A stretch of DNA of 64,000 nt from Cognaticolwellia beringensis (lineage in GTDB: Bacteria > Pseudomonadota > Gammaproteobacteria > Enterobacterales > Alteromonadaceae), in contig NZ_CP020465.1 of the NCBI RefSeq assembly GCF_002076895.1, positions 930,001 to 994,000 of the forward strand, read 5' to 3'. The translations under genes were made by a program, and so were the position numbers. Below, piece by piece: positions 1-64,000 of the stretch (positions are counted from its first letter, which is position 1; each line of letters begins with the position of its first letter). Under the pieces are notes generated by a model that saw only the letters and a program-made list of their open reading frames with translations, had not been told where the DNA came from and made no database searches.

Positions 1-302
1 TCCATAAAATCTAGTGATTTAATTTGTCCAACATCATTACGCGCTCTACCGCTTATATTGACCATTTTAGATGGATGACTGGCTTGTGTATTATCAAGCA
101 CTGAAATATTAATCAAACCTTTATAACGGCTTCGTTCAATACCATAAGCTTTAGCAATTTCTGGCGTTAAAAAAGTGGAGCCTAAAGCAATATAATGAAC
201 ATTTATGTCATCCATTTTTTTCATATTTTCAGCATTAACAGACCCCATAAACGCTACGGCTAAAAAAGCTATTATCCCGAGTTTACTGATGAATTTTTTC
301 AT
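1..302 (-). CDS. DUF4426-type secreted protein, C-terminus off the window
   Basis: The gene reads leftward from an ATG at 300-302 and runs off the left edge, so only about 100 residues are visible. The first 24 residues form a signal peptide (MKKF start, hydrophobic core, likely cut after SVNA). The visible mature part includes LGSTFLTPEIAKAYGI and a stretch ending SGRARNDVGQIK. This matches my memory of the DUF4426 family, small secreted proteins of unknown function often placed next to yggT and proC in Vibrionaceae and Alteromonadales. It lies 71 bp downstream of yggT on the same strand and could share its transcript. The family call rests on recall plus context; the secretion signal is seen directly. 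Confidence 0.65.
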   Translation of the reverse strand, partial: MKKFISKLGIIAFLAVAFMGSVNAENMKKMDDINVHYIALGSTFLTPEIAKAYGIERSRYKGLINISVLDNTQASHPSKMVNISGRARNDVGQIKSLDFM

Positions 303-373
303 GTTTTTGACCTTATAATTTAAGTCGTTCTTGTTAAGTATATACGACGATATTCATTAGGATAAAATAACGT

Positions 374-934
374 TTATAGCATCGACCAATATGGCACCCA
401 ACCGCCAAGTAAAATATTAATTACATTTAATAATAAAAAGGCGATAAGCACTGATAAATCAAGGCCACCAATGCTAGGAATAATACGTCTTATTGGAGAT
501 AATATCGGCGCTGTCAATTGACTGAAAATCATTTGAGTTGGGTTGTAACCTTGCACTACCCAGCTCATTAACGCCATTACAAGCATAATAATAAACAGCA
601 ATACACCGGTTTGCTTAATGAGATAAATTAATCCTAAATATAAAGCAGAAAGAATATCAATTGGGCCGCCATTGAGTAATGGAATAATGATAAAAGTTAA
701 GGTAGCGAAAATATAAGCTAACACAATAGTCGCTAAATCAACGCCACCTACACCTGGAATAATGCGGCGCAATGGGATAACTAACGGGTTACTCACTTTA
801 ACAATAAACTGACTAAGTGGATTGTAAAAATCAGCGCGAACAAGTTGTAGCCAAACTCGCAACACTAAAACCATCAGAAATGTGTCAAAAGCAAATTTAA
901 GCAAGTAATTAATTGCTTCCATCGAAAACTCCAA
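374..934 (-). CDS. yggT: YggT family integral membrane protein
   Basis: This 186-residue protein contains two tandem YGGT modules. Each has a hydrophobic segment followed by a PLxxPIRRIIPxxGGxDL-type motif: NPLVIPLRRIIPGVGGVDL near residues 49-67 and TAPILSPIRRIIPSIGGLDL near 139-158. It has about four membrane segments. The family is linked in E. coli to osmotic shock tolerance and in other bacteria to cell-division or membrane-protein placement, but its biochemical role is not settled. The ATG at 932-934 is the natural start, followed by a hydrophobic segment. It sits between proC and the DUF4426 gene, all leftward, the usual gammaproteobacterial order. Confidence 0.92.
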   Translation of the reverse strand: MEFSMEAINYLLKFAFDTFLMVLVLRVWLQLVRADFYNPLSQFIVKVSNPLVIPLRRIIPGVGGVDLATIVLAYIFATLTFIIIPLLNGGPIDILSALYLGLIYLIKQTGVLLFIIMLVMALMSWVVQGYNPTQMIFSQLTAPILSPIRRIIPSIGGLDLSVLIAFLLLNVINILLGGWVPYWSML

Positions 935-1027
935 AATTTTAATTTATAATATAAAAAAACTAAAATAATCAGTATTTTACTGACTATTTAAATATTTAAT
1001 ACTTCAAGTGTGCTGATAGTAATACTA

Positions 1028-1840
1028 TTAAGCCGTTTTCGCCATTTCTTTAGCGCGATCTACGGCACAATTCATGGCATTGGATACCAGCTTTTCTAAA
1101 CCACCATCAATAAAAGAGGTTAATGCTGCTTGGGTTGTACCGCCTTTAGAGGTAACGTTTTCGCGCAGTTTGCCAATAGGGAGTTTATTTTCAATCACCA
1201 TTTTAGCGGCACCTAACGCGGTCTGTTGTACTAGCTCTCGACTATCTTGCTCACTAAAACCGTAAGCTATAGCCTGCTTTTGCATCGCTTCCATAAACAA
1301 GAAAAAGTAGGCTGGGGCTGAGCCTGACACAGCAATAATATGATCAATTTGTTCTTCAGAAGTTAACCATTTAACGATGCCAACAGACTCCATAAGTGTG
1401 GTTGTGAAAGCTTTTTCTTCTTCAGTCGTGTGAGCGTTAGCATATATTCCAGATACCCCACAACCGAGTTGTGCCGGGGTGTTTGGCATAGTTCTGATCA
1501 CAGTGCAGGGCTTAACTAACGCAAGCTCTATTTGCTTAATGGTGCATCCTGCTGCAACAGAGATAAAACATTTATCGGTAATATCGATATTTTTACCTAA
1601 ATGTTGGCAAACTTCTTCAATAAGGTAAGGCTTAACGCCAAGCACAATAACGTCAGCAAAAGTTGTGGCTTCAATATTACACTGTGTTTGCTTAATACCA
1701 TGCGCTGCTTGCAGTGCTAAACGCTTTTCTGCTGAAGGATTTGATACGATAATATGTTCAGGATTAAAACCGCCATTTATCAGTCCCGAAATAATTGCAC
1801 CGTTCATGTTGCCTGCGCCAATAAAAGCTATTTTTTTCAT
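1028..1840 (-). CDS. proC: Pyrroline-5-carboxylate reductase
   Basis: ProC carries out the last step of proline synthesis, the NAD(P)H-dependent reduction of pyrroline-5-carboxylate to proline in the cytoplasm. The 270-residue product starts MKKIAFIGAGNMNGAI, the Rossmann dinucleotide-binding motif. It also carries IRTMPNTPAQLGCG, VSGSAPAYFFLF and the C-terminal ENVTSKGGTTQAAL, all family signatures. The frame stays open for 19 codons upstream to 1897, but homologues start at MKKIAFIG, and an AGGA motif precedes this ATG at 1838-1840, so I use it. It lies between yggT and yggS on the same strand, a conserved linkage that ties proline and PLP homeostasis genes together. Confidence 0.96.
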   Translation of the reverse strand: MKKIAFIGAGNMNGAIISGLINGGFNPEHIIVSNPSAEKRLALQAAHGIKQTQCNIEATTFADVIVLGVKPYLIEEVCQHLGKNIDITDKCFISVAAGCTIKQIELALVKPCTVIRTMPNTPAQLGCGVSGIYANAHTTEEEKAFTTTLMESVGIVKWLTSEEQIDHIIAVSGSAPAYFFLFMEAMQKQAIAYGFSEQDSRELVQQTALGAAKMVIENKLPIGKLRENVTSKGGTTQAALTSFIDGGLEKLVSNAMNCAVDRAKEMAKTA

Positions 1841-1978
1841 AATTTTCCTATCAAGTATTGCTGATTCAATGAGTATAATTCTTTGTTCAAATATCAAAAT
1901 TCTATCTATGTTAAATCCACCACTATTACTAGTAGGAACTTAATTTGTCCTATTGTACTATTTTTTTGGCTGACTTAT

Positions 1979-2653
1979 TTAGCTTCTAGCGCCAAATATT
2001 GCTGAACCTATGCGAACCATGGTAGATCCTGCATTAATTGCAAGTTGCAAATCCGCTGACATACCCATTGATAAGGTGTCCATGCTTAGGTATTGCTTTT
2101 TAAGTTTCAAAAATAAGTTTTGCATCTCGATAAAGCTTGCTTGAGAAGCATTTTTTTCTGGAATTGCCATTAATCCCCGTAAGCATAAATTGTCACAATT
2201 TTCGATAGCAGCAAGTAGTGCAGGAAGCTCTTGAGGTAAAACGCCCGATTTACTTAATTCGCCACTAATATTCACTTGTAAACAAATGTTTAGCACGGTA
2301 TCTTGACCAGACCTATGCTCGTTAAGGCGTTTTGCAACTTTGATTCTATCTACACTATGTACCCAAGAAAAGTGGCTGGCAATTAACTTGGTTTTATTCG
2401 TTTGAATTGGGCCAATAAAATGCCACGTTATATCCGTCTTATTTTGCAATGCGGTAATTTTTTCAACCGCTTCTTGTACATAGCTTTCGCCAAAATTTCG
2501 TTGCCCAGCGCTGTAAGCTTGTTCGAGCAATTCAATAGGCTTAGTTTTACTAACGGCAAGCAAAGTAACTTCATTAGCGTTGCGTTTAGCGTGCTGACAA
2601 GCAGAAGAAATTTGCAGTTCTACAGCAGCAATATTATCTTTAATAGCAATCAT
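1979..2653 (-). CDS. yggS: YggS/PLPBP family pyridoxal phosphate homeostasis protein
   Basis: This is a PLP-binding protein with an alanine-racemase-type barrel that buffers pyridoxal phosphate and keeps amino-acid and cofactor pools in balance; it has no known catalytic reaction. Visible signatures are LLAVSKTKP with the PLP lysine, FGESYVQEA, WHFIGPIQTNK, and the C-terminal SMGMSADLQLAINAGSTMVR. The ATG at 2651-2653 gives 224 residues and matches the usual family start. A TTG at 2672-2674 in the same frame would add seven residues and cannot be excluded. It is divergent from pilT, about 70 bp away, as in many Alteromonadales and pseudomonads. Confidence 0.95.
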   Translation of the reverse strand: MIAIKDNIAAVELQISSACQHAKRNANEVTLLAVSKTKPIELLEQAYSAGQRNFGESYVQEAVEKITALQNKTDITWHFIGPIQTNKTKLIASHFSWVHSVDRIKVAKRLNEHRSGQDTVLNICLQVNISGELSKSGVLPQELPALLAAIENCDNLCLRGLMAIPEKNASQASFIEMQNLFLKLKKQYLSMDTLSMGMSADLQLAINAGSTMVRIGSAIFGARS

Positions 2654-2722
2654 ATTGTTTATTTCAGTTCTCAATGACTTATTCAGTTGTTAGTTAATTA
2701 TTAATTAGACTCAGAGGTTTGT

Positions 2723-3766
2723 ATGGATATTACCGAATTACTCGCATTTAGTGTGGAAAATAATGCTTCAGATTTACATTTATCAACCGGAACACCCCCA
2801 TCTATACGCGTCGATGGCGACGTGCGTAAGCTAAATATACCAGCATTTGACGAAAAAGATGTCAACGCTTTGGTCTATGATATTATGAATGATCGCCAAC
2901 GCAAAGAATATGAAGAAAATTTAGAGGTCGATTTCTCTTTTGAAGTGCCAAATTTAGCACGCTTCAGGGTCAATGCCTTCAACCAAAACCGTGGTCCGGC
3001 AGCTGTATTTCGTACCATTCCTAGCAAAATATTGTCATTAGACGATTTAGGTTGTCCTGATATATTTCGCGATATTTCAGAATTACCTCGTGGCTTAGTT
3101 TTGGTTACTGGCCCTACGGGTTCAGGTAAATCAACCACGCTCGCGGCGATGGTTGATCATATAAATAAAACTAAACACGATCATATTTTAACCATTGAAG
3201 ACCCAATCGAATTTGTTCATCAAAACCATTCATGTTTAATTAACCAACGTGAAGTACATCGCGATACCTTAAGTTTTAGCGCGGCATTACGTTCAGCGCT
3301 ACGTGAAGACCCCGATGTTATTTTGGTTGGTGAGATGCGTGATTTAGAAACTATACGTTTAGCGATGACCGCTGCTGAAACCGGCCATTTAGTTTTTGGT
3401 ACTTTGCATACAACCTCAGCGCCAAAAACTATTGACCGTATTATTGATGTATTTCCAGGTGAAGAAAAAGCCATGGTACGTTCAATGCTTTCAGAATCAT
3501 TACGTGCGGTAATTTCTCAAACACTGGTTAAAAAAGTAGGCGGTGGTCGTGTAGCTGCGCACGAAATTATGATGGGTGTGCCAGCAATTCGTAACCTTAT
3601 CCGTGAAGATAAAATTGCGCAAATGTATTCTGTTATTCAAACCGGTATGTCTCATGGCATGCAAACTATGGATCAATGCTTACAAAACCTAGTCAGTCGA
3701 GGCATGATCACCAGACAAGATGCTATGGACAAAGCACAAGATAAAAACCAATTTAGCGGTTACTAG
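2723..3766 (+). CDS. pilT: Type IV pilus retraction ATPase PilT
   Basis: PilT is the hexameric cytoplasmic ATPase that depolymerises type IV pili, driving twitching motility and DNA uptake. The 347-residue length is typical. The Walker A motif is GPTGSGKSTT near residues 130-139; the Walker B region is DPDVILVGEMRD near 197-207 with the glutamate at about 204; the His box is ETGHLVFGTLHT near 219-230. The N-terminal PAS-like half carries ASDLHLSTG. The ATG at 2723 is preceded by a CAGAGG ribosome site. pilU follows 26 bp downstream, so the two form a retraction-motor operon. Confidence 0.97.
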   Translation: MDITELLAFSVENNASDLHLSTGTPPSIRVDGDVRKLNIPAFDEKDVNALVYDIMNDRQRKEYEENLEVDFSFEVPNLARFRVNAFNQNRGPAAVFRTIPSKILSLDDLGCPDIFRDISELPRGLVLVTGPTGSGKSTTLAAMVDHINKTKHDHILTIEDPIEFVHQNHSCLINQREVHRDTLSFSAALRSALREDPDVILVGEMRDLETIRLAMTAAETGHLVFGTLHTTSAPKTIDRIIDVFPGEEKAMVRSMLSESLRAVISQTLVKKVGGGRVAAHEIMMGVPAIRNLIREDKIAQMYSVIQTGMSHGMQTMDQCLQNLVSRGMITRQDAMDKAQDKNQFSGY

Positions 3767-3792
3767 TATCGAAAACAGCAAAAGGTAATTAA

Positions 3793-4920
3793 ATGAATTT
3801 TCATGACTTATTACAAAAAATGGTGCATCACGAAGCATCAGATATGTTTGTTACGGCTAAATTGCCGGTAAGTGCAAAAGTTAATGGTGAACTTGTTCCT
3901 ATTGATGATCAGGTTTTATCAGCAGCCGATTCTTTAGGTTTGGTTCACGACGCGATGTCACAGAAGCAAAAGCTTGAATTTGACGAAGAGAAAGAATGTA
4001 ACTTCGCAATTTCAATTGAGGGTATTGGCCGATTTCGTGTTTCAGCATTTTGGCAACGTGATATGGCTGGCATGGTTATTCGTCGTATTGTGACCGAAAT
4101 ACCAGAAGCGGATGATCTTGGTTTACCTTCGGTACTCAAAGATGTGGTGATGTCAAAGCGTGGCTTAGTCTTGTTTGTTGGTGGCACAGGCACGGGTAAA
4201 TCAACCTCCATGGCCGCGTTAATTGGCTATCGTAATAAAAATTCTCGTGGCCATATTTTGACCATAGAAGATCCGGTTGAATTTGTACATGAACATGCTA
4301 AATGTATGGTCACGCAACGTGAAGTAGGGCTAGATACAGAAAGTTTTGGTGCTGCGCTAAAAAGCTCTTTACGCCAAGCCCCTGACGTTATATTGATTGG
4401 TGAAATTCGAAACCAAGAAACCATGGAGCATGCATTGAGTTTCGCAGAAACGGGTCACTTGTGTATCGCTACCCTGCATGCCAACAACGCAAACCAAGCT
4501 ATCGATCGTATTATGCATTTAGTCCCAGCAGACCAGCATGGTAAGTTACTGTTTGATCTTGCGTTAAACCTACGAGGCATAGTCGCTCAACAATTAATTC
4601 CAACACGTGATGGTAATGGTCGTTTAGCCGCGATAGAAATCTTACTAAACTCGCCTTATATTGCTGAGTTAATCAAAAAAGGTGATATCGGTAGTATTAA
4701 AGAAGTGATGGAAAAGTCTACTGATCAAGGTATGCAAACATTTGACCAAGCACTTTTTAATTTATATCAACAAGGTCTGATTAATTACGCTGATGCCCTA
4801 CATCATGCAGATTCACCAAATGATTTACGCTTAATGATCAAACTGCGTAGTAATGATCAAGGTGGAACAGGATCACTGTCTGGTGTAACTATTGATGGTA
4901 TAGCGCCGAAAGAAGACTAA
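3793..4920 (+). CDS. pilU: Type IV pilus retraction accessory ATPase PilU
   Basis: PilU is a PilT paralogue that works with PilT to increase retraction force. The 375-residue protein has Walker A GGTGTGKSTS near residues 130-139, a Walker B region APDVILIGEIRN, and the His box ETGHLCIATLHANN. The C-terminal extension beyond the PilT core (…GGTGSLSGVTIDG…) is typical of PilU and separates it from PilT. Spacing of 26 bp from pilT and an AAAGG motif before the ATG at 3793 support co-transcription and this start. A strong terminator follows at 4943. Confidence 0.96.
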   Translation: MNFHDLLQKMVHHEASDMFVTAKLPVSAKVNGELVPIDDQVLSAADSLGLVHDAMSQKQKLEFDEEKECNFAISIEGIGRFRVSAFWQRDMAGMVIRRIVTEIPEADDLGLPSVLKDVVMSKRGLVLFVGGTGTGKSTSMAALIGYRNKNSRGHILTIEDPVEFVHEHAKCMVTQREVGLDTESFGAALKSSLRQAPDVILIGEIRNQETMEHALSFAETGHLCIATLHANNANQAIDRIMHLVPADQHGKLLFDLALNLRGIVAQQLIPTRDGNGRLAAIEILLNSPYIAELIKKGDIGSIKEVMEKSTDQGMQTFDQALFNLYQQGLINYADALHHADSPNDLRLMIKLRSNDQGGTGSLSGVTIDGIAPKED

Positions 4921-4942
4921 GGTTTATTGAAGTCAGTAACTA

Positions 4943-4977
4943 CTAAAAAGCATGCTTATTATCGGCATGCTTTTTAG
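4943..4977 (+). terminator. Rho-independent terminator after pilU
   Basis: A 13-bp inverted repeat, CTAAAAAGCATGC against GCATGCTTTTTAG, is separated by nine bases. The T-rich right arm supplies the U-tract. It lies 22 bp after the pilU stop codon and should end the pilTU transcript. Confidence 0.85.
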
Positions 4978-5166
4978 TTTGTAGCTTCTGTGTTCATTGC
5001 CTAAGCCAGAGTATTTTACATGGTAATATTGCGCGTATATGACCATTACATGCCATCTTAGTAACTGATAAATATATTACTCTATTGGTTAAAATTAAAG
5101 CAATTTCTTTATTGCTAGCAAGTTTCAGTTTATAGAATTATTTACTCACAATAAAAGGACCATCCA

Positions 5167-5712
5167 ATGTTATCAAGAATACGTTTTATCATGATTATTT
5201 TTGCTTTAATTACCACTAATATCGCAATGGCGAGTGCGGATAAGTTTTCGGCTGGCCCGGTAATAAAAAACTACGGTAAACATGCGAAAGTTCAGCAAGA
5301 CCTTAAGCTTGAGAATAATGCCACTTTTAATGTTGCTTTTGATATTGGCGAGCAAGGCGGGGTTGGTAAAGTTAATGGCAAAATTGAAACGCTAGCGCGT
5401 TTTATAAATATGCATGTAGCAAATGGCGTACCGTTAGAAAATATCAATTTAGCACTAGTGGTACATGGCAAAGCCGGCTTTGACTTATTAAAAGAGCAGT
5501 TGTATCAAGAAAAATTTCAGCAAAAAAATGCTAATAATGCATTGTTGCAAAATTTAATGAAAAACCAGGTAACAATTTACTTATGTGGTCAATCGGCAGC
5601 GTACCACAATATTACCAATGAAATGATTATGCCTGGCGTTAAAATGGCATTATCAGCAATGACAGCGCACGCAGTATTACAAAACCAAGGTTATACACTT
5701 AATCCATTCTAG
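5167..5712 (+). CDS. Secreted DsrE/DsrF-like family protein
   Basis: The 181-residue product begins with a signal peptide of about 24 residues (basic MLSRIR, hydrophobic core, cut near AMASA). The mature part resembles the DsrE fold: FDIGEQGGVGKVNGKIETL, then a VNGVPLENINLALVVHGKAGFDLL-like segment, and ITIYLCGQSA-like text holding the single cysteine near residue 140. DsrE proteins take part in sulfur-relay reactions; exported members with one conserved Cys occur widely in marine gammaproteobacteria without a proven function. AAAAGGA precedes the ATG. It is monocistronic and convergent with the AEC transporter gene. Confidence 0.75.
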   Translation: MLSRIRFIMIIFALITTNIAMASADKFSAGPVIKNYGKHAKVQQDLKLENNATFNVAFDIGEQGGVGKVNGKIETLARFINMHVANGVPLENINLALVVHGKAGFDLLKEQLYQEKFQQKNANNALLQNLMKNQVTIYLCGQSAAYHNITNEMIMPGVKMALSAMTAHAVLQNQGYTLNPF

Positions 5713-5731
5713 TGGACTATCTTACGCTGCT

Positions 5732-6664
5732 TTATAGGCTGAAAACACTCGACAAGCCCCATATCCATAACGGAATAGAAACGGTAGATATTAACGTGGT
5801 AACAACCACTATTCCGGCTATGGTTTCTTGATGTTTTGCATGCTGTTTAGCAATTAAATAGGCATTTACCCCAGCAGGGCTTGCACTTAAAATAACTAAG
5901 GTCATGGTGGTTAGCGTTGGAAAATGAAATATATAATGACTAGTTATCAGGATTAAACTTGGTAACAGTAAAAGTTTTAATACACTGGCAGTTATAATAA
6001 ATCTAACTTCACTACGGATTCTATAAAAAGCTAATGAGGCACCGAGTAAAAAAAGTGCCAATGTAATTGCAGGCTTACCTAATAATAACAAGCTGTTATT
6101 AATTATGACTGGTAACTCTATCGCCATTAAATTAATAACAAAACCACCTGTTATGGCAATTAATAATGGGTTGAAAAAGGTTTGTTTTAAAAATATTGGC
6201 CAATTAAACTGTGCAATGTTAACCGCCAACACACTTGTTATGCCAATTAACAGCGCACTGTGTAAACTCACCACCAGAAATATTGTCGGTAAAACTTGCT
6301 CACCTAATACCATTAAAGCGATAGGCATTCCCACAATAACGTTATTTGAATAACCGGCGCCAAAAGCGTAAACGGCTGAGGCGGGAAGATCATGATTTAA
6401 ATGTTTATGAAAATAATAGTTTATCGCCAAAGCCAAGCCATAAACCAGTAACAAAGGTAAATAAAAAGCACTATAGATATTTAAATCTATGGTGCTCATA
6501 TCGGCATTGGCCAGCTGTTGAAATAAAAAGGCCGGAATAGCAACATTAAAGGTAAATCTAGTCAGCGTATTAACTTGGTCTTTATTAAACCAGCCACTTT
6601 TAGCCAATAAAAAACCAATAAAGCCAACAATAATTAATGGGCTAATAAGCGTAAAAGTATTCAT
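5732..6664 (-). CDS. AEC family (auxin efflux carrier-like) permease
   Basis: This 310-residue polytopic protein has about ten hydrophobic segments in two halves, the organisation of the AEC/malonate-transporter (Mem_trans) family. Family-like features are the N-terminal FTRFTFNVAIPAFLFQQLA and the mid-protein AGYSNNVIVGMPIAL, and the C-terminal half contains SASPAGVNAYLIA. Family members export or exchange small carboxylates or amino acids; the substrate cannot be read from the sequence. It is convergent with the DsrE-like gene (20 bp between stops) and ends an otherwise leftward block. Confidence 0.85.
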   Translation of the reverse strand: MNTFTLISPLIIVGFIGFLLAKSGWFNKDQVNTLTRFTFNVAIPAFLFQQLANADMSTIDLNIYSAFYLPLLLVYGLALAINYYFHKHLNHDLPASAVYAFGAGYSNNVIVGMPIALMVLGEQVLPTIFLVVSLHSALLIGITSVLAVNIAQFNWPIFLKQTFFNPLLIAITGGFVINLMAIELPVIINNSLLLLGKPAITLALFLLGASLAFYRIRSEVRFIITASVLKLLLLPSLILITSHYIFHFPTLTTMTLVILSASPAGVNAYLIAKQHAKHQETIAGIVVVTTLISTVSIPLWIWGLSSVFSL

Positions 6665-6757
6665 TAAACGCCTATATTAGAAGGTGATGTTGTAAGCCAA
6701 AACCAACAAGGCCAAGGTAATGTTAATGATTGAGTCGTTTTATTTTGCTTGCTAGGA

Positions 6758-7195
6758 TTAATATTGATTTTCAAAGTAACTTTCTATAATTAATTTTGCC
6801 GATGCTGCGTCGATGTTATCTTTTTTAAGATTGCGATAACCACCTTCAGCGAATAAGGCTTCTTTAGCGGTAGCTGTGGTTAGCCGTTCATCTTGAAACT
6901 CAACTTTAAGTCCAAAACGGCCAGACACCCGGTTACCAAACTTTTTAGCGTCATGGGTCAATTGCTGCTCGCTGCCATCCATATTTAGCGGTAAACCTAC
7001 CACAATAAAGTCTGGCTGCCACTCCTTGATAAACTTAGTCATGCCATCCCAATCAGGAATGCCATCACGCGCTTTAACTGAGCCCAAAGGCGAAGCTGAG
7101 CCAGTTAACTCTTGTCCAACGGCAACACCAATATACTTTTTACCAAAATCAAAACCGAGTATTGTACGTTCACCAACCACTGCTTTACTCGCCAT
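6758..7195 (-). CDS. ruvX: Holliday junction resolvase-like RuvX/YqgF (16S rRNA 5'-end processing)
   Basis: RuvX/YqgF has an RNase H fold and is needed for pre-16S rRNA maturation. The 145-residue protein has [15 protein letters not shown] with the first acidic residue, [12 protein letters not shown], and the C-terminal [15 protein letters not shown] and [15 protein letters not shown], which complete the DDE-type site. Its ATG overlaps the stop of yqgE by one base (TAATG), so the two are translationally coupled, an arrangement conserved in gammaproteobacteria. Confidence 0.95.
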
Positions 7196-7749
7196 TATGC
7201 ATGCCCAATCTCACTGGATAAATGTGCCATATCAATACCCATTTTTTCGGTGGCTTTTTTCCAGCGCTGTTCAATGGGCGTATCAAATATAATATCGCCA
7301 TCGGCAGGCGTTAGCAGCCAAGAGTTAGCTTTTATTTCTTCTTCTAACTGCCCAGGACCCCAACCAGCATAGCCAAGAGTTACCATAAATTTTGCCGGTG
7401 CCCCTTCTGTACCAAGCGCCATTAAAATATCTTTTGAGGTAGTGATCATTACATCATCGGTTAAGGCTAAAGAACTATTCCATCCCGTTTGAGTACTGTG
7501 TAATACAAAACCTCGATCTTGTGATACTGGACCACCGGTTAATACTTGCTGGTCTAACTCCGGTGCATCAATTTTGTCTTCATCAATTTGAGTCAATAAT
7601 TCATTCAGGGTGACATTGATTGGAAGGTTTATGATCAAACCCATGGCACCTTCAGCATTATGCTCACAGATATAAGTTACCGTTTTATTGAAATAGGAGT
7701 CGTCTAAATTGGGCATAGCAATCAAAAGTTGATTTTCAAAACTATTCAT
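7195..7749 (-). CDS. yqgE: YqgE/AlgH family protein (UPF0301)
   Basis: The 184-residue protein carries the UPF0301 signatures: [22 protein letters not shown] at the N-terminus, [30 protein letters not shown], and [15 protein letters not shown]. AlgH was named for an effect on alginate production in Pseudomonas, but the molecular function is unknown. The gene is coupled by a one-base overlap to ruvX downstream and lies 75 bp from the gshB stop upstream, matching the gshB-yqgE-ruvX order of related genomes. Confidence 0.94.
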
Positions 7750-7824
7750 AAATATACCTTAATAATCAAGAAGAAATACGCTAAAAGCCACATGCCTTTA
7801 GCATCTAATACTAAACGGATTAAA

Positions 7825-8778
7825 TTAGCGTTTTTTAATGTTCTGCTCGATAGCATCCATTAATTTACCGCTAATATTTATTGGGTATGCTGCTTCAATT
7901 TCGCGAATACACGTTGGGCTAGTGACATTGATTTCAGTGACTTTGTCGCCAATAACATCTAAACCAACAAAAAATAAACCGCGTTTTTTCAACTCTGGAG
8001 CAATAGTTTCTGCAATAAGTTTATCGCTAGCACTAAGAGGACGTGCTACACCGCGCCCACCAGCGGCCAAATTACCGCGAGTTTCTCCTTGTGCAGGAAT
8101 ACGCGCTAAACAATAAGGCATTGGTTCACCGTTAACGATTAATATACGTTTATCACCGTCAACAATTTCTGGAAGGTACTCTTGAACCATAGCATATTGT
8201 GTCGAATGTGCCGTTAAAGTTTCGAGAATTACGCCAACATTAGGATCATTCTCACCTATTCGGAAAATGGATGAGCCGCCCATACCATCCAAAGGTTTGA
8301 TGATAATATCTTTGTTTTCTTTATGAAATTCTCTGATCTTTTGATTATTTCGCGTTACCAATGTTTTTGGTGTTAACTCTGGGAACCAAGCGGTAAATAG
8401 CTTCTCGTTACAATCACGTAAGCTTTGTGGCTTATTAACAATTAACGTACCTGCAACTTCAGCACGCTCTAACATGTAAGTAGCATAAATAAACTCTGTA
8501 TCAAACGGCGGATCTTTACGCATCAATACGGCGTCTAAGTCAGCAACATTAATGTCTTCGCGTTCGTCTAATTCATACCAATGTTCAGTATCGTCAAATA
8601 CTTTTACTTTTGCGGCTGTTGCGCGACAAACGCCTTGCTCTAAGTAGAGATCTTGCATCTCCATGTAATAAATTTCATATCCGCGCGCTTGCGCTTCAAG
8701 CATCATGGCCATTGAAGAGTCTTTTTTTACTTTGACTTCGGAAATAGGGTCCATAACAACGCCAATTTTTATGCTCAT
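7825..8778 (-). CDS. gshB: Glutathione synthetase
   Basis: GshB ligates glycine to gamma-glutamylcysteine with ATP, the second step of glutathione synthesis. The 317-residue ATP-grasp enzyme begins MSIKIGVVMDPI and contains LMRKDPPFDTEFIYATYML, IIKPLDGMGGSSIFR (the ATP-grasp loop), LPEIVDGDKRILIVNGEP, GGRGVARPLSASD and the C-terminal FVGLDVIGDKVTEINVTSPT. Length and motifs match E. coli GshB closely. The ATG is preceded by AGGAAAAAAT. It sits between rsmE and yqgE on the same strand, as in E. coli. Confidence 0.97.
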   Translation of the reverse strand: MSIKIGVVMDPISEVKVKKDSSMAMMLEAQARGYEIYYMEMQDLYLEQGVCRATAAKVKVFDDTEHWYELDEREDINVADLDAVLMRKDPPFDTEFIYATYMLERAEVAGTLIVNKPQSLRDCNEKLFTAWFPELTPKTLVTRNNQKIREFHKENKDIIIKPLDGMGGSSIFRIGENDPNVGVILETLTAHSTQYAMVQEYLPEIVDGDKRILIVNGEPMPYCLARIPAQGETRGNLAAGGRGVARPLSASDKLIAETIAPELKKRGLFFVGLDVIGDKVTEINVTSPTCIREIEAAYPINISGKLMDAIEQNIKKR

Positions 8779-8883
8779 ATTTTTTCCTAAATGTTATTCA
8801 TTATAAATGCTTTACACACTCTAAGTGCAGCAAGCGGTTAAATTCTGTTAATCATTATGCGCGGTCTGTAACTTAACGCTACG

Positions 8884-9630
8884 TTAATTTAAATCACCGT
8901 AACGACATTGTAGTGCCGTAATTGCCGTCAGGGCTGCTGTTTCAGTTCTCAGTACTCTAGGCCCAAGCAAAACATCATGAAACCCTGCCGTGTTGGCACT
9001 GGCAATTTCATCATCACTTAAGCCGCCTTCAGGGCCAATTAATAAGCGAACCCTTTGATTTTCTATCGGTAAACTCATAATAGAATGTTCGGCTTTAGGG
9101 TGTAAATTTAGTTTTAACGCTGTACTTTCTTGCTGTAACCATTGGTCTAAATAAATCGGTGCTGCCACTATAGGGACCGCACAACGACCACTTTGTTCAC
9201 AAGCACTGTTGACAATTTTTTGCCATTGCTGGTGTTTTTTCTCTAAACGCTCGCCACTAAGTTTTACACCACAACGTTCAGTGAAAATTGGTGTAATAGT
9301 ATTAACCCCTAACTCTACAGACTTTTGCAAGGTAAAATCCATGCGATCACCACGTGAAATACCTTGGGCTAAATGTATATTAAGTGGCGATTCATTTGCG
9401 ACCAATTCTTTAGCTATTATCTCTACATCAGCACTTTTTTTACCCACGTTAACAAGTTTGGCTTGATACTCAAAGTATCCTGCTTGTTCTGCTACGCCAT
9501 TAAACAACGTAATGTCGTCACCGTTCTTAAGACGTAATACTCGCACAATATGGCCAAAAGCATCGTCATTTAACGCTTGGCTCTGACCTACTTCAAATGC
9601 TTGTGCTTGGTAAATACGAGGGTTACGCAT
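8884..9630 (-). CDS. rsmE: 16S rRNA m3U1498 methyltransferase RsmE
   Basis: RsmE is a SPOUT-fold enzyme that methylates N3 of U1498 in 16S rRNA. The 248-residue protein starts MRNPRIYQ, has the N-terminal PUA-like region with HIVRVLRLKNGD, then QGISRGDRMDFTLQKSVELGV, and the C-terminal knot motifs RLLIGPEGGLSDDEI and LGPRVLRTETAALTAI. These are diagnostic. It lies about 100 bp upstream of gshB on the same strand. The ribosome site is weak, but the start matches the family. Confidence 0.95.
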   Translation of the reverse strand: MRNPRIYQAQAFEVGQSQALNDDAFGHIVRVLRLKNGDDITLFNGVAEQAGYFEYQAKLVNVGKKSADVEIIAKELVANESPLNIHLAQGISRGDRMDFTLQKSVELGVNTITPIFTERCGVKLSGERLEKKHQQWQKIVNSACEQSGRCAVPIVAAPIYLDQWLQQESTALKLNLHPKAEHSIMSLPIENQRVRLLIGPEGGLSDDEIASANTAGFHDVLLGPRVLRTETAALTAITALQCRYGDLN

Positions 9631-9845
9631 AAAGGTTATCCATATCGGCTAATTTATTCTTAGTTTGTTGAGTTTACATTAACTATTGACGCTAAGGCTA
9701 TTATTGATGAAAGGCTAATGTTTTTTGCAAGGGTTTGTTATTGGCTAAAATTTTAACATAGCCTGTAGATAAGGGCATAGAATACTAAATTCAATTGATA
9801 GATAGGAAAATAATAGACTTTATTTATTTTAGTGGTGCCTAAAAG

Positions 9846-9872
9846 CAAAAACCGCTCAATGAGCGGTTTTTG
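9846..9872 (-). terminator. Terminator after metK
   Basis: A 12-bp perfect inverted repeat (CAAAAACCGCTC / GAGCGGTTTTTG) with a three-base loop lies 17 bp past the metK stop. Both strands have a T-run, so it could work in both directions. Confidence 0.85.
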
Positions 9873-9889
9873 TTAAACAAACATTGTGA

Positions 9890-11077
9890 TTAAATACCAG
9901 CAGATAAACGTAACGCTTCAGCTTTATCTGTTTTTTCCCAGCTAAATGCTGTGAAGGTATCATCGCCAACAGTCATTTCAAATGGTTCGCGACCAAAGTG
10001 ACCATAAGCAGCTGTTTGCTTATACATCGGGTGTAGCAGGTCTAACATTTTAGTTATACCGTATGGGCGTAAGTCAAAGTGTTCACGTACAATTTCAACT
10101 AAACGCTCTTCAGATACTTTACCGGTGCCAAAACTATCAATTGAAATTGAAGTCGGTTCAGCAACACCAATCGCGTATGATATTTGAATCTCACAACGAT
10201 CAGCCAAGCCCGCGGCAACAATGTTTTTAGCCACATAACGGCCGGCATAAGCCGCACTACGATCGACTTTTGATGGATCTTTACCAGAGAAAGCACCACC
10301 ACCATGACGTGCCATGCCGCCATAAGTATCAACAATAATTTTACGACCTGTTAAGCCACAATCACCAACTGGGCCACCAATAACAAAACGACCAGTAGGG
10401 TTGATATGGTATTTAGTGTCTTTAGTTAATAATTCTGCCGGTAACACATGCTTGATAATGTTTTCCATTACCGCATCGTGTAAATCTTCTTGTTTAATAT
10501 CAGGGTTGTGTTGTGTAGACAAAACAACCGTATCAATCGCTACCGGTTTGTTATCTTCATATATAAAGGTAACTTGGCTTTTTGCATCTGGACGTAACCA
10601 AGGCAATATACCTGACTTACGCGCTTCAGCTTGGCGTTCAACTAAACGGTGAGAATAGTATAACGGCGCAGGCATTAAAGTTTCGGTTTCATTGGTGGCA
10701 TAACCAAACATTAAACCTTGGTCACCAGCACCTTGGTCTTCAGGCTTTACACGGTCAACACCTTGGGCAATTTCTGGTGATTGTTGACCAATTAAGTTCA
10801 TAATGCCGCACGTTTCGCCATCAAAGCCAACATCAGAAGATGTGTAACCAATATCTGAAATAACATCACGGGTAATTCTTTCTAAATCTACCCAAGCTGT
10901 TGTTGAAACTTCACCAGAAATAATCGCAACACCAGTTTTTACCATAGTTTCACAAGCAACACGTGCATGTTTGTCTTTGGCAATAATAGCATCTAAAACC
11001 GCATCAGAAATTTGATCGGCTATTTTATCTGGATGTCCTTCTGACACTGACTCAGAAGTAAAAAGGTGTGTTGACAT
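9890..11077 (-). CDS. metK: S-adenosylmethionine synthetase
   Basis: MetK makes S-adenosylmethionine from methionine and ATP. The 395-residue length and sequence are standard: [20 protein letters not shown] at the N-terminus, then [23 protein letters not shown], the phosphate loop [19 protein letters not shown], and the C-terminal [18 protein letters not shown]. The ATG is followed directly by STHLFTSES as in other family members. The gene has its own terminator and about 270 bp of upstream spacer. I saw no SAM-riboswitch-like structure there. Confidence 0.98.
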
Positions 11078-11351
11078 AAACCCTCTGTAAAATTTAACTG
11101 AAAAACAATCTTATACCAATCGAACTCGTTTATTAGTCACTGTGCGATAGCCGCAGAATTAGTATTAGTCTTTAATGGCGATATTCTAACTGTTTAGTTA
11201 ACTTATTCCTAGAGTTATTTACGCCTAGATGGCTAAACGTCTTTAAATGGTATGTATGTTTGAATAATTTATGTGACAGTTATTTGCCAGCTAATGTTTG
11301 TTGAAATGCGAAGATTTCTAGCAAAGGCTTACGTGAGATAACTTTTAAGGC

Positions 11352-12206
11352 TTAAGGATAACTATTCAATTGCAATGGGCGTTGCCAAATGTGATTAAAG
11401 AGTGCTTGCTGAGTTGCGCAGCACTTTGAACTATAAAAGCTAGTTGTACCTAGGTTGTTACTGGTATTAATAAGTTGATGTAACGCTAATTGTCGCTGTA
11501 ATTGTTCGGTTACTGGTAATGCAGTTTCCATGATCACGACACTGTTGCCACATATTTCGTTAATCAAGTTTTTTACTAACGGATAATGTGTACAACCTAA
11601 AACGATAGTATCAACGCCTTTTTCCAGCAAGGGTTGTAGATAACCGGTTAACATTAATTTGCACTCAGACGCGTTTTTCTTATCTTGTTCTATAAGCTCG
11701 ACTAAGCCAGGACAGGGCTGAACAATTACATCGCTGTTTTGACTATATTGTGCAACTAAGGCTAAAAAACGCGGGTTTTGAGCTGTAGCTTTTGTCACTA
11801 ATATCGCCACTTTTTTATTTTTGCTTAAGTTTACCGCTGGCTTTATGGCGGGTTCTACACCAATAACAGGAATTAAAATATTTTTACGGAGTTGATCAAT
11901 CGCATTTACGGTCGCGGTATTACAGGCAACAACAATTGCTTTGGCCTTGCGTTCGATAAACCACTGAGCTATTTCATTAACGCGTTGCTGAATAAACTCA
12001 GACGACTTTTCACCATAAGGTGCATATAAAGTATCGGCAACATAGAGTAAGTTTTCATTGGGCAAGTGCTGATTTATGCATTGCGCGATAGATAAACCAC
12101 CCACGCCGGAGTCGAATATTCCAATAGGCTCCGCATTTATCGTTTGAAGCTCACTTTTTAAGGTTGAAACAGGAGCTTTTATATCAGCTATTTTTTGCGT
12201 GGGCAT
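11352..12206 (-). CDS. murI: Glutamate racemase
   Basis: MurI converts L- to D-glutamate for peptidoglycan. The 284-residue protein has an N-terminal extension of about 27 residues before the conserved PIGIFDSGVGGLSIAQ, then YVADTLYAPYGEKS, the first catalytic cysteine in VVACNTATVNAI, and the second in IVLGCTHYPLVKN. Both cysteines needed for two-base racemisation are present. The nearest ATG, at 12204-12206, gives the whole extension; a later start is possible but has no better ribosome site. Its upstream side faces the large repeat arrays. Confidence 0.94.
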   Translation of the reverse strand: MPTQKIADIKAPVSTLKSELQTINAEPIGIFDSGVGGLSIAQCINQHLPNENLLYVADTLYAPYGEKSSEFIQQRVNEIAQWFIERKAKAIVVACNTATVNAIDQLRKNILIPVIGVEPAIKPAVNLSKNKKVAILVTKATAQNPRFLALVAQYSQNSDVIVQPCPGLVELIEQDKKNASECKLMLTGYLQPLLEKGVDTIVLGCTHYPLVKNLINEICGNSVVIMETALPVTEQLQRQLALHQLINTSNNLGTTSFYSSKCCATQQALFNHIWQRPLQLNSYP

Positions 12207-12368
12207 TCAGTAAGTACAGCTTAGATCGAGGTGTAGTTAGTTGTGCTAAGTATATTATCAACAACCAAATGAGATCTATACATATTTAGATAAAGCAACG
12301 TGACTTGCTAAATATCGTAATCAAGATTATTTCTGCCTTCTATCAGCGTTTCTAATAATGAACAAATT

Positions 12369-14150
12369 TGACGGGCTGAAGCCCGACCTACAATTGTAGT
12401 GCTGTTGGCAGTGTTAGTGTGCGCAATGATTTACTTTGTAGGTCGGTGTTTACGCCGACAATGGTAAAATGGTAATTAACAGAACATTTTAGTTGTTGAT
12501 TTTATCAAGGTGTTAGTACCGTTAGTTTTACGGGCTGAAGCCCGACCTACAATTTTAGCGTTGGTGGCAGTGTAAGTGCGCAATGATTTCTCTTGTAGGT
12601 CGGTGTTTACGCCGACAATGGTAAAATGGTATTTAACAGAATATTTTAGTTGTTGAATTTATCAAGGTATCGGTACCGATAGTTTGACGGGCTGAAGCCC
12701 GACCTACAAATATAGCGTAGGTGGCAGTGTTAGTGTGCGCAATGATTTACTTTGTAGGTCGGTGTTTACGCCGACAATGGTAAATTGGTATTTAACAGAA
12801 CATTTTAGTTGTTGAATTTATCAAGGTATCGGTACCGTTAGTTTTACGGGCTGAAGCCCGACCTACATTTTAGCGCTGTTGGCAGTGTTAGTGTGCGCAA
12901 TGATTTACTTTGTAGGTCGGTGTTTACGCCGTCAATGGTAAAATGGTATTTAACAGAACATTTTAGTTGTTGATTTTATCAAGGTGTTAGTACCGTTAGT
13001 TTGACGGGCTGAAGCCCGACCTACAATTTTAGTGCTGTTGGCAGTGTTAGTGTGCGCAATGATTTACTTTGTAGGTCGGTGTTTACGCCGTCAATGGTAA
13101 CTTGGTATTTAACAGAATATTTTAGTTGTTGAATTTATCAAGGTATCGGTACCGTTAGTTTGACGGGCTGAAGCCCGACCTACAATTTTAGCGCGACTGT
13201 CTGAGTAATGTGCGCAATGATTTACTTTGTAGGTCGGTGTTTACGCCGTCAATGGTAACTTGGTATTTAACAGAATATTTTAGTTGTCGATTTTATCAAG
13301 GTATCAGTACCGATAGTTTGACGGGCTGAAGCCCGACCTACAATTTTAGAGCTGGTGGCAGTGTTAATGTGCGCAATGATTTACTTTGTAGGTCGGTGTT
13401 TACGCCGTCAATGGTAAAATGGTAATTAACAGAACATTTTAGTTGTTGAATTTATCAAGGTATCGGTACCGTTAGTTTGACGGGCTGAAGCCCGACCTAC
13501 AATTTTAGCGCGACTGTCTGAGTAATGTGCGCAATGATTTACTTTGTAGGTCGGTGTTTACGCCGTCAATGGTAACTTGGTATTTAACAGAATATTTTAG
13601 TTGTCGATTTTATCAAGGTATCAGTACCGATAGTTTGACGGGCTGAAGCCCGACCTACAATTTTAGAGCTGGTGGCAGTGTTAATGTGCGCAATGATTTA
13701 CTTTGTAGGTCGGTGTTTACGCCGTCAATGGTAAAATGGTAATTAACAGAACATTTTAGTTGTTGATTTTATCAAGGTATCAGTACCGTTAGTTTGACGG
13801 GCTGAAGCCCGACCTACAATTTTAGTGCTGTTGGCAGTGTTAGTGTGCGCAATGATTTCTCTTGTAGGTCGGTGTTTACGCCGACAATGGTAAAATGGTA
13901 ATTAACAGAAGATTTTAGTTGTTGAATTTATCAAGGTATCAGTACCGTTAGTTTGACGGGCTGAAGCCCGACCTACATTTTAGCGCTGTTGGCAGTGTTA
14001 GTGTGTGCAATGATTTACTTTGTAGGTCGGTGTTTACGCCGTCAATGGTAAAATGGTATTTAACAGAACATTTTAGTTGTTGAATTTATCAAGGTATCAG
14101 TACCGTTAGTTTGACGGGCTGAAGCCTGACCTACAATTTTAGCGTTGCTG
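12369..14150. repeat. Twelve-unit tandem array of ~158-bp REPIN-like units
   Basis: Each unit begins with ACGGGCTGAAGCCCGACCTA. Unit starts are 12371, 12530, 12687, 12846, 13004, 13163, 13321, 13480, 13638, 13797, 13956 and 14114, giving a period of 157-159 bp. The last unit is partial. Every unit holds a short palindrome (CGGGCT-GA-AGCCCG) and, about 45 bp on, a second hairpin (GTCGGTG-TTTA-CGCCGAC) in opposite orientation; CCGACCTACAA and TTGTAGGTCGG form an 11-bp long-range inverted repeat between them. About 70 bp of AT-rich spacer follows, itself conserved. This is the layout of a REPIN (paired inverted REP sequences) amplified in tandem. No long open frame runs through the array. Confidence 0.93.
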
Positions 14151-14190
14151 GTTATATTTATTTTTATGGGAATATCGGGGAGAATTTGGA

Positions 14191-14785
14191 AAGGTGACTT
14201 CCAAGGTGCCGCAGTTCACATTTGTCCTGAACACCGGGTGCTTGTTTAGTTCTGCGCGGACATATCATGATATTTACGGTGTTGAAAAATAAACGGAATG
14301 AAGGTGGTGATAAATAATGGGAAATATTAAATAAGAGAAAGGTGACTTCCAAGGTGCCGCAGTTCACATTTGTCCTGAACACCGGGTGCTTGTTTAGTGC
14401 TGCGCGGACATATCATTGATATTTATGGTGTTGAAAAATAAACGGAATGAGGGTGGTGATAAATAATGGGAAATATTAAATAAGAGAAAGGTGACTTCCA
14501 AGGTGCCGCAGTTCACATTTGTCCTGAACACCGGGTGCTTGTTTAGTGCTGCGCGGACATATCATGATATTTACGGTGTTGAAAAATAAACGGAATGAAG
14601 GTGGTGATAAATAATGGGAAATATTAAATAAGAGAAAGTGACTTCCAAGGTGCCGCAGTTCACATTTGTCCTGAACACCGGGTGCTTGTTTAGTGCTGCG
14701 CGGACATATCATTGATATTTAAGGTGTTGAAAAACAAACGGAATGAGGGTGGTGATAAATAATGGGAAATATTAAATAAGAGAAA
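14191..14785 (-). repeat. Four tandem ~148-bp partial duplications of the 6S RNA 3' part
   Basis: The block GGTGACTTCCAAGGTGCCGC recurs at 14193, 14341, 14490, about 14637 and 14786; the copy at 14786 belongs to the 6S RNA gene itself. Read in the 6S direction (minus strand), each extra unit holds about 80 bp of AT-rich spacer, GATATGTCCGC, an altered segment, then about 47 bases identical to the 6S 3' end (ACCCGGTGTTCAGG … CACCTTGGAAGTC). The left arm of the apical hairpin present in ssrS (CCTGAACACC) is replaced in the copies, so that hairpin cannot form, but the 3' strand of the closing stem is intact in all of them. The period is 148-149 bp, not a multiple of three. Confidence 0.9.
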
Positions 14786-14967
14786 GGTGACTTCCAAGGT
14801 GCCGCAGTTCACATTTGTCCTGAACACCGGGTGTTCAGGGCGGACGTATCATTCTAACCGTAGGCTTCCCGATACGAGCCGGGCTTGCACAATAGCTAAT
14901 AATCAACATCCTTAGGTAAAACTTATCGGCTCAGGGACATAGTTCACATACAAACACCCCAGAAGTC
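14786..14967 (-). ncRNA. ssrS: 6S RNA (RNA polymerase regulator)
   Basis: 6S RNA mimics an open promoter and binds sigma70 RNA polymerase in stationary phase. On the minus strand the sequence from about 14967 to 14786 (~182 nt, against 184 in E. coli) has GTCCCTGAGCCGATA, nearly identical to the E. coli segment, then ATCGGGAAGCC and a perfect 10-bp hairpin CCTGAACACC/GGTGTTCAGG at the conserved place. GACTTCTGGGGTG at the 5' end pairs with CACCTTGGAAGTC at the 3' end, giving the closing stem. The location just downstream of zapA on the same strand is the standard ssrS site. A consensus TATAAT lies 7 bp before the 5' end. The usual partner gene fau/ygfA is absent downstream; the repeat arrays lie there instead. 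Confidence 0.9.
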
Positions 14968-14973
14968 GAAACC

Positions 14974-15002
14974 ATTATAGCGAAAATTAGCGGCCGAATT
15001 AA
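14974..15002 (-). promoter_or_regulatory. Promoter of ssrS
   Basis: On the minus strand a perfect TATAAT (14974-14979) ends 7 bp before the predicted 6S RNA 5' end. A weaker -35 candidate, TTAATT at 14997-15002, lies 17 bp upstream. The spacing suits sigma70. The start point is inferred from the base of the closing stem. Confidence 0.65.
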
Positions 15003-15108
15003 GTCTTTTATCACTTGTAAGACCTGATTGCTTAATGCTTGAACAAATTGAAGTTTCTTTGAACGGAAAGAACTTTATTTAAAATCTATAAAACAGTAAA
15101 TGGGTTAG

Positions 15109-15414
15109 TTAGGCAGTTTTTGGGCGGTTTACCGCTTGTTCAATAGTCGCTTGTAGCAATTCGATTTTGCTTTGCATTTTTTCACGTTCTTGCTCTAAAT
15201 CATTACGAGTTTGAAGTAAATCATGGGCAAGGTTTAATGACATCATAACTAAGGCTTGTTCGGGGGATTTTACTGATTGAGATTTCTTGGCGTCTTGCTC
15301 TAAACGTTGGTTTATTTCATTCGCCGCTTGCAACAACGCAGACTCATGGCCAGCAGGACAAGCGACTTTTAGTCGTTTGTTGGCAACATTTATAGTAACT
15401 GTGTGTTGGCTCAT
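15109..15414 (-). CDS. zapA: Cell division protein ZapA
   Basis: ZapA binds FtsZ filaments and bundles them at the division ring. The 101-residue protein has the N-terminal VTINVANKRLKVACPAGHE β-domain, then the LLQAANEINQRLEQDA helix, LVMMSLNLAHDLLQ, and a C-terminal coiled coil (residues ~65-95, rich in E, Q, K and L). Size and domains match E. coli ZapA. It is divergent from the UPF0149 gene and upstream of ssrS, the standard order. The 6S promoter lies 107 bp after its stop. Confidence 0.95.
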   Translation of the reverse strand: MSQHTVTINVANKRLKVACPAGHESALLQAANEINQRLEQDAKKSQSVKSPEQALVMMSLNLAHDLLQTRNDLEQEREKMQSKIELLQATIEQAVNRPKTA

Positions 15415-15647
15415 TGCGTTGTTATTCTCAATGCATCATATTAGTTTATTGAGCCGTTAGCTCAAAATATTACGCTACTAGCTTGTAATACCAAGAAAAA
15501 AAGTGATAACAAAACTTAGTGCGCCATAAAGGGGAACTATAACGATGAGTGTTACACTATGCAAGTGATCTCTATGGTTTTTTCTGGAATCAAGGCTATG
15601 CCAATGTTAAGATAGCTAGCAATATACCCCGATTGAATTTATATTTT

Positions 15648-16217
15648 ATGGCTGATAGCACCTCTTTAGATTTTTCCTCCGTACAAGCGATTTTAACTAG
15701 TGAAGGTATCGAAGCACATGCCGCTGAAATTCATGGTGTGCTCACAGGTTTGATTTCTGCTGGCTTTGAGTTTGAAAGTAGTGACTATATCGCTATGGTT
15801 AACGACATGCTCAATAATGCTGAAGGATTACCAACAGCAATTAAAAGCTTAGTAAAAGACATTTACAGTGATATTTGGCAGAAAATTCTTGATGACTCGT
15901 ATGGTTTCCAATTAATGCTACCAGATGACGACGACTCAATTATTGAACGCGGACATGCACTGGGTAAATGGGTACAAGGCTTTAACTTAGGCTTTGGCTT
16001 ACAACAAACAAAAAATGCGGCTTTGTCTGAAGATGTTAAAGAAGTGCTGGTAGATTTTGGTGAAATTGCTAACTTGTCTGACGAAATGGAAGAAAATGAA
16101 GCTACCGAGCAAGCTTATTTTGAAATTGCTGAATATGTCAGAATTTCCGCTTTACTCTGTTTTACCGAATTAGGCGCACCACCAGCGCAACAGGATAAAA
16201 CAGAAACTTTGCACTAG
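15648..16217 (+). CDS. UPF0149 (YgfB-like) family protein
   Basis: This cytoplasmic protein of 189 residues is in the YgfB/UPF0149 family. It starts MADSTSLDFSSVQAIL and contains AAEIHGVLTGLISAGF, FQLMLPDDDDSIIERG, LGKWVQGFNLGFGL and EYVRISALLCF. Homologues sit between zapA and pepP. The frame is open further upstream to 15549, but those 33 codons have no family similarity, and the ATG at 15648 matches the known N-terminus. In Pseudomonas, YgfB has been linked to repression of an autolysis/antibiotic-resistance programme; the role here is unknown. Confidence 0.92.
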   Translation: MADSTSLDFSSVQAILTSEGIEAHAAEIHGVLTGLISAGFEFESSDYIAMVNDMLNNAEGLPTAIKSLVKDIYSDIWQKILDDSYGFQLMLPDDDDSIIERGHALGKWVQGFNLGFGLQQTKNAALSEDVKEVLVDFGEIANLSDEMEENEATEQAYFEIAEYVRISALLCFTELGAPPAQQDKTETLH

Positions 16218-16225
16218 AACTTTCG

Positions 16226-16257
16226 ACTAAAGTGCTTTTCAATTAAAGCACTTTAGT
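16226..16257 (+). terminator. Hairpin between UPF0149 gene and pepP
   Basis: A 13-bp perfect inverted repeat (ACTAAAGTGCTTT / AAAGCACTTTAGT) with a six-base loop starts 9 bp after the UPF0149 stop. No clear T-run follows, so it may be an mRNA-stabilising or partial terminator structure inside an operon. Confidence 0.5.
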
Positions 16258-16293
16258 GATAAAAATTTAGCTATAAAAAGTAAGCTGATAACC

Positions 16294-17628
16294 ATGATCA
16301 AAAATACCTTGTTGCCCGTTGCTGAGTTTCTTCAGCGAAGAAACGATTTTATTGCCCAAATGCCAGCCAATAGCCTTGCACTAATTTCTGCCGGCAAAGA
16401 AGTCACGCGCAGTAATGATACCGAATATCCGTTTTGCCAAAGTAAGCACTTTTATTATCTCACTGGTTTTAACGAACCAGATGCAATTTTGGTATTAATT
16501 AAAGGTGATGAGTCAGCGAAAAGCATTTTATTTTCCCGTGAAAAAGACCCTCTACAAGAAATTTGGCATGGGCGGCGCGTTGGTCAAGTACAAGCTATTG
16601 AAATGTACAAGTTTGACAACTGCTTTAGTTTAGACGAAGTTGACGAGCAATTATTGCCGCTATTTATGGGCAAAGCGGCGGTATTAATTTGTCAGCAAGA
16701 GCAAAATCAATTTCAGCAACAAGTACTCACATGGTTAGCTGAAATTAGAAAAGCGGCTCGAACTGGTGTTAAAGCGCCAACCACCTTGATTGATTGCAGT
16801 GGTTTACTCGATGAGATGCGTTTACATAAATCCAATGCCGAGCTCGACATTATGCGTCAAGTTAATGTCATTAGTGGCGCTGCACATCAACGAGCCATGC
16901 AACAAACTCAAGCGGGTAAATTTGAATATCAAATAGAAGCAGAATTACTGCACGAATTTGCCACTAATGGCGCGCGTCATCCTGCATACAATTCAATTGT
17001 TGCTGGTGGCGACAATGCCAATATTTTACATTACACCGACAATGACGAAGTGCTCAATGACGGTGACTTATTATTGATTGATGCCGGTGGAGAGTTAGCC
17101 GGTTATGCCGCTGATATCACCCGTACATTTCCGGTGAATGGCAAATTTAATACTGAACAAAGCACTCTCTATCAATTAGTGCTTGATAGCCAAGTATTAG
17201 CTATTAACGCCATTAAACCTGGCCAAACGCTTGCCGAATTAAACCGCATAGTTTGTGAGTTTCTCACCCAAGGTTTATATGATTTAGGCATTTTAAAGGG
17301 TAACGTAAACGTATTATTAGCCCAACGTGCCTGTAAAAAGTATTTTATTCATGGTTTAGGGCACTGGTTAGGTCTTGATGTACATGATGTTGGTGATTAC
17401 CATGCTAGCCCACAGCGCGAGCAATTACGTCCGTTTGTCGCCGGTATGGTCATGACTATTGAACCGGGTATTTACATCCCAAGCAGTGATAAAACAGTTG
17501 ATGAAAAATGGCGTGGTATTGGCGTGCGTATCGAAGACAATATATTGGTAACCGCAACCGGTTTTGAAAACATAACGGTTAATGCGCCAAAAACCATCGC
17601 TGATATTGAAGCGTTAATGTCGCAGTAA
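16294..17628 (+). CDS. pepP: Xaa-Pro aminopeptidase
   Basis: PepP removes N-terminal residues ahead of proline. The 444-residue enzyme aligns from its N-terminus with E. coli PepP (RRNDFIAQMPANSLALI, YLTGFNEPDAILVLI). The pita-bread catalytic domain shows the metal ligands in LIDAGGELAGYAADITRTFP (two Asp), FIHGLGHWLGLDVHDVG (His), TIEPGIYI (Glu) and GVRIEDN (Glu). All five are present. It is followed 20 bp on by ubiH; the pepP-ubiH-ubiI order is conserved. Confidence 0.97.
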   Translation: MIKNTLLPVAEFLQRRNDFIAQMPANSLALISAGKEVTRSNDTEYPFCQSKHFYYLTGFNEPDAILVLIKGDESAKSILFSREKDPLQEIWHGRRVGQVQAIEMYKFDNCFSLDEVDEQLLPLFMGKAAVLICQQEQNQFQQQVLTWLAEIRKAARTGVKAPTTLIDCSGLLDEMRLHKSNAELDIMRQVNVISGAAHQRAMQQTQAGKFEYQIEAELLHEFATNGARHPAYNSIVAGGDNANILHYTDNDEVLNDGDLLLIDAGGELAGYAADITRTFPVNGKFNTEQSTLYQLVLDSQVLAINAIKPGQTLAELNRIVCEFLTQGLYDLGILKGNVNVLLAQRACKKYFIHGLGHWLGLDVHDVGDYHASPQREQLRPFVAGMVMTIEPGIYIPSSDKTVDEKWRGIGVRIEDNILVTATGFENITVNAPKTIADIEALMSQ

Positions 17629-17648
17629 ACTCACACTATAGGTTAACA

Positions 17649-18926
17649 ATGGAAAAGAGTGCAGCTAGCTCAAATAATATCCCTGATACCGCCAAGCACT
17701 TTGATGTGATCATTTCGGGTGGCGGTTTATCGGGTAGCCTTATGGCGCTGAGCCTATCTGCGCTGCGTGATCATAATCAAAAACCTCTGAAAATAGCTAT
17801 TATCGAAGCTAACTCTATATTAACAGAATCGACGCCGAGCTTTGATGATCGCGTATTAGCTTTATCACATGGTAGTGCTGACTATTTAGCTTCTGTTGGC
17901 GCGTGGCAGTATTTACAAAATCATGCTGAGCCGATCAAAAACATTCATATTTCAGATCGCGGTTATTATGGTAAAGCACGGCTTTATGCCCAGCATCACA
18001 GTGTTGATGCGCTTGGCTATGTTGCTGATATGCCGAGCATTGGCGCGGCTTTTTTAAAAGCATTAGCCACCAAAAGTAATGTGACTTGGTTTACCCCTGA
18101 CAGTATTAACGATATTAAATGGCAAGCTGAGCAAGTTAATGTCGAGTTAAGTTCTGGGATAAAATTATCCGCAGCTTTATTACTGGCATGTGATGGCGCA
18201 AAATCGCCATGTCGACAATTTGCTAACATTGCCACTACCTGTCGTGACTATCAGCAGTCGGCGTTAATCGCCAATGTTGCCACCACAGTACATCACAATA
18301 ATATTGCCTATGAACGCTTTACCGAAACGGGCCCAATTGCCATGCTGCCTTTGTCGAATTCGACAAAGGCTAGTGCTAAATATAGCCCAGCAAAGAAAAA
18401 TAGTGCAGGGCGCTGCTCTTTGGTGTGGACATTAACCCCTGAGCTTGCGGAAAAAATGCTGAACCTGTCAGATAACGAATTTTCTCAGCAGTTAGAGCAA
18501 GCATTTGGGCATTGGCTCGGCAATATAACCCAAGTCGGTAAACGGGTTATTTATCCACTTAAATTAGTACAAGCGAGCGAGCAGGTTTATCATCGTATGG
18601 CGCTAATTGGAAATGCTTCACACACTATTCATCCTATTGCCGGACAAGGTTTTAATTTAGGACTACGGGATGTTAGCGAGATGACAGAGGTAGTAAAAAA
18701 AGCTTTAGCACAGCAACAAGATATCGGTACTTTTGCGAGTTTAATGCAATATGGCAAGGCGCGTCAGCAAGATCAAAAACAAGTGATCAGCTTAACCGAC
18801 TCTTTAGTGACGTTGTTTTCGAATCAGTTACCACCGTTAGTAGCAGGGCGCAATATTGGTTTAAAAGTATTAAACTATTTTCCAACGCTTAAAAACGCGC
18901 TAGTTAAGAAAACGATGGGTTATTAG
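17649..18926 (+). CDS. ubiH: 2-octaprenyl-6-methoxyphenol hydroxylase UbiH
   Basis: UbiH is an FAD-dependent monooxygenase of ubiquinone synthesis. The 425-residue protein has the FAD-binding FDVIISGGGLSGSLMAL near residues 19-35, LLACDGAKSPCR (second FAD motif), and ALIGNASHTIHPIAGQGFNLGLRD (C-terminal FAD motif). The GNASHT form, not GDAAH, is typical of UbiH. It lies between pepP and a second hydroxylase gene. The ATG at 17649 has no strong ribosome site; translation may depend partly on pepP. Confidence 0.92.
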   Translation: MEKSAASSNNIPDTAKHFDVIISGGGLSGSLMALSLSALRDHNQKPLKIAIIEANSILTESTPSFDDRVLALSHGSADYLASVGAWQYLQNHAEPIKNIHISDRGYYGKARLYAQHHSVDALGYVADMPSIGAAFLKALATKSNVTWFTPDSINDIKWQAEQVNVELSSGIKLSAALLLACDGAKSPCRQFANIATTCRDYQQSALIANVATTVHHNNIAYERFTETGPIAMLPLSNSTKASAKYSPAKKNSAGRCSLVWTLTPELAEKMLNLSDNEFSQQLEQAFGHWLGNITQVGKRVIYPLKLVQASEQVYHRMALIGNASHTIHPIAGQGFNLGLRDVSEMTEVVKKALAQQQDIGTFASLMQYGKARQQDQKQVISLTDSLVTLFSNQLPPLVAGRNIGLKVLNYFPTLKNALVKKTMGY

Positions 18927-19025
18927 TTTTAAGCTATCAGCTATCAGCAATAAGTTATGATTTTTAAGTGAACAATAATAAAAATACCTGTGAGTTATGC
19001 AAATTAAAAATGAATGTGAAATATA

Positions 19026-20339
19026 ATGCAAAAATTTGATCTGTTAATTGTTGGCGGCGGCATGGTTGGCTTAACGCTGGCACTGGCTATTCGCCAACAA
19101 AGTGAGCTTAGTGTCGCTATTGTTGATAACGCGCCGGTTGGCGAGATTAGTGATGAGCCTGAAGTTCGTGTTAGCGCCATTAATGCTGCCAGTCAGCAAA
19201 TGTTCAACAACCTTAACGTTTGGCAAGATATTATTGCTCAACGCGCGCAGCCATATCACGATATGCATATTTGGGATAAAGCCGGTTACGGACAACTTGA
19301 TTTTGCTTTAAAAGATGTTAGCCATTCAGCCGTAGGCAAAGGCCCTGAGCAATTAGGTTTTATTATTGAAAATAAAGTTATACGTAATGCATTGTGGCAT
19401 AAAACCGCGCAAGACAGTGGTATCGAGTTTTTTACCGAGCATAAACTCCAACAACTAAACCCGAGTGAAAACGAAGTATTTGCCACCTTCGAGTCTAACA
19501 GCAGCAGCCAACCTATGCCGATAGTAGCAAAATTAGTGGTTGGCGCAGACGGTGCAAATTCTTGGGTGCGCAAGCAAATGAATGTGCCGTTAACGTTTCG
19601 AGATTATGATCATCATGGCATTGTTGCCACGGTTAAATGTCAGCAAGGCCATCAAAATACTGCTTGGCAAGTATTTTTAGACACAGGGCCGTTGGCGCTA
19701 TTACCCTTATATCAAAATAATTTATGTTCTATTGTATGGTCAACTAGCCCTGAAGAAGCTACTCGATTAACGACTTTGTCAGCAGAAGAGTTTGGAAAGG
19801 AAATTACCGCTGCTAGTGACGGGAAACTTGGACAGGTAACATTAGTCAGCGAACGATTTACGTATCCGTTAACTATGCGTTTTGCCCAAGCGTTTGCTAA
19901 AGGTCGCATGGTTTTGGTTGGCGATGCCGCACATACTATTCATCCGTTAGCTGGGCAGGGCGTTAACTTAGGTTTACTTGACGCCGCGGCTTTATCACAA
20001 ACCATCACTGAGCAACTTAATAAAGCACAAGCGAGTGGTTTTGTTGATGATAACGCATGGTGCAGCGATAAATCATTACAACAATTTGCCCGCTGGCGTA
20101 AAAGTGAAGCGGCAGAAATGATCGCCGCGATGGAAGCCATTAAACAAGCCTTTACGCCACAGCAAAGCGCGATTAAATTACTGCGTGGATTAGGTATGTC
20201 GTTGCTCAACAACTTTAAACCAGCGAAAGCGATAATGATAAATCAAGCGTTAGGTCTTAAAGGCAATTTACCAAAATTAGCCAAAGCACGAACACAACAA
20301 GTGCCACAAAATATATCTCAGCATAATAATCAGTCTTAA
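19026..20339 (+). CDS. ubiI: Ubiquinone hydroxylase UbiI (VisC)
   Basis: UbiI hydroxylates C5 in ubiquinone synthesis. The 437-residue flavoprotein begins MQKFDLLIVGGGMVGLTLALAI-like text, has LVVGADGANSWVRKQM, and MVLVGDAAHTIHPLAGQGVN with the GDAAH form. It is a paralogue of the ubiH product one gene upstream. The family also includes UbiF; neighbourhood (pepP-ubiH-visC-gcvT) is the reason for choosing UbiI. The C-terminus carries a Gln/Asn-rich tail. Confidence 0.9.
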   Translation: MQKFDLLIVGGGMVGLTLALAIRQQSELSVAIVDNAPVGEISDEPEVRVSAINAASQQMFNNLNVWQDIIAQRAQPYHDMHIWDKAGYGQLDFALKDVSHSAVGKGPEQLGFIIENKVIRNALWHKTAQDSGIEFFTEHKLQQLNPSENEVFATFESNSSSQPMPIVAKLVVGADGANSWVRKQMNVPLTFRDYDHHGIVATVKCQQGHQNTAWQVFLDTGPLALLPLYQNNLCSIVWSTSPEEATRLTTLSAEEFGKEITAASDGKLGQVTLVSERFTYPLTMRFAQAFAKGRMVLVGDAAHTIHPLAGQGVNLGLLDAAALSQTITEQLNKAQASGFVDDNAWCSDKSLQQFARWRKSEAAEMIAAMEAIKQAFTPQQSAIKLLRGLGMSLLNNFKPAKAIMINQALGLKGNLPKLAKARTQQVPQNISQHNNQS

Positions 20340-20735
20340 TTTTATCTTAAACACCTCATTTTTATTGACCATTAATAAGTCAAGAAAAACGCTATTTTCT
20401 CATCTTACCAATGACAAATTTATTAGTTGGGAAAATAGTTACTTTTATTCTTTTCGCGGATATAAAATTTAAGTTTGCCACAGGCTTGTATTTTATAGGT
20501 ACAAGGAATTATATTTTTTAATTGTGCCTTTTTGAAAATATAATTTTAAATACTCTCTATAGTCGGTTTAAAATTTCAAATGTGCGTTTTTATCTGTTGA
20601 ATCAACAGTTACTCAGGGCTATAATCATCGGCACTTTTTGTAAATCTTCCGTCTTTATCCTAGGTTTAGTTATTGTGGTTAATTTAAGCCGCTAAAAAAA
20701 CTTAGATAAAACAACTAACGTGAGTGAAACGTACG
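20340..20735 (+). promoter_or_regulatory. gcvT upstream region with sigma70 promoter and palindrome
   Basis: The best promoter is TTGAAT at 20597-20602, a 17-bp spacer, and TATAAT at 20620-20625. The palindrome CTGTTG-AAT-CAACAG (20594-20608) covers the -35 box and could be an operator. The untranslated leader would be about 100 nt. I looked for the conserved cores of a glycine riboswitch and did not see them. Nothing else stands out in the 5' two-thirds of this spacer, which is AT-rich. Confidence 0.6.
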
Positions 20736-21824
20736 ATGACAAATAAAACAGTATTACATGCTAAGCACATAGAAGCTGGCGCCAAAATGGTTGATTTCTT
20801 CGGCTGGGAAATGCCTATCAACTATGGTTCTCAAATTGAAGAACATCATGCGGTACGTACAGACGCTGGTATGTTCGACGTTTCACATATGACTATCGTT
20901 GATATTAAAGGCGCAGATGCACAAGCATTTTTACGTCGTTTAGTGATTAACGACGTTGCTAAGCTAGATGTTGTTGGTAAGGCACTTTATACCGGTATGT
21001 GTAACGTAGAAGGCGGTGTTATTGATGACTTGATCATTTATTTCTTCAGCAATACAGATTATCGCTTAGTTGTTAACTCAGCGACACGCGAAAAAGATTT
21101 AACGTGGATCAACGAACAATCTGTAGGTTTTGACGTAGTCGTTACTGAACGTCCAGAATTTGCCATGATCGCCATACAAGGTCCAGAAGCAAAAGCTAAA
21201 GTCGCCACGTTACTTAGCGCAGAGCAAATAGCCGCTGTTGATGGTTTGAAGCCATTTTTCTCAGCACAAGCGGGCGACTTATTTATTGCCACAACAGGTT
21301 ATACAGGCGAAGACGGTTATGAAATTGCCTTACCTGCTGACCAAGCTGCTGACCTTTGGCAACAATTGCTAGATGCTGGTGTTAAACCTTGTGGTTTGGG
21401 TGCTCGCGATACCTTACGTTTAGAAGCCGGTATGAACCTTTATGGTTTAGACATGGACGAAAGTGTTTCACCATTAGCCGCTAACATGGCTTGGACCATT
21501 AGCTGGGAACCAGAAGATCGTATCTTTATCGGTAGAGCAGCACTAGCGGAGCAACGTGCTGCTGGCGACCAACTTAAATTAGTGGGCTTAGTACTTGAAG
21601 AAAAAGGCGTATTACGTCCGGGTCTTAAAGTACTTACAGAAGCTGGCGAAGGTATTATTACCTCTGGTACTTTTTCTCCAACTTTAGGTCACAGTATCGC
21701 GATGGCACGTGTGCCACGTGGTGTTGCGCTCGGTAGTACAGTAGAAGTTGAAATGCGTAAAAAGCTAGTGAAAGTGCAAGTTATTAAGCCTAGCTTTGTG
21801 CGTAACGGCAAAAAAGTTTTTTAA
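20736..21824 (+). CDS. gcvT: Glycine cleavage system T protein (aminomethyltransferase)
   Basis: GcvT transfers the methylene group from lipoyl-bound aminomethyl on GcvH to tetrahydrofolate. The 362-residue protein begins [20 protein letters not shown], followed by [46 protein letters not shown] and [16 protein letters not shown], all family hallmarks. A GTG four codons upstream is in frame, but the ATG at 20736 fits homologues. The three gcv genes lie in order T-H-P and read rightward. Confidence 0.97.
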
Positions 21825-21976
21825 AGCAATAGGGTCTACGCTAACTTTCATTAGATAGTGATAAAACCTTATTAAAAATGCAAAAAATTTAAGCTATAGT
21901 ATGATTGTTCGGCGCAAGCAGCTTCATACTATCGACATTTAAACAAAAATCTAAAATACAGATTAGGAACCAAACA

Positions 21977-22366
21977 ATGAGCAACATTCCTTCAGAATTA
22001 AAATATGCAACATCACACGAATGGGTACGTAACGAAGGCAACGGTGTAGTTACTGTAGGTATTACAGAACACGCACAAGGCCTTTTAGGTGATATGGTAT
22101 TTGTTGAATTGCCTGAAGTTGGCGATACAGTAAGTACAGGTGACGACGTTGCCGTAGCTGAATCTGTAAAAGCTGCATCAGACATTTACGCACCGGTAAC
22201 AGGTGAAGTAATTGAAGTGAATGAAGACCTTGAAGATTCACCAGAGCTAGTAAACTCAGACGCGTTTGGTGACGGTTGGTTATTCAAGTTAAAAATTGAA
22301 GACGAAGGTGAGTTAGAGAACTTACTTGATGCTGAAGGGTACGCAAACTCGATCGACGAAGACTAG
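21977..22366 (+). CDS. gcvH: Glycine cleavage system H protein
   Basis: GcvH is the lipoylated carrier that shuttles aminomethyl between GcvP, GcvT and the lipoamide dehydrogenase. The 129-residue protein contains [14 protein letters not shown], then [16 protein letters not shown] with lipoyl-lysine K65. An open frame begins 24 codons earlier at 21905, but [10 protein letters not shown] is the standard N-terminus and a TAGGA motif precedes this ATG. It lies 152 bp after gcvT and 202 bp before gcvP. Confidence 0.97.
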
Positions 22367-22380
22367 TTTTCGGGCACACT

Positions 22381-22475
22381 CTACTTTTATACTGCGTTGC
22401 TTTCGTTATTCGTCGTAATCACTTAGTACACTAAGCTCATACGACTCACAACTTCAGCGCCTTGCCTAAAAGCAG
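22381..22475. repeat. Imperfect ~95-bp inverted repeat between gcvH and gcvP
   Basis: The two halves pair imperfectly around the tip CTTAG-TACA-CTAAG (22422-22435), with GTCGTA/TACGAC further out and CTTTTA/TAAAAG at the base. There is no open frame. It looks like a dispersed intergenic palindrome or small non-autonomous element; similar elements are, from memory, common in Alteromonadales intergenic regions. Confidence 0.55.
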
Positions 22476-22497
22476 ATTGTTTACGAAAACGATATTT

Positions 22498-22537
22498 AAG
22501 CCTCCGACTGACTAGTAGTTTGAGGCTTTATTTTTTA
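22498..22537 (+). terminator. Terminator-like hairpin upstream of gcvP
   Basis: AAGCCTC (22498-22504) pairs with GAGGCTT (22522-22528) and is followed by TATTTTTT. This would end or reduce transcription between gcvH and gcvP, so gcvP may need its own promoter or work through attenuation. Confidence 0.55.
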
Positions 22538-22568
22538 AATACTATCAACTTTATAGTGAAGCTGTTTT

Positions 22569-25469
22569 ATGTCTACTCAAAATAATGACTCGTTATCTTT
22601 AGCTGAATTAGAGCAAACGCAAAATTTCATTCGTCGTCACATTGGTCCTAATGCCGAGCAAACGCAAGCGATGCTTAGCGATATTGGTGCTGAATCAATT
22701 GACGCGCTTATCGATCAAATCGTACCAAGTGATATTCGTTTAGCTGATTTACCCGCTATCGAAGAAAGCAAAACAGAAGTACAAGCTTTAGCTGACTTAA
22801 AAAAAGTAGCAAGCTTGAACAAAGTAAACGAGACATATATTGGTTTAGGTTACTACGGCACACTGACACCGAACGTTATTTTACGTAACGTGTTAGAAAA
22901 TCCAGGCTGGTACACGGCATACACGCCTTACCAACCAGAAATTGCACAAGGGCGTTTAGAATCTTTATTAAACTTCCAACAAATGTGTATCGACCTAACA
23001 GGTTTAGACCTAGCGTCAGCGTCATTGCTTGATGAAGGTACAGCCGCTGCTGAAGCCATGGCATTAGCGAAGCGTGTGTCAAAAAACAAGAAATCAAACT
23101 TGTTCTTTATTTCAAGCGACGTTTACCCGCAAACTATCGACTTAGTTAAGCAACGTGCTGAAATGTTTGATTTCGACATCGTTGTAGCACCAGCCAACGA
23201 AGTGGTTGATCACGACGTATTTGGCGCGTTATTACAATACCCAAGTGCCACAGGTGAAATCACCGACATTAGCGATTTAATTGCTAAAGTGCATGAGAAA
23301 AAAGGTATTGTTGCTGTTGCTGCTGACATTATGAGTTTAGTGCTATTAAAAGCGCCAGGCGAATTAGGTGCAGATGCCGTTATCGGCTCAACTCAGCGTT
23401 TTGGTGTACCAATGGGCTACGGCGGACCACACGCTGCATTCTTTACAACATCTGAAAAATTCAAACGTTCATTACCAGGTCGTATTATTGGCGTATCAAA
23501 AGACACGCGCAATAACCCAGCATTACGTATGGCCATGCAAACGCGCGAGCAACACATTCGCCGTGAAAAAGCCAACTCAAACATTTGTACTGCACAAGTG
23601 TTATTAGCGAACATGGCGGCGTTTTACGCGGTTTATCATGGTCCTAAAGGCTTAAAAATTATTGCACAACGTATTCACCGTTTTGCTGATATTTTATGTT
23701 TAGGTACAGCGTCTAAAGGCTTAACGGCTTTGCACGCTAACTACTTTGATACCTTAACGTTTAACTTAAGTAATAAAGATGAAATCGTTACACGCGCACT
23801 AGCTGCTGGCGTTAACTTCCGCACTGACGTTGAAGGTCAAATCAGCATTTCGTTAGATGAAACTACCACACGTGAAAACGTAAACACTTTGTTTGATATT
23901 TTATTAGGCGAAGGGCACGGCTTAGACTTAGCAGCACTTGATCAGCAAATTACTGATAATGGTCATTCGTCAATTCCTGCCACGTTACAACGTGAATCAG
24001 CCATTCTAACGCACCCAGTATTTAACTCGTATCACAGTGAAACTGAGATGCTACGTTACATCAAAAAGTTAGAAAACAAAGATTTAGCGCTTAACCATTC
24101 AATGATTTCATTGGGCTCTTGTACCATGAAACTTAATGCGACAGCACAAATGATCCCAGTATCATGGCCTGAATTTGCCAACATGCATCCTTTTGCCCCT
24201 GTTGACCAAGCGCAAGGCTACAAGCAAATGATTGATGAATTGGGCGATTGGTTAGTAGAGCTTACTGGCTACGACAACATTTCAATGCAGCCAAACTCAG
24301 GTGCACAAGGCGAGTACGCTGGCCTTATCGCGATTCACAAATACCATGAAAGCCGTGGCGATGCGCATCGTAATATTTGTTTAATTCCATCATCTGCGCA
24401 CGGTACTAACCCAGCATCTGCCATGATGGTTGGTATGAAAGTAGTTGTAGTTGCTTGTGATAAATCAGGTAACGTTGACATGGCCGACTTAAAAGCGAAA
24501 GCAGAAGAGTTAGCCGACAACTTATCTTGTATCATGATCACATACCCGTCTACGCACGGTGTATATGAAACTACCATTGCTGAAATTTGTAACATAGTGC
24601 ACGAGCATGGTGGTCAAGTTTATCTTGATGGCGCAAACATGAACGCCCAAGTAGGTGTTACATCACCAGGCTTAATTGGCGCTGATGTTTCACACTTAAA
24701 CTTACACAAAACTTTCGCTATTCCACACGGTGGTGGCGGTCCGGGTATGGGTCCTATCGGCGTTAAAGCGCATTTAGCCCCATTTTTACCTGACCATGCG
24801 TTGATTAACGTTAACGAAAACACCAAAGGTAATGGCGCAGTTTCAGCAGCACCATACGGCAGTGCCGGTATATTATGTATCTCATACCTATACGTTGCCT
24901 TACTAGGTAAAAAAGGTGTTACTGACGCGACTAAATACGCGATTACTAACGCCAACTACTTAGCAACAAAACTAAGCAAACATTTCCCAATTTTATACTC
25001 TGATAAAAATGGCCGTGTTGCGCACGAATGTATTGTTGATTTACGTCCACTTAAAGCGTCATCTGGAATTACAGAAGTCGATATCGCAAAGCGTTTAAAT
25101 GACTACGGTTTCCATGCACCAACCATGTCGTTCCCAGTAGCGGGCACGTTCATGATTGAGCCAACAGAATCAGAGTCAAAAGTAGAACTTGACCGTTTCA
25201 TTGAAGCTATGGTGTCGATTCGTGATGAAGTACGTAAAGTTGAGTCAGGTGAGTGGACAAGCGAAGACAACCCACTACACAACGCGCCACATACACTAGC
25301 GGATATTACAGCACCTTGGGATCGTGGTTACACGATTCAAGAAGCCGTATTCCCAGTACCTGCGGCAGCAGCGAACAAATTCTGGCCAACGGTTAACCGT
25401 ATAGATGATGTATACGGGGATCGTAATTTAATTTGTAGCTGCCCTCCGGTTTCTAGTTATGAAGACTAG
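22569..25469 (+). CDS. gcvP: Glycine dehydrogenase (decarboxylating), P protein
   Basis: GcvP decarboxylates glycine with PLP and passes the aminomethyl group to GcvH. The 966-residue single-chain form is normal for gammaproteobacteria. N-terminal features are FIRRHIGPN and [15 protein letters not shown]; the PLP lysine is K714 in [32 protein letters not shown] and [13 protein letters not shown] are also visible. The codon choice is strongly biased compared with nearby island genes, suggesting high expression. The 3' end abuts the 107-bp direct repeat. Confidence 0.98.
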
Positions 25470-25474
25470 TTATT

Positions 25475-25581
25475 TTTTTGTCATCCATTAATTAAGTTTG
25501 TGAAAGTTTAATTAAGTTTGAAAAATTAACTAAGTTTGTGAAATGTTAAAGGCGAACCAGAAATGGTTCGCCTTTTTTATT
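25475..25581 (+). repeat. 107-bp direct repeat, copy 1, with gcvP terminator
   Basis: This stretch is identical, base for base, to 29148-29254. It starts six bases after the gcvP stop. It contains three degenerate ~18-bp tandem motifs related to TTAATTAAGTTTGTGAA, then a terminator (GGCGAACCA / TGGTTCGCC with a T-run, ~25548-25581). Copy 1 is in the natural position to end gcvP transcription. The two copies bracket a 3.67-kb segment. Confidence 0.95.
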
Positions 25582-25765
25582 TGTTAGATATAAACCAATG
25601 GATTTTGTATTGCCTTGTTGCTGCAAGGTCTGTTCTCAGGGACAAATTTGGTGTGTTTGTGAACGATTTGTTCGCATTTATGTAGTTGCCATTTTCCCTC
25701 TGAAGGCAGAAGTTTGGATGGGTTTAAGGTTCAGACACCCAGTATTATTCCAATCACAACAAGAG

Positions 25766-26173
25766 TTAAACTGTTGATACAATAATGCTGGGGTTATAAA
25801 AGTTAATTTCACCATCTAGCACGTTATAAACGTCGGAACTCACGAAGATAGCGCTTTGCGAATTTATTACATTTTGTATAGTGCTACCGTATTTCTTCCA
25901 AGCCTGCCAGTCTTGTTTGAAAGATACGTAAATACTGATAGGGTGACTCTCAAAGCAATTCAATGCTTCTCCTGAAACATGAATTTCATACTCATGGTAA
26001 CTTTGCGGAAAAGTACTCACATTTCCTTCACGTACACTGTTGGTTTTTCTTAGATATTGATAACAATTTAATGCGGTGGGGCAGCATACTAATTTCATCC
26101 GATGATATGCTTGATGCTCAATAAAAACATCATTTAGCGATTTAATATTAATTTTTTTATCATTTATTAACAT
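25766..26173 (-). CDS. Hypothetical protein of the gcvP-side island (gene A)
   Basis: I do not recognise this 135-residue protein. From the ATG at 26171-26173 it begins MLINDKKINIKSLNDVF. It has no signal peptide or membrane segment, several cysteines (KLVCCPTALNCYQYL and GEALNCFES), and a C-terminal half rich in β-type residues. The frame is open 15 codons further upstream, but that part overlaps the preceding gene. Its start overlaps the end of gene B by about 14 bases, so the two are probably translated together. It is the second gene of the leftward pair that shares an operator region with the WYL operon. Confidence 0.6.
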   Translation of the reverse strand: MLINDKKINIKSLNDVFIEHQAYHRMKLVCCPTALNCYQYLRKTNSVREGNVSTFPQSYHEYEIHVSGEALNCFESHPISIYVSFKQDWQAWKKYGSTIQNVINSQSAIFVSSDVYNVLDGEINFYNPSIIVSTV

Positions 26174-26528
26174 TATTTTTCTCAGTCTCATGGATTGAAG
26201 TAATAGCGTTCTCGGCAATTTTTTTACTCACCCATTCAATAGCAATATCATGTTGTGTTATTTGAATGATGGCGTGGCAGTGTTTAAGTAATATGTGCTG
26301 GCTTTTATATTCAACAAAAATACTTAATAAATGCTGCATAAGTTCGAAAAAACCAGACTCTTTGTACTTTTTAAAATCATCATCAGGCGTTGACCATGTA
26401 GAGTACTCAGCGTCTTTCGTTATAGTGCCAAAGACAATAGTAAACTCTGCGCATCCATAAAGGCTAAATTGCTCCAATAATTGCAATACTCTGCTGTATT
26501 CAAAACTCACATCACTTTTGTTAGTCAT
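26160..26528 (-). CDS. Hypothetical protein of the gcvP-side island (gene B)
   Basis: I do not recognise this 122-residue protein (from the ATG at 26526-26528; an ATG at 26552 would add eight residues). It looks soluble: VLQLLEQFSLYGCAEFTIVFG, then an acidic DDDFKKYK stretch and a helical second half with HILLKHCHAIIQ. Ribosome sites before both candidate starts are poor. It is the first gene of the leftward A/B pair and is divergent from the WYL-regulator operon, with two palindromic sites between, so it may be controlled by that regulator. Confidence 0.6.
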   Translation of the reverse strand: MTNKSDVSFEYSRVLQLLEQFSLYGCAEFTIVFGTITKDAEYSTWSTPDDDFKKYKESGFFELMQHLLSIFVEYKSQHILLKHCHAIIQITQHDIAIEWVSKKIAENAITSIHETEKNNVNK

Positions 26529-26573
26529 AATTCTTAGCTGATTTTTTATCATGAAAGCAGCTTAACTATCTAC

Positions 26574-26626
26574 GCGACAAGTAGTGTCGTAATAAATTAT
26601 TTTCTTGAGCGACACTGGTTGTCGCG
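26574..26626. promoter_or_regulatory. Pair of inverted palindromic operators in the divergent promoter
   Basis: Two imperfect palindromes stand about 35 bp apart centre to centre: GCGACAAGTAGTGTCGT at 26574-26590 and AGCGACACTGGTTGTCGCG at 26608-26626. The first is close to the reverse complement of the second (about 15 of 18 positions). They lie between divergent genes B and C. Paired palindromes here suit a dimeric regulator, the obvious candidate being the WYL protein at 27100. Confidence 0.65.
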
Positions 26627-26717
26627 ACTGCCATTATTATGTGTTACGGTAAAAATTCTTGTTATCTAAGATATTAAATTTAAATTGATTTCACTTAAAT
26701 TTTAAAAGGAAGTAACT

Positions 26718-27071
26718 ATTAACGTTGGTATATTTTGGTTTTATAAAAGTAACTTAATCGCTAAAAAAATAGCGATAGAAAAACTGACGCCTGATGAAAT
26801 AGGTATGGTTGATAGTCCTTTTCAGCATATTACGGAGTGGGAAGATAGGCAGATATATTCACCAAACTTTAAAGAACTGATTGGTAGTGAGTATCAAGAA
26901 CTTCCAAGAGGAAGGGTAGTTTATTCACCACTTATCAACCGAATGACCATTTATATGGATAGTTCATTATTTGATAACGCATATAAAGCACAATTAAAAA
27001 GTTATTTTAATCTGGTAAATTGCAAAATCACTTGGAAAAAAGACAGTCACTACAAAATGTATAGTCACTAA
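26718..27071 (+). CDS. Small hypothetical protein, probable ATT start (gene C)
   Basis: The first ATG is at 26805 (88 residues), but the frame stays open upstream and encodes INVGIFWFYKSNLIAKK, which I recall as the N-terminal sequence of a small uncharacterised protein family. No ATG, GTG or TTG occurs in that stretch. An ATT at 26718 follows AAGGAAGT at ideal spacing, giving 117 residues. The protein also has ELPRGRVVYSP and a C-terminal KDSHYKMYSH, also typical of that family. It is cytoplasmic and of unknown function, and lies 28 bp before the WYL gene. The use of ATT is inferred; a missing start codon by mutation is the alternative. Confidence 0.6.
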   Translation: MNVGIFWFYKSNLIAKKIAIEKLTPDEIGMVDSPFQHITEWEDRQIYSPNFKELIGSEYQELPRGRVVYSPLINRMTIYMDSSLFDNAYKAQLKSYFNLVNCKITWKKDSHYKMYSH

Positions 27072-27099
27072 AAAATAAATATTCTAGGTAATCGCTGTT

Positions 27100-28116
27100 A
27101 TGTCTAAAAGTACTACATTACGCCATTTAGAAATGTTGAGAAAAATCCCATTATCACCAGGGAACCCCATAACGACGACTGCCTTACATCAACACCTGAT
27201 GGATGAAGGATTTGATGTTAGCAAACGCACTGTCGAAAGAGATTTAATTAAGCTTACAGATATAGGTGGACTTTATTCAGAAGATACAGCTGAAGGCTAC
27301 GGTTGGGGTTGTATTCAAAATCACACGAGCAAGTTTAAAGGAATTCAACCGACCGAAGCGCTGATGTTGATTTTATCAGAAAAACTTTTGCTCAAGGTAA
27401 TGCCGAGTGAGTATGCTACTCGAGCAGAGGTGCGAATAGCTGACGCTAAATGTACACTCAATTCAGATAATGCATATAGCAAATGGCAGGAAAAATTACA
27501 GGTTATTTCAGATGGCTATCCATTAATTAACAATAGTAAGTTTATATCTGAAAGTGAGCGTAAAGTTATTTACGATTGCGTACTAAATGAAAACCAAATA
27601 AAGATTACTTATCAAGCAAAAGATAAAAATGATGCGCTTCATTATTGCTTAAACCCATTAGGAATAATCATCCGAGGGCAGAGCCATTATCTGGTGGCGA
27701 CTACAAAGAATAGCCCTGAAAAACCTAGGTTATTCTTATTTCATCGAATTAACACAGCAGTAAATAACTATACCGATGTGGAAGTTCCACGTTCTTTTAC
27801 TCTGCAAGAGTACTTCGCCAAAAATCCATCTGGCTGGTTATTGAAAACGAATAGCGAAATAGAATTAGTGGAATTAAAAGTAAAGGGATTTGCACTAGAT
27901 ACCCTCATAAACAATCAATTGGCAGATGACCAACAACTTGTGCAGACTTCAGCTGAATGGACGAATGTGAAATTTAGCTGTATCCCAACCTATGACTTGG
28001 TTGCATGGATATTGCGATATGGTGCTGACGTCATATGTGTAGCGCCTGTTTATCTTAAACATAAGGTTATAAAAGTTTTACAACAATCACTAGAGCAATA
28101 TAAATATATAAAATAA
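27100..28116 (+). CDS. WYL-domain transcriptional regulator (YfjR/BrxR/CapW-like)
   Basis: The 338-residue protein has an N-terminal winged helix (residues ~1-75: TTTALHQHLMDEGFDVSKRT, VERDLIKL), a middle linker, and a WYL domain (residues ~160-240) with GIIIRGQSHYLVATTKNS and LFLFHRINTA. The C-terminal extension (LVAWILRYGADVICVAP) is typical of this regulator class. WYL regulators are ligand-sensing repressors or activators, frequent at phage-defence loci. It probably binds the palindromes at 26574-26626, upstream of gene C. The spacing to gene C (28 bp) and to the downstream gene (36 bp) suggests an operon. The ATG at 27100 follows TAGGTAA. Confidence 0.88.
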   Translation: MSKSTTLRHLEMLRKIPLSPGNPITTTALHQHLMDEGFDVSKRTVERDLIKLTDIGGLYSEDTAEGYGWGCIQNHTSKFKGIQPTEALMLILSEKLLLKVMPSEYATRAEVRIADAKCTLNSDNAYSKWQEKLQVISDGYPLINNSKFISESERKVIYDCVLNENQIKITYQAKDKNDALHYCLNPLGIIIRGQSHYLVATTKNSPEKPRLFLFHRINTAVNNYTDVEVPRSFTLQEYFAKNPSGWLLKTNSEIELVELKVKGFALDTLINNQLADDQQLVQTSAEWTNVKFSCIPTYDLVAWILRYGADVICVAPVYLKHKVIKVLQQSLEQYKYIK

Positions 28117-28152
28117 CAATTAAATGTACTCCAGCTGTAAAAAGGGACCGAA

Positions 28153-28827
28153 ATGACAATATTTACAAAAGAATTATCTTCAATAGCACATTACCAAAAA
28201 TACCCGAACCTTATTCCCTGGATAGGGGATGGTTATGACGAGGCAAAACACAAGTTGCTCATTTTAGGAGAGAGTCACTATTTAGATAAAGATAGTCAGT
28301 ACCATCATAATCCAGAAGAATGGTATGCAGGCGTTGATGTCAGTGCTTTTAAAGATTTAGGTTGGATGAAAACAGCAAACATTATACGAAATGGACTAAA
28401 AGATGGTTGGAAAAAAAAGTCTAAGCTTATTTATAAAAATCTTTCTAAAGCTTTAATCGAATCTAAAGTTGAGGAGTTTGCTATTGAACAACCTTTTCAG
28501 AAGGTATGTTATCTAAATTACTTTCAACGCCCGGCGGAAAAAACAGGTAAATCTATAGAAGTTTCTCCCATGGATTCGAAGGTAAGTGCAGATGTCGTAA
28601 GTGAAGTCACGGCTATAGTAAAGCCTGACATCGTTATTTTTTCAAGTACATTGGCTTGGAACCACGCTAAAAAATCTAACTTAATTTCTGAGTTAAAAGA
28701 AAGAGGTATAAAGTGTGCTCGTGTTCCTCATGCCGGTATGCCTTGGTGGAATAGAGTATCGAAAAAATACGATAATAAAACAGGAAAGTATTATTTTATA
28801 GATTTTATAACGAGTGCTGTTAGCTAA
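28153..28827 (+). CDS. Uracil-DNA-glycosylase-fold-like protein
   Basis: This 224-residue soluble protein has KLLILGESHYL near residues 34-44 and a C-terminal ARVPHAGMPWWNR near 192-204. The order of a GESH-type loop, a central β-strand (IVIFSSTLAW), and a late His motif resembles the uracil-DNA glycosylase superfamily, whose members include proteins of unknown function. The catalytic pattern of true glycosylases is not obvious, so enzyme activity is unproven. AAAGGGA precedes the ATG. It is the last gene of the WYL operon and about 190 bp ahead of the repeat cluster closing the island. Confidence 0.55.
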   Translation: MTIFTKELSSIAHYQKYPNLIPWIGDGYDEAKHKLLILGESHYLDKDSQYHHNPEEWYAGVDVSAFKDLGWMKTANIIRNGLKDGWKKKSKLIYKNLSKALIESKVEEFAIEQPFQKVCYLNYFQRPAEKTGKSIEVSPMDSKVSADVVSEVTAIVKPDIVIFSSTLAWNHAKKSNLISELKERGIKCARVPHAGMPWWNRVSKKYDNKTGKYYFIDFITSAVS

Positions 28828-29147
28828 TCTCGTTATACGTTTTGAGATACGTAGTGTGAAATCCCCACTTAATTTATAAATGGACATTGATGGAAAAAAA
28901 ACACGTGGCTGTGTTATACCAGATGTAATTGAGAGACACTTAAGTGCTATTTTCCACTCACAGGTTTCGTTAATACATTTTACGAAATGATATCAGGTCA
29001 GATGCTTAACTAGTCACAATCTTTATTAAGATAAATTGATATAGAAAATAGAATTTTATCCAAAAGTCACAAACTTTATTAAATTTAGTAGCTGTAAAAT
29101 AAAAGCCTTTGAGGGCGATTAGTCACAAACTTTATTACAGCTACACA
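28828..29147. repeat. Island right-end spacer with three copies of an 18-bp motif
   Basis: AGTCACAAACTTTATTAA-like motifs occur at 29012-29029, 29065-29082 and 29121-29138, about 55 bp apart. Their reverse complement (AATAAAGTTTGTGACT) resembles the AATTAAGTTTGTGAA motifs inside the adjacent 107-bp repeat, in opposite orientation. GTAGCTGTAA (29088) and TTACAGCTAC (29134) form a perfect 10-bp inverted repeat around the third motif. Repeated subterminal motifs of this kind are common at transposon ends, but no partner end is visible. There is no supported gene. Confidence 0.6.
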
Positions 29148-29254
29148 TTTTTGTCATCCATTAATTAAGTTTGTGAAAGTTTAATTAAGTTTGAAAAATT
29201 AACTAAGTTTGTGAAATGTTAAAGGCGAACCAGAAATGGTTCGCCTTTTTTATT
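29148..29254 (+). repeat. 107-bp direct repeat, copy 2
   Basis: Identical to 25475-25581, including the terminator hairpin (~29221-29254) and the three short tandem motifs. Here there is no gene ending just upstream, so this copy is the displaced one or marks the original chromosomal junction to the right of gcvP. Confidence 0.95.
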
Positions 29255-29726
29255 GAATTTTTGTTATCACTTTTTATCTTCTTAATATTCCGGCACTATA
29301 CTATGTCCAGTTTACGTACATTTCTACTTTCTAAGAACCCTCAAAAACCAGATGTAAATCACACCATCTAATGTCTTCTTGGTGCGAAAAGCAGACCTTT
29401 ACTTCCGTCATGCTTATGACAGGAGATCCGGCATTGCGGACATTTCAAAGAACCTGACCCCGCAGTTCTATTACGCTGGTACTATTCAAGCATGATGACT
29501 CAGTGCCTTTGGGCACAGTTCAGTTAGTTTAAGACTCAGTTAAGGTGTAAACGCGCTTGTTCATTGCAACTTTTAACGTTAATGCGCACCAATGGCGAGT
29601 CTAATCAAGCGAAGTGGCTTGGACTACTCGGCATAATAATCATCAACTTTCAGTTAAACGGACGCGATGATTAATCAGATGCTCTTACTCATCCAGTTAG
29701 GTGTTCAGCTCTCGCCATTGTGCGGC

Positions 29727-30770
29727 TTAACGGTTTAAAAACTTATCTTCATCAAAAACCTGCCTATCTCGAAGCATAAAGTAAACACAGCGACCAATTT
29801 TATGTGCTAGTGCAGATAACGCTTTACCTTTACTCATGCGTTTTTGTAATTTAGCTAAATAGCGTTTGGCGTTGTCATTACCGCGAAGGTAAAGCACCGC
29901 GGCTTCACTAAAAGCCCATTTCAGATAACCATTACCGATTTTATTACCGCTAGTACCATAGGTTTTCCCTGCAGACTCTGCTTTGCATTTCACTAATCGT
30001 GAATAAGAGGCAAACTGTTGAACGCTGGGAAAACGGTTGATGTCGCCAATTTCATATAAAATGGTTAATGCTAGAATTTGACCAATACCCGGGAATGTTC
30101 GAACGATATTGAGTAGTGCACCATAATGTTCTTTGGCTTTTCCTTCGATAAATGACTCAACATGCTTTAGCTCTCTGATGTAGCAATCTAGGATGTTCAT
30201 GTCGAGTGCTATCATCCGTTGTACAACAGGATCATCATAATAATCTCGCAGTCCGTCACGGGCACTGACATTTTTTAAATTAAGTGATTGAGCGGGCAAG
30301 TTATATTGGCTGTCGGTGTTTACGACGTGAGCTTTTAATTCACTTCCATGTCGCATAACGTAGGTGCGTCTTCTGAGTAAATCTCTGGTTGCGCGTGTTT
30401 CTGCTGGGTAATTGTAGGCAAGTGGGAAATTCCCTCCGCGCATTAGGCTAGCAATTTTATAGGAGTCTATCTTATCGTTTTTAGCTTTTCCGCCATGAAT
30501 AGCTTTCATATAAAGCGCATGGCCTAAAATAAACTCAACATTTATCTCACGACAAAAGTCACTGACCCAATACCAGCAATGCATGCACTCAACCCCAACC
30601 ACCACCTGTTCAATATAGGGTTTGAGTAGCTTGTGTAACTGATGAGGATCGGCTTTTATTTTCTGATGAACGAGTTTATTACCATGTTCATCAAGTATGC
30701 AAACATATAAAAGTCGTGCATGTAGATCGATTCCGCAATAATATTTATGTAAAGTAGTATAGAATTTCAT
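29727..30770 (-). CDS. IS110-family (IS1111-type) transposase
   Basis: The 347-residue protein has the N-terminal DEDD/RuvC-like domain (CGIDLHARLLYVCILDEHG, VVGVECMHCWYWV, KAKNDKIDSYKIASLMRGG), whose acidic residues form the active site. The C-terminal Transposase_20 domain contains IVRTFPGIGQILALTILYEIG and the serine-bearing YGTSGNKIGNGYLKWAFSEAA. Both domains are full length and uninterrupted, so the enzyme may be active. The start is the ATG at 30768-30770; a stem-loop begins right at it (30770-30840). Confidence 0.93.
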   Translation of the reverse strand: MKFYTTLHKYYCGIDLHARLLYVCILDEHGNKLVHQKIKADPHQLHKLLKPYIEQVVVGVECMHCWYWVSDFCREINVEFILGHALYMKAIHGGKAKNDKIDSYKIASLMRGGNFPLAYNYPAETRATRDLLRRRTYVMRHGSELKAHVVNTDSQYNLPAQSLNLKNVSARDGLRDYYDDPVVQRMIALDMNILDCYIRELKHVESFIEGKAKEHYGALLNIVRTFPGIGQILALTILYEIGDINRFPSVQQFASYSRLVKCKAESAGKTYGTSGNKIGNGYLKWAFSEAAVLYLRGNDNAKRYLAKLQKRMSKGKALSALAHKIGRCVYFMLRDRQVFDEDKFLNR

Positions 30771-30840
30771 TGAGCTTTCTCCTTTTGGTTTGGTCGCCTT
30801 GAAGTTTAGCTCAGTGCTAGACTTCGGGGAGAAGGCTCAA
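30770..30840. repeat. Long stem-loop at the transposase start
   Basis: TTGAGCTTTCTCC (30770-30782) pairs with GGAGAAGGCTCAA (30828-30840), one mismatch in 13. Inside, GAAGTTTAGC pairs with GCTAGACTTC. The structure covers the start codon and the space before it, so it may limit transposase translation or serve as an end-recognition structure. Confidence 0.7.
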
Positions 30841-30849
30841 TTAGTATCA

Positions 30850-30938
30850 AGCAAATCAACAAGGACTAAAAACAGCGGGCTGTTCGCTCCGCTCCATTTT
30901 ATCCCACTATTTTTAGCCTGTTATTTGGGTGTTATATG
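30850..30938 (+). other. Partial integron attC recombination site (3' part)
   Basis: The sequence from CAAGCAAATCAACAAGGAC through CAGCGGGCTGTTCGCTC to GGGTGTTATATG has the composition and order I know from marine gammaproteobacterial attC sites, ending in the core site GTTATATG at 30931-30938. The left-hand end (RYYYAAC) is missing where the insertion sequence stops, so the site seems to have been split by the element. Confidence 0.7.
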
Positions 30939-30953
30939 TCAAGGAAAGGTTAG

Positions 30954-31397
30954 GTGTTTAGTTTCAACTCGAAAGACAAAACTGATATAAAGTCCTTTCC
31001 ACTATTTTGGAGATGGGATCAAAATAGTGATTCTGATTTATCAGATGAAGAGCTAACTTTAATTGAGCCACTTCCTAAATCAAAAGCTTTCGAACTACAT
31101 GAAAGGCTAATGCTTGAATTTAAAAAACTTCCTGAACGTTCGCCTAACTTAATCAGTTCGGAAAGCCCTGAAGTAAATAAGTGGCTCAGTGAATCATTAT
31201 TAGATGATAATTTTGTATTCTTGTCATGGGATGACTCAACAGCAATTAGACTACCGACTTCTTTGTTTGTTATCAGATATGATGATTTTTGTTATCCTTC
31301 ATCAGATGATGTTTTTATTTACCCTGAATCTGAAGCATACTTATTACAATTTCATCACTCTGAAATATTCACATGTGATCAGCTAATTGACATATAA
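30954..31397 (+). CDS. Integron-cassette hypothetical protein
   Basis: I do not recognise this 147-residue soluble, acidic protein. It has a GTG start at 30954 with a strong AAGGAAAGG ribosome site eight bases upstream, 16 bp after the core site GTTATATG. It ends inside the second core site: CATATAAC at 31391-31398, the exact reverse complement of the first. That is the expected layout of a gene cassette. The protein includes FPLFWRWDQNSDSDLSDEEL, and the second half has FVFLSWDDSTAIRLPTSLFV and a run of acidic and aromatic residues. There is no integrase or other cassette nearby. Confidence 0.7.
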   Translation: MFSFNSKDKTDIKSFPLFWRWDQNSDSDLSDEELTLIEPLPKSKAFELHERLMLEFKKLPERSPNLISSESPEVNKWLSESLLDDNFVFLSWDDSTAIRLPTSLFVIRYDDFCYPSSDDVFIYPESEAYLLQFHHSEIFTCDQLIDI

Positions 31398-31420
31398 CAA
31401 CACGCCCTGAGGTGGACCGT
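31391..31420 (+). other. Partial attC site (5' part) after the cassette gene
   Basis: CATATAACAACACGCCCTGA resembles the start of an attC (compare the TAACAAACGCC opening of the Vibrio repeats). The rest of the site is missing because IS110-type sequence begins within a few bases. The core site overlaps the end of the cassette gene. Confidence 0.6.
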
Positions 31421-31425
31421 AAGTC

Positions 31426-32152
31426 TTAAAACTTACTTTCCACTGCATATTTCAATAAGGGGGAACCCTTACGTTTCAATGCTTCTAGATAGGTTGATTC
31501 ATCATACGCGGTTTTTGTTTTCCAACACCGAAACAGTATTCGGATCCACTTAAATGCCAACGCTCTGATGATGGTGTTATGTGGTTTTCCTTTCGCCGCC
31601 TGCTGCAGGTAATAGGCTTTTGCCCAAAACGAATATCGCACCGATTGACCTGCCCATTCAACAAATGTCTGCCGTAAAAATGAGGTGCATGAGTATCGCC
31701 AATGTATCCATTCTTTTTTGCCACTACGTTCGGTTACGGGCGCAATACCTGCGTATTTTTGTACTTCTTCACTCGATTGGTAACGTTCACGATTTGACCC
31801 CATTGCCGCTAATAATCGAGGGGCCATTTGAGGGCCTGCGCCAGGTAAACTATCGTAAATAAATCGGTCGTTATGCTTTTTATAGATCGATTTAATGTCA
31901 TGATCGAAGCGTTCGATTGACAGCATTAAGGGTTTGAGCTGAGCAACTAAACATTCAACCAGCAACAGGTTGGGTTGGATGATAGCATCGTCATTTGTTA
32001 GGGCTTCGGCCTGTTTAATGTCATTGAGCCGCTTTTCATTGACGGCGGGATAACGTGAATTATGTTGGTTGAAAAAATCAATGATGGTTTGTTTTCTTGC
32101 GCGTTTAACTTGCTCAAGTGATGGCCAGCGCAGGAGGAAATCACATATAAAG
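31426..32152 (-). pseudogene. 5'-truncated IS110-family transposase
   Basis: Reading leftward, the frame is open from about 32157 to a stop at 31426. The upstream part translates to FLLRWPSLEQVKRARKQTI and onwards, the linker region of IS110 enzymes, and the end is the Transposase_20 domain (SLPGAGPQMAPRLLAAMGSN, YAGIAPVTERSGKKEW). The N-terminal DEDD catalytic domain (about 150-180 residues) is missing; the sequence breaks at the MITE starting at 32153. It cannot transpose itself. It is a different subtype from the intact transposase at 29727. Confidence 0.85.
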
Positions 32153-32289
32153 TAGGGTCAGATACACATTAAATTTCAAGGATATTATTCTCAAAGTAAA
32201 CAACCCTCAGATACATATCTTACAAGGTTTTAGGGGATTCTTTTCAAAGAATTAAATGGATAAATGTTGTTAATGTGTACCTGACCCTA
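32153..32289. mobile_element. MITE-like element with 18-bp terminal inverted repeats
   Basis: The left end AGGGTCAGATACACATTAA (from 32154) matches the reverse complement of the right end (AGGGTCAGGTACACATTAA, ending 32288) with one mismatch. The length is about 135 bp, with no open frame. It replaces the 5' part of the IS110 transposase. I see no clear target-site duplication. Confidence 0.75.
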
Positions 32290-32420
32290 ATTAATCTGAT
32301 ATACCTTCGAAGTTTGTGGTGAGGCTTAGTCAGCTTATGTCGCTAAAATTTATTATGGGTGGCATAGTTAATATTTTAAGGAAACTTGGTACAATGCTAT
32401 TTTTTGATTTTAGGTAGCTA

Positions 32421-32750
32421 ATGAATAAAGGTAATGAGCCGCTTCACGGCATAAAACTTGAACAAATCCTCATTGAACTTGAGAAAGAAGTTGGTTGGGA
32501 TAAGATGGGTGAGTTACTTAATATTCGTTGTTTTACTAATAAACCGCGTCTTAAATCAAGTTTAAAATTTCTCCGTACAACCCCTTGGGCACGCAGTAGA
32601 GTTGAAATTTTATACCTGAAAACATTTTGCAGTAAGCATAAAGCAACTGGGAATGTGATCAGGGGCATACTCTCTCAAAAAACAGCCGTAGTAGAAAAGA
32701 CCTCCAGCAAACCTGCTCCTTTTGTTTGGCCAACATTGGAAGATAAATAA
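32421..32750 (+). CDS. VF530 family (DUF2132) protein
   Basis: The 109-residue protein contains NEPLHGIKLEQILIELEKEVGW, then NIRCFTNKPRLKSSLKFLRT and PWARSRVEILYL, the signature sequence of the VF530 family, named after a Vibrio fischeri protein with a solved structure and suspected nucleic-acid binding. The C-terminal tail (about 40 residues, Lys- and Pro-rich) is beyond the conserved domain. It is monocistronic, and lies at the edge of the accessory region. Confidence 0.85.
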   Translation: MNKGNEPLHGIKLEQILIELEKEVGWDKMGELLNIRCFTNKPRLKSSLKFLRTTPWARSRVEILYLKTFCSKHKATGNVIRGILSQKTAVVEKTSSKPAPFVWPTLEDK

Positions 32751-32981
32751 ACGTGACAACTAGCATTGAAGTTAATGCTGTTCAATATCACTGTTTGGCT
32801 GTTTAAGTCTCAATGTTGTGTTGTTAGATTTAAATTAGCCAAACTTATCAAGCCATCCGTAATAACTTCTTGTTAACTAAAATAATGTCTTGTGTTGTTC
32901 AATTGAGTAAATAGGTTTTACTTTTAATTGTCACTAAATCACTTATCATGACATTAGTCGAGTTCAACAGGAATAACGATT

Positions 32982-34169
32982 ATGCCATTACTAAAACAGA
33001 TAAAATTACTTAAGATCAAGCTACTTAGCATCAAGCTACTTAGCATCAAGCTACTTAGCATTAGGTTACGAAAAAAACTGTTGATGCCATTTTTGGCTTG
33101 TGTGTTTATGCCTTTTTTCGTTAATAGCGCTGAAGTAACAAAGACAAAACTTGTCTCGCAGTTGTATTGGGCTGATTCAGGTATTCCTTGGGGCATGGCG
33201 TGGATACCCAATGGTGATTTGTTAATTACCTTGCGCAGTGGTGAGTTAAAAGTCGTAAAAAAGGGCAGTGATAGTGCAGAGAGTGTTACGGGTTTGCCAA
33301 AGGTAGTCGCTGGAGGTCAAGGCGGTTTACTTGATATTGCTTTACACCCCGACTATGCCAATAACGCTTGGCTGTATTTGTCTTACGTAAAAGCTGACAA
33401 CAAAGGCAATAAAAGTACCGCCATTATGCGGGCAAAGTTCGATGGTAAAAGCCTAAGCGAACAAGAAGATATTTATATTGCTCAAGCTTACAGTAAAAAA
33501 AATTCTCATTTTGGCAGTCGATTAGCGTTTGATAACTTTGGTTATTTGTATTTTTCTATTGGTGATAGAGGCCAAAGAGATATTAACCCTCAGGATATTA
33601 CACGTGATGCCGGTAAAGTTTATCGGTTATATGATGACGGTCGTATACCCGATGATAATCCCTTTGTTAAAACTAACGGCGCTAAAACTGCAATTTATTC
33701 TTATGGCCATCGCAACCCGCAAGGTATGGCCAAGCACCCTATAACAGGCGATATTTTTAGCCATGAGCACGGTCCGCGTGGTGGTGATGAAGTCAATCTT
33801 ATTGCTAAAGGTAAGAATTATGGTTGGCCAGTTATTAGTTATGGCATTAATTATTCTGGTACTGTCTTTACAGACTTAACGAAAAAGCAGGGTATGGAGC
33901 AACCTTTATGGTACTGGGATCCCTCAATAGCACCTTCAGGTATGACGTTTGTAACCAGTGACAAGTACCCTAACTGGCAAGGTAATATTCTGGTTGGTTC
34001 ATTAAAGTTTGGTCAGGTCTTCATGCTAACACTAGACGGTAACCAAGTTGTTAAGGCGGAAATAGTTAAAGATGATCTAAGCCGTGTGCGTAATATTAAA
34101 CAGGGACCCGATGGTTATATCTATGTTGCGGTTGATGGTCAGGGGATTTATAGATTAATACTTGAATAG
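32982..34169 (+). CDS. PQQ-type soluble sugar dehydrogenase (aldose sugar dehydrogenase-like)
   Basis: This is an exported β-propeller of the glucose/sorbosone dehydrogenase family, like E. coli YliI/Asd, which oxidises aldoses with pyrroloquinoline quinone. Diagnostic segments are GIPWGMAWIPNGDLLIT, GGQGGLLDIALHPDY, NSHFGSRLAFDNFGYLYFS, YSYGHRNPQGMAKHP and SHEHGPRGGDEVN, which carry the catalytic His and Arg and the metal/PQQ contacts. The signal peptide core is LMPFLACVFMPFFVNSA. The first 30 residues contain a KLLSI repeat encoded by a 15-bp tandem repeat, so the real start may vary; AGGA supports the ATG at 32982. No PQQ synthesis genes are in the window. Confidence 0.9.
   Translation: MPLLKQIKLLKIKLLSIKLLSIKLLSIRLRKKLLMPFLACVFMPFFVNSAEVTKTKLVSQLYWADSGIPWGMAWIPNGDLLITLRSGELKVVKKGSDSAESVTGLPKVVAGGQGGLLDIALHPDYANNAWLYLSYVKADNKGNKSTAIMRAKFDGKSLSEQEDIYIAQAYSKKNSHFGSRLAFDNFGYLYFSIGDRGQRDINPQDITRDAGKVYRLYDDGRIPDDNPFVKTNGAKTAIYSYGHRNPQGMAKHPITGDIFSHEHGPRGGDEVNLIAKGKNYGWPVISYGINYSGTVFTDLTKKQGMEQPLWYWDPSIAPSGMTFVTSDKYPNWQGNILVGSLKFGQVFMLTLDGNQVVKAEIVKDDLSRVRNIKQGPDGYIYVAVDGQGIYRLILE
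33009..33068 (+). repeat. 15-bp tandem repeat in the signal-peptide region
   Basis: Four head-to-tail copies of CTTAGCATCAAGCTA-type units fill 33009-33068; the two middle ones are identical. The unit length is a multiple of three and encodes KLLSI, so copy-number change would lengthen or shorten the basic N-terminal region without a frameshift. Confidence 0.9.
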
Positions 34170-34347
34170 TTAAAAGTCGTAAGCGCGTTTATTGATTTAA
34201 CTGCAAGCGAAGCGAGGGTGAGCTAAGGGCAAACTCGTCTTTTTTAGTTCGCTGCTTGTTTAGCTCAGTTAACCACAGTTAATAACTAGAAAAAAATCCA
34301 TCTTACTGCTAAGGTTTTTAACACCCAAACGCTTAAGAGTGCGCTAT

Positions 34348-35265
34348 ATGTTATCACTTTATTTAAGAAAAAAATGCCATTCATCTTTCATATTAATAGC
34401 CATAATATTACTGACAAGTTGGTCTGCGTCATCAATTTCAATGGAGTTCCCTAATACATTCCCAAAAACATGGATAAATGGTGTTGATTGCGCGGCAGAA
34501 GCTAAAGGGCAAGTGCATCAGTACAATGAAAACCTATTTATTATACGCCAGTCAGTGTGTACTAATTTTGAAGCCCCTTTTATTTATTTGCTCTTTGGCA
34601 AAAACAAAGTATTAATGCAAGATTCTGGCGCGTCAGACTTTGGGCAACGCCAAATAGTCGATAATATTATCAAAAAGTGGTTAATTGATAACGATCTCAA
34701 CACCATTGAGCTTATTGTTAGTCATAGCCACGGACATGGTGACCATGTGGCGGGCGATAGCCTATTTATAGACAGACCTAATACGCAAGTAATTGGCAAA
34801 GATCTTGACTCGGTTAAGCGTTTCTTTGGTTTTAATCATTGGCCAGATGGCATTTATCAATTAGATTTGGGCGGTCGGCGCATTGATATTTTACCATTGC
34901 CAGGACACCAAGATGCGCACCTAGCATTATATGATTATGAAACTCAGATTTTGTTTACCGGAGACTCTTTATATCCCGGACGCATTTACTTTAAACAGGA
35001 AAATTTTGTGGCCTTTAGTAAGAGTTTGAAAAAGCTGTACAAATATGCTCAAACAAAAACAGTAAAGCACATTTTAGGTACTCATATTGAGATGACAAAA
35101 CAACCAGGTGTCGACTATCCATTTACAACCAAAGCGCATAAAAATGAGCGTAAATTACAACTAACAATACAACACCTAGAACAGTTAGTTAACTGGTTAC
35201 CAAACGCAAAGTTGCCAGTAAAAAAGCAAGTGTTTGATGATTTCATTCTTTATCCAACTAACTAA
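34348..35265 (+). CDS. Secreted metallo-beta-lactamase-fold hydrolase
   Basis: The 305-residue protein has an N-terminal signal sequence (basic YLRKK, hydrophobic IILLTSWSAS). The metal-binding motif is SHGHGDH within VSHSHGHGDHVAGD; further ligands are in LPGHQDAHLALYD, FTGDSLYPG and ILGTHIEM. It is not a typical β-lactamase; the fold serves many hydrolases and the substrate cannot be read. A GTG nine bases upstream is also possible. It lies between the sugar dehydrogenase and secretin genes, with spacers of about 180 and 270 bp, so it is probably a single-gene unit. Confidence 0.85.
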   Translation: MLSLYLRKKCHSSFILIAIILLTSWSASSISMEFPNTFPKTWINGVDCAAEAKGQVHQYNENLFIIRQSVCTNFEAPFIYLLFGKNKVLMQDSGASDFGQRQIVDNIIKKWLIDNDLNTIELIVSHSHGHGDHVAGDSLFIDRPNTQVIGKDLDSVKRFFGFNHWPDGIYQLDLGGRRIDILPLPGHQDAHLALYDYETQILFTGDSLYPGRIYFKQENFVAFSKSLKKLYKYAQTKTVKHILGTHIEMTKQPGVDYPFTTKAHKNERKLQLTIQHLEQLVNWLPNAKLPVKKQVFDDFILYPTN

Positions 35266-35533
35266 ATGAATAGGCTTGTTAATAACTTGAGTTAGATCCA
35301 GATGTTTATACCGAGCTAATTTTCGTAGTTATTAACGCAATTTCAATAGCAGGATTTTTTCTGATTAAAACTACATTACTTGTTAAGTCAGTGTCGGCGA
35401 CTGTTTACTTTTAGCTGCCAAATAACTAAATTTTGTGTTTTCTGGCTAAGTCGAGCTTTTATTTCTACTATTAAATTACTTTGAGGTGACATAAATAACG
35501 CTTTAATAATAACTATTAAAAATAGGACAGCGG

Positions 35534-37051
35534 ATGTGTATTGGGATAAATGTTTGCCGCATACTGACTCTGGTGATATTGAGTGCATGTAGCTCGGTAA
35601 ATGAAAACAAACATTCAACACAAGCAAACCCTGCTGAATCGGCTGCTGTAAAAGCTGAAAACTTAAATAAGCCAACCATCCCCAATTTGTATGGTATTCC
35701 CTCAAATACGTCGCTTAAATTGGTGCATAACAGCGGCAACAATCAAGTAAAGTCGAAAGTAGAAAACCCCCAAGCTGCTTTTTATGCTGATATTGACCAC
35801 TGCGGTATAGATAACACCACCAAAAAACAAAAATCCTTCGCTTTAAAAGACTTAATGTTGGAAGAAATTCGCTTGTCTAATCATGACTTGTCGAGCATGG
35901 CAATGACCTTAAACCTTATGGGATATAAAGTGTTAGACGCTAGCGTCGAAACAGCAAGTCAGTTTAATTGTGATGAACTGCCGGTTATTGTTTTACCTTC
36001 TCAAGCGAATAATCTTAAAGTAGCTTTTGGTGAAAATAATAGCGAGGGATATAACATATCAGATGCGGGTGGCACTAAAATTAGCCCGCTTGGCACGTCA
36101 AATGTCGCAGAGCTTGATCGCTTACTGGTTTATTATCATCCATCGAAAGCCAATAAATTTGAAAAACTTAAATGGCTAGTTTATGAAAAGCTTGATGTGC
36201 CAGCACCACAGGTGTATATCGAAACTATGGTGTTAGAAATTAGAGAAGAAGACAGCCAAGAGTTTGGTATTCAGTACGATAAAGTTGATGGTGATAAATC
36301 AATTTCTATTGGTAGTTTGATGCCAGGATTAGACACCTTTAATTATTTAAAAAATTCTATTATCGACCCACTTAATGGTGAAAATGTATATTCCCCTGGT
36401 CAGCAAGAGCGGGTGTATTTAAAAGCTATGATTGAAGAGGGCAAAGCTGAAGTGCTGTCGCGACCCAGTGTACTAGCAGTAAGTAACAGGCAGGCTTTTA
36501 TTCAAATTGTTGATGTTATTCAGTCGCCCGAATTACGCAGTACGCTTAGTCAAACAGGAGGATTGCAAGTTAGTTCTTATGAATTTAGCCCGTTATTGAT
36601 CGGCATAACCTTAAATTTAAAACCTAGAGTTTCAGCTGACAGAAGATGGTTAACTTTAGAGCTTGATATTACCGTTGAGTCGGAAGATGACGAAAATAAT
36701 GGTGAAGTTTATGCCCCTACTGAAGAAGGAGGGCGTGTGCTTTTGGCTGAAAAACAAGGGTCATCAAGTAAGAAAGTACGAACATTTGCACGTATTCCTG
36801 ATAGAACACCGATCATTATTGGTGGTTTAGTCAGTAAAAGCACGGAAGAACGTGAAGGAAAAGTGCCCTTACTTGGCGATATTCCGGTGATAGGTAAGTT
36901 ATTTACCTCGGTGGATGATGAAATTCAGCGGCGTGAACTTATTATTGTTTTAACACCGTATATTTTGTCTGAAGATTCGCACAGCATTATGTCTAATCGA
37001 CCTAATGAAAGCGTAACGAAAAAAAATAAAGAGTCAGTTTTATTTAATTAA
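35534..37051 (+). CDS. Orphan lipoprotein secretin (GspD/PilQ C-terminal domain)
   Basis: The 505-residue protein has a lipoprotein signal with lipobox LSAC (Cys19). Residues ~215-480 form a secretin domain: PQVYIETMVLEIREEDSQEFG, MIEEGKAEVLSRPSVLAVSN, GITLNLKPRVS, then FARIPDRTPIIIGGLVS and KVPLLGDIPVIGKLFTS, ending in RRELIIVLTPYIL. The N-terminal 200 residues have no obvious N0/N1 domains. Secretins form outer-membrane channels. No other type II secretion or pilus assembly gene is adjacent, so this is a stand-alone secretin-like protein. AGGA precedes the ATG. Its stop overlaps a small downstream frame by one base. Confidence 0.88.
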   Translation: MCIGINVCRILTLVILSACSSVNENKHSTQANPAESAAVKAENLNKPTIPNLYGIPSNTSLKLVHNSGNNQVKSKVENPQAAFYADIDHCGIDNTTKKQKSFALKDLMLEEIRLSNHDLSSMAMTLNLMGYKVLDASVETASQFNCDELPVIVLPSQANNLKVAFGENNSEGYNISDAGGTKISPLGTSNVAELDRLLVYYHPSKANKFEKLKWLVYEKLDVPAPQVYIETMVLEIREEDSQEFGIQYDKVDGDKSISIGSLMPGLDTFNYLKNSIIDPLNGENVYSPGQQERVYLKAMIEEGKAEVLSRPSVLAVSNRQAFIQIVDVIQSPELRSTLSQTGGLQVSSYEFSPLLIGITLNLKPRVSADRRWLTLELDITVESEDDENNGEVYAPTEEGGRVLLAEKQGSSSKKVRTFARIPDRTPIIIGGLVSKSTEEREGKVPLLGDIPVIGKLFTSVDDEIQRRELIIVLTPYILSEDSHSIMSNRPNESVTKKNKESVLFN

Positions 37052-37167
37052 TGGCTGGTGGCGTAAACTCAACTCTGTCCTCTGAATTTATAGCTTTGAT
37101 TAAAGCTGTAGCTCGTAAAAATAAAGTTCATAAGCATTATTTTCGATATTGTGTTGGCATGATTTAA
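37051..37167 (+). CDS. Candidate 38-residue protein coupled to the secretin gene
   Basis: An ATG at 37051-37053 overlaps the secretin stop codon (TAATG), a layout that often means coupled translation. The frame reads MAGGVNSTLSSEFIALIKAV and ends after 38 residues with a basic C-terminal half. There is no hydrophobic segment. It could equally be the truncated start of a lost gene. No homology is recognised. Confidence 0.3.
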   Translation: MAGGVNSTLSSEFIALIKAVARKNKVHKHYFRYCVGMI

Positions 37168-37259
37168 AAAGGGTATATCTAAGGTTATAGTACTTTTTTG
37201 TACGCCGTTATTACCTAAGTATGAGGTTAGCCTAGTCGTTATGAGATTTTATGCTTAGC

Positions 37260-37862
37260 TCAAAGCGCTTCATCAAGAATAACGACTCTGATGATAGTGA
37301 TCATTTTTTTTGGTACGGTGGTGTAGCCTAATTGCTCACTGTAACCCACTTCTACTTGTGCGATAGCTTCCAGAACTTCGTAACCTTCGACAACTTCGCC
37401 AAAAACCGCATAACCCCATGATCTGCCAGGGTCTAAGTTACTATTGTCGTTTAAGTTAATAAAAAATTGATTTGTTGCTGAATGCGCATCAGTAAGCTGC
37501 TTTGCCATTGCAATAGTGCCCGTTTTATTTTTTAAGCCATTACCAGACTCATTAAAAATAGGCTCGTCGTGCTCAACGTCAGTATAGTTAGTCATAAAAC
37601 CACCTCCTTGAATGAGGTAGCCATCTTCTACACGGTGGATCAGCGTTTTATTATATTGTCCTCGCGTGACATAACCTAAAAAGTTATTAGTCGTAATTTT
37701 CGCTCGGTAGCGGTCAAGTTCAATAGTGATATTACCCATATTGGTTTCTACTCGAACTTTCGGGGATAAATTACTCGGTTGAATATATTGTCCTTCTGTA
37801 TTTGCAGCAAACACCTGTAACGACATAAATAAGCTAAGCAAAACTAGTAAAATTCTGAACAC
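37260..37862 (-). CDS. Periplasmic cyclophilin-type peptidyl-prolyl isomerase
   Basis: The enzyme speeds cis-trans isomerisation of Xaa-Pro bonds in the periplasm. The 200-residue product has a signal peptide (MFRILLVLLSLFMSLQVFA). The cyclophilin core shows VETNMGNITIELD, LIHRVEDGYLIQGGGF with the catalytic Arg, and ATNQFFINL and GYAVFGEVVEGYEVL. The family normally has FHRV and here it is IHRV. It resembles PpiA. It is convergent with the secretin gene. Confidence 0.92.
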   Translation of the reverse strand: MFRILLVLLSLFMSLQVFAANTEGQYIQPSNLSPKVRVETNMGNITIELDRYRAKITTNNFLGYVTRGQYNKTLIHRVEDGYLIQGGGFMTNYTDVEHDEPIFNESGNGLKNKTGTIAMAKQLTDAHSATNQFFINLNDNSNLDPGRSWGYAVFGEVVEGYEVLEAIAQVEVGYSEQLGYTTVPKKMITIIRVVILDEAL

Positions 37863-37956
37863 GTGATTACCTTTATATATAATGCGATAGACGAAAAGCG
37901 AGGTATTTTAACAGTGATTAATTTCACTAAGCAAAGTTAATCAATTCAACCTAATA

Positions 37957-37985
37957 CAAACCAAACCAAACCAAACCAAACCAAA
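37957..37985. repeat. (CAAAC)n microsatellite
   Basis: Five perfect copies of CAAAC followed by a partial sixth lie about 95 bp upstream of the cyclophilin gene. It may be unstable in length. Promoter overlap is possible but not shown. Confidence 0.85.
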
Positions 37986-38040
37986 GCTGGAGTTAGTGTT
38001 ATTGATATAGTTTTTTTATTTTTGCTAAAGAAAAACACAA

Positions 38041-38079
38041 AAAAACCGAAGAACTTTATTATAAAGTTTTTCGGTTTTT
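38041..38079 (-). terminator. Terminator after the S4-domain gene
   Basis: A long hairpin, AAAAACCGAAGAACTTTAT against ATAAAGTTTTTCGGTTTTT, lies 60 bp past the S4-gene stop in its direction. Runs of A and T on both sides would allow termination on either strand. Confidence 0.85.
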
Positions 38080-38138
38080 GATGTCATAACATGTTTCATG
38101 ACATTTTTTAAAGCTACAAATAATAAAACTCTGCTCAA

Positions 38139-38516
38139 TTAAACTGAAGTAGGTTTTCTTTTCACTCGTTCAGTCGATGGTTTAGTACCAGCTTCTGATG
38201 TAGCAACCGGCGCTTTACTGTTTGCTCTTTTTTTCTTTTTTGCATTTTTAGTCGCTGAAACAACGGTATTAATGAACTCTGCTGATTTTTGGGCAGGGTT
38301 ATAAGCGATTTTAATAGCTTTACCGTTAAGTTCGATAATATCGCCATGGCGAATTTTTTTACGCTTTTGCACGGTAACTTCGTTATTTACTTTAATATGA
38401 CCTTCACTGATCATGGTTTTAGCTTCGCCGCCACCGCCAACCATATTGGCAATTTTAAGTAATTTATAAAGTTCTATAGGTTCAACACAAATGTCGTAAG
38501 TTGAGTGTGCAGACAT
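38139..38516 (-). CDS. S4-domain RNA-binding protein (YbcJ-like) with basic tail
   Basis: The first ~75 residues form an S4 RNA-binding domain close to E. coli YbcJ: IELYKLLKIANMVGGGGEAK, ISEGHIKVNNEVTVQKRKKI and GDIIELNGKAIKIAY. The remaining 50 residues are a Lys/Arg/Ala/Thr-rich tail (NAKKKKRANSKAP) that E. coli YbcJ lacks. Such tails often add non-specific nucleic-acid binding. The exact RNA target is unknown. It has its own terminator and stands alone. Confidence 0.88.
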   Translation of the reverse strand: MSAHSTYDICVEPIELYKLLKIANMVGGGGEAKTMISEGHIKVNNEVTVQKRKKIRHGDIIELNGKAIKIAYNPAQKSAEFINTVVSATKNAKKKKRANSKAPVATSEAGTKPSTERVKRKPTSV

Positions 38517-38693
38517 GAAATACGCCTAATAATTTTCAATTAATAATATGGTTATATTCTAGCATATATAACCGTTATTGAATAAAGCGAAATAACAAAA
38601 CATCCACTTTTTAGAATACAATAATCAGCTAGGGCAATATGGTTAATTTGAATTTTTTATAGTCTATTGATAAAAGCCGTATTGTTTAAAGAA

Positions 38694-38718
38694 AAAACGC
38701 AGTAGTAAACTGCGTTTT
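38694..38718 (-). terminator. Terminator after the decarboxylase gene
   Basis: AAAACGCAGT and ACTGCGTTTT form a perfect 10-bp stem with a five-base loop, followed on the minus strand by T-rich sequence. It lies about 58 bp after the decarboxylase stop. Confidence 0.8.
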
Positions 38719-38775
38719 ATGTTTGTACAGATACAAGCCAGCGTACCTATAGCGAGGGGAAACTAGCTTAAGCTA

Positions 38776-40005
38776 TTAGCCCGTTAATACTTGGCTGTGT
38801 ACTTGCTCATTTAATACCACTACTTCAGCACGTTTGAAGAAGTTAAAATCGGTAGCCGTTGCTAGGGTATACGCCCCCATCATTCGGCTGATAATTAAAT
38901 CACCATTGTTTAGCTTAGGTAACATAATTGACTCGCTAACTACGTCAATGCTGTCGCATGTTGGGCCTGCTAGTACAGAGTCAAAACGCATGCCGTCTTG
39001 TTTTGCACTGTCGATTGGGTATGCTGCTTCATCAAACATTAAGCCGCTGAACGAGCCGTAAATACCGTCATCTAAGTAGTACCATGTTTTACCTTCACGC
39101 TCGGCTTGACCCATGACAGATGCCACGCTGGTTACACAGCTTGCAACAATAAAGCGACCAGGCTCAGCAAGTATTTGCATGGTTTCTGGCAATTGTGCAA
39201 GTGCTACGTTAATTGGCGCACAAAATACATCAATTGGCAGTACATCAGCGCTGTAAGGCACCGGAAAACCGCCACCTATATCTAACGTGCTCAATGCCGG
39301 TAAACCAAGTTCACTTACTTGTGCAATCACTTTTGCACAAGTGTTAATCGCGTCAACGTATTTAGTTGGGCTAGCTGTTTGCGAACCAACATGAAACGAT
39401 AAACCTTTAATACGAATACCTAATTGTTGTGCGTAGGTAATAATCTCGATTGCCATTTCTTGACTGCAACCAAACTTTTTAGATAAATCGGCAAAGGCAT
39501 CTTTGTTGCGAAAGCTTAAACGTACCAAAATTTCTGCTTGATCTTTGTAAGCAATAAATTTTTCTAGTTCGTTGATGTTATCTACCACAAATACAGTACA
39601 GCCATAGGCTAGTGCATCACGAATGTCGCTATCACGCTTGATTGGGTGTGAGTGAATAGTACGCTCGCTCGGTACGCCTTCACTTGCCACTAAATCAATT
39701 TCGCCGCTGGTGGCTAAATCAAAGCTCGCGCCTTCTGCTAATAATGTGCGTACAACCGCTGCATGTGGCAAAGGCTTTAATGCAAAGTGCAATGCAACAC
39801 CGGGTAGTGCATTTTTAAGGGCATGGTATTGGCGACGAATAGCTTCGCAGTCAAGCACCATTAAAGGCGCGCCAAACTGTGCTGCTAGTTGTTCAATTTC
39901 TTGATTAGTTGGTTGCGCATAAGCAAAACATTCGCTTTGGTTAGCCGCAACCGCTGCTGCAGGTAGTTTGATTGTGTAATCTTTTAATTGAGTCGATAAA
40001 GCCAT
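38776..40005 (-). CDS. Fold-III PLP ornithine/lysine-type decarboxylase
   Basis: The 409-residue enzyme belongs to the alanine-racemase-fold decarboxylases, like eukaryotic ornithine decarboxylase and not like E. coli SpeC. The PLP lysine is K77 in HFALKPLPH, H205 lies in GLSFHVGSQ, the glycine-rich loop is LDIGGGFPVPY, the phosphate site is LAEPGRF (E281), and the catalytic cysteine is C350 in AGPTCDSID. The CDSxD motif fits ornithine or ornithine/lysine substrates, so the product is putrescine or cadaverine. A folded leader precedes the gene (40014-40057). Confidence 0.9.
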   Translation of the reverse strand: MALSTQLKDYTIKLPAAAVAANQSECFAYAQPTNQEIEQLAAQFGAPLMVLDCEAIRRQYHALKNALPGVALHFALKPLPHAAVVRTLLAEGASFDLATSGEIDLVASEGVPSERTIHSHPIKRDSDIRDALAYGCTVFVVDNINELEKFIAYKDQAEILVRLSFRNKDAFADLSKKFGCSQEMAIEIITYAQQLGIRIKGLSFHVGSQTASPTKYVDAINTCAKVIAQVSELGLPALSTLDIGGGFPVPYSADVLPIDVFCAPINVALAQLPETMQILAEPGRFIVASCVTSVASVMGQAEREGKTWYYLDDGIYGSFSGLMFDEAAYPIDSAKQDGMRFDSVLAGPTCDSIDVVSESIMLPKLNNGDLIISRMMGAYTLATATDFNFFKRAEVVVLNEQVHSQVLTG

Positions 40006-40013
40006 GGTATTCT

Positions 40014-40057
40014 CCGAGTATAAGGACGTTTTTATTCCGTCCTAAGCAACCGCTCGG
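40014..40057 (-). promoter_or_regulatory. Nested hairpin leader covering the decarboxylase ribosome site
   Basis: On the minus strand, CCGAG (40053-40057) pairs with CTCGG (40014-40018) and inside it AGGACG pairs with CGTCCT (40038-40043 and 40023-40028). The right arm of the outer stem runs into GGAG, the presumed ribosome site just before the ATG at 40003-40005. Folding would hide or expose that site, so translational control is plausible. Confidence 0.5.
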
Positions 40058-40727
40058 ATAAGGTTTATCTACGAGTCAGTTGAGTGATATTAATAGTGCT
40101 AATGCACAGTCAAATTCACTCTTGGATAGTTGCTCATTTGCCTTGCTACAAACAGGGTTTGTAATGTACTCGGATTGGCTATCATCAAGAAGCGGCGAGA
40201 TAATAATGTGTGTTTTAAATTTGTGCAACATTTAATTTTAATAAAATTAAAATAATTTTAATCTTATATAAAACATGCCCTTGCGTGGTGTAAATTAAAC
40301 ATATTATTGATAAGTTAAATTAATCGAAACGCTATTACACATAAAAAAACCAAAAAGTGCTTATTTAACACTAGGCTGTTTAACCATTAATGGGCTCATG
40401 GCTATTGAAAGTTGACAGGCAGTAAATTAGCTTTAACGTTAACTTAGTTTACATAGATGAGTGAATAATATGGCAAGACTTCCCGGTTTAATTTTATCTA
40501 ATATTTAGTCGATCTCGCTCAGCGAAATAATGCTCGAGAGGTATGCTTTTTAAGTACAGGACTTTGTGCGAAGGGCGTTACAGCAAAACATGTATTTCAG
40601 GAAAGGAGCCCTTATAGAGTTGCATGCAAAAGTTGCTAGGTTTATGCTGTTTACAATAATAAATAGGTGCCGATTAGTGTTTAATGTTGGCAAAACAGTA
40701 GTGTTTAATAAAGGCTGAATATTGGTA
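40058..40727. other. Long spacer between the decarboxylase and YiiX-like genes
   Basis: This 670-bp stretch is AT-rich, especially 40220-40330, and probably contains promoters for both divergent genes. The only coding trace is the decayed transposase start at 40470. I see no RNA gene. Confidence 0.5.
40470..40555 (+). pseudogene. Relic of a REP-associated (Y1) transposase N-terminus
   Basis: ATG at 40470 reads MARLPGLILSNI then stop. That matches the common N-terminus of REP-associated tyrosine transposases (MARLPRLxxPNxxxHxIQRGNNR). In a shifted frame just downstream, RNNAREVCF matches the next conserved block. Frame shifts and stops show it is dead. No other part of the gene is visible. 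Confidence 0.45.
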
Positions 40728-41573
40728 ATGTCGGTAAAAAACCTAGAGCAAAAGCAGAGTATACTCTCTCGTATTGGTAATGCGCTGGGTGACAAGTTAG
40801 CGACGTTTTTGAATAAACCACGCGCTTCTTATACAACCTTCAGTACGCTTTCTACAGAGCAGTTAAAAGAGAGCCTACTACCCGGCGACATACTGTTAAT
40901 CGAGGGCGATAGCCGCATCAGTACAGCGATTAAGTATTTAACCCAATCGACTTGGTCTCATGTTTGTATGTATATTGGCGATAAACCTCACTTATTACCT
41001 TTGTTAGAAGCCGATTTAGTGGAGGGTGTTATTACCGTGCCGTTAGAAAAGTATGCTGGATTTAATATGCGTATTTGCCGGCCAGTGAGCCTTACTGAAG
41101 AAGATACTGACGCCTTGCTCGATTTTGTAACTTCACGCATTGGCCTACAATACGACACCAAGAATATAATTGATTTAATGCGTTATTTGTTGCCTACGCC
41201 ACCGGTGCCTCTGCGTTTTCGTCGTCGGTTACTAGAATTTGGTAGTGGTGACCCAACTAAAGCGATTTGCTCTACCTTAGTTGCTCAGGCTTTTCAGTCT
41301 ATTCGCTACCCGATTTTACCGCTAAAAATTCCCGATAAAACTAAGTCAGATGCGAGAGAAGTACCTGCACGAGGTATATCACGGCTAAAGCCCCGATTTC
41401 TTACTAAAAGTCGTTTAGAAAAAAGGCATTACAGCCACTTTATTCCAAGAGATTTTGATTTATCGCCATATTTTGAAGTTGTAAAACCGACACTAAAAAC
41501 GGGCTTTAACTATAAAGATATTCAGTGGGTAGACCAAACTGGCGATATTACTCGACATTCTGATACAAAATAA
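40728..41573 (+). CDS. YiiX/YebB-like permuted papain-fold cysteine hydrolase
   Basis: The 281-residue protein contains LLPGDILLIEGDSRISTAIK, then STWSHVCMYIGD with the catalytic His, and KAICSTLVAQAF with the catalytic Cys, in the permuted NlpC/P60 order (His before Cys) typical of the YiiX/YebB family. These are thought to cut amide bonds in peptidoglycan or lipids; the substrate is unknown. No signal peptide is visible. The C-terminal third is basic (RLKPRFLTKSRLEKRHYS). A TTG six bases upstream is an alternative start. Confidence 0.85.
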   Translation: MSVKNLEQKQSILSRIGNALGDKLATFLNKPRASYTTFSTLSTEQLKESLLPGDILLIEGDSRISTAIKYLTQSTWSHVCMYIGDKPHLLPLLEADLVEGVITVPLEKYAGFNMRICRPVSLTEEDTDALLDFVTSRIGLQYDTKNIIDLMRYLLPTPPVPLRFRRRLLEFGSGDPTKAICSTLVAQAFQSIRYPILPLKIPDKTKSDAREVPARGISRLKPRFLTKSRLEKRHYSHFIPRDFDLSPYFEVVKPTLKTGFNYKDIQWVDQTGDITRHSDTK

Positions 41574-41724
41574 CGAGCGTAACTTATGTGTATTGTGGTG
41601 GCCGTTAGCAGTAAAAAATATGTGAATGGATTAAATCATTATGATGAATTTACTAATTCCTATTACTTTCAGACCGGTTGTTATAGGAATTAGTCGTCAT
41701 CGCTGAGCTGATTAAGGCGTATGT

Positions 41725-41868
41725 TCACTTTTTTTGTTTATAAATCATTCTACATTTATTGCTTTTATATTTTATAGGGTTACAGGAAACTACAATCCAA
41801 AATCCTGACTTTTCTTGATGTTCTTTCATATGTTCGCATCTTTCACACGGAATGACTTTATCTGGCAT
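41725..41868 (-). CDS. 47-residue four-cysteine protein
   Basis: This short frame starts at an ATG (41866-41868) with GAGGAG eight bases upstream; the ribosome site is inside the last codons of the lipoprotein gene, a typical coupled layout. The product begins MPDKVIPCERCEHMKEH and has cysteines at 8, 11, 29 and 39, suggesting a small zinc-binding knuckle. It ends in a Lys-rich tail. I do not recognise a family. Coding is supported by the ribosome site, the gene overlap and the Cys pattern. Confidence 0.55.
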   Translation of the reverse strand: MPDKVIPCERCEHMKEHQEKSGFWIVVSCNPIKYKSNKCRMIYKQKK

Positions 41869-41871
41869 TTC

Positions 41872-42843
41872 TTAACTCCTCGCTAAATTACAAACTAAAT
41901 CTTCATGGGTTTTTAATAATAAACTGTGCTCATTAGTAGGGTTTATACCTCCTGCAATAGCTTCTGAATATAGTTGGAGTAATATGACCAAGTCATCGGC
42001 CGATTTTGACGAAGAAAACTGCTTTAAAGATGAGGTTAATGAATCATCTAAATCAGAAAATAAATGCGCCGCTATGCCATTATCAATGACACTTTGCCAC
42101 TGCTCGCTCTTTAAGTTAAAGGCACATCGTGTGATGCCTGAATGATTTTGAACTTGTTTTGAAAAGTTTTCATCGTAAGACCCTAGTGCACTTTTTGCAC
42201 TGCTTTTAAATGCACCTTTTATATATGGTTGCACAGCGAGTAACTTAGCCGCTTCGCCTGTGGCAAAATATTGTCCGTTTTCAAATTCATTACCATTAAC
42301 ATCTGTCTTTACTGTGGTATCAATACTTGCCAGTACAGAAGAGTATTTGTCTTCAGCCCCATTTACCCCTTTATGTATGGGGATGTAGGATGCTTCTTTT
42401 CTTTTATACCCTAACGTAAAGGTAGGATTGGAGTTTGAGACGCCAATTTTAAATCCGAGTGAGGTACTCGTGCCAAATATTAAGGCTTGGCGTTTGCCGG
42501 TGAGTTTATCATCATCGCTTTTCGTATAAGTAGTTGCATTATCATCGATAACTAATGTTGCAGCTTCACCCGTAGCATAAAGTTGTTTTATTGTAGGGTT
42601 TATTATTTCTCCGCTTGTTCTCATCGAACCCACTACAGGAGGTACAGCTCCATTTTCATAATTAGGGCCAAAGTAGCCCTCAACACGATCATATGCAAAA
42701 GACACAGTTCCTGGAGTGCTGTCGACATCAACCACCCCTATAGTGCTTTTGGTGACAAAAACAGCACTGTCTGTTGTGCTGCACCCAGATAGCACGAAAC
42801 TTAAACATAAGGTGAAAAAAACAAATTTATCCCGTAAGTTCAT
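41872..42843 (-). CDS. Hypothetical lipoprotein (323 residues)
   Basis: The signal ends in LSGCS (Cys21), a clear lipobox, so the protein is anchored to the inner or outer membrane. The mature sequence opens with TTDSAVFVTKSTIGVVDVD and contains PGTVSFAYDRVEGYFGPNYE and LGFKIGVSNSNPTFTLGYKRKE, reminiscent of surface-exposed β-rich proteins, then a helical C-terminal third. Two lipobox-independent Cys (CAFNLKS, LVCNLARS) may pair. I do not recognise a family. It is 14 bp from the small lipoprotein gene upstream and coupled to the 47-residue gene downstream. Confidence 0.8.
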   Translation of the reverse strand: MNLRDKFVFFTLCLSFVLSGCSTTDSAVFVTKSTIGVVDVDSTPGTVSFAYDRVEGYFGPNYENGAVPPVVGSMRTSGEIINPTIKQLYATGEAATLVIDDNATTYTKSDDDKLTGKRQALIFGTSTSLGFKIGVSNSNPTFTLGYKRKEASYIPIHKGVNGAEDKYSSVLASIDTTVKTDVNGNEFENGQYFATGEAAKLLAVQPYIKGAFKSSAKSALGSYDENFSKQVQNHSGITRCAFNLKSEQWQSVIDNGIAAHLFSDLDDSLTSSLKQFSSSKSADDLVILLQLYSEAIAGGINPTNEHSLLLKTHEDLVCNLARS

Positions 42844-42857
42844 CTTAAATCTCCATT

Positions 42858-43148
42858 TTAATTGTCATCTTTAATCATTACAGCCACATCATTTTTCAAA
42901 ACGGTGGTTGTTTCACTGTAATAGCCAATTGAAATCCCGTTGTGTATTGGGGTATCTGAGTACATAACGCCAATGTTGGTAATTTTAACTTTATCACCTG
43001 CAACTAAACTATTGTCGACAGGTTTTTCAAGTGTAAGACTAACGAATCCAACAATTCTCTGGTTACCGTCATTATCCTGATAAGTGACTGCGCAAGAACT
43101 AAGAATGAGAAAAAATAATGGCATAAGTTGTTGAAACTTAACTTGCAT
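42858..43148 (-). CDS. Small hypothetical lipoprotein (96 residues)
   Basis: The signal peptide MQVKFQQLMPLFFLILSSC ends in lipobox LSSC (Cys19). The mature 77 residues begin AVTYQDNDGNQRIVGFVSLT and are β-rich, with two repeated hydrophilic turns. I do not recognise a family. It is first in a leftward three-gene unit (this gene, the 323-residue lipoprotein, the Cys protein), which may act together at the envelope. Confidence 0.75.
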   Translation of the reverse strand: MQVKFQQLMPLFFLILSSCAVTYQDNDGNQRIVGFVSLTLEKPVDNSLVAGDKVKITNIGVMYSDTPIHNGISIGYYSETTTVLKNDVAVMIKDDN

Positions 43149-43815
43149 ATAACCTACTTCCTTATATAAAACAAAGAACTTACCCTGAACGGAAGTATAA
43201 TACAGTATTTAAATTTACGGCTATCAACAACCGACCATTCTACATACTGAAGGTTGCTATCTAAGGTTAATCTAAGTTAATTAAAAGCTTTGGTATTTTT
43301 AGAAAATGCAAAAAATTCGTATTGGAGACAAGCCAAGTGTAGCTTTGAAAAAGTAACGAAAATGAACATTCGCTATTTACTGATTATAGTTCCATATATC
43401 TATACAGTAGGTGGAAACGTACAAAAAGCAAATATTTATAACTAATGGTTAAAGGTATTAAATTAATGACGAGATCTTTTATAAACGGAAACAGACTCAC
43501 TTAAAATGCCCTTTAAAATCAAAATTAAAGGCAATCAAGAAAACTGTATTCTGTCACTCTTATGTCTTGGAAATTAAGTGTGACCTTTTGAATGATACTA
43601 GCTCAATTAGAAGTGAGTCAGGAGTCAGGAGTAAGAAGTTAATTGTAAAACCCCACCCCCTCTACTAGTGTTAGTAGGCAAATATCAATGGGGAGCAGTT
43701 ATTGATATACGATTGATATTTGATTGATATTTGATTGGAATTTGATTGAAGTTTTACCTTTTTAAGTCAATAAATAATAGATGGATAATACTTTGAAAAA
43801 TAAATGGATATTATT
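43149..43815. other. Long AT-rich spacer with short direct repeats
   Basis: No gene is supported in this 667-bp stretch. It holds AGTCAGG-type repeats near 43616-43634 and, at about 43700-43750, four imperfect copies of GATTGATATTT just upstream of the secreted-protein gene. The latter may be a regulatory binding array or simple repeat. Promoters for the divergent genes must lie here. Confidence 0.5.
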
Positions 43816-44352
43816 ATGAAAAAATTATTAGTTAGTGCTGCATTGTTATCTTTGTCTAGTAGTTCTGCTTTCGCTGCAGGAACAACTGAAAACACCATAG
43901 TGTATGAGGCTAAAAGTGGTTTTTCAGAAACACTTGCTGTATCCCAGACCGAGCAATTAGGTAGATATAGAATCGTATTAAAACCAATTGTAGGCTCAAA
44001 GTTTAAAGCTGGAAATCTAATTGCTGTGGGTATTTCCAGAGGGCTTTTGAATCCTGATTTTACTGCGAATCACACCTTTGTTAACAAAGATCGTACCGGT
44101 GTTTTGTATACAGAAAGCGACACGTTTACGGCGATTTACGCTGGCGATCCAACTTGTAATAACGGCGCTGGTACCATACCTTTTGAAGTTGAAGAAACAT
44201 TAAATTTTGTTGCAGGTACAGGTATTTATGCTGGTATAGAGCCAGGTAGCTTTATTGTAATGAAGGGGGTCATAAATAACTGCCCATCTTTACCTGAATT
44301 TGGCCAAAATAATTTTGAAGTAGTATCTGGCACAGTAAGGATAACTCAGTAA
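43816..44352 (+). CDS. Secreted hypothetical protein
   Basis: The start at 43816 gives MKKLLVSAALLSLSSSSAFA, a classical signal peptide; an ATG four codons earlier is in frame but weakens it. The mature ~158 residues are β-rich and glycine-rich, with two cysteines (DPTCNNGAG and NNCPSLPE) that could form one disulfide. I do not recognise a family. The gene stands alone, with a clear terminator 32 bp after its stop. Confidence 0.75.
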   Translation: MKKLLVSAALLSLSSSSAFAAGTTENTIVYEAKSGFSETLAVSQTEQLGRYRIVLKPIVGSKFKAGNLIAVGISRGLLNPDFTANHTFVNKDRTGVLYTESDTFTAIYAGDPTCNNGAGTIPFEVEETLNFVAGTGIYAGIEPGSFIVMKGVINNCPSLPEFGQNNFEVVSGTVRITQ

Positions 44353-44383
44353 TTTCAAAAAGGCGCAAATAAGCACAATTATT

Positions 44384-44414
44384 AAAAGGCGAATCAGTAA
44401 TGATTCGCTTTTTT
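44384..44414 (+). terminator. Terminator after the secreted-protein gene
   Basis: AAAGGCGAATCA pairs with TGATTCGCTTTT around a four-base loop, followed by Ts. Its GGCGAA/TTCGC core resembles the terminator in the 107-bp repeat. Confidence 0.85.
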
Positions 44415-44740
44415 AGTGAATTAATTAGACCCCACCGTTAATTTCTCTTGAATGAAAGCCAAGCGCTATTTTTCATCTGTACTATTTCAACATCGCAGTC
44501 AAATACTTTATAAGCGCTTACTACTTGTATTCATATTGCCATTTTCAAATTAGATTTACTGCTTGTTTACCAACTGTTTACCTGCTGTTTACTGCCTGTT
44601 TTTATTTTAGATGGATGTCCTATCTAATTGCCTTTAAGGTTGGATGTCCTAGTTATTTATTTGTTAGAATTACAGCTCTAAGCATTCTCTCAGTGACTTA
44701 GCAAAGTTAACCTTTTTCCAACAACAAAACAGAGATTTGA
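44415..44740. other. Spacer upstream of the porin gene
   Basis: This 326-bp region has no supported gene. It includes near-repeats of TGTTTACC/TGTTTACT (44572-44600) and of GGATGTCCTA (44613, 44642), which could be regulator sites for the porin gene. Confidence 0.45.
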
Positions 44741-45949
44741 ATGAATAAAACATTAGTTGCAGCATGGCTTTCGACGATAGTTATTGCGCCTACAGTTTCT
44801 GCAATAGAAATTTATAAAGATGAGACTAATAGCGTTAATATTGGTGGTTTTATCGATGCCCGTGTCATTAATACTCAAGATGAAACCGAAGTTGTAAATG
44901 GTGGTTCTCGTATTAATTTTGCTTTTAGTCGTCAGTTAAAGAATGATTGGCAAGCTAATGCCTTGCTTGAATGGGGTGTAAATCCAGTCGGTAGTACCGA
45001 TATTGTATACAACAATCGCTTTGAATCGATTCAAGACGAGTTTTTCTATAACCGTCTTGGTTATATCGGCTTGTCTCATGACAAATATGGCAGCATCACC
45101 ATTGGCAAGCAATGGGGCGCATGGTATGACGTGGTATACCGCACAAACTATGGCTTCGTCTGGGATGGTAACACTGCAGGTGTTTACACTTACAACAAAG
45201 ATGATGGTGCGGTGAATGGCGTCGGACGTGGTGACAAAACATTACAATACCGCAACAGCTTTGGCGACATAAGTTTTGCTGTTCAAACTCAGCTTAAAAA
45301 CAGCACTTTTTACACCTGTGATAATGAAAATATTACCCAAGAGGCTTGTGAAGAATTATTGGCAACAGGTTCAGATGCAGCACAACAAGTTGACTATAAC
45401 TACACTTATGGTGGCGCAGTAACTTATCAAGCAACTGATAAGTTGGTATTAACCGCGGGTGTAAACCGCGGCGAGTTTGATGTGACCTTTGGTAGTGGGA
45501 GAACTTCTAAAGCCGTAGACCTTATTTACGGTGTGGGCATCACGTGGGGAAACTTTAAGCACAATGGGCTTTATGCTTCAGTAAACGTCAATAAAAACAA
45601 AAATCATGATACCGATAATATCGGCCGTTTGATTGACGAAGCTGTTGGTATGGAATCATTATTTTCATACAAATTCGATAACGATATACGTACTTTGTTC
45701 TCGTACAATATTTTAGATGCGGGCACTAACTACGTCATTCAACCTAACTTTAATGCTGACCCAAAAGATAATTTTAAACGTCAATTCTTTGTAGTTGGCC
45801 TACATTATGTATTTGACCCAGAGACCGTGATATATCTTGAAGCTCGTCGTGATTATAGTGATTTCACTAGTGCAGACAAAGCGCAACAAGCCAGAATGGA
45901 ATTATCTGAAGATGACGGCATTGCAATTGGTATTCGTTACTCTCTTTAA
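44741..45949 (+). CDS. Gram-negative general porin
   Basis: This 402-residue outer-membrane β-barrel has a signal peptide MNKTLVAAWLSTIVIAPTVSA. The start of the barrel (VNIGGFIDARVINTQDE), RINFAFSRQLKND, FYNRLGYIGLSHDKYGSITIG (the porin loop-start motif GxxxxGKQWG) and the alternating strands through the C-terminus match the OmpC-like porin_4 family. The last strand ends IAIGIRYSL; most porins end in Phe, so Leu is unusual but hydrophobic. The substrate is not known. AGAG before the ATG acts as ribosome site. Confidence 0.88.
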   Translation: MNKTLVAAWLSTIVIAPTVSAIEIYKDETNSVNIGGFIDARVINTQDETEVVNGGSRINFAFSRQLKNDWQANALLEWGVNPVGSTDIVYNNRFESIQDEFFYNRLGYIGLSHDKYGSITIGKQWGAWYDVVYRTNYGFVWDGNTAGVYTYNKDDGAVNGVGRGDKTLQYRNSFGDISFAVQTQLKNSTFYTCDNENITQEACEELLATGSDAAQQVDYNYTYGGAVTYQATDKLVLTAGVNRGEFDVTFGSGRTSKAVDLIYGVGITWGNFKHNGLYASVNVNKNKNHDTDNIGRLIDEAVGMESLFSYKFDNDIRTLFSYNILDAGTNYVIQPNFNADPKDNFKRQFFVVGLHYVFDPETVIYLEARRDYSDFTSADKAQQARMELSEDDGIAIGIRYSL

Positions 45950-45978
45950 GCTAAATTTTCTTACTTAATTACTTATAT

Positions 45979-46010
45979 AAAAGGTTCGGCCGTGTTGTTG
46001 AGCCTTTTTT
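45979..46010 (+). terminator. Terminator after the porin gene
   Basis: AAAAGGTTC pairs with GAGCCTTTTTT (one G-U) around a 12-base loop, with a T-run. It lies 30 bp after the stop. Confidence 0.75.
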
Positions 46011-46514
46011 TATTGCGCTATTGTTAGCTAATGGATAAATGACGTATGACAGTAATTGAAAAATAGGCCCATCCAATAGATTTAAACGCTAGTTAGATCT
46101 TAGCTAGTTAATCACATTAAGCTTTATTAAACAGTGAAGCATGCCGCCATGAATATAAATAAGGCATTTGTTCATTGCTAAACTAAGTCTCTGAGCTCAC
46201 CGTCTCATTGTTGTATCGCTTTGAGTCTAAAGCTGAAATTCCCTTTTGATTTTCAATGTTTTCAATATTTTTAATTGCTACAACGTTTAGTCATATTACA
46301 GTCTTAAAACTAGATTTCTTAACTAATCTTCCCAATCATTATATATTTTAAGAATAATCATAATTTCTCTCCTATATTCATAAGGTAACTATTAACTTGT
46401 GGCACCTGTTCAAGTGAAGTTTTCACCATGAAAAATAAGCAAAAATAAAATAGACAAACAAACGATGCTTTAAGGCTCTTTCTAATTTTTTTACAAATAA
46501 ATCAGGGATAAAAT
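46011..46514. other. Spacer upstream of mscS
   Basis: I find no gene, hairpin or repeat of note in these 504 bp. The 3' 120 bp are very AT-rich and probably contain the mscS promoter. TAAATCAGGGATAAAAT just before the ATG supplies the ribosome site. Confidence 0.5.
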
Positions 46515-47333
46515 ATGAATACAGAAGAAATTGGTAGTCAAATCACGAGTATGGCAATACTCTATGGTCCTAAATTGATAGGTGCGATCTTAGTTTGGAT
46601 CATTGGTGGCTGGGTTATAAAAATCATCGGCCGTGTCGTTAAAAATGCCTTAAACAAAGGCGGAACGGACCCATCGTTAAAGCCTTTCTTGAGCGGAATT
46701 GTCAGTGGACTGCTCAAAGTTATGTTAGTTATTACGGTGCTTGGTATGTTGGGCATCGAAATGACTTCGTTTATCGCTATCGTTGGTGCGCTCGGATTAG
46801 CTATTGGCTTGGCTATGTCGGGTACGTTACAGAATTTTTCTGGCGGTGTGATGATCCTTATTTTTAAACCATTCAAAGTGGGTGATTTTATAGAAGCGCA
46901 GGGTTATAGCGGCTCTGTAAATGAAATACAGATCTTTAATACCATTTTGAAGAGCGGAGACAATAAAACTATCATTATTCCAAATGGGGGATTGTCGACC
47001 TCATCAATGATTAATTATTCAACTGAGGCGAAAAGACGTGTTGATTGGACCATTGGTGTTGGTTACGGCGATGATTTAGACAAAGCCAAAGAAGTGATTA
47101 AACGCTTATGCGATGAGGACGAGCGTATTTTAAAAGATCCCGATGTATTTATAGCCGTGTCAGCTTTGGCAGACAGCTCAGTTAATTTTGTTGTCAGAGC
47201 ATGGGTAAATGCACCTGATTATTGGGGCGTTTACTTTCAAATGAATGAGAAGGTATATAAAACATTTGCCCAAGAAGGGTTAAATATTCCTTTCCCACAA
47301 ATGGATGTTCACATTCATAAAAATGACGAATAG
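46515..47333 (+). CDS. mscS: Small-conductance mechanosensitive channel MscS
   Basis: MscS opens under membrane tension to release solutes on osmotic downshock. The 272-residue protein has three membrane segments (residues ~16-40, 63-85, 90-112); the pore-lining TM3 is ASTSFIAIVGALGLAIGLAM-like with GxxxxGxA packing, then LQNFSGGVMILIFKPFKVGDF, the family signature at the start of the cytoplasmic vestibule, and TIIIPNGGLSTSSMINYS. Length and layout match E. coli MscS. A decayed copy of its central part lies at 54704. Confidence 0.95.
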   Translation: MNTEEIGSQITSMAILYGPKLIGAILVWIIGGWVIKIIGRVVKNALNKGGTDPSLKPFLSGIVSGLLKVMLVITVLGMLGIEMTSFIAIVGALGLAIGLAMSGTLQNFSGGVMILIFKPFKVGDFIEAQGYSGSVNEIQIFNTILKSGDNKTIIIPNGGLSTSSMINYSTEAKRRVDWTIGVGYGDDLDKAKEVIKRLCDEDERILKDPDVFIAVSALADSSVNFVVRAWVNAPDYWGVYFQMNEKVYKTFAQEGLNIPFPQMDVHIHKNDE

Positions 47334-47441
47334 CTTTCAGCATGGCTACTGATGAAAGTCGATAGTTTAGATTACTGACTATGCCATTAGTTAACTTTTA
47401 CGGCGATAGCTACCACTAGGCTAATATGTTTAGTGTAAACG

Positions 47442-47476
47442 AAAAGAGCTGACCAATTTACTTGGTCAGCTCTTTT
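47442..47476. terminator. Bidirectional terminator between mscS and ggt
   Basis: A 15-bp perfect stem (AAAAGAGCTGACCAA / TTGGTCAGCTCTTTT) with a five-base loop lies between two convergent genes. A- and T-runs on both sides let it serve both. Confidence 0.92.
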
Positions 47477-47531
47477 ATATTTTTAAAAGAAGGGTTGAAC
47501 CCTTACTAATAGTGATACTTTTTCAAGACTG

Positions 47532-49226
47532 TTATTTTATATCAATAACTTTGGAAACACCGCGATCGCGCGAGTCTGATGCTGGAATAAGTTGTTCACC
47601 GTCCTTCCAGATAACTTGAATATCACCAAACTCCCAGCTGTGAGGTTCAACTCGGTAACCGCGTTTGGTTAAGGCTTCAATTGTACTGTCAGGTAACGGG
47701 AGAGAAGGGCTTTGAGTGATTAGGTCAGGTGGTAATAATTGGTGATGAAAACGGCTTGCACTGGCGGCTTGAAGCGGTGTCATTTTAAAATCTATTATAT
47801 TGACTATCGCTTGGAATACCGAAGTAAAAATGGTTGAGCCACCCGGTGTGCCGATAACCATAACGGCTTTATTGTCTTGCAACAGTATAGTTGGCGACAT
47901 AGAAGATAACATGCGCTTGCCCGGCTGAATTTCATTAGCGGTATTTCCGACAACACCGAATATATTGGCGACTCCAGGTTTAACACTAAAGTCATCCATT
48001 TCGTTGTTTAATAAGAAACCTGCACCTTCAACCACCACGCCAGAGCCATATGCCCAGTTAATAGTATAAGTATTTGAAACGGCGTTGCCGTCGGCATCAA
48101 CAATGGAGTAATGTGTGGTATTAGGAGACTGAAGTCCTGGATTGACCGACTCTAAACGCGATATTTCATTTGGTTTTACTTCCATGGCGCGTCGTTTGAT
48201 GTATTCGTCACTGATTAAGTGTGTCATGTCAATATCAACAAAGGCAGGATCGCCCAGATATTCAGCGCGATCAGCAAAGACGCGTTTTTCCATTTCAGCC
48301 ACTAAATGGACATACTGCTCAGAGTTATGAGTAACGCCTTCAAATTCTTTACTTAAATAGTCTTTCATTTTCAGTAATTGGATCACACCAAAGCCACCAG
48401 AGCTTGGCGGTGGAGAAGATAGTATTTGATAGTCGCGCCAATTTGCTTTTAAGGGCTCTCTCCACACGGCTTTGTATTGCGCAAGATCTTGAGCACTGAT
48501 AATACCGCCGCTTTTCTGCATTTGCTTAACAAGTAACTTTGCTGTTTCGCCATGATAAAATTCTTTACGACCATTTTTTGCAATGCGTTTTAAGGTTTCT
48601 GCAAGCTCTGGCTGTTTAAAATTTTTGCCATGTTCAACACTACCAAAATAGGTTTTAAAGTTAGTCAGCCCGTCAAAGCGTTGGTAATGATCTTGTATGT
48701 TGTCAACGAGAATATTTGCTGGAATAAAGCCTTCTTCAGCTAGCTTAATCGCGGGTTCTATTAATTTACTCCAAGACAGTTTACCAAAGCGCTGATGCGC
48801 TTCCCAAAAGCCGGCAACGGTGCCAGGTACGCCAGGCGCTTTAGCACCAATTAAACTCAAATTTTGTACAACGGCCTTTTCATCATTAAGATACATATCG
48901 CGATGTGCGGTTAAGGGTGCAGTTTCACGGTAGTCTAAAAACAAGGCTTTGCCGTCAATGTAGATCAGCATGAATCCACCGCCACCAATATTTCCCGCAT
49001 CAATATAAGTTACAGCTAATGCAAAACCCGTGGCAATAGCTGCGTCGACCGCATTGCCGCCTGCGAGCAGTATGTCTTCAGCAACTTTAGCTGCATATTT
49101 GTCCGGTATCGCTACTGCTGCTTGAGAAACTTGTGGGTTAACTTTGCCCGCAGAATTAGCATAAGAAGAGAAGGTTGAAAAAAGTAAAATAGAAACGAAA
49201 ATATAAAAACGAGCACCATTTATCAT
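47532..49226 (-). CDS. ggt: Gamma-glutamyltransferase
   Basis: Ggt cleaves or transfers the γ-glutamyl group of glutathione in the periplasm, and is made as a proenzyme that cuts itself. The 564-residue protein has a signal peptide ending near SYANS, ETAPLTAHRDMYL, APGVPGTVAGFWEAH, and the self-processing site at NTTHYSIVDADGNAVS; Thr370 becomes the N-terminus and nucleophile of the small subunit. GSGVVVEGAGFLLNNEMDDF and VMVIGTPGGSTIFTSV complete the active site. AAGGAATACCCC before the ATG acts as ribosome site. It stands alone, divergent from the haem protein gene. Confidence 0.95.
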   Translation of the reverse strand: MINGARFYIFVSILLFSTFSSYANSAGKVNPQVSQAAVAIPDKYAAKVAEDILLAGGNAVDAAIATGFALAVTYIDAGNIGGGGFMLIYIDGKALFLDYRETAPLTAHRDMYLNDEKAVVQNLSLIGAKAPGVPGTVAGFWEAHQRFGKLSWSKLIEPAIKLAEEGFIPANILVDNIQDHYQRFDGLTNFKTYFGSVEHGKNFKQPELAETLKRIAKNGRKEFYHGETAKLLVKQMQKSGGIISAQDLAQYKAVWREPLKANWRDYQILSSPPPSSGGFGVIQLLKMKDYLSKEFEGVTHNSEQYVHLVAEMEKRVFADRAEYLGDPAFVDIDMTHLISDEYIKRRAMEVKPNEISRLESVNPGLQSPNTTHYSIVDADGNAVSNTYTINWAYGSGVVVEGAGFLLNNEMDDFSVKPGVANIFGVVGNTANEIQPGKRMLSSMSPTILLQDNKAVMVIGTPGGSTIFTSVFQAIVNIIDFKMTPLQAASASRFHHQLLPPDLITQSPSLPLPDSTIEALTKRGYRVEPHSWEFGDIQVIWKDGEQLIPASDSRDRGVSKVIDIK

Positions 49227-49690
49227 GGGGTATTCCTTGGTTGTTATTCAATGGGTTGCCGGTTTATTTGCCTTAGCAACTCTATATTTTTTGACTATAC
49301 CACGGATATAAATTACACACCGTGATCAAATAATGAATCTATGACTTTATTGTCTGGATTGAGAAAACACAAATAGCAATTTTATGTAAACAACTCAACT
49401 TGTTTATATAACGCTTCAGCTTTTCGTATTGATATAAGTACCCCTTTGTCGAATGTTTATGGTTAAAGTGGTTGATTACTGTATTGTGATTTTTAGCCAT
49501 ATTTGAAGTGTTTTACGCTTAAAATTTCTTATGCGAACTCCTTATATTTTGCTGTTTACAACTATAACTATACTGACAGTTATTTAATTATCATATATAA
49601 ATCAGATAAATATAAATATTAACCTGTAATTTTTATGATAATTATAGATAAGCTGTTTTACTTGTTTGGAAAGTAATTTTGAGATGAATA
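49227..49690. other. Divergent spacer between ggt and the haem lipoprotein gene
   Basis: This 464-bp region is AT-rich (above all 49560-49680) and holds no supported gene. It must contain the promoters of both genes. I see no strong hairpin or repeat. Confidence 0.5.
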
Positions 49691-52600
49691 ATGAACCGAC
49701 AATTAATAAATATAAGCGATTTAAGTGTGTTAATACATACTTTAAATGTTACTGCTAAAAAAACAATCTCCTTGTTATTACTTTTAACCCTTATCAGTTG
49801 TGGCGGGGGAGGAGGCACAGCGTCTGAATCAGAAGAAGTTGTAAACTTAGACAACGACGGGGATGGCGTTTTTGATCAAGTCGATAGTTGTCCTAATACC
49901 CCAACAAATAGCCAAGTAGACATTAATGGCTGCATAATTATCGTAAGTGTTGATAGTGATAATGACGGTGTTAATGATGAAATAGACAGCTGTCCTAACA
50001 CGCCAGAAAACACAGAGGTTGATAGTTTAGGTTGTGAAGTTGCTTCACAAATAGTCGATATTACTATTCAAGCAGAAGATTACGTTGCTTACTTTGACAC
50101 TTCACCCAGTAATGAAGGTGGCGCAAATTATCGTAACGACCAAGTAGATATAGAAGTTACATCTGATACTGGTGGTGGTTACAATATTGGTTATACACAA
50201 GCATCTGAATGGCTTGAATATTCAATAACGTTAAGCGCGGGGACATATGACATAAGTAGCCGCGTGGCTTCCGCTACAGGAGGAGGTAACTATTCCATTG
50301 CTATAAATGGTAATAATGTCGGCAGCGACAGTGTTGGTAATACTGGCGGATGGCAAACCTTTCAGGCTCAACGTGTAAATTCATTTTTATCAACCGGCGG
50401 TACTTTTACATTACGCTTAACTATAAATACGGGCTCATTCAATATTAATTGGTTACAAATAACCTTGGTTATAGATGATGATTTAGACGGCGTTGGTAAC
50501 GATTCTGACCTGTGTTTGAATACACCAGTCAATGCAATAATTAATGATGTTGGTTGTTCAGATACTGACAGTGACGGTGTGTTTGATAATCTTGATAACT
50601 GCCCAAATACCCCGATTGATACGAATGTTGATGCTTTTGGCTGTGAAGCTATAGAACAGTTAATTGAAGTGGCTTTTGATAATGACATATTGGTGGGCGG
50701 CAAAGACAGTACAAATCCCGGCTTTACATTGTATACATTCGATAATGACATTGGCTCTGAAGGTAGCAATTGCAATAACAGTTGTGCAACCAACTGGCCC
50801 CCACTTTTAGTTACTGATGGTATCGCATCGGGTGTGCCAAATTTATCTACAATTATCCGTAATGATGGCACAACACAAGCCGCATATCAGAGCAAACCAT
50901 TATATTTTTTTATTGGCGACAATTCCGCAGGTATGACTGAAGGCAATGAATTAGCCGGGTGGCATAGTCAAGCCTACGGCTTATTTGGAGATACTGTACC
51001 GCTTTATACCTCAAGTACAGTGCAAGAGCATGACCTAATTTATGAAACTAATGATGCGGTTATCACTATGTTTGCTGACCGAGGTCGAGACCGTCACGCT
51101 AAAGAAGATCAATTTCAACAATACGATCATTATCTTTCTCATTATTGGACTCACAGAACAGCACGTTACAAGTTTACCGATTTTGTTGAAAAAGGAGGTT
51201 CATCGATTTTAATTGAGTGGGTTACTGAGTGGCAACTCGAAGCATTAGAGTTTAGGGCGTGGTACTTCGGTATGAATACTGTTGCTCAATATCATGGTAA
51301 TTATGAGCCTAATGTTATAACTGAAGGGCGTGGCACTTATGATGACGATCTTGTGCAAACCAGTACCACAGGTGAACAATATAAATATTCATTAACTATA
51401 AATGAATTTCGTGGACTTAATGGTAGTACTGAACCCCTCAACATTGGCCAACATATGGAAATTGAAATCAGCCAATTTTTACTCGGGGTACCAGAAGGGC
51501 GCTCAAACTATTATGGCACTACCTATCTTTATCAAGTGGGTAAGGGCGGTATGGTTCCTTGGAAAACACTCGGTGATTTTGATGATAAATCTTCCCAGCG
51601 AGAAAACTCTCACCCTATAGCTAAACAAGGCTGGTTAGGTGGTAACACAACACTTCCTTATCAGTATACCAATGAGCCTAACGATCACTTTATGCAAATG
51701 GCGACTAATTTATCTAGCCTAAATGGACAAGCATTTGTTTTGGGGCGCCGTATTCATCACACTTCTTTTGTTGATGGTATGCATGATGAAGACCCTGCAA
51801 ATGGTATTTTTGCTGAGATGGTTGGTAAGTCAGGTACACATTTTGTTAATAATAGCTGTGCAAGTTGCCATGAGCGTAACGGCAGAGCAGCACCGGCTCC
51901 TATAGGCGAAGCATTAGATAAATGGGTATTTAAAATTGCCGATGCTGATGGTAATCCTGATGCCCAGCGCGGTAATGTTTTACAGCCTTCCAATACCGGA
52001 AATGTACAAAATGAAGGCACCGTTGCTATTGCTTCATGGACCGAAGTTGATGGTTTACGCTCACCAAATTATCAATTCTCTACCGGAACCCCAGAAAAGT
52101 TTTCAGCACGTATAGCGCCACAACTTGTCGGCTTAGGGCTATTAGAAGCTATTCCTGAAGAAACTATTTTAGCGATGGCAGACGAATATGACGAGGTAGC
52201 GCCTTTTGGTATTTCAGGCAAAGCACAAAGTACGATAGACCCACAAACACAGCAAATTCGTCTTGGACGTTTTGGTTGGAAAGCTGCAACGGCTAGTATC
52301 AAGCATCAAGTTGCGTCAGCATTTAATACTGATATGGGGGTAATGACCGCTGTATTGCCAATGCCAGATTGCGGCTCTGCACAAAAATTAAGGAATGAAT
52401 GTGGTGACGACCAAATAGAATTAAGCGAGCAGCATATAGACGACCTTGTGAAATATATCGCGCTATTGGGGGTGCGGGCACAACGTAACCTTGACGATAC
52501 CCAAGTGCAACAAGGAAAAGCTATATTCTCAAACATTGGCTGTGTTGATTGTCATACCCCGACTCTACAAACCAGCATATATCATCCCTTTAGTGAATTA

Positions 52601-52948
52601 AGAAACCAAACAATTCACCCTTATACTGACTTACTATTGCACGATATGGGTGAGGGCTTGGCTGATAACTTAGGTGAAGGCAACGCTACAGGTGCTGAAT
52701 GGCGCACAACACCATTATGGGGTATAGGCTTGTCGGCTTGTGTTACTGGTGGCGTAGTAAACACAGTTGGCGGACAAGGTAATGAAGTTTGTACGCCGGA
52801 ACATAGTTACTTACACGACGGACGTGCCAGAACCATAGATGAAGCTATTCTTTGGCATGGCGGCGAGTCACAAAGTGCTAAAGTTAAGTACGAAGCACTC
52901 TCTGATGCTGATGAAGCTGCACTGTTATCCTTTTTACAGTCGTTATAA
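49691..52948 (+). CDS. Multidomain di-haem oxidoreductase lipoprotein with CBM6 and TSP3 repeats
   Basis: The 1085-residue protein combines several modules: a lipoprotein signal with lipobox LISC (Cys37) and a Gly linker; calcium-binding thrombospondin type 3 repeats (DNDGDGVFDQVDSCPNTP ~54-71, again ~88-105 and ~291-308); a CBM6-like carbohydrate-binding domain (~123-260: IQAEDYVAYFDTSPSNEGG, GYNIGYTQASEWLEYSI); a Yx(F/W)xxD lipoprotein-type domain (~325-430: LYTFDNDIGSEGSNC, CATNWPPL); a unique middle (~440-700); and a C-terminal DUF1111-type domain with two haem motifs, CASCH (723-727) and CVDCH (951-955). This suggests an outer-membrane, surface-exposed electron-transfer enzyme tethered to a polysaccharide. 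The domain order is unusual; substrate unknown. Confidence 0.85.
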   Translation: MNRQLINISDLSVLIHTLNVTAKKTISLLLLLTLISCGGGGGTASESEEVVNLDNDGDGVFDQVDSCPNTPTNSQVDINGCIIIVSVDSDNDGVNDEIDSCPNTPENTEVDSLGCEVASQIVDITIQAEDYVAYFDTSPSNEGGANYRNDQVDIEVTSDTGGGYNIGYTQASEWLEYSITLSAGTYDISSRVASATGGGNYSIAINGNNVGSDSVGNTGGWQTFQAQRVNSFLSTGGTFTLRLTINTGSFNINWLQITLVIDDDLDGVGNDSDLCLNTPVNAIINDVGCSDTDSDGVFDNLDNCPNTPIDTNVDAFGCEAIEQLIEVAFDNDILVGGKDSTNPGFTLYTFDNDIGSEGSNCNNSCATNWPPLLVTDGIASGVPNLSTIIRNDGTTQAAYQSKPLYFFIGDNSAGMTEGNELAGWHSQAYGLFGDTVPLYTSSTVQEHDLIYETNDAVITMFADRGRDRHAKEDQFQQYDHYLSHYWTHRTARYKFTDFVEKGGSSILIEWVTEWQLEALEFRAWYFGMNTVAQYHGNYEPNVITEGRGTYDDDLVQTSTTGEQYKYSLTINEFRGLNGSTEPLNIGQHMEIEISQFLLGVPEGRSNYYGTTYLYQVGKGGMVPWKTLGDFDDKSSQRENSHPIAKQGWLGGNTTLPYQYTNEPNDHFMQMATNLSSLNGQAFVLGRRIHHTSFVDGMHDEDPANGIFAEMVGKSGTHFVNNSCASCHERNGRAAPAPIGEALDKWVFKIADADGNPDAQRGNVLQPSNTGNVQNEGTVAIASWTEVDGLRSPNYQFSTGTPEKFSARIAPQLVGLGLLEAIPEETILAMADEYDEVAPFGISGKAQSTIDPQTQQIRLGRFGWKAATASIKHQVASAFNTDMGVMTAVLPMPDCGSAQKLRNECGDDQIELSEQHIDDLVKYIALLGVRAQRNLDDTQVQQGKAIFSNIGCVDCHTPTLQTSIYHPFSELRNQTIHPYTDLLLHDMGEGLADNLGEGNATGAEWRTTPLWGIGLSACVTGGVVNTVGGQGNEVCTPEHSYLHDGRARTIDEAILWHGGESQSAKVKYEALSDADEAALLSFLQSL

Positions 52949-53054
52949 GTTAATCGCTAATTCAGTGGATTTTAGACAATGTATTGATCAATAAGGCAGA
53001 GTTAATTGTTATACCTATGACTTAGCTAGAGTTAGCGTTATTGATCTTTAAAGC

Positions 53055-53195
53055 TGACTTCTAATTTGATTAGCACACTCTGCCAAGACGATTGCACCTG
53101 CGGTTGAAACATTAAGCGAGTTACCCATGCCAAACATAGGGATATGAATGTGTTAATGGCTCAATGTTAATGCGGCTTCACTTACACCTTTGTAC
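53055..53195 (-). pseudogene. Decayed 3' end of a TrmH-family gene
   Basis: On the minus strand this reads GVSEAALTLSH, stop, HIHIPMFGMGNSLNVSTAG and AIVLAECANQI, about 80% identical in DNA to the 3' end of the intact gene at 54962-55510. It has an internal stop and lacks the first two-thirds. It lies directly downstream of the aminotransferase gene. Confidence 0.8.
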
Positions 53196-53252
53196 TGCTG
53201 TGCTATTTGCTTTAACCAGGCCAATGTATGTCAAATTGCACGGCTGCTATGG

Positions 53253-54440
53253 TTAAAGTTGACATAATATTTCCGCTGCTTTACGTAATGTGTCGTCATT
53301 TTTTGCAAAACAAAGTCTGATCACTTTATTATTCTTATGGTAACTCGGTCTTTGTTCAACAGGGTACAGCGGGCTAAGTGGAATGGCAGCAACACCTACT
53401 TCTTTAGTTAACCACTGACAAAACTCTCGGTCATTTAGCGTTGAAATTGCCGAGTAATCTAATAATAAGAAATATGTGCCTTTAGATGGCAGCAAGGTAA
53501 AGCGTGAGTCTTTTAATGCATTAATCAGAACATCGCGCTTTTGTTGATAAAAACTCGCTAATTCAGTGATATGTGCCGGCTGTTCTTTTAGCATTTGTGC
53601 AATAGCAATTTGTGCTGGCGTAAAGGAGCAAAAGGTCACGTATTGATGAATTTTTCTAAACTCGGCCATAAGTTCATTAGGGGCGGCGCAATACCCCATT
53701 TTCCAACCCGTACAATGAAAGGTTTTACCAAAACTAGAAACGACAAAGCTGCGGTTAAACAGTTGAGGGTAACGAAGCACACTTTCATGGCGTAAGCCGT
53801 CAAAAGTCATGTGTTCGTAAACCTCGTCACTAATAACATATAAGTTATGTTTTTCAACTAAGCTTTGCAGTGTATCAAGATCAGACTCACTCAGTATTGA
53901 ACCCGTAGGGTTGTGTGGACTGTTAATAATAATGGCGCGGGTTTTTTCATTAATACTTTGCTCTACTCGTGGCCAATTTATTGCGTAGTTAGGTGCATCA
54001 AGCGTGATATGGCGACAAATACCGCCTGCAAGTTCAACGGCCGGCTCGTATGAGTCGTAAGCGGGATCAAAAATAATAACTTCATCATTCGGTCGCACCA
54101 AAGTTTGTATAGCAACCCATAACGCTTCAGTAGCACCAGAGGTTATTGTTACGTTGTTTAGTCCATTAAGCTTTTGCGCATCGGGTAAATGCGTTTGATA
54201 TTGTCTATGCACCATTTCAGCAATTTGCGTTAATAGTTCAGGTAAACCGTTTGACGGTGAGTATTGGTTTTTCCCTTCACTGATCGCTTGATTAATTTTA
54301 TCTTTCAAAAAATTAGGGGTATCAAATTCAGGGAAACCTTGAGATAAATTAATCGCCTGATATTGATTCGCCAAGATCGACATTTCGGTAAAAATGCTGG
54401 TTTCTACATTAGGCATTTTGCTGGTAAAAGAAGATGACAC
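53253..54440 (-). CDS. Methionine-type PLP aminotransferase (YbdL-like)
   Basis: The 395-residue fold-I aminotransferase begins (GTG start at 54438-54440) MSSSFTSKMPNVETSIFTEM. It has INLSQGFPEFDTP, ITSGATEALWVAIQ, FDPAYDSYEPAVELAGG, INSPHNPTGSILSESD, VISDEVYEHMTFDG, and the PLP lysine in VSSFGKTFHCTGWKMGY. These are close to E. coli YbdL, which transaminates methionine, histidine and phenylalanine. A start at the ATG at 54414-54416 is possible but has no ribosome site. It is flanked by two gene relics, one on each side. Confidence 0.92.
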   Translation of the reverse strand: MSSSFTSKMPNVETSIFTEMSILANQYQAINLSQGFPEFDTPNFLKDKINQAISEGKNQYSPSNGLPELLTQIAEMVHRQYQTHLPDAQKLNGLNNVTITSGATEALWVAIQTLVRPNDEVIIFDPAYDSYEPAVELAGGICRHITLDAPNYAINWPRVEQSINEKTRAIIINSPHNPTGSILSESDLDTLQSLVEKHNLYVISDEVYEHMTFDGLRHESVLRYPQLFNRSFVVSSFGKTFHCTGWKMGYCAAPNELMAEFRKIHQYVTFCSFTPAQIAIAQMLKEQPAHITELASFYQQKRDVLINALKDSRFTLLPSKGTYFLLLDYSAISTLNDREFCQWLTKEVGVAAIPLSPLYPVEQRPSYHKNNKVIRLCFAKNDDTLRKAAEILCQL

Positions 54441-54703
54441 AAAAACTCACTTAATTTTTATTAGGCACTCGTTAAAGTGGTTACGGTTTTAGCCGTGATA
54501 ATTTAGTCAGTAAGAATTAATAGCTACTGTTAATAGTCAAGTTAATCGGTACTGTTACTCGGTATAGCTCAGTGACATTAATTCAAACGCCAGTGAACAG
54601 AATAAATAAGATGTTAAGGCTAACGGCGATTGAGTTCAATTATTAATACGAGATTAGCTATCTGTAATGAGCTTTTAGCTTAGTGACGTGTAACTTGAAG
54701 CGT

Positions 54704-54880
54704 TTGCTAGAGTGGTTAAAAGTGCTTTAAATAAAAGCGGCACAGAACCATCGTTGAAGCCTTTTTAACCGGTATTGACGATGGTCTGTTAAGCGTGGTG
54801 TTGGTTATCACAGTGTGGGTATGTTAGGCATTGAAATGGTCTAGTGTATTGCCATTATTGGTGCGATTGGTTTCGAAATG
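54704..54880 (+). pseudogene. Decayed mscS fragment
   Basis: Reading rightward, VVKSALNKSGTEPSLKPF is followed by stops and frame shifts, then DNA similar to VLGMLGIEMTSFIAIVGALG codons. The DNA aligns with 46628-46800 of the intact mscS at roughly 75% identity by eye, with small deletions. It corresponds to residues ~38-95 and has no start, end or reading frame. Confidence 0.75.
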
Positions 54881-54961
54881 TTTTTAATTATCAATTATTT
54901 AAACTGATAATTTCTAGTCAATTAATTGCTTAGTTCTTTTTTAAAGTGGCTTGGTGTTGTT

Positions 54962-55510
54962 TTAGATTAGCTTTCTAATTTGGTTCGCACATTCAGCTAA
55001 TACAATAGCGCCAGCGGTTGATACATTGAGTGAGTTACCCATGCCAAACATTGGGATATGTATTTGTTGATGACTCATTTCTAATGCGGCTTCACTGACA
55101 CCTTTACGCTCATTACCTAAAACTAATACGCTCTTAGCTGGGTAAGCAACCGTGGTGTAATCAACAGATGCCTGACAGAGCTCAACACTGTAAACTGAAT
55201 AACCGTCATCTAGTAACGTTTGTAAGCTTGCAGTAGTGCTGTCGCTATGTTCAACACAAACCCATTTGGCTTCATTTCTTGAGGCTTTTTTCATCTTTTT
55301 ATCTGAAATACTCAATGCACCAGTGCCACAAACAATCACTTTCTCAATAGCAAAAGCATCAGCCAAGCGAATAAAAGCACCAATATTGTAGCTGTTAGTA
55401 ACGTTGTCTAACACCACCACTAACGGAATTTTTGGTTTAGTTAAGTATTCGTCTCGCGTTAGTTTGTTTTCTCTAAGTTCTTCTTTACTGAGTTGTATTT
55501 TTGAGGGCAT
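54962..55510 (-). CDS. TrmH/SpoU-family RNA 2'-O-methyltransferase
   Basis: The 182-residue SPOUT enzyme has the three SpoU motifs: VVLDNVTNSYNIGAFIRLAD (motif 1), SVLVLGNERKGVS (motif 2), IHIPMFGMGNSLNVSTAGAI (motif 3). It should methylate a ribose 2'-OH in tRNA or rRNA; the target cannot be fixed from sequence, since it lacks the N-terminal substrate-binding domain of RlmB. A degraded copy of its 3' end is found 1.8 kb to the left, at 53055. Confidence 0.9.
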   Translation of the reverse strand: MPSKIQLSKEELRENKLTRDEYLTKPKIPLVVVLDNVTNSYNIGAFIRLADAFAIEKVIVCGTGALSISDKKMKKASRNEAKWVCVEHSDSTTASLQTLLDDGYSVYSVELCQASVDYTTVAYPAKSVLVLGNERKGVSEAALEMSHQQIHIPMFGMGNSLNVSTAGAIVLAECANQIRKLI

Positions 55511-55773
55511 TATTTCTACTCTAATTACTTTGCTGCTTGATATAAATATGTGCTGATTCTTTACTAAACGTAGATTACTGAGCTTAAACCCTTGGTTTAG
55601 CGCAGCGGAGGATTGTGCGGTTTTATTTAGCGAAGATCAAATTAATGTTTATAAACCGTTTGGTAAATTTAGTTCAACTATTAACGCAGTACTGGTAATA
55701 AAAAGAAGAAAATAAGTACAGAGTCAATTATGATTACTTTACACACATGTATTCACATTAAGGGGTTGTAGCT

Positions 55774-56244
55774 TTGAATAAAGTCAGACAATTTTCTTTC
55801 ACTAGCATTGCCTTCACGAGTTTAATCGTTTTAGCCGGATGTACATCAAAGGCTCCCATTTTAGGCGTTGAAAATGGGCAACTAACGCCATGCCCGGATA
55901 AACCCAATTGCGTTAATAGTTTCTCACAAGGTGAAGCGCACTATATTGAACCTATAATTATTGCGGATACGAAAGTAGCAGTAAAAAATGATATTTTGAA
56001 AGTCGTGAATGGTTTTGAAAACTCGAAAGTCACGGTAAGCGAAAGTAGTTATGTTAGAGCTGAGTTCACTTCTAAAATATTTGGTTTTGTTGATGATGTG
56101 GAGTTTTATTTCCCAGAGACAATGTCTAGTGATACCACTGTACATGTGCGCTCAGCTTCTAGGCTTGGTTATTCAGACTTTAATGTTAATAGAGAACGAG
56201 TTGAAAAAATTAGACTTAAATTTGAAACACTTAAAAGTTATTAA
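55774..56244 (+). CDS. DUF1499 family lipoprotein, TTG start
   Basis: The only start with a good ribosome site is TTG at 55774, after AAGGGG. The 156-residue product has a lipoprotein signal ending LAGCTS (Cys23), then GVENGQLTPCPDKPNCVNSF, the DUF1499 signature with paired cysteines, and FGFVDDVEFYFP and VRSASRLGYSDFNVNRERVE, conserved in this family. Function is unknown; members occur widely in proteobacteria and plants. It stands alone between convergent or divergent units. Confidence 0.9.
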   Translation: MNKVRQFSFTSIAFTSLIVLAGCTSKAPILGVENGQLTPCPDKPNCVNSFSQGEAHYIEPIIIADTKVAVKNDILKVVNGFENSKVTVSESSYVRAEFTSKIFGFVDDVEFYFPETMSSDTTVHVRSASRLGYSDFNVNRERVEKIRLKFETLKSY

Positions 56245-56445
56245 AGCAGAGTTAGCTGTTGCGCTAAGTCGAATAAATACGCTAAATTTTACAGCTTAGC
56301 TATGCTTTTCAGTGCTATAAGATAATTTAGCTTTCATAGTGGTTTACTGCTTAGCAGCGTTTGCGGGAATTAATGTTAAAGGCTGTTAGGCTGTTTCAGT
56401 TTGGAGTGTTTAGGTTATTTTAAAAGCGACGATGAACTATTTATA

Positions 56446-56471
56446 GCTGAGCTCGATAAAATAAGCTCAGC
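56446..56471 (-). terminator. Hairpin after the HDOD gene
   Basis: GCTGAGCT and AGCTCAGC form an 8-bp perfect stem around a 10-base loop just past the HDOD-gene stop. The T-run is weak, so termination strength is uncertain. Confidence 0.5.
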
Positions 56472-56479
56472 CAATTTGG

Positions 56480-57382
56480 TTAACTTATACTGTTTTCAAT
56501 TTCAGGAGCTATATCAGTAAACTTAAGCCAAATATCTTTATCGACGGCATGTTCATTTAGTATATTTTCACATTCATCTTCAGAAATTATGCCTTTTACC
56601 ATCATTAAATATACCTCGCTTAATTGATTGGCTTTATATAGCACCTCTGCCAAAGCTGAACGGGTTGAAGTTCGTTGCTGGCTTAACGCTTCAGCATATA
56701 TTTTTGGTAGTTTCCACTCTAAAGCTATAAAATAACTGATGTCGATTGACATTTCAGTCATCAATTTTTTGAAAACTTTGGTACCAGGTAGGCTTGATAA
56801 TTCTTCCGCAAGTGCTTGTGATAGGCAATCAAATACGATGATTTTCCCTAAATCATGAATTAAACCCAAGAAATAAGCGTCAAATCCGTTTTCATCTTGT
56901 TTAGTGGCTAATAGTTCGCATAGCGTGGCACACTGTACAGAGTGAACCCAAATTTGTTTACCGAACATTTTGTAATAAATAGGTTTGCATGGAATAACGT
57001 TAGCCATTAACAGTGTAGTGGCAATACGTAACAGTCCAGACAACCCTAAAAACGTTATCGCACGATTTAGCGATACGATTTCCTTTTCGCCTCGATGATA
57101 AATTGCTGAATTAGCTGTTTTTAATACGGCTATAGCAAATGAGGGATCTTGCTCAATAATTTCAACAAAGCTGAGGACACTTGAATCTGGATCGTCAATT
57201 GTATTTAAAAGGCGAACTATCATCGCTGGTAATGCAGGAATATGCTGACTAAGTCTATCGGGGTTATTTAATATAGCTCTGACTTTTTGTAATACTTTGG
57301 TTTCGAGCTTGCCCATAGGTATATTAGAATTTATATCGCCAAACATAACGTCATAAAAGCTCGTTGAAATGTTCGTTAGCAT
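56480..57382 (-). CDS. HDOD-domain signalling protein
   Basis: The 300-residue protein has an HDOD domain (residues ~38-235), a non-catalytic relative of HD phosphohydrolases used in regulation: IPALPAMIVRLLNTIDDPDS, FVEIIEQDPSFAIAVLKTAN, INRAITFLGLSG-type sequence and YFLGLIHDLGKIIVFD. No receiver, GGDEF or EAL domain is attached. The ATG follows AGGAGGTATT, an almost perfect ribosome site. Target unknown; related proteins affect motility, chemotaxis or c-di-GMP signalling. Confidence 0.9.
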   Translation of the reverse strand: MLTNISTSFYDVMFGDINSNIPMGKLETKVLQKVRAILNNPDRLSQHIPALPAMIVRLLNTIDDPDSSVLSFVEIIEQDPSFAIAVLKTANSAIYHRGEKEIVSLNRAITFLGLSGLLRIATTLLMANVIPCKPIYYKMFGKQIWVHSVQCATLCELLATKQDENGFDAYFLGLIHDLGKIIVFDCLSQALAEELSSLPGTKVFKKLMTEMSIDISYFIALEWKLPKIYAEALSQQRTSTRSALAEVLYKANQLSEVYLMMVKGIISEDECENILNEHAVDKDIWLKFTDIAPEIENSIS

Positions 57383-57516
57383 TTGAATACCTCCTTATAT
57401 TCTGTAAGTTGATGCAATTTTTTACTATGTACCAACTATCATAAACTATACCTAATTATACCTAACTATATCATTAGGCTGAGATATGTCGATATTTGAT
57501 TATAACTTTCCGCGAC

Positions 57517-58461
57517 TTATTGCTGATTATTTTGAACAGCCGAGGCTAATATCTCTCCGCCATTTTCTACCATAAACTTGTGAAATGCGTCTGCGAGTAG
57601 GGTCGGTTGTCTTGAGGCGTTTTGCACTAATCGCCATTTACTGCGAATGGGGAAATGCTCTACATTAATGATTTTAATTCCAGGCATTATGCCGAAATCT
57701 AAGCTGTGCTTACTTAGAACCGATATGCCTAAACCTGCTGCAACAGCTTGTTTTATTGCTTCGCTGCTAGCGATAGTCATTTTCTCATTTAGGCTGAGGC
57801 CATGTTGCTTAAATAATTCAACGGTATATTCGCGTGTGCCAGATCCTGCTTCACGTAAAATAAAGGGGTAATGGCTTAAGCGCGTTAAACTGACTTTAGG
57901 AAACTGTGCTAATTCATGATTTTCAGGTACGACGACGACCACTTCATTCTCTAAAAATGGTGTTTCAATGACTTGCACGTTTTGTGGAATATTGCTGAAG
58001 ATGTAAAAGTCGTCACTATTCTCAAGTAGTCGGCTTTGTATGTTCTCCCGATTACCTATTTCTAACTTGATCTCTACTTTCGGATGTCTTTTGGCAAAAG
58101 CAGCGAGCAGCAAAGGTAAAAAGTATTGCGCGGTGGTGACCACTGAGATTAATAAGGTGCCTGTGATCACACCTTGTAAATTATCTATGTCAGTTTTAAG
58201 GTTATCTAGACTTTGAAATATGGTATTTGCACTGCGTAATACTGCTTTACCCGCATCGGTAAGGGTAAGTTTTCGACCTTGCATTTGGTACACGGGTAAA
58301 CCGATTAATTCGCTTAAATTTTTTAATTGAATTGAAACCGAGGGCTGAGATATATGCAGATTTTCGGCGACAACTGACAAATTTTGGTATCGAGCCAATG
58401 CTTGAATAAGTTGTAACTGCCTCATGGTTGGCTGTCGGTTTGACTGCAAACTTAATGACAT
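57517..58461 (-). CDS. LysR-type transcriptional regulator divergent from ppc
   Basis: The 314-residue protein has an N-terminal winged helix (MRQLQLIQALARYQNLSVVA, ISQPSVSIQLKNL) and a LysR substrate-binding domain from residue ~95 (GTLLISVVTTAQYFLPLLLA, VPENHELAQFP, REAGSGTREYTVELF). The sequence resembles the CbbR/RbcR type, which responds to carbon metabolites. It is divergent from ppc with about 100 bp between the starts, so it may control ppc as well as itself. The last 40 residues are variable. Confidence 0.9.
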   Translation of the reverse strand: MSLSLQSNRQPTMRQLQLIQALARYQNLSVVAENLHISQPSVSIQLKNLSELIGLPVYQMQGRKLTLTDAGKAVLRSANTIFQSLDNLKTDIDNLQGVITGTLLISVVTTAQYFLPLLLAAFAKRHPKVEIKLEIGNRENIQSRLLENSDDFYIFSNIPQNVQVIETPFLENEVVVVVPENHELAQFPKVSLTRLSHYPFILREAGSGTREYTVELFKQHGLSLNEKMTIASSEAIKQAVAAGLGISVLSKHSLDFGIMPGIKIINVEHFPIRSKWRLVQNASRQPTLLADAFHKFMVENGGEILASAVQNNQQ

Positions 58462-58559
58462 ATAGATATTTGTCTATGATAAAGATTAATTTTATATATT
58501 AGACTCTATTTGAAATTAATTCTACGCTTATGTTACTTAGCTTAATAAGAGAACAAAGT

Positions 58560-61121
58560 ATGTTAGAAACAATATCACAAAATATTCGTTCACTTGGTTC
58601 TGTACTGGGTAAAACCATTGCCAATGATAAAGGCCAACGTTGGCTAGAAAATGTTGAACGTGTGCGTTTACTTGCCAAAGATGGTGTTGCACAAGACGCT
58701 CTCGCTATAGATGAGCTACAAACCTTATTTGAATCATGCGATGAACAAGAATTATTGATTTATGGCCGCGCGTTTAGTCAATTTTTGAACTTGGCTAATA
58801 TTGCTGAACAGCAACATACCACCAGCGAGCAAGGCCTTTCTGAGCTTGATTTACCGCATCCTTTAGCCTCTTTAAAAGAGCAAGTTAGCGGATGTACGCC
58901 TGAAGCATTTTTGTCAGCCATTAATAAACTCCATATAGAATTGGTGCTAACCGCGCATCCAACAGAGGTTAATCGTCGGACATTTATTCATAAATACCAT
59001 GAAGTTGCTGAAGAGTTAGGACAATCAGGTGCTGATTTAAATGGCCGTATTGAAGAGCTAATTGAGCAAGCGTGGCATACCAGTGAAATACGCTCGCAAC
59101 GTCCGACACCATTAGATGAGTCGCGTTGGGGGTTAGATGCTATTCGGGATAGCTTATGGTTTGCCGTACCTACTTTTGTGCGTGAGCTTGATGAATTATG
59201 TCAGGCTGTTACGGGCCAAGCATTACCTTTAGACGCTACGCCGATTACGATGGCAAGTTGGATGGCGGGTGATCGCGATGGTAACCCGTTTGTTACCGCA
59301 GAACTGAGTAAACAGGCTATTATTAATGCCAGATTACTGGCGGCTGAACTGTATTTACTCGATTTTCAAAACCTGTATCTTGAACTGTCAATGAACAAAG
59401 CCAGTGATGAATTAACCGTTGCAGATACTGATAATATTGGTCCTTATCGTCATATTTTAAAGCAAACCATTGCACAACTAGAGCGCAGTGTTTCACTGTT
59501 GAAAGAAAATAAAACTAGTGGCGTTATCGCTAGCCCAGAAGCATTGCTCAAGCCTTTAGTTATTTGTCGTGAGAACTTATTAGATGCAGGACTCGACCGA
59601 GCTGCTAATTCAATGTTGCTAGACGTTATTCGTAAAATACATTGTTTTGGGATTTCATTAGTTAAGCTTGATGTTCGCCAACACAGTGAATTTCATGATC
59701 AAGCCATTTCAGAAATTACCCAAAGTTTAGGTTTAGGCGATTATTTATCGTGGAATGAGCAAAAACGTTGTGAATTTCTTCAACAAGAACTTAACAACCC
59801 AAGACCACTCTTGCCGAAAGTAACATGGAGCGAGCAAACGCAAGAGGTGCTCGATACGTTCAAGTTCATAGCAGAACAACCTAAAGAAGTATTAGGTATC
59901 TATATTATTTCGATGGCCAGTGAACAAAGCGATGTACTGACAGTTAATTTATTAATGAAAGCAACCGGTATTGCTTGGGATATGCCAATCGCACCACTGT
60001 TTGAAACCCTAGACGATTTAAATAGTGCGGCAGGGGTTATTGATAAGTTATTAACTGATAAAGATTACACAAAACGCACGCATGGCGCGCAACACGTAAT
60101 GATAGGTTATAGTGATTCCGCGAAAGATGCTGGCGTGCTAGCCGCCGCATGGGCGCAATATCAGGCTCAAGAAGCATTAGTCGCAGCAGCGAAAAGTCAT
60201 AATATTGTGCTGAAATTATTTCATGGTCGAGGCGGCACTATTGGCCGTGGCGGCGGGCCAGCTCATGCGGCTATTGCATCGCAACCTCCGGGAACTTTAG
60301 AAGGTGGATTAAGGGTTACAGAGCAGGGCGAAACCATTCGCTTTAAATTTGGTTTACCTAATTTAGCTGTGCGTAGCTTACACTTATACGCCAGTGCAAT
60401 ATTAGCCAGCTTAGTGAAGCCACAGCCTGCACCTAAAGACACTTGGCGTAATGCGATGGAAGACATGGCAAAAAGTAGCTGTGATATTTACCGTAACTAT
60501 GTCTGTGAACAAGACGATTTTGTCACTTATTTTCGACAAGCAACGCCTGAGCAAGAGTTGTCATCTTTACCGTTAGGCTCTCGTCCTAGTAAACGTAAGT
60601 CTGATGGCGGCATTGAGTCGTTACGCGCCATTCCATGGATATTTGCTTGGAGCCAAAATCGATTAGTGGTGCCAAGCTGGTTAGGCTTTGGTCAAGCGAT
60701 TGCTGATGCGGGTACAACACACAAAGATGCCATTAAAGACATGCTAGATAACTGGCCATATTTTAGAGCCCGTATCTCATTGACTGAAATGGTGTATTTA
60801 AAGTCTGATATTAATATATCTAAATTATATGATGAAAGTTTGGTTGAAAAGGACTTACTACCCATGGGCGAGGTACTAAGAGCACAATTAACGGCGGATA
60901 GAAAAACGGTGCTTGAGTTGCTTGGACAAACAGAATCGTTGGAGAGTGACCCTTGGAATTTAACCTCGTTTAATTTACGTCGACCGTATTTACTACCATT
61001 GCACTTGTTGCAGATAGAAGCATTAAAACGTTTGCGAAAACAACCTGAACATCCAGTTTGTGAGCAGTTGTTGATGGTAAGTATGACGGGTATCGCAACA
61101 GGGATGCGAAATACGGGTTAG
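58560..61121 (+). CDS. ppc: Phosphoenolpyruvate carboxylase
   Basis: Ppc fixes bicarbonate onto PEP to make oxaloacetate, refilling the TCA cycle. The 853-residue protein starts MLETISQNIRSLGSVLGK; an in-frame ATG 10 codons earlier exists but lacks family similarity. Conserved sites are LVLTAHPTEVNRRT (catalytic His), MIGYSDSAKDAG, FHGRGGTIGRGGGPAHAAI, and the C-terminal GMRNTG. All match E. coli Ppc. Aspartate feedback residues were not checked. AAGAGA serves as ribosome site, and a terminator follows at 61151. Confidence 0.97.
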   Translation: MLETISQNIRSLGSVLGKTIANDKGQRWLENVERVRLLAKDGVAQDALAIDELQTLFESCDEQELLIYGRAFSQFLNLANIAEQQHTTSEQGLSELDLPHPLASLKEQVSGCTPEAFLSAINKLHIELVLTAHPTEVNRRTFIHKYHEVAEELGQSGADLNGRIEELIEQAWHTSEIRSQRPTPLDESRWGLDAIRDSLWFAVPTFVRELDELCQAVTGQALPLDATPITMASWMAGDRDGNPFVTAELSKQAIINARLLAAELYLLDFQNLYLELSMNKASDELTVADTDNIGPYRHILKQTIAQLERSVSLLKENKTSGVIASPEALLKPLVICRENLLDAGLDRAANSMLLDVIRKIHCFGISLVKLDVRQHSEFHDQAISEITQSLGLGDYLSWNEQKRCEFLQQELNNPRPLLPKVTWSEQTQEVLDTFKFIAEQPKEVLGIYIISMASEQSDVLTVNLLMKATGIAWDMPIAPLFETLDDLNSAAGVIDKLLTDKDYTKRTHGAQHVMIGYSDSAKDAGVLAAAWAQYQAQEALVAAAKSHNIVLKLFHGRGGTIGRGGGPAHAAIASQPPGTLEGGLRVTEQGETIRFKFGLPNLAVRSLHLYASAILASLVKPQPAPKDTWRNAMEDMAKSSCDIYRNYVCEQDDFVTYFRQATPEQELSSLPLGSRPSKRKSDGGIESLRAIPWIFAWSQNRLVVPSWLGFGQAIADAGTTHKDAIKDMLDNWPYFRARISLTEMVYLKSDINISKLYDESLVEKDLLPMGEVLRAQLTADRKTVLELLGQTESLESDPWNLTSFNLRRPYLLPLHLLQIEALKRLRKQPEHPVCEQLLMVSMTGIATGMRNTG

Positions 61122-61150
61122 CCTTTAAATGAAAGCATTACTTAGACTAT

Positions 61151-61177
61151 GAAGCAGCCATTTTTGGCTGCTTTTTC
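61151..61177 (+). terminator. Terminator after ppc
   Basis: GAAGCAGCCA pairs with (T)GGCTGCTTTTTC around a run of Ts, followed by more Ts. It lies 29 bp after the stop. Confidence 0.85.
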
Positions 61178-61332
61178 TTTTTTTTACAGTAATAGATGGC
61201 GAGTGAATTTTGATGCTTATTTAAGCGCCGTTACGCTTTGCTTACGGTTTTCTCAGGGGGGACTGCATATTGTGTATTTTTATAACTTGTCTAGACTTAA
61301 TTATAGATTAACAAGGATGGTGGAATTACCCA

Positions 61333-62286
61333 ATGCGCGATGGCTATCAAAAAGATTTTTTACCTTCATTCAATATTGAGTTACCTAAGCCGAGCTTATC
61401 TCTTTCAGGTGATGTGTTACAACCACCGGGCTTACTGGATGGCAATGTAGTCATTCCTTATATTCATTACTCGCTCATTATGAGTAAGTCTACCAAGCAG
61501 GCGCTATTTTCCGCTGCCAATGTTGATAACGCCATTGCGCAGACGGTATCGGGTTATAAAGGTCGTAAATGGTTTATTGATGCGCGTGTCGGAAGAAATA
61601 ATCAAATAACCAATAGTGCTTATATCGGAACCCCGTGGGATAGAGGACATTTAACTAGACGCACCGCTGTTACTTGGGGGGATTACAATACAGCATTGTC
61701 TGCTAGCAATGATAGCTGTGCTTATACTAATGCTTCTATGCAACATAAGCGTTTTAATGAAGACGAATGGCGTGTACCAGAAACAGCGGTTTCTAAATTC
61801 AGTTTATCAAAAGACAATAAATTAATTGTGATGACAGGGCCAATTTTTACTACCTGCGATCGCTTTTTAACCAAAGGTGTTGGCTTTGAACCCGTTCGTA
61901 TACCTTCAGGATTTTGGAAAACCCTTACTTATGTAGACCATAGCGATAAGCTCGTTACCTCAGCATATATATTCTTCCAAGACACCGACACGTTAAGAAC
62001 GACTAAAGCTAAGCAGCGCATTAAGTTAAAAAACTTCCGTGTAACGACAACAGAATTACAATTATGGACAGGGTTAGAGTTCGAAAAACAAATGTTTGAT
62101 AGTAACCCGCTTTGTTTTTATACCGGCCCAGAAGCCATAAAAGTTAACAGGTTAAAAGATTTATCCAATTCAACAGAAGCTTTGTTAGCTGCAGGGGTTA
62201 TAGAAACTGACGCTTATAACGAAGCAAAATACACCCTTGAACTGAAAGTGCTTTATGAATTAATTGAAGAGTTGAGTTGGTATTAA
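61333..62286 (+). CDS. DNA/RNA non-specific endonuclease (NUC1 family)
   Basis: The 317-residue protein has the ββα-metal nuclease motif in TPWDRGHLTRR (catalytic H106), preceded by KWFIDARVGRNNQI and followed by NASMQHKRFNEDEW with the metal Asn; these are hallmarks of the EndA/NucA/NUC1 family. Such enzymes cut both DNA and RNA and are usually exported or bound to an inhibitor. I see no signal peptide in the N-terminus MRDGYQKDFLPSFNIE, so it may be exported another way, start differently, or act inside the cell. It stands alone after ppc. Confidence 0.85.
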   Translation: MRDGYQKDFLPSFNIELPKPSLSLSGDVLQPPGLLDGNVVIPYIHYSLIMSKSTKQALFSAANVDNAIAQTVSGYKGRKWFIDARVGRNNQITNSAYIGTPWDRGHLTRRTAVTWGDYNTALSASNDSCAYTNASMQHKRFNEDEWRVPETAVSKFSLSKDNKLIVMTGPIFTTCDRFLTKGVGFEPVRIPSGFWKTLTYVDHSDKLVTSAYIFFQDTDTLRTTKAKQRIKLKNFRVTTTELQLWTGLEFEKQMFDSNPLCFYTGPEAIKVNRLKDLSNSTEALLAAGVIETDAYNEAKYTLELKVLYELIEELSWY

Positions 62287-62329
62287 GTAAATAATGTTAA
62301 TTGCTTTAAGTTAATCGCACACTTTACGA

Positions 62330-62616
62330 TTGACGGGCTGAAGCCCGACCTAAAAAAAGCAATAATTCAACGCTATGCTATTCCCCGCAAGCCTTATGTA
62401 GGTTGGACTTTAGTCCATCAAACTAAATGAAACATAACACCAGTGGCTATAATAAATGAAAAAAAACAATTACCACTGTATTTTGATTTAGGCTTTCAGG
62501 TTCATCGCAGATTTAATCATTGACGGACTTAAGTCTGACCTACAAAAAGCAATAATTCAACGCTATGCTATTCCCCGTAAGCCTTATGTAGGTTGGACTT
62601 TAGTCCATCAAACTAA
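62330..62616. repeat. Two tandem REPIN-like units
   Basis: Unit 1 (from about 62332) holds GACGGGCTGAAGCCCGACCT, a core identical to that of the 12-unit array, and ends in TAGGTTGGACTTTAGTCCATC; unit 2 (from about 62522) has the diverged head GACGGACTTAAGTCTGACCT and the same tail. The interior (AAAGCAATAATTCAACGCTA…) is shared by both units but differs from the 158-bp array. The block lies between the nuclease and lytic transglycosylase genes, both of which end here. Confidence 0.85.
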
Positions 62617-62644
62617 ATATTTATTTAACTATATTTAACTATAG

Positions 62645-63928
62645 TTAACTCTGTTTATCGACATTTGGCATTACTGAATCAGTTTCACTTATGACTAAGT
62701 TAATTTTTGTAAACAGTTCTTTATTTGGGTATCCATCAGCAATCAGTTGATGTTTTAGCTGAAATGAGCGAATAGCATCTCGGCTTTTGGGTCCCCAAAT
62801 ACCATCGGGTTTACCTGTTTCAAAACCTAAAGTATTGAGTTGGCTTTGTAGATTTTTCATCTCTGCAAAACTATAACGGTTTACATTAGCTTGCTCTGTT
62901 TGCAAAAACTCAAGTCCGTTCGCGCCGACTAATTTATTCGCTAATATACCGACGGATAGTGCATAACTTTTTGAAAGATTCCACGTCATAATGACATTAA
63001 AATTAGGGTACAGTAAAAATGCGGGCCCTTTGTGACCAGAAGGGAGATAAAGCTCTGCTTGAATATCATAAGTAGATAATGCTTGTTTGTTGATTTTTTT
63101 CACCCCTAACTTTTGAAAATAACTCAGTGGGTAATATTGGTCAAAAGCCACTTTCTCAAAGGCAAAATTTTCCGGTAATTTAACTTCTCTACCCCAGCGT
63201 TCTTTTGCTTGCCAACCTATTTGATTTAAGTAATTGGCCGCTGTGGTTAATGCGTCAGCTTCACTTTGCCAAATATCTACTTTGCCATCATTGTCACCAT
63301 CAACTGCATATTTTAAGAACGCGGTTGGCATAAATTGCATATGCCCCATGGCTCCCGCCCAAGAGCCTTGTAGTTGTTCAACAGATACTTTTTCCGTTTC
63401 AATTAAGGTAAACAAGTTTAATAATTCTAGGGTGAAAAACTCGCTACGACGTTGATCACATGCCAGGGTTGCGAGCGAATTAAGTACTGACATTTTACCT
63501 TTGTGCTTACCAAATACTGTTTCTAAACCCCAAAACGATACTAGGTATTGGCGTGGAACACCGTATTTTTGTTCTAATTTATCAAATAGCACTTTGTTTT
63601 GTTCTAGCTTCTGCTTACCAACTCGCTCATGGTAAGCACTCACTCTGGCCTTAATATATTGTTCAAAGGTCTGGGTGAATTCGGGTTGTTTTTTATCTAA
63701 TGCGATCACGCGCTCAATAGGGGAGATATTATTAATAACGGTTTCGGTGATATAGCTAGAAAACCCTGCGGTTTTAGCTCGTTCTGCTAAGTTAACTTTG
63801 CACTGGTTAAAATTTTCGTCGGCAATTGTTGCGTTGGCAATAATAGGAAGAAATGCGCAGGTGGTGAGAAACTTTCGGTAATTAAAAAAAGTGATTACTT
63901 GCTTAACAAGCGGGTTTGACGAGGTCAT
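62645..63928 (-). CDS. MltB-like lytic murein transglycosylase with peptidoglycan-binding domain
   Basis: This 427-residue enzyme cleaves the MurNAc-GlcNAc bond with anhydro-ring formation. A signal sequence (RKFLTTCAFLPIIANATIA) has no lipobox, so it should be soluble in the periplasm. The SLT_2 domain shows FWGLETVFGKHKG (catalytic E136), LATLACDQRRSEFF, GSWAGAMGHMQFMPTAFLKY and DGDNDGKVDIW. The C-terminus (residues ~350-410) is a PG_binding_1 domain: LQSQLNTLGFETGKPDGIWG and FQLKHQLIADG. Ribosome site AGGAAT precedes the ATG. Confidence 0.94.
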   Translation of the reverse strand: MTSSNPLVKQVITFFNYRKFLTTCAFLPIIANATIADENFNQCKVNLAERAKTAGFSSYITETVINNISPIERVIALDKKQPEFTQTFEQYIKARVSAYHERVGKQKLEQNKVLFDKLEQKYGVPRQYLVSFWGLETVFGKHKGKMSVLNSLATLACDQRRSEFFTLELLNLFTLIETEKVSVEQLQGSWAGAMGHMQFMPTAFLKYAVDGDNDGKVDIWQSEADALTTAANYLNQIGWQAKERWGREVKLPENFAFEKVAFDQYYPLSYFQKLGVKKINKQALSTYDIQAELYLPSGHKGPAFLLYPNFNVIMTWNLSKSYALSVGILANKLVGANGLEFLQTEQANVNRYSFAEMKNLQSQLNTLGFETGKPDGIWGPKSRDAIRSFQLKHQLIADGYPNKELFTKINLVISETDSVMPNVDKQS

Positions 63929-64000
63929 GAAAAAATTCCTAAGCTAAAACGATATCTGAATTTGAGCAATATAATACGAGTACAATACCATGGCTAAATT

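Follow-up and report, generated by a model that had tools for sequence, protein, structure and literature searches.

Tandem arrays of the 6S RNA 3´ arm behind ssrS in Cognaticolwellia beringensis and its relatives

6S RNA is a small RNA that blocks RNA polymerase. We analyzed the region around its gene, ssrS, in a stretch of 64,000 nucleotides from Cognaticolwellia beringensis (contig NZ_CP020465.1; hereafter the window). Here ssrS has zapA as its upstream neighbor, is followed by four tandem units and by a separate array of a different kind, and has an Asp/Glu racemase family gene as the next longer gene downstream (Table 1). The gene is an ordinary member of the RF00013 family: a covariance search with the Rfam 6S model, suggested as a check in an earlier, preliminary description of this DNA, found it with 94.9 bits, where the gathering cut-off is 46.4 bits. 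At gathering scores the window has no other Rfam match, and the genome, a single contig of 4.66 Mb, has no second match to 6S.

Table 1. Features of the ssrS region, with positions counted from the first letter of the window
Feature	Position	Strand	Basis
ssrS, 6S RNA gene	14787-14968	minus	Rfam RF00013, 94.9 bits, full model 1-187
5´ closing strand of 6S, GACTTCTGGGGTG	14955-14967	minus	sequence reading; start of model match
6S own 3´ arm, the repeated 47 nt	14787-14833	minus	
Hairpin of 9 bp, 3´ central bubble of 6S (CCTGAACAC / GTGTTCAGG), absent from units	14819-14839	minus	sequence, local folding
Unit 1, 149 bp; arm 14638-14684	14638-14786	minus	
Unit 2, 147 bp; arm 14491-14537	14491-14637	minus	
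Unit 3, 149 bp; arm 14342-14388	14342-14490	minus	
Unit 4, 148 bp; arm 14194-14240	14194-14341	minus	
zapA, upstream neighbor of ssrS	15109-15414	minus	PF05164 ZapA, E 4.4e-19
Asp/Glu racemase family gene (murI-like), next longer gene downstream of ssrS	11352-12206	minus	PF01177, E 2.9e-22; ORF list
Separate array, 159-bp units x 11.3, palindromic elements	12367-14151		TRF

Each unit begins with a C/T-rich, G-poor spacer, continues with a short unit-specific core, and ends in the last 47 nt of 6S RNA, CACCTTGGAAGTC included, without a mismatch in any of the four. TRF describes positions 14189-14833 as a repeat with a period of 148 bp, 4.4 copies and 97% matches. The Rfam match, the TRF repeat and the exact 47-nt runs bear out what the preliminary description had read from the sequence, namely ssrS followed by four units of about 148 bp that end in the 6S 3´ arm. 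The strand that closes the 6S stem is retained in every unit, as had also been claimed. The same description had the apical hairpin arm replaced; there is indeed a replacement, but it affects the 9-bp hairpin of the 3´ central bubble, whose 5´ half is the part lost. The units lack the 6S 5´ half, the apical stem and the release hairpin, and are not members of RF00013: when 12000-17000 was scanned with the 6S model, also at E values up to 1, only ssrS matched, and the units received no 6S score. In a chance control by local alignment, the window arms scored 45 of 45, and the best of 375 trials with shuffled downstream sequence scored 14; 20 of these trials were empty (from four loci with less than 100 nt). 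A genome-wide search with the unit returned the four units and the 6S tail, and otherwise 17 short matches, all with E > 1.

The 159-bp array further downstream, with its inverted palindromic elements, is REP-like. With up to two mismatches allowed, the genome contains 86 occurrences of a 23-nt element from this array, many of them clustered, and none of the element read backwards. The neighborhood also differs from that of E. coli, where ygfA (fau) lies downstream of ssrS, as given in the title of Chae et al. (2011); in the window's genome a racemase gene takes that place, and fau (PF01812) is found half a megabase from ssrS, at G000:C1:417607-418197.

Arrays of 6S tails are found well beyond this genome. 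We compared 75 ssrS loci, 36 of which come from the window, 16 genomes of the same genus and 19 of the same family, while the remaining 39 were obtained by scanning for the 6S loop, 14 duplicates having been removed. Thirty of the 75 loci carry full units, 65 in total. The 45 loci that have no full unit comprise two with partial units only (L088, L123), three with diverged remnants (G007, G011, G012), 36 with no unit in the available sequence, and four that end within 100 nt of 6S. Carriers are named as Colwellia, Cognaticolwellia, a Thalassotalea MAG and a Colwelliaceae MAG. The comparison of copy number across Colwelliaceae, another suggestion of the preliminary description, proved useful: in the window's genus, full units are present in 10 of 17 genomes and their number varies from 0 to 7, with none in G005, G008, G009 and G014. 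At eight of the 75 loci the contig ends no more than 520 nt behind 6S (G002, G003, G010, L077, L081, L096, L104, L124), and collapsed repeats could be the cause.

Several loci show further rearrangements. About 860 nt behind ssrS of G007 (L038), the place of the array seems, by eye, to be filled by other repeats, with a single diverged 6S arm at their far end. In L123 and L108, part of the unit arm appears to have been swapped for another short sequence, which in L123 could fold as a hairpin (both by eye). Unit 2 of L034 (G003) matches the last 27 nt of the arm only, and the sequence ahead of it has palindromes of its own, again by eye.

Outside the window's family we searched 82 6S loci, from all 22 genomes of the same order with a 6S match and from 60 of 90 other genomes. 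A clear arm copy was present at one of them, with a score of 34 against a maximum of 13 among 82 shuffles; the next score, 16.5, also exceeds the shuffle maximum, but belongs to a GC-rich sequence and reads as a chance match. In the second family, 12 genomes were searched and five had a match additional to 6S, all in one genus. G166 has five units in 82-bp steps, and the loci of G043, G163 and G167, when read, contain more diverged units. The layout is that of the window: a T/C-rich stretch, an altered middle, and the 6S 3´ arm. When 394 genomes of the order were scanned with a sequence model of the unit, six had at least two matches, namely G000, G488 and four members of the second family. 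This count reflects a model favoring close relatives and a draw with few genomes of the window's genus, so that arrays of other tails could escape. The existence of 6S-tail arrays at 30 of the 75 related loci, and in a genus of a second family, is confirmed. A genome of the same class (G100) has five scattered matches to the 6S model, one of them above the cut-off.

How the copies change over time can be read from the comparison, in which the units appear as tandem duplicates whose arms track the gene of their own genome. Among 25 distinct tails, the own 6S tail was the best or tied match for 65 of 65 units, and strictly the best for 60; mean identity was 42.2 of 45 positions with the tail of the own genome and 35.7 with those of other genomes. 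Because the own tail is best or tied throughout, we infer that copies and gene recombine. Mismatches to the own tail amount to 11% in the part of the arm that closes the bubble, 6% in the unpaired loop, 2.6% in the closing stem and 2.8% in the last four nucleotides. Since the paired bubble-closing part has more mismatches than the unpaired loop, the gradient follows distance from the 3´ end and not pairing, and a fall toward the 3´ end is the pattern expected if recombination must leave 6S intact. Selection on the closing strand would also fit the low value in the closing stem.

The remaining parts of the unit differ in how well they are kept. Between genomes, spacers are no more alike than chance would have it (identity 0.50 against 0.47 for shuffled sequence, and 0.52 against 0.55 in a second comparison), whereas the core reaches 0.77 against 0.57, and the 15-nt middle that occurs only in units 0.69 against 0.56. 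This argues that the core may be constrained, or exchanged between species; plain duplication of a terminator leaves the between-genome likeness of the unit-specific middle unexplained. Within the arrays of G001, G013, G015, L079, L087 and L109, spacer identities are 0.16-0.65, the low value of L087 being due to unequal length, while those of the core are 0.83-0.96 and of the arm 0.82-0.95; L100 is an exception, with a within-array core identity of 0.59. Of 16 arrays with at least two units, the last unit is the most diverged in six (G002, G004, G013, G015, L079, L087), decay of the last unit is absent in seven, and three are even. Degenerate pieces could be seen by eye beyond the last unit of G001, G013 and G016. 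A search with RNAalifold for a conserved fold of the unit, with one unit from each of 31 genomes, returned no structure.

Spacer composition is another constant. In spacers of 16-199 nt, a set from which L117 (15 nt) falls below the length cut, all 31 genomes have more C than G, at median fractions of 0.21 and 0.058, respectively. C also exceeds G in the first 100 nt behind 6S in 34 of 36 genomes that have no units; an excess of C over G is a general trait behind ssrS, and the array is not singled out by its composition. It seems that the G-poor composition belonged to the ssrS 3´ region and was copied together with it. Among about 4,300 overlapping intergenic segments of the window, 3 to 29 have a C-over-G excess as large as that of its four spacers. 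No intrinsic terminator was found in a pattern scan of 13900-15500, a region in which shuffled sequence gave only 1.1 matches, and the rho gene is present in the genome. Judged by composition and pattern scan, the region behind ssrS, C-rich, G-poor and with no intrinsic-terminator match, would qualify as a candidate Rho-dependent terminator, and in these respects it resembles the Rho-dependent terminator of E. coli ssrS, named as such in the title of Chae et al. (2011) and as a "rho terminator" at the 3´ side of 6S in PMC10406553. Spacer lengths range over 15-190 nt, and the shortest, in L117 (15 nt) and L122 (27 nt), would leave little room for Rho loading on their own.

The element that the units have lost is one with an assigned role. 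According to PMC8876501, pRNA synthesis in E. coli and other gamma-proteobacteria is accompanied by folding of a 9-bp hairpin in the 3´ central bubble, and this hairpin contributes strongly to release. Local folding gave a mean of -13.3 kcal/mol for 30 6S RNAs and of -2.9 kcal/mol for 65 units, the most stable of which reached -8.0. The window is typical, with -13.4 kcal/mol for 6S and -2.2 to -3.2 for its four units, and five unit segments of the second family gave -1.4 to -4.4 against -15.1 kcal/mol for their own 6S. On these values the units do not form the 9-bp hairpin of gamma-proteobacteria, and therefore a 6S RNA closed by a unit arm would have its stem and lack its release hairpin.

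The preliminary description had proposed that any of five arms could be the partner of the single 5´ strand, giving alternative long 6S isoforms. Such pairing is physically plausible: in equilibrium folds of the whole read-through transcript, the 5´ strand lay on a downstream arm and not on its own in 13 of 13 genomes (of the 30), and a downstream arm was again chosen in 12 of 12 with altered multiloop values. However, when spacer and core were shuffled (8 genomes), a unit arm was taken in 168 of 174 folds, no arm in 6, and the own arm in 0. Since the shuffled controls behave alike, downstream pairing is generic to any repeated arm and is no sign of an evolved switch, and we rejected equilibrium folding as evidence for one. 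In each of 14 genomes (of the 30), the hybrid that the 6S 5´ half formed with a unit was weaker, by 1.6 to 13.7 kcal/mol, than its hybrid with the own arm, and the own arm, which is transcribed first, would usually win the pairing. Zipping of the bubble, by pairing of the unit middle with the 5´ bubble strand, was likewise rejected, the hybrids being less stable than shuffled ones (mean z +0.64, positive in 11 of 14 genomes, of the 30). The isoforms are possible, but these results do not support them.

These results bear on the functional readings of the array. If the 6S 5´ strand did pair with a unit arm after read-through, the product would be a long 6S RNA with a closing stem, an open bubble and no release hairpin, and RNA polymerase would be released from it poorly. 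This agrees with the closing strand having the fewest mismatches of all parts of the arm, with the loss in both families of a hairpin that contributes strongly to gamma-proteobacterial release, and with the choice of a downstream arm in the unshuffled folds, yet shuffled units pair in the same way, the unit hybrids are the weaker ones, the own arm is made earlier, the bubble-closing part is altered in many units, and 45 of the 75 loci, four of them with less than 100 nt of sequence, have no full unit. We consider this reading unlikely, and equally improbable the broader proposal built on it, that the array stores alternative 3´ halves of 6S, whose read-through forms bind RNA polymerase and let go late, at a frequency set by copy number, in two lineages. 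Less probable still is that unit RNAs act in trans, as decoys for the 6S 5´ strand or as separate small RNAs. The arms are complementary to the 5´ strand, and closing-stem pairs number 14.3 when arm and 5´ strand come from one genome and 13.7 when the 5´ strand is from another; but the unit has no conserved fold, its middle has no advantage over shuffled sequence in pairing with the 6S 5´ half, and a scan of 13900-15500 for promoter-like sites found none where shuffles gave 3.9, a weak result given that the promoter of ssrS itself was missed as well.

Integrating elements commonly leave an RNA gene with a repeated 3´ end, and the units might be attachment-site scars left at the ssrS 3´ end. 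Spacer lengths of 15-190 nt argue against such scars, as does the failure to find the unit at any other place in the genome; behind 13 arrays, no integrase was recognized by eye alone in the first two longer open frames, and two scans of viral contigs gave no match to the 6S loop and one to the unit pattern, which reads as chance and led us to reject mobile or viral spread. An origin of this kind is, in our view, highly improbable. A far stronger contender is a functionless tandem repeat that overlaps the end of ssrS and is kept near the gene by crossing-over alone. Full units ranging from none to seven in one genus, degenerate remnants in three genomes, the mismatch gradient along the arm and the lack of a conserved self-structure are all what an inert satellite would give. 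It accounts less well for cores that are above shuffled likeness between genomes when spacers are not, for spacers that are G-poor in 31 of 31 genomes, for cores and arms that are kept in six arrays where spacers differ (apart from L100), and for arrays laid out alike in a second family. We hold it to be a realistic possibility.

We tentatively favor, over inert repeats that come close behind, the reading that the units are tandem duplicates of a 6S 3´-end and termination module, kept uniform through recombination with ssrS. In this model, units would arise by duplication of the 6S 3´-end region downstream of ssrS, the length of the array would change by unequal crossing-over, and recombination between arm and gene would keep the arms near the gene sequence. 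The array would probably be transcribed as a trailer of ssrS, the G-poor, C/T-rich spacers would resemble a Rho-loading zone, and the units may serve as redundant modules for Rho-dependent stopping and 3´ trimming that lie outside mature 6S. Distal decay, expected if the gene refreshes the proximal copies, is seen in a minority of arrays only, and this would count against the termination-module reading.

The closest known kind of array is that of tyrT/RtT in E. coli, which shares the architecture and not the sequence. At the tyrT locus of E. coli MG1655, TRF finds a 178-bp repeat in 3.1 copies behind tyrV, each unit carries the 19-nt 3´ end of tRNA-Tyr, AATCCTTCCCCCACCACCA, and four matches to RtT (RF00391) served as a positive control; the same model has no match in the window, whose units are not members of that family. 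The tyrT repeat contains a Rho-dependent stop. Both arrays consist of tandem units directly behind a structural RNA gene, each with the 3´ end of the mature RNA, but the RNA is a tRNA in one case and 6S, the RF00013 RNA from which the arms derive, in the other, and 19 nt are copied there against 47 nt here. In the 6S arrays, in addition, the copies were followed over many species and track the gene, and their arm has lost its hairpin. In the Bacillus cereus group, two tandem 6S genes are described (PMC7726162), so that more than one 6S-related piece lies at one place, although as 6S genes and not, as here, 3´ arms only. The statement that amplified 6S 3´ arms had not been described holds for the literature searched, in that none appears in the titles and abstract openings among the matches listed for tandem or duplicated 6S in open-licence papers, but the tRNA-tail repeats at tyrT do provide a parallel. 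Among the open-licence papers searched, none mentions 6S RNA together with Colwellia, and none joins rtT RNA, tyrT and repeat.

6S RNA is well studied, but to our knowledge little is known about how its 3´ end is formed and its transcription stopped outside E. coli. The presence, in many species, of 6S arm arrays that change fast and track their gene means that tail arrays are not limited to one tRNA locus. The natural variants in copy number can be used for measuring the effects of extra arms on the length, level and release of 6S RNA, and, if the arms are used, this would represent a new way of varying 6S function.
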